A stretch of DNA of 64,000 bases from Sipunculus nudus (taxonomy: Eukaryota > Annelida > Sipuncula > Golfingiida > Sipunculidae). The notes beneath the pieces were generated by a model. That model was not told the DNA's origin. It saw only the letters and a list, made by a program, of their open reading frames with translations, and did not search any database. Where the stretch lies: assembly GCA_026874595.1 (NCBI GenBank), contig CM049309.1:55526079-55590078 (forward strand), written 5' to 3'. Positions 1-64,000 of the stretch are shown in pieces (position 1 is the stretch's first letter; the number at the start of each line of letters is the position of its first letter). Both the position numbers and the translations under genes were made by a program.

Positions 1-59
1 AACTATTCCATTTAATTGCCCCCATCCCAACTTTCAATTTTTGTGTGGGGTGTGTCTGT

Positions 60-90
<31 letters not shown>

Positions 91-287
91 GGGGGCTTCG
101 GTTCCAATGCCTTTAATATGTCATATGCCCCTTCCAATAAATATTTAAATGTTTAATATGAATAGAAATTAAGTACAAATAAAATGAAATATTAAAAACA
201 TTTTTGTGTGACGTCACAGGAATATAAAAAATATATTCCTTTATAAAATAACATTAAAACAGTAACATCTTCAAAAGATATTTTAAA

Positions 288-332
<45 letters not shown>

Positions 333-354
333 TTTATAAGTATATACTAAATAA

Positions 355-389
<35 letters not shown>

Positions 390-1127
390 TACATATATAT
401 ATTATAGTGTATATATAATATTGATATGTGTGTTTATATATGTTTATATTGTCATATATATTGTCTTTTCACAGGCTTTCTTATTAATTGTTGGTGTGGT
501 CCAATTTAAGTTTCATCATTTTACACAGCATGTTCATTTCTTTCGGGCCACCCTGTGTTCTGTGTGCAGTAAGACCCTGGCCGCTTGGAATAAAAGGGTC
601 AAGGCCAAGAAGTCATGTGTCGGATAAAACCCAAATCATTTCTTTTTCAGTGCAAATGTAACCCTGATTCAAACGACTTACAAGAATAATGATTTACTTA
701 CCTAGAACATGATCAAGGTAAGAGGAGGCAGGTTTTGCCTATATTTTATTGGAGACCCAACAGGATTTAATCCAATTCCAGTGAGAATACCAACTTGTCA
801 GCTTCTCAGTGCCATACAATTTATTCCTTTCATTCTTTATCAGTGGAACTTGAACATCATTGCAGTGGCATAAGACCAGTTAAATAGTTACATGGGCCAA
901 CACACCTTTGGTGCAGAGAATATCAAGTGCGAGCGTACATGTTTGGTCTGAGAGAGCATGTCACGCATAACTGAGCAGGGGCTGAAGTGCTGGACATGCA
1001 TGCACCGTCATGTTTTTTTCATAAATTATCAAACATAGGTAGGGCAATTCAAATAAGGAAACTTACAACGGTATTAAAAAAATATACCGGTATGTGTATT
1101 TAATATATATATGTGTGTGTGCATGTG

Positions 1128-1172
<45 letters not shown>

Positions 1173-1750
1173 TATATATTATCACTTAAATTACAAGTTG
1201 GTGCAATATGACATGAAGCCAAGTTGTTTTCCATGTGTGCACAATGTGTTCAAAAATAAAAGGTTCCCCTTCTTCTATTAAACAGTACAAAATTGTTTTC
1301 CCCTATAAAGAAAAAATGTTCCATTTCTTGAAAAATAGAATAACTCTTGGTAGTAAGTATTAAAACAGAACATTTCACTGGTAAAGTGGAAACTATTATT
1401 TTAGTAGAAGTAGTTTTAATAAGTAGTTATTCTATTATGACTTGTTTTCCTGCAAAAAAAATGCAAATTGAATCCCAGTGAATCAGCTTTGCCTGGGGCC
1501 TGCTTAATACAGATTCATACGGTATATATAGTATTTCTGAGTACCGGTAATTTTATGTTACAGATCCAGACACTGCCTCCATCAAGCTCGAGACCAAGTG
1601 GCTCCAGCATTAATAGCAGGAACTGAGAGAGAGGATGCACGAGTACATGGCAGAGACAGGGTGTCGAGGTTACCCTGGATTTGTGGAGAAAAAGGCCCAT
1701 GTTTGGATATAAAGTAAATGAGATATCTAAGGTTTGCTAATCCTGACAGC

Positions 1751-1874
1751 CAGTGCCGTCAATTTATGTTTAAGTTCCAGGACTCGGGGGGGGGGGGGTG
1801 GGGGGGGGGGGGAGTCACAGACACACACATAAGGGTCTGTATGACACATTTTCTAAATCCTGGATCCGCCCCTG
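1751..1874. mobile_element. MITE with GGATCCGCCCCTG end
   Basis: Right end CCTGGATCCGCCCCTG with a worn left counterpart, poly-G inside. Similar right ends occur at 11062-11077, 45148-45162 and 48999-49013, also next to G or C runs, so this is a dispersed family. Confidence 0.5.
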
Positions 1875-2689
1875 TATATGGGTAATTACTTCCTGATTTT
1901 CTATTAAAAAATCTATATTACAATCACTAGTCCTACCATTGAAAATACTCTTTCAGATGATACTATAATCCCAATGGATCTTTAGGCTAAAGGTAAACAA
2001 GTTACTAGTGACGTGTTGCATGCATGATCCTGTTTACAATGTACAGATTCTTCAACCTGAGAATAACAAGTCTCCTACAATAATAATATGAGAAGCCAGA
2101 GGCACCCAATCTTTTTCATCATGTAAATGATTTCATTATTTTACTTTGTGTAGGTGAATTCAACGTTTTATATAATACCTGATCTATCAGTAAACTATTC
2201 CAAGCAAACTGATTCTTGATTTGGCTAACTTGACATTCATAGGTAGAGGGAGACTTCTTTGGAATATATCTGGATGAGGAGGCATGATGGAGTTGATGGC
2301 TAAATGAGATGACATGGCAGCCATCCTGAAGGATAAGAACCAGGTGGCAGTGAAATACCCAGACAGCATGAAGATGTTAGCTGGTTTGAATTCATCTGAG
2401 CCATCAGCAGGTAATCTTGGACCACCTTATAAGTAGCTGTATAGTTCTTTTTGAAATATTGTACATGATTTTAATCTGTCTGCTAATCAGTTGAGTACGG
2501 TGGTACAAGCTTCAGTATCTTGTCCATCTTCTGTAACAATCATGGCTTTCATGGCCCGTCCAAGACAAGCACACTACTTCTAGGCTATGATTTTAACTTT
2601 CCACCTCCCAGGTATAAATCATGTGTTCTACCTGTTAGACTACAGAAGCTGCCTAAATTTTTTTTAGCTCAGCTGACTATACGTTATCT

Positions 2690-2925
2690 GAGCTATAGTC
2701 ATTGTCCATTGTCCGTCGTCTGTCCGTCCGATAGATTGGCACGTTTTGAAATCATTAGACCTATGAATCCAAAATTTGGCATACTGTTAGATGTCCCCAA
2801 AATCTCCTACCAAACCGGAAACTGGGTCACTGTGACTTCATTCCTTCGAGAAATTAAGGAAAAACCTCAGGTTTCCATTAAAAACCTATTATCACACTTC
2901 GGGACTGCCTTATATCAAAACCACT
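2690..2925 (+). repeat. Dispersed repeat, copy 1
   Basis: Shares an ordered set of blocks with 5838-6090: TATACGTTAT, GAATCCAAAATTTG, TAGATGTCC, TCACTGTGACT, GAGAAATTAAGGA. Moderately diverged. Confidence 0.6.
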
Positions 2926-4054
2926 GATCTGTCTGTTTTTCTTTCTTAATATTTACCAGAAGTACTGGTATTCTCCTATATATTTTCCATATACATGCTG
3001 GAAATTAAGTCTGTTAAGTGTAATTTCTTCAAGTTGTGGGCCCGAATATAATGGACTTTGTAAATTACAAATTCAGGAAATTTACTCACCTAACATGAAA
3101 ATTTTGGAAGCTAGAGACCTTTCGTTCAAGTATATAACTTTGTTTAAATCAAGATTCAATTGTATACCCAAGATTAGATCTGAATTATAAAATTTTTTTA
3201 AATTATTAGCATAAAAATAAAATCAGTACCTTCAATTTTGACCATGGCACGTTTTTTTTTTCCTGTGAGTACTGTTGATTAAATTTTCACAGCATGTAAA
3301 CTTAAGTATTTAATATGTTTAAACCTGAAATTAGAAAATAAAAGCTCAAAAATTAGGCTAATAATTGAATTTGTTTTGTTCAGGCTCCTATTATAGTCAC
3401 GTGCTTTGTCCAGATGCAGGCAGCCCACTCCTGGTCACTGGAAGTTAAGTTAGCTATGCCAGGGTTCCTGATTTGTTACAGGTCACTGGGGGAGATCCCC
3501 TGCTGTGACAGGTGTACAGTTATTCTCATATCAACTCCACCCCCCCCCCCTCCCCCCCCTCCCCCGCCAACCCTACCCACCAAGTGTTATGCAGTAATTG
3601 TTATTGTTTGCCCTGTATTTCCTCAACTGTAACGCTGTTTCCACTCCAATATACAAAACTTTCCTTGAATGAGTAATTCATTGAGTAATCCAGAAGAAGC
3701 CATTTGGGTTAATGTAGCCTTTTTAAAGAAATCAATTTCCTTTTAAATGATTTTAAAATATTAAAATTAAACCCATCAGTATGCATAAATTTATAAAATA
3801 TGAAGCAAATTACAGATAAATAAAGGCACAATTAAAAATTGTGAAATCTGATTCAAGTATTATTTTTAGATATTTATTGTTTTGCAAATTTAAAAGATAT
3901 ATTTGTGTGGTAAAAAAATAAATATGCATTTGTATGCATGATGTGGGGTTATCTGACAAGATTGAGATATATGATGATGCAATTTAGAATTATGAATTAA
4001 CTTTTATATTCAGATATATATGTTATATTGGGAATGTATAGAAATATATACTTA

Positions 4055-4660
4055 AAATTAAAAAAAATTGATGTGATAAAAAAATGAGGATCTAATACAA
4101 ACATTTGTTCATTATTTTCCTGCCTCAGCAGAAGATCAGGCTTTGTTTGCCATGTTAGTGTATGCAGAAGTGTTGTTAATCCCCTCCCCCCCCCCCCCCT
4201 GCTACCATTGATTCCTTTGCAACTGTGCAAGTGTGTAAAATTTATTTCATTAAAAAAAAATTGAATTAGAAAAAATTAAGATCTAATTGAAACACATTCT
4301 TGCTTCAGGAGAATGGAACATAAAGTAATCAGCTCTGTCTGTCCATCATCTCTCTGTTATCATTAAATATATATTTATTATGATATTTTTTCTATAAGCA
4401 CTGTTGAAATAACTTTCATATGCTGTATGTGTATGGATTTAAGCTATTTAAGTCTGAAATTTGAAAACTTATATACTCAATTGTGTAATATTTCAGATGT
4501 TAAACTTTAAAAAAATTGATATAATAAAAAAATTAAGAAATAATTGAAACATATATTATCAGCTTTGTTTGTCTACCAGTCTGTCTGTCCTTTTTTAAAA
4601 TATAAGTAATTGTGAATGAACTTTTTTATTCTATAAGCTTTGTTGAATTAAGTGAAAATC
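4055..4660 (+). repeat. Degenerate tandem repeat, ~200-250 bp units
   Basis: About three units start with TTAAAAAAATTGA near 4055, 4250 and 4505 and end in a GTCTGTCC-rich block. A related block recurs near 7490-7590. Confidence 0.5.
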
Positions 4661-5837
4661 CTATGTATATACACTTTGATAATACAGAGATGTTGTAACT
4701 CCGGTCATACCACCCCCACACCACCACCAAGTCCTTACACCTGTGGACTGGGAACATAAGTTATATTTCAACTGTATACATTTTATAAAATAAAAAATAC
4801 ATATATTTAATAATATAAAAAATATTAATAAAAAAATAGACCCAATCAAAAAAATGTGTAAACTACTGTACTGTCATCAATTTATCAAAAAGCCAACCAA
4901 TGATTATGGTAATAATATACATCTTATGTTCACAAACTGCTCACATGCTTTAATTTTAACATTAGAAAACACATGGTCAGGTCACAAAATATTATTTGCA
5001 ACAATTTCTTACTCATCTATACAAACCAATCATATCATCCAGCCATGGTCTATATTACCTCTTCTTATCAGACATTACCTCCATTTTCCGATTTTTACCT
5101 CAAGGTCAACTTCAGCTGAGCACTGTGACTGATGGATCCCTTGTTGTTTATACAGAGGTTCCAGATGGATTTTGAGAGTGACATGTATGTGACTTTTTAT
5201 AAATCTGCCCTCTTACATCTTTATATATGTATAATAAAGCTGATGTAATGGTCTCTTTTAAACCTGTTTCTGACTCATCATTAACATTTTAAACAGTTTT
5301 AAATGCATTTCATGGAGAAAAATGACTAATGGACACATTTAACTTTTAAATAGTCCCTTTATCAATCACTCCATATGATCACTCATGTGTTATGGTATAT
5401 ATATCTACAAGGAAGGTTATCAAACCAGTTTGCTTCAAAATCTTGACCACTGCATGATCAGCAGGATCATAATTTTCATAATGCCTGTGGACATTCCATG
5501 AAATTTGTTTATTGGTCAAGAAACTAAATTTTTCGTAGTAAATCTGTTATTGTCCTACAAGTCGACATTCTGTTATATTCCTGGTTTATTTCAGGTGCCA
5601 TTAGTGCTATGATGCTTCGTTTACTGCCAAAACTGATTCCAGCACAGAGGAAGAAATGCCAAGCCCACCATAGCAGAAGCAAAGGCAGCATTTATTGATG
5701 TTCAGAAGGTATATACTGATTTAGGCTTTAAGATTTCTTACAATTCTAGAAATAAGAGCTATCATTCAATTGAGAATAATCGATATTGTGTTAAAGGGAA
5801 TATTTATGTAGCACCATTTTTACCTCAGATGACTACC

Positions 5838-6090
5838 TGTATATACGTTATGTCAGATATAGCTGTGGTCATTTGGCCATTATTGGTCTGGTTGTCCAGC
5901 TCGATCTCCATTTACATGCCACGTTTCAAAACCACTGGACCAGTGAATCCAAAATTTGACATCCAGGTAGATGTCCTTATTTTCTAACAAACCTGAATAT
6001 TGGTCACTGTGACTACATTTTTTTTTATGAGAAATTAAGGAGAAACCTCCATTTTTCAGTAAAAGCCAATTGTTGCACTTTAGTGTCAAA
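5838..6090 (+). repeat. Dispersed repeat, copy 2
   Basis: Same block order as 2690-2925 on the same strand. Confidence 0.6.
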
Positions 6091-7136
6091 AATTGGGTCA
6101 AAATTGCACAATTTGTAGCAGTTATTTACCCAAATAAAATGTATCTTGTGAAAACATCAGGAAAGATATCGACTTACTTCACATGATAGATGTTGAAGAT
6201 AAAATTCGTTTTCAAGACTATAACAGATTTTTTTATAAAAAAAATTTCAAACATATAACAGATTTTTTTATAAAAAAAATTTTCAAGCATATAACAGATT
6301 TTTTTTTAAATTTTGTTCAAGCATATAACAGATTTATATATTTTTTTCTAGCACATAACAAATTTTTATAATCTTTTTAAGTTATTGTCATAAAGGTAAA
6401 ATCAGACCTTTAAATTTTGTCCAACCCTGACCATTGCACATTTGCTTTCCTGTCAGCACTGTTGACATTTTGTATGTACAAAATGCAAAGATTAAAACTA
6501 TTATAATATGAAAATTCGATAGCAATTTGTCAAAAACTGTAGGACATTGTGAACTTTATTCTGTGAGATACGGGCCGAAAACATAATTTTGAGCAGCCTG
6601 AAAGACTGACATGGCATATATTTAACCATTAGGCCATTCATACTCAATATCTAGGGAGGTCTCCTTTGAATCCTGAAGTTTGGACACTATGACTAATGTT
6701 CTGTGAACTCTAAGAAAGTACATGGTTTTAGCATTGAAATTCAGATAAGCAAAACAAATATGTTTGGAACTTTCTAACTTTGAAATTTTGGAAATTGGGC
6801 AAATCTCCATCACCTGAAATCATGTTATGATGACCCATATTCTATTGTATTTCTTCTTATATTATTGTACAATTGCAAGATATGCACAAAGTCTGAATTC
6901 TGTTACAGTACATATTTAATCAATAATGAGTACATTTATACTTGTAGGCCTACCTCGTTCAGACTAATTTAATATCCATTGATGATAGGTAGTATATCGT
7001 CATCAAGACAAACTGTTAACATGTAATTGCATGTTTTGTCACTGTTTAGGTCTCGCCCTCTTGTACTTCCTTGTGCATGAAGTATGCCTATATCACAAGC
7101 AGTTATAAGGGGTTGGATTAAAATTGCGTGTGTGTA

Positions 7137-7138
<2 letters not shown>

Positions 7139-7190
<52 letters not shown>
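7139..7190. repeat. (TA)n microsatellite
   Basis: Uninterrupted AT dinucleotides. Others of the same kind: 290-330, 1135-1168, 13797-13850, 34508-34561, 36372-36431, 39895-39936, 41537-41577, 55440-55484, 55957-56000. Confidence 0.95.
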
Positions 7191-7193
<3 letters not shown>

Positions 7194-8104
7194 GAACAGT
7201 ATTAACACGAACACATATTTTCATCTTTTATTATTAATGTGAAATTTGATGTATTTTCAGATCTAGAAATTCAGTTTCTAAATGTTTGATGAAGATCAAC
7301 AGTGACTGAGTTCAGTGTTGCTGTGTTTCTCAGACACCATGATGCATGCAGGCATATGGAATGAAGACAGTCATCAGGGAACAGTATTGACTGTAGACTC
7401 TTGTTTCATCATTTTATGAGTCAGGTATCCATGACACTGCACTTCCAGAGTACTTCAAACATATGTTAATCATTTTCCAGCTTCAGCAGGAAGGGAGATA
7501 AAGTGATTAACTCTGTTTGTCTACCTGTCTATCTGTCCATTTTTAAATTATCAGTAATTGTGAATTCATTTTCCTGAAATTCAGTTTTTAGCATTGGACT
7601 CTAGAATATCTTACTTGTATATATATGTTATTAAATGGAGGCTTGTGTCGCCAGTTGTGCAGTTACAAGTTGTGTACTGCATGCATGATTTAATTATATG
7701 TTACATTGTTATTTTACTGGACTTATTAAACAATTATTTTTATAAATATAATGCTCTTGTTTTGTGTCTACCATTTCAGACAAAAGGTTGATGTATGAAT
7801 GCAAGCTGGTTATCAGAGCACTTGTACTGCCACACAAATTGATATTTCCAATTTCATTACATTTCTACAATCAGAGGAACAGCAGTATCATGCAAAGTGC
7901 AAATTGTGTTTTATTTTGTTCATTTGACTGGCTGAGGAATATTCCTTGACATTACTTGGTACAAAGGTATATTTAATTCTTTTTCACCATGATATTTGAG
8001 CACACTGCATCACAATTTTATGCAAATTTTTTTTATGTTAGTTTTCAGGCAATTGTGGCTGAATTCAACTACATTTTGTAACCATTTCATATTTTGCTAG
8101 GGTA

Positions 8105-8408
8105 TTCAGTTGGTTCCTTCTTAACCAATTTTCTTGGTTGATTTTAACCAATATGGTCATCTGAATCAAATTGGTTGATTGAGTATTGGTTGTTTTCAAC
8201 TATTATTGTTGGTTGATATCAACCAATCACATGGTTGATTTCAACCAGTCACATGGTTGATTTCAACCAAAAAAATTGGTTGAAAAATCAACCAATAGGA
8301 ATCGGTTGAAATCAACCGGTTAATTGGTTGGACACATATCAACCGAGAAGACCGGTTGATTTCAACCAATTTTTTGGTTGAAATTAACCGATCCATTTTT
8401 AGAGTGCA
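8105..8408. repeat. GGTTGA/TCAACC palindromic array
   Basis: Dense alternation of GGTTGA and TCAACC on both strands, so the segment is self-complementary at many registers. Right end carries TTTTTAGAGTG, the reverse complement of the CACTCTAAAAA start of the element at 36969. Confidence 0.75.
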
Positions 8409-8429
8409 TGAGCCATGACAACGAATTAT

Positions 8430-9165
8430 AAAATGAGATAAAACCAATTATAATGTGTGATAACACAGAGACCGTCACAACATTTTATAATATGTGTAAA
8501 AAAGATAACGTGATAAATTAAAGACCGTGGCAACAAATTATACCTCAGATAAAACAAATTATAACGAGATAAAAGAAAGATTAACATGTGATAAAATAAA
8601 GAAAATGGCAACAAATTATAATATGTAATAACAAATTATAACATAAGATAAAACAAATTATAACATGGGATAAAAAAAAGACCGTGGCAACAAATAATAA
8701 TATGTGATAACAAATTATAACATGAGATAAAAGAAATAATAACCTGAGATAAAACAAAGAATAACATGTGATTATAACATGAGATAAAAGAAATAATAAC
8801 CTGAGATAAAACAGAGAATAACATGTGATTATAACATGAGATAATACAGATTATAACATGGGATAAAACAGATTATATCATGAGATAAAACAGATTATAA
8901 CATGAGATTAAACTGATTACTACATGAGATAAAAGAGATTATAACATGAGATAAAACAAATTACTACATGAGATAAAAGAGATTATAACATGAGATAATA
9001 CAAACCGTGATAGCAGTTTATACCTAGACTGACAGTGTTAACAATGGGTAACATTAAATAAAATAAGGACCGTTTTTACAGACGATAACATGAAATAAAA
9101 CAGGGACTGTTTTAACAAAATATAACATGAGATAAAACATATGCTGTGATAAAAAATCATAAACC
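8430..9165. repeat. ~22-bp tandem (satellite-like) array
   Basis: Many degenerate copies of ATAACATGAGATAAAACAAA with variants. No coding potential. Confidence 0.85.
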
Positions 9166-10028
9166 GCAAAATTACAAAACATACATTTTAGAATGACATA
9201 ATCTGTCTATCTAATGTGATTTCGTTTTTTAATATTAAGTTACTAGAGTCAAGCGGTTGCTGCATTTTATTCATTTGATAGTTATTAGTCTACATATATG
9301 AAGGCGACCAGTTTTGTGTACATTGTTTATGTATTTCCATTCCCGTAGCCTCGAGCTCCCCCCCCCCCTGAGGTCAGAGCATTCTAAGGCAAAAAAGTGT
9401 ACCGTAGTCTGTAGTGGGGGGGATTTTAAGGCATTCTTAGAGCATATTAAGGCGAAACAAAAATGTTGGCTATATTTGCAAGAAAGTTCAATTTGACTGG
9501 TGACTATCACCCAGTTACGTTAAAAATTAAGTTTCTGTGATTAGACCTAATATTATAAGAAAAATACCAACATGAATGCCAATTTATAGAATTTATTTAA
9601 AAAAACCCACATCGTTGGAGGGTGATTCCAACATCCCTACCCCCCCCCCCCTCCCCCCTACACACACACACCTTGGGCGCTAGGTCCCCTCGTTATGCTC
9701 GCTCTGACAACGCATTTACTGCCCCCTCCCCTACCCCCCCCCGACTTTCCTTAGGCTACGGCCCTAATATTTCACTCCCAGGATGAATTCGAAAAATTAG
9801 ATCTGGTTTGTCCCGGACTGATTGACAAGTTAAAGTGATCAGGTCCAATAACTTTACACTCCACAGTTAAGCTATACACTCGTGTGTTCACTTGCGTGTC
9901 AGGGTTAGAACGCTCAATCAAGTTTCGCTCTCCGCAATAATCAAACGTGTGCTGGAGCCAGAACCTCTGCTGATCAAGTAGACAGGCGTAGACAAAGAGG
10001 AACAGTGGAATCACGGACTTCCTATTCC

Positions 10029-10040
10029 ATGAAGGGCTCA
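10029..10040 (+). CDS. ENPP: Candidate first coding exon (M-K-G-S)
   Basis: ATG followed by three codons and a strong donor, GTAAGTAG, ending in phase 0 as the next exon requires. The upstream frame stays open for many codons, so nothing forces this ATG. No other ATG with a phase-0 donor was found by eye before 14190, but the search was not exhaustive. Only a cDNA 5' end would settle it. Confidence 0.25.
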
Positions 10041-12329
10041 GTAAGTAGAAAACAGTATGACTGATGAACTGACTTCATAATAATTCAAGACGTGATGGTA
10101 ATTTATATGCAGTGTGGCCCAAATCACCTGCACAGAATGTTACATTGGCCATACTACAAGGTATATATTATCTCGCAGTAGAACCAAGTGATGTAGTCGA
10201 GTTCAAATTACCAAGCGCAAGTCTGAGTCCAAGCCACTCGAGTCCAAGTGCAAGTCTCTGAAAAAGTGGACTCGAGTCAAAGTCCGGACTCGATTTCTTC
10301 ATCACTGGTTGACCCTATTTCGCTTTTATAATATGAATTATGCAGTTGTAATTCTCGATTTGTGCAGTTATAAAGTTCAAAGTTTTGTTCCCGTCATAGA
10401 CAGAGGAAACATTTATGCCCATGAGTAAATAAATTAACCGCTGACTTATATCAAGACCAGATACAGAAGGTAAGCTTAAGGAGCGCCTAGGGCGATGGTT
10501 TTAGGCCATGTTAACTAGACCGGCTCGATGAGCAAAACATCTTCAGTCAGCAAACACTGAAGGTACCTGTAAGATGGTTGGGTATATGTCCAGTTACGGG
10601 ACTTTCGTATAGTTTACATATATATATACATAAAGGTGAAAATACCTGGCCCCAACCTTGGCGCGTACCACCTTGAGCACAAATGCTGCGCCTAAATCTT
10701 CAGATAGGTTCCTAAGCTTACACGTTTCTTTTAATCTGGATCTGTCAATTAATTATAAACTCTAGTACTTTTTAAACAACATGTTTTAAAAAGCATATAT
10801 ACATTCGTGGAGAATATTCAAATACAGAAGAATCAGTTACTGCACGTATACATGTATAATGTCGCTTTCCCTTTTATTCAGTAGTCAAATATAAATTAAA
10901 AGGATCGGCCACATACTGAATGTACAGTGATGATTTGCCACACTTGCAGATATCAAGTTTCAAGACTTTAATGATTGGATTCAATCAATTTGAATCCAAA
11001 TCCAGGAGCGGGATGGATGGGGGGGGGGGGGGGGCATGACTCACCTTCTCCTTGGATACACGCTGAATACGCCCCTGCTCTCATGAACGAAACGTATTTG
11101 TATAGCCAACATACACAACATAATCGATACTTTCATTTAAATTTGTAATGTACCTGGCAAAATAAAAAAGGATATGAGGATATATCATCCCCAATTATTT
11201 CAAGGTGGCTTCCTAAATAGAGTTATATATATAACTCAACATGGGACATCTTAACGTGAATCCTTCACTACAGGCAATTAATCTAAAAAAGTAAATGTCC
11301 CTTGGTACAGTCTTGGAGCAGCCACCTGTGGAGTGCAGAAAAGTGGGAATGTGCGTTGAAGGTGAAATATTTGATTAAACGGCGCGGCACATAAAAAAGT
11401 GTTTGGAACGGATCCTGACGTTCTATCACGTATGACACATGGACCTGGCATAACAGGCTGTAATCAGGGCAGATTTTATTTTCGTGGTGAGAGCACACTC
11501 ACACAGTGTTTCAATCTGAAGCCACAATCTCGAATCACACGAACCAGAGAATCACTCATGGGTCTGTTGCCACTGTTGGGTGCACAAAAGCGTACTTGTG
11601 GTTAAAACTTTTGTGAAGATGTTCGTGCGGGGTAGAGCTGAAGTCTGTCTTACCTATACCAGTTAGATTTACATGAATTTATCATAATATCAGCTCAAAG
11701 TTGTTGAAGGTTTTCCAATGATTTTCTTTGAAGTGAACGATGTAAAGAATAACATACTATAAATCTAAGAAAATCAGACTTGCGGAAATTTGTTATTTTC
11801 AAAATATTATTTTTAAATGGCCGACAAGACTGTGCAACAACCATAAATTGTTCTTTTTTCATCCTAGAGTTGTAATTTTGGCACCATCTCTCAGAAATCT
11901 TGGGTCAAGAAATCCACTGAAACCAGCCGAAGCAGCGATGAGTAGTCACACGACTGATAAATCTATGGTGGCGTCCGAAATGGTCGCAAAATGCCTAATA
12001 CAAAATAACCGCTGATTACACGCAAAATAGGTATCTTACACACTGATTCGTCAATACGAATGCCCCGCTGTTTTAGATCCCATGATCTCAGTGCATGCAC
12101 AACACCGCAGGTGATGCCATCACCTTCATCTTTAACGGGGTCACGCTCTTTTTCACTCACGTATTGTCACAGCTCATAAACGACAGTGTCCGACCACATG
12201 ATAGCTCCGGTCTGCTGGTTTCCAATGGATGGGTGAATATGGCGAACGGTGTAAAAAGACACGTTTGTATGTGTGTGCCCTCTGAAACAAAACCTTTGAA
12301 ACACCGAAGCATCGTCTTTCCTCAATATT

Positions 12330-12416
12330 AATTATAATAACAACAATAATAATAACAACAACAACAACAGCAATACTACTATTACTACTACTATTACTAC
12401 CACTACTACTTCTATT
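12330..12416. repeat. AAT/ACA/ACT trinucleotide repeat
   Basis: Imperfect run of AAT, AAC and ACT triplets. Confidence 0.8.
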
Positions 12417-12547
12417 AAATGTAATAACTAGAAATTTCTGGCATCGGAGTTGCCAGAGTATCCCCAGACAAATCAGACATAGGCCTACCCCCTCTGAAAT
12501 AGGCCCTTTCTTCAGAAGCATATACTGTCATATATACTTCACTGTCT

Positions 12548-12722
12548 TGACAAGGCCAAGGTCACCAGGGTCAAGGTCACAAATGTTTGAACTTGTCAGA
12601 AATCTCTTGTCAGAAAAAAAAATCTCGGAAAAAAGTTGTGGGGTTCACAAAATTCTACGTTTCTTCAGATTTACCTGGGAGCCCAAGGTCAAGGTCACTA
12701 ATCTTGAAACAAATCTGACATC
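12548..12722. repeat. CAAGGTCA repeat cluster
   Basis: Several copies of AAGGTCA in direct orientation (CAAGGTCACC, TCAAGGTCAC, and TCAAGGTCAC again near 12690). Confidence 0.6.
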
Positions 12723-13371
12723 TTCCCGCTAAAGATCGTTCCCGCTCGAAACAAATTTCTTCATCATACTGGCACTGTGGAACGACCGGGACTACTTGTC
12801 TCAATTGTCAAACTTTAAAATCAAAATTGGCTACATTTCAAGGAGACCTCTTCTGTTTGAATACACATGGGTATGCTTACCAATATAACTTATTCCTTGA
12901 AGCCATTACCACAAATCACCCATGTTTTTGAATTTGTCTTGAAACAATTCTGATCCGACATATTTGAACTGACTACAACAACCTCTTCACGACATTTTTA
13001 CCTACGCCGCTGGTGTATGTAGAAGCCACAGTGCATTGTTGGGGTGAGATTGTGACGCCCTAAAACACTAAACAGCATAGCCGTACTCCCGTGGCAGACG
13101 AGTTCTGAAGTGTACTTTAAACTTTGTAAAAATAGTTACTTTCAGATTACGGTGTCCATGCGAATTTAAATGCACATATCCGCTCTGTCCATTAATTTCT
13201 CTTCTCGCAGAAGTAAATAGAACAGAAATTAACTGAGTTCACTTAGTTTATGATAAACGGAAAGTCTTTTAATAAGACGTATTCTAAAAAGAAAGTAAAG
13301 TAAGACTTTGTGGCTCTTGTGAGGCCTTACTTTTGCAAAATGAAAAGTAAGACTACTGCCGAATTCTGAGG

Positions 13372-13578
13372 CTCAGGGTGAGAGCACAAGTGATCAAAGC
13401 CGGTAAGATCTTGAGTTTGAATATTAGTCGAGGCGGTGAAAATTTTCATGGTCGGCCCCTATCCAAGTTGGGCGCTCTGTAGGCTTAATGGGAAGGTTGT
13501 ACCAAACGGCTGTGCTTCACGCATAAACGAGTGCACCTTTCGGGGGTTTCTTGGTGGTATAACCCAGCAATAGTTTGA
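13372..13578 (+). mobile_element. tRNA-derived SINE, copy 1 (degenerate)
   Basis: Matches 54655-54865 along its length: GAGAGCACA near the start, GAGGCGGTGA, the block GCGCTCTGTAGGCTTAATGG, AACGGC and a final AACCCAGCA. The tRNA-like head is worn. Confidence 0.6.
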
Positions 13579-13795
13579 TCACATATCCACGGCCCACAGG
13601 TGCAGTAGTCATCGGGCTTGGTTACAACCACGATATACAATGAAAGGAAGCGTGCGATACTGCCTTGTCAAGCAGTATATATATATATATATATTCCGTG
13701 CGGTACCAAGAAGATAACAGAAGGTAACATGAACATAACATGGCCTTGCATGGAGGATCTCGGGTACAACATAGAGTACTGCGGGCGTACCACAA

Positions 13796-13851
<56 letters not shown>

Positions 13852-14035
13852 GACTATGGGCATAATACTCCAGTTTAAAGTTTTGGGAGAACAATGGCAG
13901 GATCAAGGGCCTGATGGCTTCCATGGAGACAATTTATTGAATGAATTATAATATCCATGTGCAAAGTTTCATGCTTTTTGCCAAATGAGAGCAATTCTGG
14001 TGCTCAGCCGCTGTACTAAACAGGGATGTTAGCAT

Positions 14036-15085
14036 AAGGCGATACCGCATGCGTATTTGGGTATGAGAGAAACCAACCCTTGGGAACACTCCCAACAAAT
14101 AATTTGGTTGATTTTCTATACATCTCTCAATATACCTTAATAGTAAGCATTAACCGTTTGCCCAATACATATTATCTCAATATTTCCAGACAACATTTCT
14201 TGTGGGTGAAGATGGGAAAAAGGAAGTGGTGAGTATACATTACTTTGGGCTCTTTTCTATTACTAGATTATCTTATCATTATAAAGTACTTGCATAAGAC
14301 CATTTTAGTTACATCCCAAATACGACTTATATCACTATTATATTATTAAGGATAACTAAGCTGTTTAAATATTAACATATAACACAACAACATAACAGTG
14401 ACATGGAACAGTTGCACATGTTATAGGAATAACATGCCTACAGATTAATTATAAACAACATATAAGACAAAATACGCATATATTGAATGCCAGCTTTACA
14501 ACTTTAAGTTTTTGACAATTAAACTGTAGTTTGGTTATTCATGTATAATTATGCAGTACGTATTCGTTTCGTATGCGTATGCAGCTAGGAATTGGACACA
14601 TAATATTATATTGGACTGTTCCCATATTCGTATGAGGCAATATGGATGCGTATAAACGCATGTGCATGCTGCACGTTTCGCTCACTCACTGTATCGATTG
14701 GGAAAAAAAAAAACACATACGCATGGTGCCTGACGGGAGAATTCCTCACTTTCGCGTCAGTGATACGTGGAAGACTGCTTCTTTACTGCTGCAGATCTTT
14801 ACTATATCTCCAGTTTACTGCATACCTACCGTATACGCATACCCACTCGGTATCGCTCCAAAAGAAATGTGTCCGATTCCTAGCTCTATACCCATATGTA
14901 GCGCATATGCATAGATATGAATGGAATCACAATAGTCCGTTTTCAACCTACATACGCATACGTACCGCATACGCATGCATATTAATGGCATGACTGTCGT
15001 CCGTTCTGGAGCTGCATACCCATATACGTTGCATACATATGAATGAAATCACAAGCGTCCGTTCTATAACCGCATACGCATACGT
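14036..15085. mobile_element. CATACGCAT/ATGCGTATG palindromic array element
   Basis: Many CATACGCATACG and CGTATGCGTATG motifs in both orientations; from about 14880 there are ~75-bp units containing GAAATCACAA and CGTCCGTTCT. Element ends not defined. It encloses the small exon at 14190, so the left boundary may be later. Confidence 0.55.
14190..14228 (+). CDS. ENPP: ENPP exon: cytosolic tail, part 1
   Basis: 39 bp, phase 0 to 0, between a TTTCCAG acceptor and a GTGAGT donor. Encodes [13 protein letters not shown], charged and plausible as cytosolic tail. No homology anchor, so it rests on splice sites and phase only. The next intron (3.5 kb) contains a CATACGCAT array and a possible copia remnant. 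Confidence 0.5.
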
Positions 15086-18000
15086 ATGCATATTACCGGA
15101 ATCAATGGCATCCTCCTGGTTGCATACATATATGTGGTATTCATGTATGGACTGCTAGTATGGTTATGTGTAAATCTGATTGCCGGTAAGTTAAGGCTTG
15201 GTAACAACTACCACCTCATCAGAGAAATGAAATCACTTGGTAGACGAATGATAACACGAGGACCATTGACAACACTCATATTGCGTGTTATCATGATGCT
15301 ATGGGACAAAGTGCATGTTAAAAGGTCTAAACGCATAGCGACGTCCATTGGCCGATCTGATACCGGGACCACCTAAGGCGAATGCATCTATTAAAACTAT
15401 ATTATTATCCATCACATTACATTATACCATCCCTTCACGAAATGTTGTTCACGCATTACCCCCTAATCCCTTTGCAAAGACCCAACAAGTGGGGCTTGTT
15501 TATATAATATTCATTTGCGATTACAAAAGGATTAAAATCAAATGTCTATAGATATAAGCATCTCTCTTTAGAAAGGCCTTATTGGCCTCCATATCTTGAA
15601 GCATAGGCTAGAAAATGTTTACCGAAGTTTGTGGGATTCAAACCTCGGTAATTGAAGCAAAAATAAAGCAGGGAAGTTAACGCCGCACACCTTAGACACA
15701 TGGAATGTGCGGTTGCTAGCCGACAGATTGGATAAGAGAACAGCCATAGTTACCAGGCAGCTCGCAAGATACGAAATCGATAAGAGGTAGCCGTAAATTC
15801 TTCCGGCGAGACCGGAAAAAGTGATGAGCGTCCGGAAACAGAGGGTGGATTTTCTGTCAAGATACTACTTCTTAACAATGTCGCCAGTCAAGCCACTAAA
15901 AGCAAGCCAACCTGATCAGTTGGAAGCGAAAGCAAAGTTTAATAAAGGACCATAAGGCCTCCTATATTCTGTGACACTTTTATGACTTCAGTGTGTGTAG
16001 GATGTGACTCACCAACCTTGGAAGCCATCATTGGCAATGAGGGGTGGTTAACGTCTTATGTAGATGTTTTTACAACCTGGCCACACTTAACAAGAGAACA
16101 TAGCAATGACAGGATCATGTCATCGTCAGGAGGAAGGACAGGCAAAATATTACTGTTACGACGGCCATGTTAGGTTGCTAGACGGTTATAATGAACACTT
16201 AGCATCCACATCAGACCGTAGAGGCGTCCACACTGTTACATAGAAATGAAGAAAATGCTTGTGTCAACGGTGAAAAACATTCACTTGGCTGACAAAGTCA
16301 AGTGTATGACCTGCATCAGGCAGCCATCGCGAAGAAAGGTTATAAGAGCTTCTGAGTCAGACCATTCATCAGCGCAGAAGACACTGGAACTTGTGATCAC
16401 TGGAAACTTTGTTTCGACGAAAACAAGGGGTGATAAAAGCTTTATGTTCGGAAAAGCACTTTCTTCAATCTTTCCTTTACAGACCCCCATCATATGTCTC
16501 CAGCTTGTCTCTCCAAGCACATGATGAATTGTACAATCAAACGTAGCAAGATGCAAACTCCTTTGCTGTGCAAAAGGTTAGATGTGATGACCCAGGATAG
16601 CATAAACCAGAATACCATGTATGTTCAACCAGGAGAGTTAAGTAGCATGGGGTGACCAGTCAGCAGTCCAGTAGCAGAACCTCAAGAACAGATGCCATAA
16701 CGATAGAGATTTACAAAGCAGGTGGTCCTGGAGTCCTGATGAGTTTGCTGCAAGACTGTACTTTAAATACGGACTGTTCGCTGAAAATGCAAGACATGTT
16801 CTCAAAAGCATGCGACAGCTTTGATCTTATCAGCACGAAGAAGACTTGAGTTCATTCATCAGCCAGCCTCTTTAACCTCTTTGAAACAAAACAGCTATCA
16901 CATTAGGTGAGAGAATACGGACAGTAGAGCAGTTCGCATGACAGTTATAGCTTGAAATACACAGATACCTGCAAGCTACACACCTTCTACAAATATGGTT
17001 ATCCATATAGTGTACTTTCTTCGTGAAATCCTGGAACAGAGCCACAAGTTTGGCATCTACCAGTACCATTACGCTCAAAAGATATTATGTAATCAATTTA
17101 ACACCATAATCGAAGAGGGGTTGATTTCGCTTTGTTTTGTAGTGTTGTTGATATATTTACATTTATTATTCAAATCATGATTTATATGAAAAAAATGCCA
17201 ACTATTGGTCAAAGGTTCATCGGCCATAATTTCTAGAAACATTATGACATACATCACCTTAACTGGGGGATCTACATGCATGTAATGTCACATTTCTTGA
17301 TTACAAAAAGCTGTACTACAATATGATGTGCAAATCAGTGCAGATCAAATGCGTCTTTAGTTTTTGTTTCAAAGAATAGGCTGTACCAAAAGTTTATGAG
17401 GCAGAAACGTATAGAAAAAGAATATAAAGTATGAATAAACAGTACATTTGCACACATACATTCCAAGGTAAGGAGACGTTTTAATGTTTGCAGTTTAATA
17501 CAATTAATCATATTCCTTTCTCATTTGCAACTTGACAAATCAATAATACAGTGAAAAATATTCCTATGTCATTGGCAACTTAACAGTTAATTCAAGTATG
17601 ACATCATCAGTGTCACAATTTATTATTTTTATGACCTAATTCCTTCATATATGGTTGCACTGAAGAATGTTTCGTTCAGCTGATAGTGATAAATATCACA
17701 CAACTGAATTTGCTCAGCACTGTGTTTATGGTACAGTTTACTTGCAGGGTTATGAGAAACCAGCGGGTCATAAGAAAATTATTTTTGGAGGAATCATTGT
17801 GGTGAGTAAATCAGTTCACATAATGCTAGGTGAAATAACGTAATGTGAAATCGCATCTCATCTCATATATTATTTTTTCAAAATCTTTATTTGGAATGGT
17901 GTCACTTGGAATATGCATTTTGTTACCTCATTACGTTCAATTAAACTGAGCCTTGACTCTGCATGTCTGCATAAGGGTATGTATGTTATCTGCATGTGTC

Positions 18001-21000
18001 ATTACAGCAAGTATAAAAGAGAAATATATTATTTTGTATGTGTTTGGAAATATACATTAGGGCAAAATCCGCTGCTTTCCCAAAACTTGTTCTAGGTCTG
18101 CAGCAACCTACGCCATGAGGAACATTATCCTAGTGCGACATGTTAGCAACATCAAAGTACTGAATAGAGTTTAAAGGTAAAAGAGGAATTCGTATAACAA
18201 GGTTCCAAAATTTTAACCAACCAGTTTCTTGACTTAGATATCAAGAAACACATAGGCGAGCTGTGCATTTATGTATCGCAGACACTTGTTGATTATACTG
18301 TACAGATGAAGAAATTATTTCCACCAGAGCACTACATGCATATCAGGAGTAACGCCCAACAAATAACATTTTGCTTATACCAGGAGATATCGTGGTATCA
18401 AATAAAAAGGGTATCCTAAGTGTAAATAAATCCCAAGCACGGTCGTAATTCTCTCAATGCAACGCTTACGGTGACCAAGTATGTCAGAGGGCGACTGGGT
18501 ACCCTAATCACCATATGAAGAGCTTCCGTCTGGCAAATGAAAAAGGAATCTCTGTATTTCCTAGGCTACTGAGAAATAAAAGCCAGTTACACCAGTATAA
18601 TAGCTTAAAAAGATATATCCGGTAACCATATTGTACATTGGTCGAGAAGGCACAGGAGTGCCGGGGGTAAGACCTCCAAGTAAAGCCACTGTGCATTGTA
18701 GGGTGTCACGAAATTTTTCGTGATCCACGTTCTCTCAGCCTTTCAAATCTATAGTCAGGCATAATTCAAATAGTGACCTTTGATATCCTGGGATACAAAT
18801 ACTAGTAGAAAGTGCAATATATATCCTAACTAAAATACAAGAATTTATATAAATTCGACTGATGATATCTTCTTTCCTCTAACCTCTAACGAACCCACAG
18901 TGACCCTGAGATCATTGCTAGACAAAAGAAAGAAAATATAGTTAAGTTTGATGTAGACAAAAAGCGGTCGAGTTGTACGTCTCCGACAGACGATCATTTA
19001 GAATGTTTAAGGCATTCCACAGAAATAGAAATACTTAGACCATTAATTCCTTCATTATTGTGCGCAAGGAAAGCGTACTAGTCTCGGTTTGATATGGTTG
19101 TTAGTGTGATTTAAAAGAAAACTCCGAAATTATATGGAAAAGTAAATGTGCTAACGTATACCATCATTATGTGGCTCCTGAACGGGCCCCATTATTCGTC
19201 AGTTTCAGCTTTCTGCCTTCTTTTGTAAAACCCAAACGTATAACGAAATTATAGCATGAACAGAAAAGGGTTTAATAAACACTTATAGGCTGTGGCCCTT
19301 CATCCCCTTGGGTTTTCCTGAAGACGTGGCTATTTGAAATTCAATGAGCGAATGTTATTGTACATGTCCGACACGATTTTCGTGACATAGGGTTAATTTT
19401 TCAACCTATCTGAAGGAGAGAGATGCTCCGCATGATGTGAATGATGAGAAGATAAGACACTTAACTCTCAGGTGGTATAGACTTGTGTAAACGTGTGCAT
19501 GAATAGAATAAGAAAATTGGTTTTATGTAAGCGAAGTAAACATTCGACTAATCCCGGAGAATATTTAAATATTGCATTTTTGAAAAATAAAGATGGATGG
19601 TGTTTCTTTTGTCCCGCCAGGTAGTATGTCTAGCCGTAATTATCGGCTTAGGGGTAGGACTGGGATTAAAAAGCACGAGAACATCGGGAATTGACACTAC
19701 AGTCCACAGATGTCGTAGCAAAAATGATCTACGGCCAGCTGATACGACGTCACCAGGAACCAAATGGATGGATACTGACTGTTCACTGACCGGCACCTGT
19801 CCTGAAGGGTGAGTTTGATTCACTAAAAGGCATGAGAGCAAAGAGGTGGAGGGGTAGGGGGATGGAAATGGACATAAATGCTGAAGGAAGGCCGACCCAA
19901 AGCACCTTCAGACCAACCTAACGCACATTACCCCATTTTATTCTTAGCCCCTAGTGTGGATGTTCAAAGGTTAAGATGGAAAGGCATTGATCCATATCTT
20001 CGAGGTTGAGTCAAATTATTCTGCTACATTCTATGGTGATTTCCCTGAATAGGTTAGATCAATTGATGAGGAATAGCTGACCTTTAACAATCGATTTAGC
20101 TCCCCTCTGTTCCTGTTGTACGCCCTGGGTGGTTTCCAAACATATTTCATATTGAGTAATTACTGACTTTCTTCACAGATTCAGTTCTCCTCCTCTCCTG
20201 CTGATCTCCTTGGATGGTTTCAGAGCTGATTACCTGTTGAGGAACCTCACGCCAACCATCAAGAGACTGAGCGAGTGTGGTGTCCACGCCAAGCACATGC
20301 GATCTATATTCCCCACTAAAACCTTCCCAAACCACTATTCCATAGTTACGGTAAGGCAGATATTAAAGTTCATTTATCTAGTCGCACAATTATCATTTAA
20401 TCTGTAGTCATTTCTTTGCTATAAATATTGTGAAGATTTTTTTAACTAACCATTAATATATACAAGTGCACGTATTGGAGTTTAATGTTTTACAGGGCTT
20501 ATATCCAGAATCTCACGGTATCATTGATAACAACATGTATGACAGGGACAAAAAGGAACGCTTTAGTATTAGCAGTGACAATAAATTAAACAGCCACTGG
20601 TGGGGAGGAGATCCGGTGAGTACGATCTTTAACTACGTCCCTCTTATATTTATCACTCCTGTCATTGTTGATTTTATCTATTTGTAACACAGGTAGAATT
20701 ACAACCTCAATGCCATTCTAGGTAATTTTCATTAAGGTATAAAAGCTACTACATATTTATTTTAGCTTTTGACGAAGATATACAGTGCCTCTTGACCTGA
20801 TGATTAAAGTATTAGTAATATACCAGAGTGAAATGTTATGCATCACGCAAGGTATTACGAGGCGTATGTCATGCATGACATTTCGAGGCGAAGTCACGAT
20901 TTGTTCCACATGCATCGCCTCCAGTTCTTAGGTCATTTCTGTGAACTGTTTTGTTTGGTCTCCCACTGCATATATGGGAAACTCCAAAACGTACATCGCT

Positions 21001-24000
21001 TGCCGGGATCAAATATTGTATTTATGACAGGGAAAAATGATAATTATGGCCTTAAGTAGGAAAATAATCTACATATTGTGTTAATGAATGAAAACAGAAC
21101 TCACTTAAAAGCTTTACAACTGTCTCCCAATCAGAAATGCATAATGAGTCGGACCGCTTGTAGGTGATACATGGGTAAAGTGCTTATCAAATCATATGTT
21201 TTGTGAAAAGCACTACCAAATTCTTTTGATTTATATGATATATTTCGATAAAATATGTTCGATGAATATGATATATTATTAGCGGAGATATCAGATTTTT
21301 TACAATTAATTTAAAAGTCTCTAGCTTTGTCAAAGGGTCTTTAAGGACTCTCGCAGAACGTATGATTTACCATGATTCGCTATAGGCCTCCAGGTATGCT
21401 ATGACCAATCGGATGGAGATACTTTGCTAATCGGATCAAACCCCGTGTATGCTTTATTATGAAACTGTCATGCAAGTTGACTTGCATCACCCCCAGCTGT
21501 AATGCAAGCGGAATGAAGGAAAAGAACAAAGGGAAATACACCGCAAGTGGGACAATATTGTAATATTATCTCCAAGGTATATTTACCTCCTTCAACATTG
21601 AAAGAGATATAATCAGGAGCATATATTATTCTTTCACACTTTTAGTTCACTTTTTCCAAGCAAAACCGTCCCAGCACACAGTCTCGGTACCTCTTATTGT
21701 TCTGTGTGTTGGTAAACTGTCTATGTGTGTCTGTTTGCCATAACAAGACTGCGTGACCGCAGATCCGATTGGGAGCCGTAACATGTGAATTTCGGCCAGC
21801 GGGAACATGTTTTACATTTGGGCCAAGTCATGCAGTCACGGCATTTCCTGATTGTGCTGTGTTTATGTTGCCGTCTGTGATAGCGCCCGGCCCAATGACC
21901 TTAACACTTGTTAACAGGAGTATTCAAACGGTTTCAGGGCAATTTTTTGGCAGGTAAAAATTTAATTTAAAGGGAAGAAGATATCTTGCGTCTTATCTCA
22001 GCATGCCCTATAGGTGATTGGACCCTTTCAAAAGCCAGTCAGCTTGCATTCGGCGATGAACCTTGTGATAATTCTTGAAATTTACTACCAAATTGTTTAC
22101 GACACCAAGGAAACAAATCCTGTTTACCCAGCATTTACAAAAAGCATGCCCGCCAGCTATATTAGGTTCTTAATGGGTTCATACCGTACATGTTGACTTC
22201 ATGTGTACATTTCTAGCTATACAAGGGAACCCTAGGTTCTAAAGTATCAGTTAACTTGGATGTTCTGATTTGTGGCGTCATAAATACAGGTGTAACAGTG
22301 TGAGACAACAAAACATGCATGTAGATAACCTGTTCCAGAGTCAAACCTCTGTGCCTCAAGTTAGAGGACCTATATTTGCAAAACAGAATTACACTTATAT
22401 GTGTTTATATTCGTCTTGCTCTCTTCTGTAATTGTTACTAACGATATTTATTTTGTTACATCAAACAAAATATGTGATTATTTAAGTATTCTCTGAGTAT
22501 TTGTCACTGAAGTGTTTGCATATGAATAAACTGGGCAAGTTAATTATAAATAGTCACTGTATAATGTATATGGCTGATGCGTGGTCGCTTGAGTGGTCCT
22601 TGCGTTAATTGTTGCTTAATTAATAACAAGTGAACCTTTGAAATAGTAAGTGCGTTCTTACTGGACCGTGGGAGGCAGGGCTCAGAACCTATACTTTTTT
22701 TCCTCAAAAGGTAGTAAAAGCTGTAAATAGTGTAAAGGCTGTATGATCCCGCCATAAACAGTTAAATTCCATTTATATCCTGGAATCCTGTGCATTTTGA
22801 GCTAGATACTTTTGGGAAGCTATATTATCAATGGAGACCTAGCATTTTATTTTCTCTCTCACACTTTTGCATGATCATTAAACAAACATACTCTTGAGGA
22901 CCAGTTTTCTTTTTCACTTGTCTTTTTATTTAATACAAGGACAGTACCATTGCCAGGGAAATCTGTGATTGAAATTGTTAATCACAAAAAGGTCTCTACA
23001 GAGCAGCATAACCAAATCATATATTACCATAGGAAATTCTTAGAAAAACAAGAATGTCCTAGATAGATTTTATGTGGATGAAAATGCAATTTTTCTGTAA
23101 AGATGGCTATTGCATTCATTAACAGTATGCTATATGAGAGTTCTTAATAATTACCTTGACATTTCGTGATGAGCTGCCTAACAACCCATACCCTTTAATA
23201 TTTTAAACATATGACAACATAATTTGAGCGCCATTTTGCGAAACACTTCTCTGCAACGGGAAAATAACAGTTTTTTTTATATGATTCTTTTCCATGTTTC
23301 AGATATGGCTTACGGCCATGAGACAGGGCAAGAAAGCTGGTTCATTTTTCTGGCCAGGCAGTGACGTAGCCATCCAAGGTACACGTTGCACTTTTTAATA
23401 CTCATAATTCTTTGATGAAACAATTATCCAATTTTAATACTGCTTAAACAATTTTAATTATATTCAGCCTTCGTGACAGTGATGGAAATAACGAATCGTG
23501 AAAGAATCATCAAAACTTACATATGCCAGTCATGTTTTTATTATTGACAGGGACATATCCAGACATCTGCTACAACTACGACGGGTAAGGCAGGAGCGAT
23601 GGTTTCTATATTTACTTTTTTTTATAATTTATCAAGGCGAATTTATAAATGAAAGTATTCTATGGTTAATTGAACCCCCAGTCTCCATCTGGCACTCTTG
23701 CACTGCTTCATTAAGGCCAAAAAAAAATTAAAGGTATGGTTCTCAGGCACCGCCCGCATCAGTTTAAAACCCCCGCATTAAAAATTTTTATTTTGATTTT
23801 CGATAAAAACTTTCCAATTTTGAGCTGCTGCCGCTCCGACATTTCTTTCAAGAAGATAAAACCAGACAATTTCCTTTGTTTTGTAGTGCTTTTACTTATT
23901 TAGCAAAATAAAACTGTTATTTTCATGCTTTTCCCTTATCATTTGACAATTATCGAAACATACCAAAAAATTTAAAATAAAAAAGTGCCCGCCCGCATTG

Positions 24001-27000
24001 ATTTCTGAAAAAAGTGCCTGAGAACCATACCTTTTTTTTATTTTGGCCTAAATCATAGTAAATAGAAAGCTATGGTTATTATCTTTATGTCAGAGGTACA
24101 GTTCAGATTTGTTTTGAGAATAAAATGTTAAACTGTTCTTTAAACCATGTAAATGTCCATTGCTTCCGTCTTTTTGGCACACATATATTGCTCAAGGAAG
24201 AATACTAAGGTTGATATTTTACTGGCTTTTTATTGCTCTTTCAATCTTACACCCTACAAGGCTGATAAGGGTATTAAACATGGCCATTATATGGACCCTG
24301 AATTAAACTGTACAAGTGACATTGACATGACGTGATGATGTTACAGCCATAGATATGCGCACTTTATTTCCTTAATTCTTACGTTCATTTCGAAGGCATG
24401 CCTTTACAGTTTTGAGTGACATAGTTTATCATTAACAAAAAAAACTAGTGGCCATGTGTATGCGGACATAGGAACTGAAATATTAATTATATATCATTAG
24501 TATTAACAAAGAAGTATATTTTATAAATAATCATATTAGTGCAAGATATTTACGAGCTGAAAATCAAAACGAGTAAGTTACACAAAAAGAGACTTAAACT
24601 GATCCCAGAAATTTAAATTGATAATTGAATTTGGTTCCATCTATATAAGTAACGTTATATATAATGGTATCTGCAGCACTATCCTGTTCAGGGATCGTAT
24701 TGGGGAGATACTGGGCTGGTTGGATCTGCCGAAGGACGAGCGACCTGATTTCATGACACTTTACTTCAAAGAACCAGATTGGGCAGGTCACGCTAACGGG
24801 CCTTATGGAGACGAGGTAAAAATAGACTGGTACCACTCTCATGCCGTTCTGATCTGAAAATGTAAATGTATAAACAGGTTTAAGCAGAAATACTCTTTAT
24901 AAAGACACATTACAGACCAAGTATTATTTGTTTCCTTTGTGTTAATCAGTTTGTTACAGTTTATAAAAGTTAAATGCGAATATGCATAGATAAACATACT
25001 TTATTTATCAAGTTTCAATCTACTTTAAAAAATGGCGGACGTTGTATACTCCCCATTACAGGGCTGCGAAAGGGAAAAATTTCACTATTAGCCAAACAGA
25101 TACCCATCTAAATATCGCAGTAATTGCTGCTAACAAAATTAAATTTGATATTTAAACGGCTGAAACAGTAAATCATTCAATTTCATGTGGTTATTACGAT
25201 CATTACGTATCAGACTACAATCTGCAATGGACCTAACTTTGCTACAGTACTACATTTAGTTATGTTATCTTAATGAGCTTCGTTTACTTGTAGCTTAATA
25301 AAAAACTTCACGAGATAGACGAAATAATAGAGTTACTAATGGACGGACTGGTCAAGCGCAACCTGCACAACTGTGTCAACATCATCGTTGTCGCTGACCA
25401 TGGCAAGTTTATTTTCATTTGATTTATTTTTGTCTTAATTTTGAATAAAGTTAAATTTAGTTTTCAATATACTCATTTAATATACTCAGACCTGATTATT
25501 TATCAACATAAAATATTTTAATCTGGTCACAGTAGAAACGATACTAAAATATATTATTGCTACTCTGACTGCAAGGAAAATCTTTAATAACGTTTGCTTT
25601 AAGATAACGGTATATGTAACGGTGTATATAGATAGCATGACTTCATTAAACTGACATAAAGTTAATTTCATCTAAGTATACTCAGTGCTCTTGCAATCGA
25701 GGTGATAAGTTACTGCAGTGCTGTTTTTTTAAGTCTTTACCGGCCAGTGTTAAAAGTAACAGTTATTCCTTGCTATCATCGTGAACTTGTATTTCGTTAA
25801 TGTTTCAGGCTTGGAAGAAGTGTCTTGTAAACAAATGGTAAAGCTGGGGTCTTACATCAACACCACCGACTACTACATCTACGACGGGGCGTACGGCCGG
25901 ATAACGAGCAGTTATGTAATCAGAGATGGAAAGATTGTAGAACAGATGGACGGAGGTATATAGGGAGTTCCGCGTTTACTGAAGCTTGGAATAATTGTGT
26001 AAATGCACTGATATATAAAATAGTTACCATAGCCAAAACATATTAGAAGAGATAGAATAAACGAAATATAAAAAAAAAAACGCGGAAAACAAGCATAGAA
26101 TATACAGCAAATACTTTTAATACAAACATTTATATACGTATATGCAAGTCCCTCTCGGGGCTGGAATACCATATGTATATGACAGTGCCACACCGCGCAG
26201 AATCGGACTCACAGCGATACGACTCTGCTGGTTATAGTTTATTGGCATTGAAAATCAAACCCCGCAATGTACCGGGGGTTCTACATATAGGTATAAATAT
26301 AAGAGAATGCGTCCGTTCAAATATATTATATAAGAATTTCAAGGCAAATTACATAAACACGGGACTTCACGGAAGAGGTAATAATTTGTTAGCATACGCA
26401 TGTAAAATGGAAACAGGTCTTTCCATCAAATGTAACAAAATTTGACAGTTGAGACAATTAGTCCCGGCAGTTCCACAGTGCCTAATTGGAATAGGGTTTT
26501 TTTTTTAAGTAGAAACGACCTCTGGTTGAGTGGTGATGCCTATTTCTGTACTTGATGGGGTGCGTCTGTAAGCATTTAGAGCTATGTATATATTTTAAGA
26601 TGTTTGGTAGTTGTGTTGGTCTCCAGATATTATATTTAACCAGACACGCCTGACGAGATCGTTGAGAAGCTGGAGTGTCGGAATGAGTATCTCGGGGTAA
26701 ACAAGAAACAAGACATACCACGCCGACATCACTTCTCCAACAATAAGCGTATTGATGAAGTTATCATGGACGTCAAGGCCAAGTGGCTCATCAGCAAGTT
26801 AGTATAGAAAAAAACGTAAACGTAATAAAACGTTATAGCACCCCGAGAACAAGCATAAATCAAAGCAAGCAAAATAAACGTCTGAGAAATAACCGGAACC
26901 CGCTGACGAGCTGGAGCACTTTAAACTCCTAATGTCGAGTCACCTATAGATCTCTCATACAAAGTATATATGTATAAGGTTATATGTAAATGCGATCATG

Positions 27001-30000
27001 TGACAGGTGTTTGCGGCTTTAACCGATTTGAATAACAAAGGTCACTACCCTTAAATACCATCTTCTATGATCTAAAGTCAAACAATAATGTATATTTCTT
27101 TTAAGTACAGATGCTACCGATTTTCCCGAACATAATGGCCAGCTCTCTGTGGCTTTTATTGTGCTCGCTTAGACTGTAATCTACTCGCGTCATGTATGTT
27201 CCATGACACGTTTGTATGTCAGAAGACAGGGCTTTCACTTTGTCTGAAGGGATTAATGCACTAGTGTTTGTTTGAGAGTTGGCCTGAGCTAGTCATTTTG
27301 AAGAAAAAATCGCTAATTTCAATTACATAAGTGTAATAATACTTATTGCAGATGGTTAACTGCAGCCGGCCACACATTGGAGCGTATGTTGCGCAACATC
27401 ATGCGCCACAACCTATTTCTTCATAAGTTTTCCTGAAACACGACCTCACACACACACACACATACGCAACATGTGCCCGAACGACTCAGTTTTTGTTGTG
27501 TCCATTTAAAGTGGCCTTCTATCATGGAGCCAGATGCCCCACACCATTTTGCTCAACAATATCCTACTGTGTAACCGGTTTTATTCTTTAAAGGACCGGG
27601 ATCTCCAGCAGTTATTGTGAAGGAGGGAACCACGGGTACGACGAAACACTCAGCAGTATGCACGTGAGTATGTTGCATGCCCCGGGCGGCACATTTTGGA
27701 GGGCGGCATTTCGGGGAATTAGTATAATAAGTGGCACGAGGATTTCCACAAAAAGTACAAATTTGACCTTTTTGTCCCATGTTCAAGTATTCCAGGGATT
27801 ATAAACTGGACATTTGAACCTACCAAATGATAAGCGAACAATTTGCACATTTTTTTGGGCGGCATTTCTGGGATTAAGTTTAATCAGTGGCTTAACGAGA
27901 TCCACAAAAAGTACAAATTTGGCCTCTTTGTCCCATGTTCAAGTATTCCAGGGATTATAAACTGGACAGTCGAACCTACAGAATGATTAGCGAACGAATT
28001 GTACATTTGTGGGGCGGTATTTCTGGGATTTACATTAGCAAAGAGATGTCTGCTCTTTAATATGTGGCGGAAGAATTCCCTGCCAGTGAATCCATATAAT
28101 TGCGTTGTTGTCAAATACAAGCCTATAACAAGGACATTTGAAACGATATGTTTCAATATGTAATCCAGTTTTGTAATGTTTTGTTATAGGTGGCAATTTC
28201 AAAGACCGCCCCGGGCGGCAATGAGGCTAGGTACGCCGCTGGTTGCATGTGTTCTTCTAGTCAAAGGATTTACTTTGGATTCTTGGAAAGGGAATTTAAC
28301 TATAAAGACAAAAAAATATGTCAAACTGTCAATGTTAGATACATATACCAACAAAGTATAAGGTATACAAAGTGCACTCATGAAAAATATATTTATATAA
28401 AGTCTATCCCCTCGAAACTTCAGGTTTTTCTTAAGTGTCAGTGCAATATCTAGTTAAGTTTACTATTGTGTGCGTCGATTTTATGTCAATAAATCCGTAT
28501 GCAAATCAGATTGTAAAGGATGATACCTTTGGTTTTTGCACAGAATGAAACATATTACACCTTGCATATGAATATAAATTATTATTTCCATTACGCAGGC
28601 GTTGTTTGTAGCTTACGGGAAGGATATTGCTCAGCTTGGAGAGGTTGACGCGTTTGATATCATTGAGATTTACAACTTAATGGCAGGTACGCTTCACCCA
28701 CCTTCAAACACTAATGATAGCCTAATGCAAGGTCCTACGGAGCATAGCTTATCGGGATCCAAGCTTTCAGAAAGATATTTATTCCAAGAATGTCATTTTA
28801 ATATTATATAACATTTTATGTTGTTGTCTAGAATGTAACAATTAGAAGTGTATACGTATTTTTTGCATGGTCAGATCTGCTTGGCATTACACCTTCCCCT
28901 AACAACGGAACTGCGGGATCATTAAGACATTTAATGAAGAACCCTTCGGCACTAACTACACCACCGCCACCAGAGGGCGCTTACTCTGCATGCCCCTTCC
29001 CTTCACGAGAGAAGGAAGAACAACGTCGTAACAGTACAAAATGTACATGTACAACAATGGCGGTATGGGGTGTTTTATAAAAAGACCTAGTCGATATGTC
29101 CACAATTAAGTGTAATTCCTATTTTAATTAATTTTTTCCATTTACTTTGAGCTGGACAAGAAAAACTTATAGTTAAACATAGACATTTTGCAAAAACAAA
29201 GTCTCCTGTTTAGATTCTATTTGCAAACTGAGTTTAAGGAAAGACTTGCACTATTTTCTTCAGAGCTTTAATATATTGTTAATTCACATGGACATATGCG
29301 AAGTTAATATTTTAGTTTATTATTATGTGTATTCCCTCATTTGAAAAGATGTAAAGTAGCATGAACTAATTTTTTTTCATACACAGACGTATACAAATAA
29401 ATTAGAAGAGGAGCTTAATGACCAGCTGGACCTTGATTCTGAAGAAACTGAGGAAGCATTAAAACAACACCTTCCGTTAGGAGTACCCGAGATCAAAATG
29501 ACGGACACCCAGCCCTGTCAGCTCACGCAGACAGATTATATTAGCGGTTACAGCCACGAGTACAGAATGCCACTGTGGACAGCTTACCAGCTTAACGGAG
29601 AGGTGAAAAGAGACTTGTTATATGAAGTTACTCACACATGCTCATTCAGAAATATTATATCAGTGGCCTCAGCCATAATACCAAATGTCACTGTGGTCAG
29701 ATTACCAGCTCGACGATTAGGAACGACAAAGTGAATGTAACGCCACTCAAACAACGACCAAGGCAATCAGTCCTCAATTCAAATATATCTTACCAGTTTA
29801 ACGGACTGTGCATTGCTCTTCGATGTATCAGTGGTCAAACCTTTTATATAACTCGTGCTCCATATACTGCCGCTGAATCATGGCCTTGCTCTATCAGAAT
29901 ATGTTTCAGATATTCACTTTAAAAGATACAACGATCAAGGTTCCTCTTCATACCGGTCTTCTTTCTGATACCAGGGCATTTCCCTCGCTGTTATTCTTAT

Positions 30001-33000
30001 GTATAGATAATGACTTTCTATTTCTCGTTACCATCTTTTGTTAGAACTGCTTTCTAATCTTTTGAATTCTTCAGTACCTTCAATTTATTATTTATCCGAA
30101 GAGCAGTCTTTTAATCATAATCCGGGAGAGGTATAGTGACAATTTTTTTTGTATTTTTTGTTACCCTTGATAAAGTTATGTGTCGTAAAGAATCTTGTGA
30201 ATACCTTCTCGCAGCTTTAAGAAAAATGTCTAAATTGTTCGGATTTTGGTTTTTAAGGACGAATTTGAGAGGCCAAACCTGAAATCACGACTCGACCTAC
30301 TGATTCCTGACTGCTCACGAGCTGATGTTCGCCTTCCTGTCAATAAGAGAACCGAATGTTCCTCCTACAATGATCCGGATAAAGATATAGTGCCGGGCTT
30401 CCTCTTCCCGCCAGGTCAATAATATTTATTTTGTATTGGTCACTTATAAGTGTATGTTGGTATTTATAAATAATTAAATACTGCTGTGCAGTCAATGCTT
30501 AAACAGAATGAGGAAAGTAAGAGGGGTACGTGGTTTGGTTAATTAATAAAGACTCTTTAAACGTCTTAGAAAATACTTTGTTGTTTGATATTTTCCGGAC
30601 AATTTTCAAGTGTACTGAAGTTTGGATCAGGACCCCTGTCTCCCTGCCTTGAAGAAAACTGAAGATAAAGCAAAAGACTAAATAATGCCCAGGAGACCAC
30701 CCAGAGATTTCAAAAGAAGTTATGAATAAGATGCAATTCTAGAAAGATTAGTTTACAAACCTCCATTTTTTTCATAATCAGAGAGGTCATGCATTGTGTT
30801 AATTATCATCTATATTTTGCGTTATCCATCCTGAATTATATGATAATGAACTAATTAAAATATCCCCATTTATAATTATGCAGGGTTTTCAATCTCCACT
30901 GAGTCTCAGTTTGACGCCTTGGTTTCTTCAAACATGGTGCCGATGTTCAGAGGATTCGCAGACGGTAAATAAATTACACCTTATCATTTAATGTTCTATT
31001 GACAACATAACCGTTATTATTTTTAAACATATAACATTACATATATCACAAATATATTTAACCTATTGGGATTCTACATTACATTACATGGATCATGCAT
31101 GTTGTTTGGATGAGGCTATGTATATGTATACGTAATATAATTTTGCCCTTTGCTATGACTCGGAATGAAATCATCAGTACCTTCTTATAATTCAAAAGTG
31201 CTTAATCTACGATGAATGGAAGAACATCTATATTACAGGAATCTGGAAGGACGCAATGTTACTTGTAGAAGAATATTCGTTTAAATATAAAACTGTCCAC
31301 GTGACGGCCGGCCCTCTGTTTGATTATGATGCTGATGGGCACAGAGACCCACTGGACTCCATCACAGAGTGAGTATTCTTAACTGTATAAATCTCCAAGT
31401 GACTCCCGGACCTCTGTGACAATTAACGATGCTGACCTACAGGTCTCCCTTGGGTCAAGGGATGGGCGGTGTGTTGGCATATAATTTGACACATGCAGAG
31501 GATCGCACAAAGAGAAATCACACAAGCCTCCTGGCCTGTAAAAAGCGAAAAAAAAATCAGATGTCAACACACGTACTTATACATAATTTTCTTATTTACC
31601 TTATAATGTGTATGACCTTTATAATCTTCTTATTCATAATTTGGTTGTGAATACAATAAAAAAAAAAATAAATTTTTTTTTGCATCGTGATTTACAATTT
31701 CTTGAGCATTAATAATACTTGTTATGAATTGGAAATAGCTCTTGAATGGCTTACCATGTTATAACCGTCACAAGAAAATCCACTCATTTTCATTCTTAAT
31801 AGCCAGGCAGACGTATCAGGTTTCTGCAAAGTGAAAAAAAAAAATGGATGGGGATTTTAGTCTATCCTTGGTAATAATTAGTCCCTGCAACACCAGGCTA
31901 ATCAGTGAATGCCTTCAGTGAATGTGTAATTAAGTATGACCAAACATGGATAGAGTCAGATTTGTTCCTTAGGCTCAGACCCATGTGTTGAAAACCCGAA
32001 TTCGATCATAATCAGCATATAATAAATATGATATATGTGCGTGTATTTTTTTCACAAATATATACAAATATATGGAATAAATTATCTGGTCTTATTATTT
32101 AAAATGTATTTGTAGCTTGCTCATGATCAGGTGGTAAATACAAACAAAACATCTTGGATTCTTTGCTTTGCTATAGACATTTCCAAGTGCATTATTAACA
32201 CATGTTATTAATCTCTCTGGAATAATTTACCATGTCATAATCGTCGGCCCTTTTCAAATGAAAAATAAATCCTTCTGTTCATTTGGTCTCTTGCTTGTCA
32301 GGCAGACGTTTCTGGTTACTACAGGAGTGATTTTAGTCTACGCTCGATATATATTAGTCAATGCAACACCAGGATAATTAGAGGGCACCTTCAGTGAATA
32401 TTTATTTAAGTGTGACCAAATCTTGATGATGCAGTCCGTTTTGTTTCTCAGGCCCATGATTTGAAAACCCAATTCAATAGTTTATTATTGCACCTACTAG
32501 CTATACTCAAAGCAGACTTCTCGATATAACTTGTCCTTATGGCGTTTGTATGTTAAATTATTTGTCAAACAATTTCAAGGAACGGCTGAGGATAGTGCAA
32601 TATTGAATATATTCTGGCTTGTTTAATTTGAATCACTGAAGCCGACTGATTTTGTTTGGTGACTGTTTTGTTATAAGCGATCATTTTCCTCTTACAGTGG
32701 TTGGAACTATTTCTATATCTACGTCATCTGTATTTCTATGAACTGGTATTCCTCATGGCTACAAAGATTTCATGCACAAAATACAAATAGCGTGTTTAAC
32801 ACCGGCCTGTATCTATATGTTTAGTTTAAGTTGGCTTAAATTTGCAATAACAGACTCATTTGGTACATTAAGTCGCTGGACAGTAAATCTCAAGACAGAT
32901 AACCTCAACATTCTTCACATGAAAATATATGTAAACATAAATCTTACCTCAGGTTACTGACGTTTCTAACATCTCTGTAGAGCAAAACACCGACCGATCA

Positions 33001-34505
33001 ATCGTTGGCCTCAAAATTAAAATTAACAGCGCTTGCGTGTCCTAATCATGGGGACATCAGGTCACAACACAGGTTCCATCTGGAACCCTATTTTAGGTAA
33101 TGATCAATGCACGTACCTCAAAGTGCCAGATGGAACCGCTTCACAGAGAAAATGGTTCTAAACAGAACCAACCATGTGGGTTCTTAAAAGAACCATCAAG
33201 AACCCATTCTTCATAGAGTGTATGCGTATTTTCAGGAGAGTTGGGGTCGACAAAATTCCAGTGCCATCACATTATTACGTGGTTCTGACGAAGTGTGAGA
33301 CCGACCCCTGTGCGAAGCTTCAAACAATGTCAATGATCATCCCTCACAAAAAGAGAGTCGGCAACTGTCGTGTAAGCAGACTGAATATAAGCTTGTATAA
33401 ACATAGGCGTTGCTGCATTAAAATCAGCTTTCACATTAACAACCTATGTAGGGATGATGCCATATACACTCCCGCCTTCCGTCATGGTAGTGCTGGCAAT
33501 GAATGAGCAGGGAACCTATTATTATAAAATTATGATTTATCCTCTTTTCTCTAGAAATTATTGTTTATATATAAGGCAGTGAATTGTCTATTTCTAATGC
33601 ATAGTACAGTGATCAATACAAACTTTTACTCTTCATCGCTCTTCCCTGATGAAACACACGTACATATTTAATCGTTACAGGAGAACGACACTTTTTCTTA
33701 CCTACAACTGAACACGGCCCGGGCGCGAGACGTGGAGCTGCTTACCGGACTCAGCCTCTTCACCTCCGTCTCCCAGCAACAACGAATACAGATGTTGATT
33801 CACCTGGAAGAACATCTGTGGGACAGAAACTCCTGGTTAGACCAGGACAAGTGCACTGTACATGACAACAGTAACTGTCCGGCGGGGTGAGTCAAAAAGA
33901 CACGGCTTAGGCCAAAATAAAAAAAAGGTATGGTTCTCAGGCACTTTTTTTCAGAAATCAATGCGGGCGGGCGCTTTTTTTGTTTTAAATTTTTTGGTAT
34001 GTTTCGATAAAAATGTCAAATGATAAGGGAAAAGCATGAAAATAACAGTTTTATTTTGCTAAATAAGTAAAAGCACTACAAAACAAAGGAAATTGTATGG
34101 TTTTATCTTCTTGAAAGAAATGTCGGAGCGGCAGCAGCTCAAAACTGGAAAGTTTTTATTGAAAATCAAAATAAAAATTTTTGATGCGGGGGTTTAAATT
34201 TGATGCGGGCGGTGCCTGAGAACCATACCTTTAACTTTTTTGGCCTTACACATCTTTGCTTTTTATTCTTTTTCCTTGGGACATATAGACATTTCCTAGA
34301 CATATACATATTTTATCAAAATCATATCACGTCTTACGTTTGTACATTGTCTAAGCTTAGAATTTATGTGAAATATGACATAAACTTGGCAGCCGAACAA
34401 TATAATTTTGGTTTCACTTTCTTCTGTGTCCAAATATCCTTTAAACGAATAGTTCCTCAATGATACAGGAGCAAAATTATCAGACTAGTTAGCTATATAT
34501 AAATA

Positions 34506-34565
<60 letters not shown>

Positions 34566-36370
34566 GTTATCTGCGGGGCCCGATGAATGCCGTTCTCATC
34601 ATTTGCGAACTGCAAAGAACAAATAAGGCACACAAACCAACAAGAATGAAACTAACTGCATGTGGAATTAACTTACTACCGGAGAAAATCGGTTTCACGA
34701 CATTCCAGCTCCACTCATGAGAACCAAGATCAATGATGACATATAAAACAGAGAATTTAAAAAACGGGTATTGATTGGTTCTTTATGACATAAATATTTA
34801 AAAAAATGTAAACTTCAAAGAATGGCCAGTGATGGATGCTGATGCCACTATATTAGATACAAGACCAAGATGTATTTTCGTTTTTTTTCCCATCATGTTA
34901 TATGTATAATCCCATATAAGGCCTGTAAAATCCATTTCTCACCAATGCCTGATTAAAAACACTGGTCACCAAATTTCAGCGGGCACAGTGGTACGCACTT
35001 GAAAGAATTAACAACAAGAGAACTCTTTCTGATGGCACTGGGGTAATTTATATTAAAATGTATCATCCTACTGCAGAACTCATCCTCTTCTGTTGATTTC
35101 GTATGATGGATTTAAACCTGATTATCTGACGAGGAATCTTACGCCGACCATTCAAAGGCTGTATGACTGTGGAACGTCGGCCCCGGCTATGAGGAGCGTG
35201 TACCCAACGCTCACATTTCCTAACCACTACTCACAGGTTACGGTTAGTAGCTTCATTGTTATTACACGTGGTGTAGTTCACCGACCCTTAGCTATTTCTA
35301 GATCATCAAAAATAGTTGCAATAACTGACCAATTATATCTGACTAAACTCTCCCATGCCGCTACTTTGGTAAATGGAGTACTGATTTGAAGCGGCTTACT
35401 AATTGAAAATGCAAGACTTGTTATGACTGAATTATAAAAGTTAAGGATATAAGCATGATGTGTACATGTAAAAAGTTGTCCACAATTAAGAGGCAACACA
35501 ATCCTATGTTAGAAGTGTTACAACTCTAGGGTTCCTTTCACCTGGCTCTGTTGTCGAATCCTTGTGTGTGATATTTGGCATGCAATAAGATATTCTTTTT
35601 TTTCGTGAGGTTTACCGTATTCTTAACAATTGCAAAGGCGTGTAAGTCATTACAAATAAGTATTTCACATAATCTGTACTGTTAGAGATACATTAACTGA
35701 GACTAAGCAGACGTTAATCAGCATTTATTGACTTACAATTCGCCAGTGAACCAATAAACTAATTGACTCATGCAAGTTTGAATATTATTAAAGATTTTCC
35801 TTATGTTATCCTTGAATAAAGACAGCCTCATTAAATACCCTACGATTTGATTTAGTTGTAATAAAAAATTAAGAGTCAGACTAAATCTGCTCGCTAGATA
35901 AGTGGTCAAATATATTTGGAATGAGCAACATACCCCCGGTTACAGATTCATTCTATGTTTCCTGTTCGCTGTTTGTCACTGAACTTCAGTGTACCTAACT
36001 AAAGCTAATTCACAACTAAACGGAACTAAAAGTTCCTGGCCTCTGACCCCGCTAAACTTAACGTGGCTGGTGCATGTAAAGAGTCCACTAACCACGAAAG
36101 GTAAATTGGATCACATCGGGACTACTACAAACAGCTTATGGATATCTTTTAGTTATTATGTTATTGGATGGTTCAGTTTTGTTTATTTAGTCTCATATAT
36201 GCTGCTTGCAGGGTCTGTACCCCGAGAGTAATGGCATTATCGGCAACAGCATGTATGACTTGTCACTGGATGCTTACTTCTCTCTATATACAGACAACAA
36301 ATCAGATCCAAGATGGTGGCATGGAGAACCAGTAGGTGTACCACGTGGCGGAGTCATTTACACATGAAAT

Positions 36371-36435
<65 letters not shown>

Positions 36436-38759
36436 CACTTAAATTTTCATGTCTGTTTGTTTGTCCCAGAAAACCTGCAGAAACGGCCATGACAGTGGGC
36501 CAGTTTTGCTTTCAGCGTCAGTCACATGCCGTAAATTACAGAATGCACAACAACGGCTTTTCCTCTTGCACACAATTGAATCCCCGGCAGCATAACATCA
36601 AAGGTCTCTCGGTCTGTCGCGCTCTCCATCTCGCGATTGCTGACCTTCACCATGGCCCATTACCACAAAGACATAAAAAATTGGTTTCGTATCGACCATC
36701 AGACGTCGCTACCTTACGGGTCTTGTGAGTTCGCTACCTTATGGGTCATGGGACACCCTATAGGCGGCAATATACCATTCCTCTGCAACGGGACCTAGTT
36801 ACTGATATTTGTTTAGAGGTGCGGCCCGGTCCGGTCAACAATTTTGGACTGTACCGGACCGGACCACTAACATAAAATTCCTGACCGCTTATCCCTGGAC
36901 ATAACCGGTCCGGGCCGGACCGCAATACCTAATGATTTAAGGTAAACATATGTCTTAACGGATTTATACACTCTAAAAAATAATGGTTCCAGACGGAACC
37001 CAAAAGGGTTCTTCGCAATGAACTGAGTGGGGAAACTTCAAAGGTTCTAACTTGAACCTCCAATGCATGGTTCTTTATGAACCATCAAAGGGTTCTTTCA
37101 TGAAACCTTACGGGTTCCATGTGGAACCTCATTGAAAGTTTATTGGGGAACTTTCAAGTTCTTGATAATGGACTGAGTGGGGAACCTTAATGGGTTCTTT
37201 GTGGAACCTTCTTCCATGGTTCTTTCTCGAAGTTTCCATAGTTTAACCTTCAAATCTTGCAATGAGGACAAGGTGTAACTAACCTCTCAAAGAAAGACTC
37301 TTAAGCTAGGTAAAATGAATTTAAAACAATAGTAACATTATATACGTATTATTTTATATTTTTATTCTCTGAGTAACCAGGGTCATTTTTATTATTAATT
37401 ATATGACTGAAGTGACATATAAAGCAAGAGAATCATTGTTCCCTGTTGTGTGCACAATACTGTAACCTCTGTGTCACTTTGTATCATATTATAATAAGGC
37501 TAACCTCATTAAATGCATAGTCCTATATACACCCTATATATAAAATCATTTACATTAGCTTAATAAATTTTCTATTTTCAAATCGCACTTTAAACACTAC
37601 ACAACTATCCAGCTAGTGTCAATTCGCAAACATCCCCGCCCAGCGAGTTCTTTTAATCAGCTCGCCCCACCCTACAAAATTTGGTTTGTCTTCTTGCCAC
37701 CATGTCCCACACAGTAACAAATATTCCACTGTTGACAAATTATTTTCAAAGATTGTGATTTTATATTTGTCTTAATAATGATTAAGCCCAGATTTGCGAT
37801 TCACGTACATAGATTATAATACATGTATTGTGTATGTATACATGCTGTGTATGTGATATTCGGTTTTACTTAATATTTGAACAAATAGATGTATTGAAAA
37901 AAAAATATATAGAATAAACGCAGAAAAACCAACTACAATTTTATTTAAATTAATTTTAATAATATTTTGACAATTGGACCCGACCGCTCGGGCTAGACCA
38001 TCTATTGGGCCGGACCGCCTACAACTGGATCGTACCAGAACCGACCGTTTATGTTTATATTTCTTCATTTTGTTTTCCTTGCATTATCTTTAAAACAATG
38101 CCGTCTGACACAAGAAGGAAAGTACACAAAACGAACACATACTTCACCGTGATAAAGGGCTGTTTATGGCTGTTAACGTCTCAGTCACATAGTAGAAAAA
38201 AATATGGATTAAATTAATGATAATTTATGATGCTGAATATATACATGGTAATATGGCTGTAACATGAGTTTTTGTTTAACGTCTATTTTAGTTTTGGAAC
38301 ACTGTCGAGAAAAATAACATGACCAGCATGACTCTGATGTGGGTTGGATCTGACTATGCAATACAAAGTTGGTATCTTGATTTGCGTTTACAAATATTCT
38401 CTTTACCAATATTTTCTCATTTTCATTTATGTAATTATTAAAAATAAGATATATTTATATTATTAAATTTTAAACATTTTAAATGATCGTGCATACGCAC
38501 GTTTGTATACAATATAAATCACCTTTTTAAATGTCAGTTACTTTTCAGACATGAGACCGACACGTTACCAGGTCTATAACGGGTGAGTGCTTTTATTTTT
38601 TTTTCATAAAAAAATGTTGCTTGTCGTTCTTTATGGTATAGTGAATGTGAAGTGTTGCGTTCTTTAAAATAGTATTCAGAAGAAGATGTGGTAGTAAAGG
38701 ATTTGGTAACCACTGGTGACCATTGCTAAGGATAAGGAAATCATCCTTTTTCCCAGAAT

Positions 38760-38803
<44 letters not shown>

Positions 38804-39881
38804 TAGAGAGATGACACAATTTTTTTTTATCAAATCTGTATATTAATGTAATGATGAAAACATAACCAGAGACGGTTGGGCGGTTCCGAGAGCTAGACGG
38901 GGTACTTTATCACTTTCAGCTTGGGCCCTGTTGATTCTGTTAGTCACGTGGGTTAATGCGGAAGTTCTTCCGGTTAGAAGAAGACTGCGAATCGGATGTG
39001 ACTGGGCATTCTAAATATGTAGGCGCGGGTCCTGTGGGAGCTCTTCAAGCCTTATTATGTGGGTCATTGCTGGTGTTTTTGGGTCTCGAGTGCTCCTTGG
39101 TCTTTTTAATGGATTTCTTCAGAGTGCCTGGCAAGTTACTCAAGTTTGATATTGCTCCTGAAGTTAGGTGTTAATATATTTTGGATTGCAAAATTTCTCA
39201 GGTCAGCCTCAGGGTATTCTGTCACATTCGGATTATCCGTATACAGTAGTGGTCCATAAGTTGGCAAGACACTTTTCAAGCAAGCATTGTATTAGGCATT
39301 CTTCAGCCCCATCCGTGTTATGAGGGTGGGTGCTCCAGGTTGTTACGTAAACCCTTGCAACTAAGACTTGGACAGCATGATACTTAGTTATCATAGTGTG
39401 CCAAGAGGAGTCATCCAAGGAATCTACAAATTCACCAATATTCACAATGAAATTCGCCTCTGTAATTATGTAAGTTGATGACTAATCATATTTTACAGAA
39501 CGATAGATAACGATGACCGGGTGGACATGGTTCTGTCTTGGTTGGACGGTTCTGAGGGCGTGAAACCGGACTTTATCACTCTCTACTTCAGCTCTGTTGA
39601 TTATGCTGGGCATGGTGGAGGCCCTGAAAGTGGAATGGTAGGTGTTTAGATTTTATACGACATGGCCATTTACTGAAGATATAGTATAAATTAATGCCAA
39701 CAAGTAGATTTTGTTGGAGAAACAACTTTGGTTACTATCTTAAATGTTGGCCATAAATAATAACACTTGACAGTGGTCTTCGCTGAGCTTTGCCCATTAA
39801 TAGCGAAATTGTGGTAATTTAAGCTTCGCTATCATGTCGGCATTTATATCATGCTTGTACATGCCTGCACATATGGATATA

Positions 39882-39937
<56 letters not shown>

Positions 39938-41533
39938 CAGGATCACGGATACAGACATGTTGAAGGTTCAGAGTAAACACTATGGATCTTTAATCTTTTG
40001 CCGGGAAGAAAATATATATACAAATATTGTGTTTTAAACAGAAAAAACGAATGTAATCTTGCACAGAAAGTAGTTATTTATTTGAACTGCCTAGAATAGT
40101 ATTAAGTATTATGTGTATGAGCGAAAACAGACTCACTTTTAAAATTTACAACCCCGGGCCTTGAAAACAGAGACAATGAACTGCGTGACCTTTGAGAGCC
40201 GCATTACTGACGAGTGATACATTTTGACAAGTTTACCGTAAGTGCTGCCGGGGATCGACGTAGATGGGGGAACCCAGGGCAGACGTTTCCTCTTTAACAC
40301 TATTTTATAATGACAAGTGGTTTATTATCCACACATTATTTAAAATATATTTGTTTTATAATGAATACGATACTTATTAGCCGACATGTCATCATATTTA
40401 CGTTAACTGGATTGTCTCTATATTTTTCTTAACTGATCAACAAGAGCTCTCTCACAGCGTAGCATGTCCAGTTTACTTTCAAAACCGTGTCTGTAAGCGC
40501 AGTCCTTGATCTCTATAATGTGTGATCAATCGGATTACTGTGACTGGCTGGCCGAGGAGAGGGCTCCTTCCCACTCAGTTTTCTGTAGAGCTTTGGATTT
40601 CGCCTGATTTAAAACCGACGGGTCCATGGTATCACATTATCTTACATATGTCTCCTTATCTCAGATCCAAGGACAGTCTTTACTTTTCCGATATTGTTAA
40701 TGCGTTTACAGGTTGATGACGCATTGATACACCTTGATAAAACTACTAAGAGGCTGATGGACAGTTTGTATCGACGGGGGACACACAACTGTGTCAATGT
40801 AATCATTGTCTCCGATCACGGTGAGTGTTACTATAAACATTACAATTATGAATATACTCTGTTCCTCTAACTTGTGTCCACCTCTTTTTTTTCGAGTTCT
40901 CATATTTTAAATAATTCTGTTTCTAAGATAAGGTGTATACGGTAGGTATTTTTTTATCTTATTGAAATTAAAGCCCTTTAATCTTCTACCATTCATTACC
41001 ATCTTTTCCCTTTAACTGTAACTGATAAAAATTGTCATATAAAAAAACAGGCGGACATGAATAGACAGAACAGACTTCAGGGTTAATTAGGGCTGTGTAT
41101 CGGTCCGCCTCTTCCGATACAATACGTATTGCGATACAGTTAATTCGATACCGATACGTATTGACGATACGTTTCATTTTTCTTTGTATATCATTTCTAG
41201 ATAAAAGTTCTGTTTCTTGTTTTTATATGTTTTTATTTTATTTTAACATACCACGTATTTAGTATGCTATGCTCTTAAATTTAGCGGGGAGGTTCATAGG
41301 CTGTATTTTTTTATGTCATGTAATTACACTGTTTTGTTCTGTGAATATGAATCCCATTAGTCACTCTCATGTTTGTACAGGATTTGTCCCCAAGCTTTAA
41401 CCATTTATTTTACATCTGTTGTCGAACGCGGGAGTTCCGAGTAACCTTTGACCGGCTGTGTAAATAAAAAAAAAGTTAGAGATAAAATGATTTATCATAA
41501 GGGAATAAGTGCCCTGCTTAGGTCACAGAATTG

Positions 41534-41583
<50 letters not shown>

Positions 41584-44500
41584 AAGATAGGATATATACG
41601 TGAATGTAGCTTCTTCCTAATAACAATATGTGATGTAAATATCAATTTCATTAATAAAGAGGAACGTCAGTATCATTCTTTTTGGATCGCTCACGTGCGC
41701 CTGTTTGTTATGGAAGTACTGACGTGCATGCGTATATACATATATTGACAGGTCTTAAAACCCAGAGCAACAAATGTACAGTGCATTTAGATTTATAAAT
41801 CGTCATGGTTATATTAAAGTAAGTGTTATATCCCTATTCATTAGCAATCAATCGATACGACCAATACAGCATGCAACGCATTTCGGTTATCGTATCGACG
41901 CCGTGTATCGATTCGTATCGATATATCAATATATTGATACAGCCCTAGTGTTAATCAATAATATTATCTTTAGATTTTGTGAAAATCATTTGAAAAACGA
42001 GGAATAACAACGATCGTGTTTCACTTTAAAACTCGGCTCTTGTTCAGCCGACCCAGATCTGGTTTGAGTAGCCTAAGAGTTGTTTGGGAATGGGTTAATA
42101 GCTTTCGTTCCCTGCGTGCACAATCAAAATGAATCCAAAACAACCAGCTTACAACATTTATCATCAGGTATTAGAGTACCGTTTCATTTGTTAATTCAGG
42201 AATGAATGATATAAATTGCCATGAAAGACAGTCCGGCGTCCGCGAGCATATGAACGAGAGAAACATGCATGTATGGACAGATGCCGCGGGCAGGGTGTCT
42301 AACAAGTACCGGAGTGACAGGTACAACGGACCTTTCTACCCAGTCGACCAGGAGGACCAAGGTTGAAAACATTGTCACAATATATTTAAAAATGCTACAT
42401 ACGTTGGAAAACTTCTGCTTCGTGGACCAGTGTAGGGAGCAGGGAGAATACACCTGATAGATACAAGATTTAAAAACAGACATTACAAATGTTGTTATTG
42501 TGAGAAATTATATTCTGTTTACATTTTAAACGGTAATTTTCAAATCTGAATCAGGTGATTTTTTTTCTGTTTGGTTTTAGATGTATTTTAGTGTATCGAT
42601 ATATTTTAGGAACACTTCAGTGCAAAACTGTGTTGCTAAATCAGAAATGTAAGCTCGGTTTACAGTTAGGTAACGTTTTCGTCTGCACTTACCCAGGTAA
42701 AATTGCACAGATTTTGGTCAATCGAATGTATATAAATATTTGACCAAGAATTATGATTTAAGTGTCGCCTGAATAATTCCAAGTACTTATCATATGTTGG
42801 TTTATATTTCAGTGCCTGTTGATAGATTTATTGAGAAGCTTGAATGTAAGATTCAGGCCGTGAAAGTTTTTGAGAAATCGATGTTTCCAAAGAGACATCA
42901 CTATGCCAACAGCCACCGAATCGATGATGTCATCCTTGATGTGGACGACCGGTGGCTGGTCACAGAGTAAGTGAACTGTAACTTTGCTTATTATTGTTTC
43001 TTTTTTTTTTCAACGTATCTTCTTATTTCTGTTCGCTTAAATTAAATAACAAAACTGTTTTAATGAATCAGTTAATTGTTCTGGCAGATGGAAAAACGCA
43101 ACACATGAATGTGGTTTGAGGGGTATGCATGGAAACGATGAAGTACTACACACGATGAAAGTGAGAATCATATACGATTATCTTAAAATACGTTTATCTC
43201 ATGTATAGTTATACTAATAACGAATTTCAAAACTTAGTAGGCATATGTATATAAATGTTAGGTCGAAGTTTCCTTATAATGCTTAATGCTGGTATATACA
43301 ATTCATACCTGATTAATTATATCGGTATTGCAAAAAAATTCTTAATTTGTTGGAATGACTTTCATTCCACATTTCTTTCAAATTCTTCAGATTGTTTAAA
43401 CTCCGTCATTTCAGGCTTTCTTTCTGGCACATGGTCCCGATTTTGCGAAAGAGAAAGAAGTTGAAGAATTTGAAAACATCGAACTATATAATATTATGGC
43501 ACGTGAGTATATTCTTTTAATGAGTTTGACTTTAATAGACTTTTATCAAACTGACACAAATGTATTTACCAGGACAGGTTATGTTAAATGAGAGCCTAAT
43601 ATAGGATAATATGATATGAAAAGTAGTTAATAATATTTAACAGTGTTGTGCTTATTTTTATCATTAGTTGTGTTGACCAGTAGGTTGTTTTGTTTAGTAA
43701 TGGAACATCGAACCTACTACGGTTTGCTATGATTAGTTGACGGAAGATTCTGGATGTCTAGAGGTTTCTAGGAGGCTTACCTGGTAACTTCTATGAAGAG
43801 AAGTGTGTAGAACTTTCGTTGACTAGAACTTTCCCGACGTTTCTTTGCGCCAGGTATATACAAAGGCCGGCTCTGTGGCCGGAGACAGGTAAATCAGTCA
43901 GTTGGGAAGTTTTTGCAGCCAGACGTGTTGTGAGTTGTAGATTTGCATCAAACGAGTTGTTATTTCAGTATCGCGTTAGGACAAGTGTTGGTCCTAGGAG
44001 TTAGCCGTTGAGGAAGATATAATTTTATAGACTGTGTATTTAAAAAAAATTAGAGCCAATTAACGGCGGGCGAAAGATTGGAGGCCAATGTGTGATAGGA
44101 GGCCAGTCTACGGCGGTTATGCCCAATTTTTGAACATTTCCGGAATAAACCTGTGTTTTGTTTACCCCTAGACATGTGTGATTATTTTGGACTTTTGCTT
44201 GAAAGTTCCCGGGAAATATATGTCCGCTGCGTGTGTGGTGTGACACAAACATTATTTTACACAATGTGACATATATTCACTATCAATTTTAAGGTGTGTT
44301 AAATATACAACCGGCACCAAACAACGGCACAGAAGGAGCTCTGTATCCGATTCTAAGGAGCCCTCCGCCACTTCCGGTTATTGATACTACAGACAGGTAC
44401 AGCGTCTGTGACTACAGAGGGTTGACTGAACACAACAACGCTTGTCCTTGTGGTCACGTGAGTTCCTTTTTTTGTTAATGTACTTAGATTTATAGATATA

Positions 44501-47500
44501 TCAGAAAGCTTGTAGATCCTACAGGGTACGACATAGTGTCTTTGTTAGCTGTTGATTCATTTTTAGGGTTTTGTATAAATCACTTATGCTCATATAAATT
44601 AAGTTAATTTTAGTACTATTTATTTTACATTGATATATGTACATAATAGGGGTAAACACCATTTTTGGGGCGCAGTGATCATAATTCTATATGTTTAAGG
44701 CCCCATCAGCTACGATTAGTTGGCATGCGGTATCAGATTTGTTCATAAATCCACGTGGGGTAATTATTCGGAGAGCTGTTAAACAGTACGCTGATGTGGA
44801 TACCTGATAGATCACGCTGTATCCGAAAGTCATGCATGTTGTAACCAGGTACAGCGCGGTATGGGGGTCATTTTGTCCACTGAAATAGTGAAATGACCAA
44901 GCATAGTGTAATAACGGAAAGACTTTAGGATGCCATCTTAATCAGAGGGCTGTTCATTAATATCCTCAACTTATGAAATAAAATAAATTTAAACTGTGGA
45001 TAACTTAATTTAATTGCTAGGCAATGTAAAATATATCTAAAAATGAAAATTTAATTTATTACGAATAACAGGGAAAAGAAATATAAAATATCAGAAGTTA
45101 CAGCTCAACAGGAGAGGGGGGGGGGGGGGGGGGGGGGGCTCCTCCCTCTGAATCCGCCACTGACATTACTACCAAAGGACGCGAATTCAATAATTGTGGA
45201 AATATTAATCTCTCGATAATCATTACATTGGTAACTTTTCATCTTCTCAAGCGTGATAATTCCCTGCCGGTCAGTCTTTATTAAAATGCATGTCTATGCC
45301 CGACTTCATCCCCAGTATAATGAATCTGACATCAGTGTGATATCAGTATCTGGGAATTTTTATGCCGTCTCCAAACAAGGAAGGACACATTTCTTATTGC
45401 ATAATCAGTGGGGCACGTATTTTTTATACTTTAAATGTGGACATATTGCTGCAGGACACAACAGCTGAGCTGAACGAGAGACTGAACAGATCAAAGATCC
45501 AAAACAATCAAAGTGTATCTGACCATCTGCCTCACGGGATGCCCGTCCTGACCAACAACGACACTGTCTGTATCCTGTACCATGACGACTACGTCTCAGC
45601 CTACAGCCATCAACGCAAGATGGCGCTCTGGTCAGCCTTCACCCTCAACAGAGATCAGGTGCTGTTTTAAGTTATCATAAATATCATAATCCAGATAGTA
45701 ATCAAAAGGTATAGCCAAGCTAACGGGGCTGCAATAATTATATGCATTACATCCATGAGCATTCTTAAGCGTATTTAGCTTTTATGATATTAGTGATCAC
45801 TTTATTATAAACATAATTAATAAAATAATAAAATAATTATTTATTTATGGAGTAAAATCCTCTCTGTATCTGTCATGGAGCTATTATTATATTAGTAATC
45901 ACCTTGGTATAAACAAATTTATTTATGGAGTAAAATACTCTTGAGGTAGTTATCTAGAACCGTCGTTCAAATTATATTGGCCGAAATTTGGAAAGAAAAC
46001 ATTTGAACATTATAATAACATCTGAAGTATCTTCAGACTTCTCACATGTCAGGGGTTGTTTCGTATGAAATATTTCAAGACTTGTCAAAATTGCCGATAT
46101 CGGTAAAAAGGATACCAGTCTTAATAAGCCTTTCTTTTATTAATAATAAATGACTTCACAAAAAAGCGTAGGGTGGTACATATCTTGATGAGTGGTTATG
46201 ATTACTTCAATTTCGATTTTGATATAATTACAGCTTTATGAATCGGAGGTTCTGACGGTGTACGTCAGTTATCACCACATGCGCACCCCTATTTCGTTTA
46301 ATATTGTTTTATATAATTTTAACTTTGTTTAAATACGTTGACAACCCTCCGACGATGTGACTAAAAAAATTTTATTTGAGTGAAAGTTTTGATAAGTATA
46401 CAGCTTTCGGACGCTGAAAAAAACAAAAACCTGTCAGATTTCCTCCGAGGGATGACCAATTATTCATTATTTTATCTTTAAGTCTTAATAAACTTACCAT
46501 TGAAAATCTTCGATTCCAAACTGTTATTGATCTAAACAGAGGGAACACCTTTCATAACTATGTTAAATACGATTACACTCTCTGATATGGAGGCACAAGA
46601 CGGTGTAAAAGTTGGGACCGAGTCCCAGGTGGACCATTTATTCAGCAATTAATCGAATCGTATGTTTTATACGCCTTCAGCTCTCAAACACGGAGATACA
46701 AAATTTTGTCAGATCTAAGCCCAAGGGGTTGACTATTTATTTTTTATTATACTAGATTTACGTTTTAATAAGTTTACACTTTCCGATATGGAGATACCGG
46801 ACTATGTTACATCTGGCTGCCCGGGTTGACAATTCTTTAATTATAATGCTTAGTTTATGTTTTAACCCTTTTACAGCTCTCCGACACAGAGATTCCAGAC
46901 TGCGTTAGATCTGACCCCCGGGTGGACCAGGCGGACCAGACGACCTGCGATGATTATACGTCCATGGAAGATCAGAGAATCACCCGAGTCAGTCTGTTCC
47001 CGCCAAGATTCAGCTCCTCAAACCAGACGATAGACGACGCCATGATCCTAACCAACAGCGTCCCCATGTACAACGGATCAGGTCAGGAGGAAAACTTGTT
47101 TCTAAAAAGTTACAAAAGTACATAGTCATGATATCCTGATCTTCAAATAACTAGTTTTTATGTAATTTGTGAAGGAGTTTAGCTGCATGGGGTAGAACCT
47201 ATCGTTTCGTTAGTATTAAATATTAACCATTGGCATTGTAATATTCGATTGCAAATTAGTAGCTCAGGGAGTAAACCCATTAGATATTCCGCCTAATGCG
47301 ACAGTATTTTGTCTTTAATGTCATTTAACTTCCCGACAATATTTCGAACAGATTAAGTATATATAGTATATGCGGTAAGGTATATGTTGTATAGTATATT
47401 TGATAAAAATAATAGTAGAATAATAAAATTGATAATAATAATAATAATAATAAAATCAATAATAATAAGAACATGAATAATATCAAACTACACACAATTT

Positions 47501-50051
47501 CTAGTGATATGGGATCACGTGATGACGTCAGTGGCCACGTGGGCACGAGACTATGACCGGCTTCACGTGATCGTGGGGTCTGTGTTTGATTACGACTTCG
47601 ATGGTCGCTGGGACCCAATCAGTTTATTACAGAGGTAATTTTTATTTCATGAAATAGACAAACCTATAAGGATCTGTGAAAATTAGTAATCATGAACAAA
47701 TTTGGATAAATTAAGCAAACGCTACTTCATGCTGTACTTCATTCTTAATTAGGAATGCCTAATATTTTTTTCTATTAATTGTTTTTTTTTTCACCAAAAT
47801 TTTAAAGAAAATGGGGAATAGCCTTTAAAATTAATGTGCTATTTTGTAAAGAAATTAAAAAATGTATATACATGTTCTACTTGAGTAGAAGAGGAGAAAA
47901 AATGCGGTACAAGAACAATTTGTGGACATTAAGTGTTCTACGAGCGTTTATTGTGTATCGAATTCCTTGTCAATTATTTATCTCGTTACAGGGATCAGAT
48001 GAAGAACATGGTGTACATCCCCTCCCACTACTACCTTGTGGCCCTGAAATGTAACAAACCTGACTGTACAGCAGACATGGATTATGACGTACAGGCGTTT
48101 ATCTTACCCAACATCGACAGGACGCTCAACTGTATGCAGGTAGGACACATTAAGTTCAGGGATCGTTTGGTATGATCGATAAGATCATTCATAGTCAAGC
48201 ATATTCACAGGCAGGCCAATGTATCTGTGGTCAGATACAATAATGATGCCAAATCCTTTATTTTTTATGGAAAATATTTTATCATTTCAACATGAAACGA
48301 TCTGCTTTGTTCTGTTGAGGTAAGGGTTAACCACGGGTGCTTTATCCATTACCTGAATGTAGGATAAGGCGAAACTTGTGTCACGTGTCTAGAGGAGATA
48401 TCTCGATGACAGTCGAAACTGGTATTTATAAAAAGGTTTTCCTTTCACAAGTGTCGGGATCATATTTTTATTGATGGCAACTACTTGTCGGTTACTTCAT
48501 GTTTGATCTAAAATGTACGTTAAACTATACACCGGGGCACAAACTCACTAATAATAAAAAAAGTTAAAAAAAAATGAATATTTTTATTATTATCATGAAT
48601 ACCATTTCATTTTAATGATATTGTGCACATGCACAAATGTAGTAATTCTTAGTTTTTCAACGTCATGAATTTTGTAACCCTTTTAATAATTTCCAAGAAT
48701 ACTTTTAAGTTATGATAAAACTTTTTTCATGTCTGTCGGCCTTAACTTTGTAATAGTAGTTTAGACGCATTATCATGTCAGAGCGCACGTGAAATTGCCA
48801 GTAAAAGAGGAATGCTACAATGTTGCGAACTCTAACGGAGCAGATGTTTGATCGTTAGGCTGTGTTAGTAGGTGTCCACCATTCACTTTGAGAATTATCC
48901 TGCTGACCTAAACATGCCTGACTAGCACAGCTACTGCTTAATGTTTTTTACCCCCAGAGGCCACCTTTGGGGGAAAAATTGGTCCCACAGATACCCCCCT
49001 GGACCCGCCACTGCCGATAACCTTTTTCTCCAGACATCAATCTACCAAAGAAAAAAAAATGGAAGTCTACAAAGAAAAAAAATGTGGAACGCTTCACGAA
49101 TTTGCGTGTCATCCTTGCCCCAGGGGCCATGCTAACCTTCTCTGTATCGTTCCGCAATGTGTATATGTACAACCGGAGCCGTACATATTTTTGTTTAGTC
49201 ATAAACAATAGGCCTATATACAGAGGCTCGCCGACTTGTTATGTATTGGGTACGTATTACAGAGACTGATCAGGCCGTACCACATTGACAGACGGGTCTG
49301 TGGAAGACATGTTTTGTAGATTTTCAAAAGAACCCTGTGGATACTTTCTGTATCATGCGGGTGAATTCTACGGATGATTGTCTTTGTTATGGCCGAGGTT
49401 GTATGGCGTGCTCAGTTGCCCGCCAAGACATGGCGGAAACACCTGGCATACACGAATGCCCCTGGCGCTACCTGCTGGCTAGCTAAAAAACTAACGGTTT
49501 TTGCTCGACCAGCCATGATCTGATCACGCGTGAGACCGAAAAGTGTAAATTAAAATTAGGATATGTTGTACCGCAAATATCGCGTGTATGTATATATTTA
49601 GCCAGTGAAATAATATGTACAACACACGAACTAGCCCTAAGTTACCCCAGCCGGCTGGGCCGCTGTCATACTTGTAAACGTGCTTTTACGGGACAGGACG
49701 TTTTGTTGGAGTATATATCTCTAGCGTCCGGGTCTATAAAATTATCTGTTTGGAGCGTCCAAGATATTTTGTAGCTAACTTATATATATGTCATGGCTAA
49801 AAAGGAATATACTCTATAAAACAAACTATTAAACTACGTATTAGGATTTCTGTAAACGAAATATCTTAAATGTTCCGATACAAGATTTGTTCTCGTTTTA
49901 GTCCCGCCTGGACGATTACCTGATGGATAACACAGCACGTATTCGGGACATCGAGCTGCTGACAGGCTTACAGTTCCTGACAGCACACAACACTCAGCAA
50001 GGATTGCTGGCTCGGCTGCGTCTTCAACAGCGACTGTGGGCCAAATCATAA
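14190..50051 (+). CDS. ENPP: Two-module ectonucleotide pyrophosphatase/phosphodiesterase, 36 exons placed
   Basis: Spliced model. The exons listed separately below join in one reading frame; total 1,541 residues, or 1,545 with the candidate first exon at 10029 (numbering used throughout). ENPP1/3-type enzymes are cell-surface zinc enzymes that cut nucleotide phosphodiester or pyrophosphate bonds to give 5'-nucleotides. Order: cytosolic tail, TM helix 28-51, short linker, module 1 (phosphodiesterase ~98-470, nuclease-like ~600-830), module 2 (phosphodiesterase ~839-1215, nuclease-like ~1336-1545). Zinc and nucleophile residues: module 1 D110, T146, D266, H270, D313, H314, H428; module 2 D849, T885, D1005, H1009, D1052, H1053, H1173. 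Calcium loops DxDxDGxxD at 710-718 and 1432-1440. No somatomedin-B domains. About twice the usual family length. Family is certain; joining both modules in one mRNA rests on splice phase and on the absence of a start or TM exon between them. Confidence 0.85.
16160..16560 (+). pseudogene. Possible Ty1/copia polyprotein remnant
   Basis: Reading from about 16219, the frame gives [12 protein letters not shown], then [11 protein letters not shown] and LELV...TRGDKSF. This order resembles the GAG-pre-integrase CxxC block and integrase start of copia elements. It is short, lacks surrounding domains and ends in stops. Weak call. Confidence 0.35.
17748..17801 (+). CDS. ENPP: ENPP exon: tail and first half of TM helix
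   Basis: 54 bp, phase 0 to 0, TTGCAG acceptor, GTGAGT donor. Encodes [21 protein letters not shown] before the hydrophobic run suits a type II signal anchor. The helix continues directly in the next exon, which supports the junction. The 1.8-kb intron that follows shows nothing recognisable. Confidence 0.72.
17802..19620. other. Intron without recognised content
   Basis: No repeats, transposon ends or exon-like segments recognised in this 1.8-kb intron. Confidence 0.5.
19621..19808 (+). CDS. ENPP: ENPP exon: second half of TM helix and linker
   Basis: 188 bp, phase 0 to 2. Starts [16 protein letters not shown] (end of TM), followed by about 45 extracellular residues ending KWMDTDC...CPEG. 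The W-x-C-CPxG pattern matches the short linker before the phosphodiesterase domain of ENPP1. The two somatomedin-B domains that lie here in vertebrate ENPP1-3 are absent. Confidence 0.85.
20179..20350 (+). CDS. ENPP: ENPP module 1: start of phosphodiesterase domain, nucleophile
   Basis: 172 bp, phase 2 to 0. Contains LLLISLDGF (zinc ligand D110) and [14 protein letters not shown] (nucleophile T146). Near-canonical for ENPP1/3. Donor GTAAGG. Confidence 0.95.
20496..20615 (+). CDS. ENPP: ENPP module 1: GLYPESHG exon
   Basis: 120 bp, phase 0 to 0. [16 protein letters not shown], the family block after the nucleophile; N167 corresponds to the active-site Asn. Ends HWWGGDP. The 2.7-kb intron after it contains a possible exon relic near 21790-21880 and otherwise nothing recognised. 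Confidence 0.95.
21790..21880 (+). pseudogene. Possible relic of the WPGSD exon(s)
   Basis: One frame reads [13 protein letters not shown]...FPD, which loosely follows the order [12 protein letters not shown]...YPD of the exons at 23303 and 23551. Intron position is adjacent. Similarity is weak. Confidence 0.3.
23303..23378 (+). CDS. ENPP: ENPP module 1: FFWPGSD exon
   Basis: 76 bp, phase 0 to 1. [21 protein letters not shown]; the WPGSD nucleotide-pocket motif is intact. Confidence 0.95.
23551..23584 (+). CDS. ENPP: ENPP module 1: 34-bp microexon
   Basis: 34 bp, phase 1 to 2, encoding [12 protein letters not shown], which holds the family tyrosine that stacks on the base. Same length as the module 2 microexon at 38549. 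The following intron carries a Harbinger-like MITE. Confidence 0.92.
23715..24048 (-). mobile_element. Harbinger-like MITE, copy A
   Basis: 334 bp with GGCC ends; TIRs carry GGTATGGTTCTCAGGCAC. Flanked by TAA on both sides, a TWA target duplication as in PIF/Harbinger elements. Inverted relative to 33910-34245. Confidence 0.8.
24677..24815 (+). CDS. ENPP: ENPP module 1: EPDWAGH zinc exon
   Basis: 139 bp, phase 2 to 0. Holds [18 protein letters not shown] and AGHANGP; D266 and H270 are zinc ligands. Donor GTAAAA. Confidence 0.95.
25294..25402 (+). CDS. ENPP: ENPP module 1: ADH zinc exon with GC donor
   Basis: 109 bp, phase 0 to 1. Ends [12 protein letters not shown] (D313, H314 zinc ligands). 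The codon for the next Gly is split across a GC donor (GCAAGT) and the exon at 25809; a GT at that junction would be expected and is not there. Confidence 0.93.
25809..25955 (+). CDS. ENPP: ENPP module 1: post-DHG exon
   Basis: 147 bp, phase 1 to 1. [13 protein letters not shown] then a variable middle ending IVEQMDG. The family has DHGM at the start; here it is DHGL. Donor GTATAT. The 688-bp intron after it shows nothing recognised. Confidence 0.92.
26644..26797 (+). CDS. ENPP: ENPP module 1: RRHHF exon
   Basis: 154 bp, phase 1 to 2. [14 protein letters not shown], then [19 protein letters not shown], the domain stretch before the last zinc His. Same length and phase as 42813-42966. The 796-bp intron after it shows nothing recognised. 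Confidence 0.93.
27594..27663 (+). CDS. ENPP: ENPP module 1: GNHG zinc exon
   Basis: 70 bp, phase 2 to 0. [18 protein letters not shown]428 is the last zinc ligand. An alternative acceptor at 27609 keeps the frame but removes five residues; the longer form matches the module 2 exon spacing better. Confidence 0.88.
27690..28020 (+). repeat. Two ~155-bp tandem units
   Basis: Both units carry GGGCGGCATTTC, then CACAAAAAGTACAAATTTG, then CCCATGTTCAAGTATTCCAG; a third start is present at 28010. A GCCCCGGGCGGC palindrome lies on both sides (27678 and 28206), suggesting a transposon around the repeat. Confidence 0.75.
28599..28686 (+). CDS. ENPP: ENPP module 1: end of phosphodiesterase domain
   Basis: 88 bp, phase 0 to 1. 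[20 protein letters not shown], then IIEIYNLMA, the family ALFVxxGP/IEVYNLM block. Same length as 43415-43502. Confidence 0.95.
28875..29062 (+). CDS. ENPP: ENPP module 1: inter-domain linker exon 1
   Basis: 188 bp, phase 1 to 0. [16 protein letters not shown] is the family 'L.L.PAPNNGT' motif; a proline-rich stretch and a Cys pair (CTC) follow. The GT at 29063 opens a 324-bp intron with nothing recognised. Confidence 0.93.
29387..29602 (+). CDS. ENPP: ENPP module 1: inter-domain linker exon 2
   Basis: 216 bp, phase 0 to 0. Acidic [19 protein letters not shown], then LPLGVPE and [17 protein letters not shown], the start of the nuclease-like domain. A decayed copy of its 3' end lies in the next intron at 29650-29716. 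Confidence 0.94.
29650..29716 (+). pseudogene. Decayed duplicate of exon 29387-29602 (3' part)
   Basis: Aligns by eye at about 75% to exon bases 29536-29602, sharing TATAT, CAGCCA, CACTGTGG and TTACCAGCT in order. Another short piece, CTTACCAG, is at 29790. Confidence 0.65.
30258..30414 (+). CDS. ENPP: ENPP module 1: nuclease-like domain exon 1
   Basis: 157 bp, phase 0 to 1. Begins [19 protein letters not shown] and ends PGFLFPP. The intron that follows (469 bp) has no counterpart in module 2. Confidence 0.92.
30884..30964 (+). CDS. ENPP: ENPP module 1: nuclease-like domain exon 2
   Basis: 81 bp, phase 1 to 1. [10 protein letters not shown] is the family 'TNIVPMY' motif. In module 2 this is fused to the preceding exon. 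Confidence 0.92.
31239..31368 (+). CDS. ENPP: ENPP module 1: calcium-loop exon
   Basis: 130 bp, phase 1 to 2. [16 protein letters not shown]; the DxDxDGxxD loop (D710-D718) is the family's EF-hand-like calcium site. A decayed copy lies just downstream at 31384-31441. The next intron (1.87 kb) holds an internal duplication and a GGTTC element. Confidence 0.94.
31384..31441 (+). pseudogene. Decayed duplicate of the calcium-loop exon
   Basis: Aligns to exon 31284-31342 with TATAAA, GTGAC, CCTCTGT and GATGCTGA in order, beginning 16 bases after the donor site. Confidence 0.6.
31700..32480 (+). repeat. Diverged tandem duplication in intron
   Basis: 31700-32005 and 32178-32480 share, in order, TTACCATGT, CAGGCAGACGT, GATTTTAGTCTA, GCAACACCAGG, CTTCAGTGAAT and GAAAACCC. 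Confidence 0.7.
33070..33222. mobile_element. GGTTC/GAACC palindromic element, copy 2
   Basis: Alternating GGTTC and GAACC motifs, right end CATAGAGTGTA. Related in motif and terminus to 36969-37260. Left end not defined. Confidence 0.6.
33236..33371 (+). CDS. ENPP: ENPP module 1: IPSHYYVVL exon
   Basis: 136 bp, phase 2 to 0. [15 protein letters not shown] and MIIPHKKRV, the family 'PTHFFIVL...AFILPH' block. A GGTTC-type element ends only 14 bp before this exon. Confidence 0.93.
33681..33886 (+). CDS. ENPP: ENPP module 1 end and inter-module linker
   Basis: 206 bp, phase 0 to 2. First part, [17 protein letters not shown] through [11 protein letters not shown], matches the module 2 last exon. 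Second part, WLDQDKC then NCPAG, resembles the linker at the end of exon 19621-19808. There is no stop before the donor GTGAGT, and the phase matches the first exon of module 2. Reading past the donor gives an immediate TGA. Confidence 0.9.
33910..34245 (+). mobile_element. Harbinger-like MITE, copy B
   Basis: 336 bp, same TIRs and body as copy A in the opposite orientation, flanked by TTA on both sides. Confidence 0.8.
35077..35242 (+). CDS. ENPP: ENPP module 2: start of phosphodiesterase domain, nucleophile
   Basis: 166 bp, phase 2 to 0. LLLISYDGF (D849) and [14 protein letters not shown] (nucleophile T885). The lysine before the nucleophile (TKTF in module 1) is Leu here. The following 969-bp intron shows nothing recognised. 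Confidence 0.94.
36212..36331 (+). CDS. ENPP: ENPP module 2: GLYPESNG exon
   Basis: 120 bp, phase 0 to 0. [16 protein letters not shown]: His and Asp of the SHGIIDN motif are replaced by Asn and Gly; N906 is kept. The following intron (1.96 kb) has a long (TA)n, a CCGG array and a GGTTC element. Confidence 0.94.
36815..38050. mobile_element. CCGGTCCGG array element, split
   Basis: CCGGTCCGG/CCGGACCGG motifs cluster at 36820-36925 and again at 37978-38050. The GGTTC element lies between them. Ends not defined. Confidence 0.45.
36969..37260. mobile_element. GGTTC/GAACC palindromic element, copy 1
   Basis: Starts CACTCTAAAAAA, followed by many GGTTC/GAACC motifs and two AATG..CTGAGTGGGGAA units. 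Right boundary uncertain. It sits inside the CCGG array element. Confidence 0.65.
38292..38367 (+). CDS. ENPP: ENPP module 2: MWVGSD exon
   Basis: 76 bp, phase 0 to 1. [13 protein letters not shown] where module 1 has [11 protein letters not shown], so the pocket proline is Val and a Phe is Met. Confidence 0.9.
38549..38582 (+). CDS. ENPP: ENPP module 2: 34-bp microexon
   Basis: 34 bp, phase 1 to 2. [12 protein letters not shown]; the base-stacking Tyr is kept. The next intron contains a (GA)n run and a decayed copy of the following exon at 38871-38945. Confidence 0.88.
38764..38799. repeat. (GA)n microsatellite
   Basis: GA dinucleotide run of 36 bases in the intron after the module 2 microexon. 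Confidence 0.95.
38871..38945 (+). pseudogene. Decayed duplicate of the SVDYAGH exon
   Basis: Shares with exon 39499-39637, in order, GGTTGG, CGGTT, ACTTTATCACT, CAGCT and CTGTTGATT. Lies 554 bases upstream of the real exon. Confidence 0.65.
39499..39637 (+). CDS. ENPP: ENPP module 2: SVDYAGH zinc exon
   Basis: 139 bp, phase 2 to 0, equal to 24677-24815. [21 protein letters not shown]1005 and H1009 are zinc ligands. The usual EPD is SVD. Confidence 0.94.
40712..40820 (+). CDS. ENPP: ENPP module 2: SDH zinc exon
   Basis: 109 bp, phase 0 to 1. [19 protein letters not shown], then [11 protein letters not shown] (D1052, H1053). Donor is a normal GTGAGT, unlike module 1. The next intron carries a hAT-like element. 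Confidence 0.94.
41088..41947. mobile_element. hAT-like non-autonomous element with GATACG array
   Basis: 860 bp. Ends TAGGGCTGTGTATC and GATACAGCCCTA are inverted repeats. Flanks GGGTTAAT and GTGTTAAT form an 8-bp target duplication matching at 7 of 8 bases, as in hAT elements. Both ends are rich in GATACG/CGTATC, and a (TA)n lies inside. No coding. Confidence 0.75.
42200..42361 (+). CDS. ENPP: ENPP module 2: post-DHG exon
   Basis: 162 bp, phase 1 to 1. [14 protein letters not shown], then a divergent stretch ending YPVDQEDQ. Donor GTTGAA at 42362 fits the phase of the next exon; an earlier GTACAA at 42321 would break the frame. Confidence 0.84.
42813..42966 (+). CDS. ENPP: ENPP module 2: [10 protein letters not shown] exon
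   Basis: 154 bp, phase 1 to 2. [10 protein letters not shown], then [20 protein letters not shown]. Same length and phase as 26644-26797. Confidence 0.94.
43088..43160 (+). CDS. ENPP: ENPP module 2: GMHG zinc exon
   Basis: 73 bp, phase 2 to 0. [19 protein letters not shown]1173 is the last zinc ligand. Confidence 0.93.
43415..43502 (+). CDS. ENPP: ENPP module 2: end of phosphodiesterase domain
   Basis: 88 bp, phase 0 to 1. [20 protein letters not shown], then NIELYNIMA. Equal in length and phase to 28599-28686. The following 791-bp intron has an LTR-like stretch. Confidence 0.95.
43640..44257 (+). mobile_element. Possible solo LTR
   Basis: Contains TATATACAAAGG followed by CGGCTCTGTGGCCGG and later GGAATAAACCTGTG, a promoter-then-poly(A) order as in LTRs. 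TG...CA ends are guesses, with no clear target duplication. Confidence 0.3.
44294..44457 (+). CDS. ENPP: ENPP module 2: inter-domain linker exon 1
   Basis: 164 bp, phase 1 to 0. [20 protein letters not shown] is the family PAPNNGT motif; ends CPCGH. The intron after it carries a poly-G MITE-like stretch. Confidence 0.93.
45110..45162. mobile_element. Poly-G and GAATCCGCCACTG MITE remnant
   Basis: A run of about 24 G followed by CTCTGAATCCGCCACTG, the worn end of the family described at 1751. Confidence 0.45.
45455..45658 (+). CDS. ENPP: ENPP module 2: inter-domain linker exon 2
   Basis: 204 bp, phase 0 to 0. [20 protein letters not shown], then [20 protein letters not shown], start of the nuclease-like domain. 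Donor GTGCTG is weak. The next intron holds the ghost-exon array. Confidence 0.92.
46234..46876 (+). repeat. Array of ghost 3' splice-site/exon-start copies
   Basis: Five diverged copies of the acceptor and first ~55 bases of exon 46877-47081 start near 46234, 46404, 46578, 46681 and 46779. Spacing from the last two to the exon is 98 and 196. Copies at 46234, 46404 and 46681 keep the acceptor AG. The nearest matches the exon at about three quarters of 54 bases. Confidence 0.75.
46877..47081 (+). CDS. ENPP: ENPP module 2: nuclease-like domain exon (fused)
   Basis: 205 bp, phase 0 to 1. [20 protein letters not shown], then [13 protein letters not shown] and [11 protein letters not shown]. Corresponds to two exons of module 1 (30258-30414 and 30884-30964); the intron after the FPP motif is absent here. 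Confidence 0.92.
47418..47471. repeat. AAT trinucleotide repeat
   Basis: Imperfect (AAT)n in the intron before the module 2 calcium-loop exon. Confidence 0.85.
47505..47634 (+). CDS. ENPP: ENPP module 2: calcium-loop exon
   Basis: 130 bp, phase 1 to 2. [18 protein letters not shown]; DxDxDGxxD loop at 1432-1440. Equal in length to 31239-31368. Confidence 0.94.
47992..48139 (+). CDS. ENPP: ENPP module 2: [10 protein letters not shown] exon
   Basis: 148 bp, phase 2 to 0. [19 protein letters not shown] and [10 protein letters not shown]. The next intron (1.76 kb) contains a GGATCCGCC-type MITE piece near 48948-49013, otherwise nothing recognised. Confidence 0.93.
49902..50051 (+). CDS. ENPP: ENPP module 2: last exon with stop
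   Basis: 150 bp, phase 0. [18 protein letters not shown], then [14 protein letters not shown] and TAA at 50049-50051. DIELLTGL is the family 'DVEHITGL' C-terminal motif. Confidence 0.94.
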   Translation, partial: SRLDDYLMDNTARIRDIELLTGLQFLTAHNTQQGLLARLRLQQRLWAKS

Positions 50052-50217
50052 ACTGTGTCGAATTTTATGTGTAATATTAAAAGTTAGATCTGGCGTATTA
50101 TAAAGGTATTAAGTGCCTTGATTCACTCTTAGTCGTGATTTATTCTTGCTGGAATTTTGATCACCCAAATCAGCAAAAGACATGCAGTATGTCACAAAAA
50201 ACTAATGTATTTAGGAA

Positions 50218-50223
50218 AATAAA
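50218..50223 (+). terminator. Candidate poly(A) signal AATAAA
   Basis: Canonical hexamer 167 bases after the ENPP stop codon and the first one seen there. The 3' UTR would be about 190 bases. Confidence 0.45.
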
Positions 50224-53200
50224 ACATAAGAGTGCAAAGATATTATAACAAGTTACCTGGATACATGTCTAGCTGCGACTATACGCACGTTTATCACAAT
50301 ATAAAACTATCAGAACGTGTGTACCAACACGGTATGGTATAACACATAAATAAATCCTAAGTCCGTGACAGCTATCGGAACACGCAGTCCAATGCATGTT
50401 GGTATAACGTTTGTGTTTGAAAGCGGAATCAAATGTTAAAATCAAATGTTAAAACGGCATAATCAGAAGTGTCCATTCAGCTGGTACATCCAATCGACAG
50501 CTACAAATTAACTATAAACTATCAAAAACACAAAAAGATAAAACGTCTAATATAGTCGAGCAAATCCATGATATAGTTCACAGTTGCGTCACATTTCACT
50601 CCACAACACAACCACTAATTCCGCAATCAATAATTCCTGGTATTATTTTAATCTCGGCTCCTCTCTTCCAATTTCTGTTTCGGCCTAGAATTCACACAAA
50701 TTTGCTTGAATTATCTCCGACTAAGAAACTGTTTCGATATAACAAGCATAATTCATACACCTCCAGCCAATGAAAATGTCATAAATTTTTCTTGATCTTT
50801 AAGAAATTTCATGACCCTTTTACCAACACTTTAAAACGTTACATACATAACCGTTACTTAAGTAACAGGCAATTAAGATCATTTGCAAACATTTATTGAT
50901 GAAAAATACAGCTATAAGGATGAACAAGAATTCATGTGTGAGAAATTACTAGAATATTCCACTTTTGTAAATGTTACGTGTTCCTTTTCAGAAATATTTT
51001 TTTCAACTAATGTCATTTTATATTTTGAGAAAACAGAAAAAAAGGCCTTAATCAATGCAGAAAATTTACTTCTCTAAAAAGATATAAAAACTATCTGATA
51101 ATAAGGTGATCTTATGACTTTATCTCTGTAATTAAGCCTGTGCAGATTATTGCTTCTGTTATCGCTTACATAATCTATTGAATTCTAATAAGATATTCAA
51201 AATTATTATCTGTTTACCTACATAATCCCATGATTTAATATGTTCTTATAAGCTGTATTATAAAATAAATAACTTCAAATTTCACTCAAACAAGTATTCG
51301 AGGATGGTTTCTCAGCTTCTAGATCAAGGGTGAACCCATACATATAACATGGCGTACAACTATACGGTAAACCGACCAGAACAGATTTATTATCAGAGAA
51401 AATGCAGAAAATAACAATTTTACCACAGGGCAAATTGCCAACGAAAAGTATTAAATTAATTTTTAGGTGACAAAAGCAAAACGACCATTCTACCAGCAAA
51501 CACCACCCTGTTCATCAAGATCATTTGAAGCTGATTCGCCCAATTTATGATTATCATGATATATGCACGACCGCTTTGGAGTGTCTTCATTTAAATTGGG
51601 GAAGTGATCGAGATGACTGGTAGAGCAAGAAATTAGTAATAAAACTTCGTAGAGTTCCGGGAAACCGGCACTATGGAATGTGCTACATTCGTGATGTTCT
51701 CGCAGTAACAATTTATCATAGCTTTTTTTAAAAAATAGTTGTAATATATTTTATTTCATTAATTATTTTTTCAAAAATTGCAATTATCAACACATAACGA
51801 CCGAGCATGTCTGCAAATATCTTAAAAAACTATGAATTTCCTGACTATAAACTAGTATTTTTTATGCTTCTACATTTTAAACTTCTCATCAAAATGATAG
51901 TAGAAATACTTAGCATTTTTAATTTAATTCCCTGCAACTGAGCTACATCCGCCATTGCCACAACAAACTTCAAGACAAAGCTTGTAGATTGCTAGATTCA
52001 TAGAAAATGTTCAAGCAAATCTTCAGAATCTTTCAGTATCTTGAAAATGTCTGGCTGATTGTTCAAGGTCAAGGCATATATTTGCGCAAATATTTTAGGA
52101 ATATGACCATGACGACAATTCCTGAAGGCCATATAGGATCGCATACAGGGACGTCAATATCTATAGGGGGGTGAGGGGTATATATCCACCAATTTTTTTG
52201 GGAAGGGGGGGGGGGGGCATGGTCAATATTATCATCTCCCTACTTATCAGAGATTAATATTTATATATGAATGAACTATATTAATAATAGAACGGTAGAC
52301 ATAGGTTCCATTTATAAGTTTATTTCGAAATATTATATCTATACCTGGTTCAGAATTAACTTATACTTGAAACAAAATATTTTATTTCTAAAACCTCACA
52401 CTTAATTGTAATATATTTGAAATGTATATATAAATATATATATATGAGCTGTGTCATACAGACGCTAATATATTTAAAATGTGTTCAACAAACGCTAAAA
52501 AAAGTATATATATGTGTGTGTGTGTGACTGCGAGACACCCCCCCCCCCCCCCGGAAGATGAAGTGATGCCACTGATCGCAAAATAATTATATCAACATGT
52601 ACACTGAGCGCTTTGGCCAAAAAACGTAAAAACATTTTCTTTATTCTTAAAATGCCATATTATGAAAGATAAATGTACAGAAGGAAGAAGAAATATCACA
52701 TACACATGATAATTCTGGCATTAGTCAATCGACAATATATTAGTTAATGTACAATCTTCATCTTAGGTTAAATACGAGGTACATATTCCATTTATGCAGT
52801 GTATTCTAACACACTATTATTGGTTTGCCGAGATTTTACCAAAAGGCGCTGTCCAATCTTAAACGTCATTGGACTGTTTTATCTTTGGATCATTAGCACA
52901 TCCGTACAAAGGTTTCTTTTTTAATTCTTTCACGTGCAATTAGAAAGTTTATGCACGTTGTTGGTTAAAGTTTCATAAACTAGTTTGGGCTACACGGATC
53001 GTGGTTCGGAGCGTAAACGGACCTTGAGCGTAAGCGCAAAAAATAAGCTAAATCGGCAGATACAGAAACTGGCCAACAGACCGCGACGCAGTCCCAAAAG
53101 GCGGGTAGCACGGAGAATACCGAAAATCACTCATCGAGGTAATCACCCATAGTTCTGAATATGGCCAATACGGCCTTAAGTAGTGACTGTAAATAGGTAT

Positions 53201-53330
53201 TGGGCACAGCCCTCTCGCATAATCTCTAGTAGTTATTATCTGGAGGTTTTTCTTTGGGATATCAATATGGGATTTTCAGGTAAAACTCGGCGATAACCTG
53301 GATTTCTTTATCCTCTTTAATGATAGGCAT
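50224..53330. other. Downstream intergenic, nothing recognised
   Basis: AT-rich. Only poly-G (52205-52217), poly-C (52537-52552) and short TA/TG repeats. No supportable coding sequence on either strand. Confidence 0.5.
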
Positions 53331-54230
53331 TCGTCAAGCGATTACACAGGCCGAATCACAGAGGCATGGATAAAGTGACGTATGGACTCTCCTACGTGAC
53401 AGCCCTCCATATATGTGGTAACAGAGACACACGGATGGACGAAACTTAAAAAAAAGTATTCTGGGTGGCACAACCGCTCATGTGTACCAGATAATGCCAT
53501 TCTATTTTCTGGACATGCAACATTTCAGGCTAATACGGCAGACCACTCCTGAGATCAATGCATAATAGTATTCTACAAATACGTGATTGTACCTAGCGTG
53601 ACCAGTCTCGTGTACAAAAAATATCTACCAAAGGCGGGCGAACATGCAAAATATTAGGCCAATACGCCAAACAGCTGATGAGAAAAGGGCACCAATGTAT
53701 TCTATGAAAACGGAACAGTAGGTGCCTGGACTACGGCAAAGCTATCGATGACGGGTAAACGTGCAAAATTCAAGGCTCCTACAACCTTCTGCTCCTGAAA
53801 TATATGCAGATTTCACCAAAACAGATTTATGGATGGAGGTATAATGAAACTGATCGTAGCTGGCGTCAGCAGGCTTGTGTACGAAGGTAAGCATAAACAA
53901 ATCTATAGGCGTGGAAAATTTCAATAGGATTCGTCCGAACACTCAAGAGAAAAATGCATGGATGTATTTTACGAATACATAATTATAGATGGCGCCACCT
54001 GTCCTGAATCAAGAAAGCTATCCAAGATAGGTGAACAATTTGGACATGTCAAATTTCAGGCCGATCCATTGAACTCAGATATGAGTGATTTTCACCAAAA
54101 GCAAACACATGGATGGACGCCACGCATATACGATAAAAGATAGCGCCACCAATCTTTGCTTGGCACCAGTTCACATGTGACCCGATCAGTATGCAGGGTT
54201 TCAGAAAGATCACCAAAAGGGGTGTCAGAG
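53330..54230 (+). repeat. Degenerate ~115-155-bp tandem array
   Basis: AAATTTCAGGC-like blocks recur near 53523, 53649, 53766, 53919, 54051 and 54197, followed in several by GGATGGA/ATGGATG and ATTCTA(C/T)A/TTTTACGAATAC-type blocks. Units are strongly diverged. Confidence 0.6.
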
Positions 54231-54654
54231 TATTCTCCGGAAACGAACGTAGCGGCGGCTTCGGAACTCGGCTGAAAACAGTCTCCCCAAAACAGAGTTG
54301 GCCTATACAGTTAAACCAAAAATATATAAACAATCCACATTAAAAAAATACAGTACATAATAAATAAAAATGAAACCTATGAATATATATAATAAAAAAT
54401 TAGTACTTAAAAATTCAAATTGTGCATGTTATTAATAAACATACTACGATATGTTTAGTGTGTATAAGCTCCATGCTCTCATTTTTTTTTATAGCTACAT
54501 AATGAATATATACCGGTATAATGCACGATCTGTTCTATCCTATACAAAAGTTTGTTATTGAGGCATGTGTGATAAAAATACAGTCTCAATTAAAAAAAAT
54601 AACATAGTTTATAAAAACCAAACAATTATCTTTGTTGTAACTGCTGAAAACCTG

Positions 54655-54865
54655 CTTCTGGGGTAGAGCACAGGACTCAAAGCCGGGAGATCTTAATTCG
54701 AAACTCAGCCGAGGCGGTGAGATTTTTCACGGTCGACCCCACCCATGCAGTGTGAGCGCTCTGTAGGCTTAATGGGAAGGCCGTGCCCAACGGCCGTGTT
54801 TCACTAAAAACGAGAGCCCTTAAGGGGGGTTCCTCGTTCGTTTGACCCAGCAGTAGGGACGAAAA
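54655..54865 (+). mobile_element. tRNA-derived SINE, copy 2
   Basis: GGGTAGAGCACAGG resembles an A box, and AATTCGAAACTC, about 40 bases on, resembles a B box (GGTTCGANTCC). A shared non-tRNA body follows, ending TTTGACCCAGCAG. SINE type not identified. Confidence 0.6.
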
Positions 54866-54869
54866 ATCT

Positions 54870-55433
54870 ATTCATTATATATTATTCAAGATTTTTTTTT
54901 TACATTTCCCCGAACACACACACACATTCACACACACACACATATTATGTATTGTATGTATTTATATATTTCTTTATTCAATATCTTATTTACCTTACAT
55001 TGAAATTTTATCTTACCCATTGTCCACTGTACTCATAATATAAGAAAAAATGCAGAGAGCGAGCTTTTTTTAATTATCAATTGATACACGATGTGTGGGA
55101 TTGTGCAGAAATTAAAAAAAAACATATTGAAATGGTGCATATAACAAGTAAGAGGCTACAAATAGAAGATTAAATTTAATTATATAAGCCAAATTACAGA
55201 TGTCCTTTTCCTCCTATGCAAAAAAAGTACACAGAAAGAGGAGCGTAGATTTAATTGAACGTTTTTTTTTTGTGTAGCCTAACGGCTCCGAGTATACATA
55301 ATACACGCAGACACCTTGGCGCTTTAAGACATATAAAATCTCTCAACCTCATTTTTTTGCCTATATGCTTTTATTGCTTATATAAAATAATAATTATGTT
55401 CACAATGCTGACACGTGTCTCACAGCTACACCT

Positions 55434-55486
<53 letters not shown>

Positions 55487-55952
55487 GTATTGTATTTAAC
55501 TTATATTATTTTATAATATTTTTCATTTTATTTATCGTATATCAACGTCTTACCGTGCTTATGGGGTACTTGCTTTATAATTATAATAAAATTATAAAAA
55601 TTATTGGTTTCTTCTTTTATTTAAATATAAAATACAAGTTTATCATAAAAAAGCAAGATTTATATATATTTATCTTCGTATAATACATAAAACGAAAAAT
55701 AAAAATAGTCAATTTTCACACGTATAATTTTTTTTAAAGAATAGTCCATAGTTAACTAGGAATTAAATTCAAGGTCTGATCGAGCAACGCCCCATGAGGA
55801 TGCAAATATTTTCGTCGTTTTTAACAAAGCCTCATGGTCTTCAGGTACATTTCCAGACTAATCGTTAGCATTTTTAGTGTACTTTCTAACAACACCAAAC
55901 ATGAGCGAGAAAAGTTCCGTTTCAACTCAGCATAATAGTAAATAAAAGGTAA

Positions 55953-56002
<50 letters not shown>

Positions 56003-57837
56003 TATATAATTATATATATATATATATAAATATTTATATATACATATATATATATACATACACATGTATTCACAAACACATACATTAACTTATGTATATT
56101 TAACCTAATATCTATAGACTATCAAAAGTGTATATAAAAATGAAATTGAATAACTCATTGTGAGTTGGAGCAAACAAAATTATATAAAAAAGGACCCACT
56201 TGATGAGGAGAGTAAACTGCCACGAGCCCTGCAAGCGACAACCTTCGCACAGGGTGTAGGCCTACATCTATTGAAACAATGATAGGACCCCGCAGGCAAT
56301 GTTTACCTGACACTGAACTTCAGCGCCCTTGACTGACATAGACCGAGTTTGCTGGGACAACCGCTGTATACATCCATGGCGGACCACATGTAGGTATATC
56401 AGTCAATATTTCGGAATTTAAATTTTACAATGAAAAAAAAACTACTAGATGGCTTTTTATTTCAGAAGTAATTTTCTGTTTGAATTAAATAAATCTGACC
56501 AATATGAGCAAAGTTTTTTTCTGTTGCATGTATAGAGCCAAATCTGATCCAGTTTTCCAGGAAAACCTGTGACAACAGGCCAATGCTGGCAGGGTATCTG
56601 GGCAGTGTGGTGGCTAATTCGTCATACATAACTGTCATTAGTGTCTTGATCAAGAAATGACCATAGTCATGGTTTATTCTTGTTAAATTTTGTATCGATA
56701 TAATATTAGAAACAATTACTTGGTCTTATAGTTATATCAGTTATAGAATAAATGGTTCGCCATGTTACTGTCATATAGTTACACATTAGTTAAATGATAA
56801 TAGTTATAAATAAATATTAAAAATAAATGAAAACACAAAATTATATTCATATAACATATTAAACAAATAGTTATAAAGTTATAAATATATATTAAAAATA
56901 CATGAAAACACAAAATTATATGCATATAACATATTAAACAAATTATTGAAGTGTCATAACAAACATTTAAAAATAATAGTTAAATAGATATAAATAAAAG
57001 AGATTTTAATCATAAATAATAATAAAAAGAAAATAATGATTAAATCAATATATTGTGTTGTTTAGCTATATTCGCTCAATTAATGTAAAATAGTAATACA
57101 AAAGCCATCTATATCAAATATATTAATTTTACACTTTCATTTTAAAATTTATACTAATAAAAAAAAATAAACACAAAGATCCCGTGACCAAGCTACCGGT
57201 TTCAGTTCTAATTATAGTAACAAGGGAATTTCCCATGTGGCACAAGAACCCGGCCGCCATGTCAACTCAGAATCGCGCATTCACCATACACGTGCTTAAA
57301 CCCGACGGCACGTGCTAATGTTTGTATATAAGCCTATGTACATCGCCGCGTCACTAATATCACCCCTCAATGTAGTTCCCCGGGTTTTACAACAATAGAT
57401 AAACAAACAGACAATCATATTCTTTACAACTTTTATATTTGAAATGAATGTTGTTAATGTATATTTACTCTAATGACATAATAACTGTAATTTTCAAATG
57501 CCAGGCGATATGGCTTCGTGTTCGGCTGGATAGTGTGCCGGGCGCACGAATGTTTACGTGAGATCTATCCTTGAACTTCATAGACAGGTCGCGTGTGTGA
57601 AGAATGGCTTGGCGACTGAAAGTCTGAATCAATTTGTGAGCAAAAAATGTGGAAATTCAGACGACGTGTGTATATATCAACTGTAAGGCGACGGACGTTG
57701 CATTCATGTGCGGCCTTTGTAAGTTTTTATTATTATATTTAGGTGTGTGTATGTTTATGTCCATGGTTGTTAATGTCATTGTTCTCCATGATTCAGTCTT
57801 GCGGTTGAATACAATTATTTACAAGTGTTAAGTTGGT
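54870..57837. other. Intergenic, AT-rich
   Basis: (TA)n tracts at 55440 and 55957, a CA run near 54915-54941, and a local duplicate at 56795-56945 (ACATGAAAACACAAAATTATA twice, differing slightly). No gene seen. Confidence 0.5.
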
Positions 57838-60800
57838 CGACTCAGTCACGGCAATGAACCAGGCACCGGGTTCACGGTTCATTTTTTCGGACAATGCTCC
57901 GAGAAAGCGCCACGACGTCTGCTATTTATAAAGGCCAAAAAGGGAATTCCCAAAAAGATCACCTGTCAATCAAAAGCCGTCAAGGCTCTGAGAGGTGGAG
58001 TTTCTGTCTGGTGCAGACGGAAAGGTCCCAAGGTGCCTCGTTTTCGGGCTTCAACCAATAAAAGTACGACGTCAATGAACGTGAAAAATGGTGTTTTGAA
58101 TAAGGAACTGGGCTGCACAACACTCTTCTACGGCAAAATCGTATATAATCTGTATTTCATTGTTAAGCACACTAAAAAGCCCCGTCTCATCTGATGTACA
58201 ACGCACAGTTTTTTCCGCGATTCCGCCCACTGAAGTACAACATTGCAATGAAGATAAATTTTGAAAAATGGTCGTTTTGAATAAGGAACTGGGCTGTACA
58301 ACACCCTTCGACGGTAAAATCATATATAAACTATACATCATTGTAGAGCACCTTTAACATGCCAACGAATAAACCCCGTCTGGTCAGGTGTGCAACGCAC
58401 CGTTTTTGCGTTACCGCCAACTAACGTACTAAAAACCCTGAAAATTTGCCTTTTTGAATGAGGAACTGTGCTGTACAACACCCTTCCATAGTTAAATCAT
58501 ATAGAAACTGATCAAGTGTACAACGCACCGTTTTTTGCGCTACCGCCTACTAAAGTATAGTCATGGAGAGAAATCTTGAAAAATGGCGTTTTGAATGAGG
58601 AATTAACTGGGAACACCTTTCGACGGCAAAATCATTTCTCTTTTCCCCATCTCTCTCTTGTACGCTGTCTCTATTCCTCTTTCTGTCTCTCTCACATACA
58701 CGCAAACACATACATTTATCAGTCCCAACAAAAGTTAACTAGAACTGCATATTAGTTAATTATTTGTTAAAATTTTATACGTTTCATTCTTCTTTCGCAC
58801 TTTCTTCCCCCAATAATCTCCCTTTCTCCTACCGCTCTCGTTATGATTTGTCTCTAGCTCTAGCAAGTCTCTAACGATATTTGAAAACAAAATTAATTTT
58901 TTATACACTTTGTGTATATATTTATGTAGATTTTCCTACTCTCTCACACGCATATGCGCATAAACAGCAACAATCTAAATACTAATCAATGGATGGTATA
59001 ATCATATGAACCAACGGCAGTAAAACAATACGCAGAATAATCTTAAACATATGATATTTCGTATAGAGTCACAAAAAATTGCAAATGGTCAAATATAATT
59101 TTTTGAATAAATATAAAATGTTCCTTCCTTCTTTGTGTCTTTACAAAGTTAAATACGGTATTTTTACTGAGTCCTGCCATGTTTAACAGGTATATTCCTC
59201 TGCACTGGTTGCCTAGGTAGTATTGTTGTTAAAACCTTTTGTTTAAATTAATAACATCGTTTAAAATCATACCAGACCACATACATATCTATAATATACA
59301 ACTGGTTTTATATGTAGTTGAATATGTTTTGAAGATTTATCTCTTTGCCTTCTTTGTAAACATTTGAACATTTATAAATAAATAACCAATTAAAAATAGT
59401 TAATCTAAGCACGATGTATAGGAGCATGCTACTCTTCAATGGGCTCATCTATGAGAAAATATCTATGAAATCAAACTTTGAAAATATCTAAAGGCTTTTT
59501 GTTTGATCAGCAACAATGCTGAAAAAAATTCAAAAGGAATAGAAATGATGATAAATATTCATAAAACCGTGTAGTAATCATACCATCAATCTCCCTGAAT
59601 GCAAAATGAGTAAATAATATGCCGAATGGCGCAGCTTTAATTTTCTGTAGTTTTTCAGCATTTTTTCTAACTGTGCGGTATTTCCTGATAGCTTTCCTGT
59701 AAATTTTAACAGGTAATATTCAAGAGGATCATCGTGTACAGGTCGACGACAAAACAAAATTAAAGATAACAGAATCGTCTTTCTGCATTCTAGTGCATGC
59801 ACAATATTTGAAAACCACCCTGGCCTGGTTTTGCTAAGCAAAACAATTCCCTAATATGCTGTTTTCCAGCGTAATATGTAATGATGATATTACTTTTTAA
59901 TGCAGGTATGATATGAATTAGCCACACGAATTTTACGAAGCAAAAGGGGGAAAAAACATTTGTGACATTCTTGGAATCAAAACAGAACTTGGACTTCGAT
60001 AATTCATAATTCAAAACAAATGTACTCCCATACAGTTTAGAAAATTAATTGGTCTTAAGTATACGTACGTAATCAGAAAGGTACTTGGATAAAGATGCAT
60101 GCATTAACTACATGTGCGTGTATTCAAACGACTATCTGATACCCCTTCAGGCCCCCCCCCCCCCCCACAAACACACACAATCATCACGTTTTCCTTTGTT
60201 CATAAAAAGTAACAGTATACTGCTTCAGTAATATGGGATCACCTGATCATTTGGTTGAAAAAAAAAAGATTGCTCTGAATAGGACGATTTCCCAAGTGAC
60301 ACAAGAATCACCCTGTCTCACAATTGTACATAATCCCAATTAAATATATATTTTATGGTAATTCAGATTATTTGGACGACACCGTAAACCTCTACAAAGT
60401 TTCACCAGCATGCGTTCATTTTTCAGTTTATAACAAAGCAGACCGACCAATCAACGCGAAACATAAAACCTCAGTTGAGGAGGCATAAAATATGAAAAGA
60501 TCCAAATGGGTTGTATTCGCTTTTGCCGTCGAATGGTGTTGTGCAAACCAGAACCTTATTCAAAACGACCACTTTTCAAGATTGATTATCTACATTGATG
60601 TATCGTAATTGGTGGGCGGTACCGCAAAAACAGTGCGTTGTACACCTGATCGAACGGGGTTTTATATGTAGCATTTTAAATTTGCTTTCCATTGAAATAC
60701 ATTATATATGGTTTTGCCGTCGAAGAGTGTTGTGCAGCCCAGTTCCTTATTCAAACTACCAATCTTCCATGTTTATTGACGTCGTACTTTTATTGGTTGT

Positions 60801-61009
60801 AGCTCGAAAATGAGGCACCTTTTCGTCCACACCAGACAGTAACTCCACCTCTCAGAGCCTTGACGGTGTTGACTGACAGATGATCTTTGTGGAATTCACT
60901 TTTTGGCCTTTATAAATAGCAGAGGTCGTGGCGCTTTCTCGGAGCATTGTCCCTGAAAAAAGGAACTGTGAACCCGGTACCATGCAGGTTCATTGACGTG
61001 ACTCAGTCG
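57838..61009. mobile_element. Foldback-like element with long inverted ends
   Basis: Left 57838-58120 and right ~60500-61009 are inverted copies. Shared features from outside in: CGACTCAGTCACG/CGTGACTCAGTCG, CCGGGTTCAC, GGAGCATTGTCC, CTATTTATAAAGGCC, CTCTGAGAGGTGGAG, AACCAATAAAAGTACGACGTCAA. Inside lie degenerate units with GAATAAGGAACTGGGCTG and CAACGCACCGTTTTT (58080-58640) that recur inverted at 60500-60780. No coding region seen. Outer ends may extend slightly. Confidence 0.75.
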
Positions 61010-61607
61010 GGAGAGTACATCTTACATTCTTAGATTTTGTAAATTGTTGAATAGCTCCACTGCTTCATGTATGGGATTAGAGAGTTCGGTAAAACGTCAC
61101 TCAGACTAGAGGTTAATAACAGAATAATTAGATTTTGGTTAAAGATTGTGGCAGGTTGTGAGGAAAAGTTTTACTGAACCATCTACAAATTAATTGTTTG
61201 TTAAGGGGAGGCCAAATATGTACACATCTACTTGGCTAAAACACATCCAAAACACGCTTAACTGTCATGGTGTAGTGACCACGAACTCCAGTAAACGATT
61301 TATAGATGTTTATTTCGCCCCGGCTCGAGTACCAACTCACCAAAAATTTAAAGAATACCTGGGACATGAACTACGCGTATTCGCCCTGGCTCCATATAGA
61401 GACAAAAGAACATACAGCATTTAATTTGGTCTTATCCCTGCTCTACCATTTTTTATGAATACATTAATACCTTTATTCTGCCTGCAGATGTCGCCTTCAG
61501 CAATACACGCCTTAATACAAGAGTTTACGTGTTAATACCAATATTTGACTCCCTGTGTCGCCATAATCATTACAACCTCCCCCCCCCCCCTTGAAAAAAG
61601 AATGAAA

Positions 61608-62907
61608 GATTAAAGGCCGAGTTCTTGAACCATCCGGTTCACTTTTGTAATACTATAGGTCATGTGACTGTGAATGACCACACTAATCTAGGCCATTCTG
61701 CTGTGATAAAATTCAGATGCGAGGCTAAACACAATTTCTTGGGGATCATCTCCATACTTACCTGATAGTACCAGTCTTGTCAATTCTAGATTTGCATTTG
61801 GATACATGTCAAGTGGGATGTTGCCCTCTCAGTATGAGAGGTTCATTGAAGGGGCAGGGTGTGGTCAAATCGGCCATCGAAGCATGGCAAAAATGGTTGC
61901 CACATTTAGCCAAAGTGTAAAGGACAAGGCATCTGATTCCTGTTACACTGCAATACTTGAAGAGATTGGCAGCTATGAAGATCTTACAGATGGTCTTACA
62001 ATTATAACAGATGCTCGTCATGGGGGAGAAAGAATGCTAAGGATACTGATCTTGTCTGCATTGGCTATAAGACTCATAAAGTTCTCAGAAATGAACATAT
62101 CACAAAATCTGATGAGAGTACGACACAGAAACATGAACTAATTGGCACCAAGCGCCTGTATGAATATTTTGATCAAGCAAACATAGATATAGGTGTCCAT
62201 GCCCATGACAGCAGTGGGACAATTAACAAATACATCAGTGAGCAAAGAATATTTACAAACAATAAGAACGATACTTGGCATGCTGCACGTTTAGTGGAAA
62301 AAAGCAATGTCTATCGCTGAAAGGCCTAAGTACAAACATAATGTGACCTGGCACTGGCAGCTTAGTGACAAAGTGGGATCTGTCAGAACACATTTTCAAT
62401 GGGCCATGAGAAACTGTAACGGTGATGTCAGTGAACTTAGAAAAAATCTTGACAACATTGTAGATCACTATAAAAATGACAATGACGGCTGTCATCCTAC
62501 TTCCAGATGCAAAACAGATCAACATTATGAACCATCAAAAGTTGTCCTCACAAGATCAAAAGCAGTTAACCTGCTTTCTGCGGTAATTAAAAAATCAGTG
62601 GTTTACAGGAATGCTAGTTCTTATACAATGGCTCTTGACACTTTTTTATGTTGAAAACTTCAACAATGTGTTAAATATTTTTCATGATAAACGTATAGTC
62701 TTTAGAAACCTTTAATATGATATGAGATCTAATTTAGCAGTCTGTCATTGGAATGAAAATATGGAGAGACCTTACACCAGCACCTGGAACCCGCAGCAGG
62801 CAGAGGCCCCACGCAGGGCAACAGGAAAGAAAGCCCTCAAGCCAGCCACATTTACTTATAGAACAAACATTTGGAACCGATGGCAGTCAACATTTTTTTC
62901 ATCTTAG
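61608..62907 (+). pseudogene. Broken DDE-type transposase pseudogene
   Basis: Successive frames give one continuous protein: FCNTIGHVTVNDHTNLGHSA, MSSGMLPSQYERFIEGAG, ITDARHG, THKVL, HAHD, CHPTSRC, HYEPSKVV, RSNLAVCHWNEN. It recalls a multi-copy transposase-like protein of molluscs and fish; DARH at 62010-62021 could be a D(2)H motif. Breaks: frameshifts near 61738, 62022, 62300 and 62647, and a stop at 62713. Exact superfamily uncertain (Kolobok-like is one option). Confidence 0.65.
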
Positions 62908-64000
62908 TTTTGTTTTTTTAAGATATTTCTTTATTCATGGATATATCTTGACAATATCTTCATACTGATTCATTAATAAAATTTATCACCTGGAAATCAT
63001 TCTGGAATATATATCATTTATTATCAATTTAGGATAGATAGGAGTTTTAATAGCAATTACATTGTGGCGAGTACTACTATTCAGAACAGAGTGACTAATA
63101 AGACCATGCTGGCCTACTGTTTATATGGCCATGTGCTTCTGTTTATAATCATCAAGACTGCCAGCTGATTGGTCCCTCATGTACAATTGCACCTCCCCCG
63201 CCAAATTTGAATTTGGCCTGGCTTGGACATGAACATTTCATTTTTCTATTAAAACCATTTAAATTTAACTGAAATTGAAAGCACCTTTTAATTTTCAGCA
63301 CTATAAAGAAGTAGTGTGCCAAAATCCAGCCCAAATAAGTCCTTCATTCTCAGTTAAAACTCAAAATAAAGTGAGAGCCCAAGTGAACAGTTGCAGATAT
63401 TATGTGAAACTCCATGTTGCCCAGTAACGCCCCCTGGTATTTATAGTGGCACTCGGTCTTTAAAACAAACGTTATATAAACCAATAAATATTTTAGAGTA
63501 AACATCACTTCATTTAAGTCTACCGATTTCCAGCGGACAGGTTGTCCCTTTAACCTCGATAGAAATACACAAAATCTCATTCCTCACCAACCATATGGTG
63601 AACCATTTTAACAGGTTATGAGCCTAACTTTACTTCCTCAAATGTCGCGAGAGACATCAATTTCCGTTCCGTACAATACATTACATAAAACACATTAGAA
63701 AATTACTATCTTACCCAATCCGCTATGGTGTCTAGCATTATATAACAGGAATTGAACCTAAAACACATACCTCAACTATTAGGCCTACACAGTCGTACCA
63801 ACAAACCTCCGTCTAATGTTACACAACGAAAGGGTTTAATACGAGGCATATACAATAAATATCCTCACAGTTTAATAATAATATCTGTGATATACGAGTC
63901 CCAAAAGAACAAGACTCACTCATAGAAATTACCCCCCTAAAAGTAGACTATGAATAAAATTCAGTACACAGACATTATAATAAGAATAACCAGAAATCTA
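62908..64000. other. Intergenic, nothing recognised
   Basis: AT-rich DNA with no coding, RNA or transposon-end signal identified. Confidence 0.5.

Follow-up and report, generated by a model that had tools for sequence, protein, structure and literature searches.

Introduction

In the human interferon-induced gene 6-16 (IFI6), a minisatellite with short units gives rise to multiple splice donors. Intron gain by tandem duplication has reportedly been described by Rogers, by Zhuo in 2007 and by Gao and Lynch in 2009. The closest described systems are the "mirage" minisatellites of lancelets, which are documented in the available part of the original report for the gene Adh3 and the globin genes Gb6 and Gb9 (PMC3087553). 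Further lancelet mirages are located in PGBD5, Adh and troponin C (TnC), and the excerpts of the second report term the repeats of PGBD5 imperfect (PMC3902484). The repeats of Gb6 comprise the 3' end of an intron and the 5' part of exon 2; according to the accessible sections, splice signals occur in many but not all units, the copy number varies, and RT-PCR suggests that splicing is undisturbed (PMC3087553). In human segmental duplications, internal tandem repeats at exon-intron boundaries with an average unit of 30 bp alter the paralogs and can form novel introns, for which the available text of the study provides transcript evidence (PMC2812944). Arrays with the anatomy of the mirages were absent outside lancelets among the matches listed in our literature search, which covered mostly papers outside subscription journals.

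The current study deals with a stretch of 64,000 nucleotides from Sipunculus nudus (the window), in which the intron 45659-46876 of a gene for an animal-type ENPP enzyme (ectonucleotide pyrophosphatase/phosphodiesterase) harbors a decayed tandem array. The last unit of the array is the real junction at position 46877, and the decayed upstream copies are designated as ghosts. Judged from their sequence, they look like the neutral fossil of an old repeated duplication and not like working alternative splice sites.

The host gene and its intron

The ENPP-type gene matches the Pfam family PF01663 (Phosphodiest) in the stretch 40613-40846 (E=3.9e-08; 33.7 bits with a cut-off of 23). The two exons that flank the intron are matched by the solved chains of ENPP3, ENPP2 and ENPP1, with ENPP3 as the best match (E=4.5e-22). 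A Pfam search with three C-terminal stretches, including the two intron-flanking exons on their own, gave no match. The organization around the junction is as follows:

45455..45658, plus strand: upstream coding exon, ending with ...TLNRDQ (translation; matched by ENPP3, ENPP2 and ENPP1 jointly with the next exon; 91-94% identity in paralogs)
45659, plus strand: donor GT of the host intron (sequence)
45659..46876, plus strand: host intron of 1218 nt, phase 0 (GT...AG and flanking exons conserved in paralogs)
46877..47079, plus strand: real exon, beginning with LSDTE (ENPP3 alignment; 90-94% identity in paralogs)
46829..46929, plus strand: terminal real unit and profile stretch, made up of 48 nt of intron end and 53 nt of exon start

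The first half of the host intron contains a separate tandem pair (45777-45941) outside the ghost array, which matches at 76% over 59 nt with an offset of 102 and at 96% over 25 nt with an offset of 78. Upstream of the exon 39499-39640, the segment 38874-38939 represents a 74% copy of part of this exon with stops in the matching frame; in the paralogous gene L013 (see below), a 144-nt copy of the corresponding exon is located about 2.3 kb upstream of it. The ENPP exon starting at 47992 is followed downstream by a match to the U6 spliceosomal RNA (49078-49184, minus strand, 83.8 bits).

The ghost array in the window

The repeat unit has a length of about 98 nt and comprises about 45 nt of intron end and 53 nt of exon start, beyond which the ghosts revert to A/T-rich intron. 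The original prediction had placed five copies ahead of the real exon, at 46234, 46404, 46578, 46681 and 46779, and their positions as well as their L-starting frames were confirmed. Its statements that the two nearest copies are spaced by exactly 98 nt (98 and 98) and that three copies, namely 46234, 46404 and 46681, retain the AG are equally correct. Our profile search, which started from the five real junctions only and was then iterated, identified seven ghosts in the window, thereby adding 46345 and 46498/46499 to the initial five. The first round returned 19 further places including three in the window and a faint relic in the paralog L014 (E=0.0056), which was gone in later rounds and is excluded from the counts below; four of the seven window ghosts were detected only after iteration. 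The individual copies are:

46199..46876, plus strand: ghost array, in which seven decayed tandem repeats of intron end and exon start precede the real unit's tail (iterated profile; no extra match in 20 shuffled sets)
46234..46262, plus strand: ghost 7 (farthest), exon-like start at 46234, LYESE, AG kept, counterpart L009:1086 (iterated profile, tree)
46345..46361, plus strand: ghost 6, exon-like start at 46345, AG lost (CAA), weaker copy (iterated profile, tree)
46404..46457, plus strand: ghost 5, exon-like start at 46404, LSDAE, AG kept (iterated profile, tree)
46498..46547, plus strand: ghost 4, exon-like start at 46498/46499, AG lost, weaker copy (iterated profile, tree)
46578..46635, plus strand: ghost 3, exon-like start at 46578, LSDME, AG lost (first profile round, tree)
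46681..46733, plus strand: ghost 2, exon-like start at 46681, LSNTE, AG kept (first profile round)
46779..46830, plus strand: ghost 1 (adjoining the real exon), exon-like start at 46779, LSDME, AG lost (first profile round, tree)

The exon starts of the window ghosts exhibit 40-72% identity to the real exon start, with gaps counted as differences. Open frames of 32 (46234), 25 (46404), 24 (46578), 24 (46681) and 16 codons (46779) agree with the predicted minimum of 16 codons for all five copies, but taken alone this is weak evidence, given that 32-34% of plain intron positions reach the same length. Over all paralogs, frames of at least 16 codons are present in 15 of the 26 ghosts.

Distribution among paralogs

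The best genome matches to the intron plus exon fall on the same contig, at six additional sites that extend across about 0.27 Mb. Our comparison is based on five distinct introns, namely those of the window gene, L009, L010 (standing for L010-L012), L013 and L014; L011 and L012 were left out of the counts owing to their identity to L010 over 2,937-2,972 aligned bases. The iterated profile search documents a differing copy number, with seven ghosts in the window, nine in L009, seven in L010, three in L013 and none in L014, i.e., 26 in the five introns. The initial counts and the shuffles were based on the last 1,872 nt of the L010 intron, and the total was still 26 when a later search extended back to the preceding exon. 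The AG is kept in 17 of the 26 ghosts and in three of the seven in the window. The region around the intron of a more distant ENPP paralog in the window (about 29603-30293) contains three short two-copy matches of 14-15 nt and no array.

The genes L010, L011 and L012 lie about 15.4 kb apart and show no difference in the 2.9 kb compared (100% identity), which is indicative of either a tandem triplication of very recent date or an artefact of the assembly. The L009 intron contains another tandem repeat (intron positions 698-1473; 70% over 563 nt; offset of about 250-280), which sits between the ghosts L009:1086 and L009:2290. A COX1 search in the assembly retrieved nine near-equal matches with open frames of 577-578 aa on eight contigs (C60, C61, C62, C66, C72, C74, C75 and C89); contig C123 carries a COX1-family gene, which was assigned by eye to the cbb3-type oxidases, and C5 a short COX1 fragment. 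The nine near-equal matches are presumably bacterial, and the nine contigs with long COX1-family frames may reflect symbionts or contaminants in the assembly. An Rfam search with L027 gave no match.

Comparison with chance expectation

The original prediction had set a self dot-plot of 45659-47081 as its own refuting test, and this test does not refute it, since signal is present at the offsets of 98 (score 20) and 196 (score 21). The other ungapped self-diagonals of the array score 23 (offset 97), 23 (offset 201) and 19 (offset 280). Across 300 dinucleotide shuffles, the highest score at any offset had a median of 13, a 99th percentile of 17 and a maximum of 20, with a maximum of 12 for the offset of 98 alone; the diagonals at 97, 98, 196 and 201 equal or exceed the maximum of all shuffles. 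Further high scores of 31 (offset 102) and 23 (offset 78) stem from the tandem pair outside the array described above.

The iterated profile detected no ghosts in 20 of 20 sets of shuffled introns in which the last 48 nt were kept. Nine other acceptors of these genes served as controls for the same profile procedure; seven of them are present with AG in all five genes, and 43415 and 47505 are present in four. They yielded one extra match in total versus 26 at 46877, and this sole match is a copy of another exon in the L013 gene.

History of the array

A phylogenetic tree was established for 31 units. The ghosts of the window, L009 and L010 mostly group by position and not by gene (positions A-E), and the array is therefore older than the split of these three genes. 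The support for the starred groups amounts to 100/99 for A (window and L009 only), 98/95 for B, 96/91 for C, 99/99 for D and 99/98 for E. Position G is more weakly supported (81/72), and the window copy 46681 stands on a long branch of its own, separate from the position-F ghosts that are presumed to correspond to it. The two presumed copies at position H do not group in the tree, and the three L013 ghosts have no clear placement; positions F and H were matched by eye, based on their order and shared letters.

The farther a ghost lies from the real exon, the lower is its identity to the real exon start in the window (rho -0.86, p=0.014) and in L009 (rho -0.77, p=0.016); in L010 this trend falls short of significance (rho -0.57, n=7), and in L013 it is reversed (rho +0.5, n=3). 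This gradient is compatible with the addition of copies beside the real junction, although a homogenisation of near copies would look alike. The "relic of serial duplication" that had been suggested from the window sequence is thus supported by the array order common to paralogs, the identity gradient in two of four arrays and the neutral divergence of the ghosts.

Divergence of the ghosts

The divergence counts cover 22 of the 26 ghosts, arranged in 20 pairs that are not independent of each other. L009:2928 and the L013 ghosts (three) lack a clear counterpart and were excluded, and 160 gapped cells in the ghost exon starts were set aside. The pattern of change is neutral. Between positional counterparts, 220 of 981 sites (22.4%) are changed in the ghost exon starts, compared with 4 of 159 (2.5%) in the real exon start between paralogs. 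The intron tails of the ghosts (-46 to -21) differ at 91 of 462 sites, and the corresponding value for the real unit's own intron tail is 16 of 78 (20.5%). Changes in the ghost exon starts are evenly distributed over the three codon positions (79/334, 71/334 and 70/313; p=0.76), and early stops or frameshifts are found in many positional counterparts. The AG is changed at 7 of 40 bases, which is no less than the rest (p=0.84).

Conservation accordingly lends no support to the two other options of the original prediction, i.e., decoy acceptors, in view of the changed AG, and alternative C-termini, in view of the even codon positions and the broken frames. A function as alternative coding ends is not supported by the codon-position counts. 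The ghost columns from -20 to -1 changed slightly less than those elsewhere (62/396 vs 311/1443, p=0.009, from non-independent pairs); this may be explained by mutation bias, because these columns are A/T-rich, or by weak constraint. Altogether, the comparison of the sequences supports a probable serial duplication with neutral decay over conserved decoy acceptors or alternative C-termini.

In the two flanking exons (45455-45658 and 46877-47079), fourfold sites (42-52 per pair) differ by 5-13% between paralogs; the value for intron and ghosts is near 20%. The exon differences between the window and L014 are not concentrated at third codon positions (17, 11 and 13). The low fourfold divergence and the spread over codon positions may reflect gene conversion, or relaxed or diversifying selection.

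The real acceptor

The tract before the AG of the real site reads TAACCCT or TAACCGT in the window, L009 and L010, and mostly TAATACG in the ghosts. TAACC is present at the real site of these three distinct genes with seven to nine ghosts, and TAATAC in most ghosts and at the real sites of L013 and L014, which have three and no ghosts, respectively. None of the 26 ghosts has a C at position -10, where the real sites of L013 and L014 have an A. The pyrimidine fraction amounts to 0.71, 0.76 and 0.71 at the three real sites (window, L009 and L010) vs 0.41-0.71 in 23 ghosts (p=0.004). The pyrimidine-richer tract may represent a strengthened acceptor, but it probably reflects a single ancestral change and is given little weight. 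A more far-reaching reading, which we regard as rather doubtful, would take the array as a polar, one-way record: copies would have been shed singly into the intron, the order of the ghosts would be a time series of the exon's past, and the real acceptor would have strengthened its pyrimidine tract against competition.

A small acceptor matrix, established from 43 acceptors of the same genes, assigns scores of 6.9 to ghost 46234, 5.1 to ghost 46681 and 6.5 to the real site. The matrix is poor, because the real site scores in the lowest quarter of the 43 acceptors (lower quartile 8.0) and the AG that it ranks highest in the intron (46053; 7.7) is located outside the array. If a window ghost were used, its frame would stop after 12-32 codons (25-32 for 46234 and 46404, 24 for 46681). 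A stop that precedes the next junction by well over 50 nt generally leads to transcript decay, and nonsense-mediated decay of ghost-spliced transcripts would thus be expected, because their stops lie at such a distance from the junction at 47079.

Proposed origin and alternative explanations

The most plausible scenario, with a probability of roughly 0.88, is that a junction-spanning stretch of about 98 nt was tandemly duplicated in the ancestor of the ENPP cluster, that the copies decayed neutrally and that the gene was then duplicated together with its array. The tandem duplication would have proceeded in several rounds and covered the 3' end of the intron plus 53 nt from the start of the next exon, probably by slippage or unequal exchange and with most copies added beside the real junction. 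The last copy would have stayed joined to the intact exon, where splicing keeps the protein whole. The upstream copies would have become intron, lost their constraint and decayed, because splicing can keep using the last, authentic acceptor; in the animal, it presumably uses 46877. Gene duplication would then have spread the array, leaving paralogs that share the order of ghosts, with gains or losses of units between them.

Chance similarity among A/T-rich, splice-like sequences would account for weak single short matches and for 16-codon frames, which are open at a third of intron positions; its probability is nevertheless practically nil, as it is ruled out by the shuffles, the nine other acceptors and the order common to the paralogs. 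Mobile elements are a frequent source of intronic repeats, and the ghosts might accordingly belong to a dispersed repeat or transposon that carries the motif. This origin is highly improbable, given that the unit includes coding sequence of the gene itself and that the genome searches, in which the best candidates were scored and very common words skipped, placed 12 of 12 unit matches (E<=10) and 19 of 19 matches to intron plus exon (E<=0.001) within this gene cluster. The dispersed repeat was rejected on the basis of these whole-genome searches (1.43 Gb; best candidates scored).

A functional role of the ghosts as decoy or regulatory acceptors, which would result in an ENPP without its C-terminal domain or in loss of the transcript by nonsense-mediated decay, could be deduced from the AG and open frames of three window copies, from the matrix scores of 46234 and 46681 near that of the real site and from the slightly lower change in the columns -20 to -1. 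We nonetheless consider it improbable: the AG is without special conservation, the frames are broken in many positional counterparts, the copy number is not kept, with no accepted ghost in L014, and the scores stem from a matrix that ranks the real site low and an AG outside the array highest. The ghosts might alternatively represent mini-exons that are arranged in tandem, used in a mutually exclusive manner and followed by weak donors, such as CAG|GTGGAC after 46578, where a possible phase-0 donor at 46629 was read by eye. The lack of an AG at this very ghost and the even distribution of exon-start changes over codon positions make mini-exons a scarcely credible explanation.

Comparison with known systems

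The array resembles the minisatellite of IFI6 in multiplying a splice site, with the difference that donors are affected in IFI6 and acceptors here. It shares with the lancelet mirages, as far as the accessible sections describe them, the tandem units of intron end and exon start (here about 98 nt with seven copies and the real one), the splice signal in many but not all units (here an AG in 17 of 26 ghosts) and the variation of copy number, which is documented here between paralogs only (PMC3087553). In contrast to Gb6, whose units of 150-160 bp are 81-100% identical and subject to concerted evolution according to the same excerpts, the units described here are about 98 nt long, decayed to 40-72% identity, and cluster at positions A-E by position and not by gene (PMC3087553). 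The occurrence of a common array in paralogous genes and its neutral decay also distinguish it from the lancelet mirages in the available part of that report (PMC3087553). The published mirages considered here are all from lancelets, whose genomes have a size near 0.5 Gb, compared with 1.43 Gb for the genome that contains the window. A high identity of the units is not taken as a defining property of mirages, because the repeats of PGBD5 are called imperfect in the excerpts of the second lancelet report (PMC3902484).

The human boundary repeats are likewise of the minisatellite type and located at a splice boundary of duplicated paralogs, but the accessible text reports units of 30 bp and novel introns, whereas the ghosts reside inside an existing intron and their use would be hypothetical (PMC2812944). 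Splice signals are also involved when introns are gained through tandem duplication of exon sequence, as outlined in the available sections, but here an existing intron was lengthened, with no new intron in evidence (PMC2891723).

A decayed array that is common to several paralogs shows the fate of such arrays: the copies lose their coding constraint, their AG is as prone to change as other bases, the intron grows longer, and the real exon is untouched. It moreover provides a natural test of how the spliceosome picks the last of many similar acceptors. In comparison with the systems described so far, the array of the ENPP cluster is probably best filed as an old, decayed case of a "mirage" minisatellite of the lancelet type.
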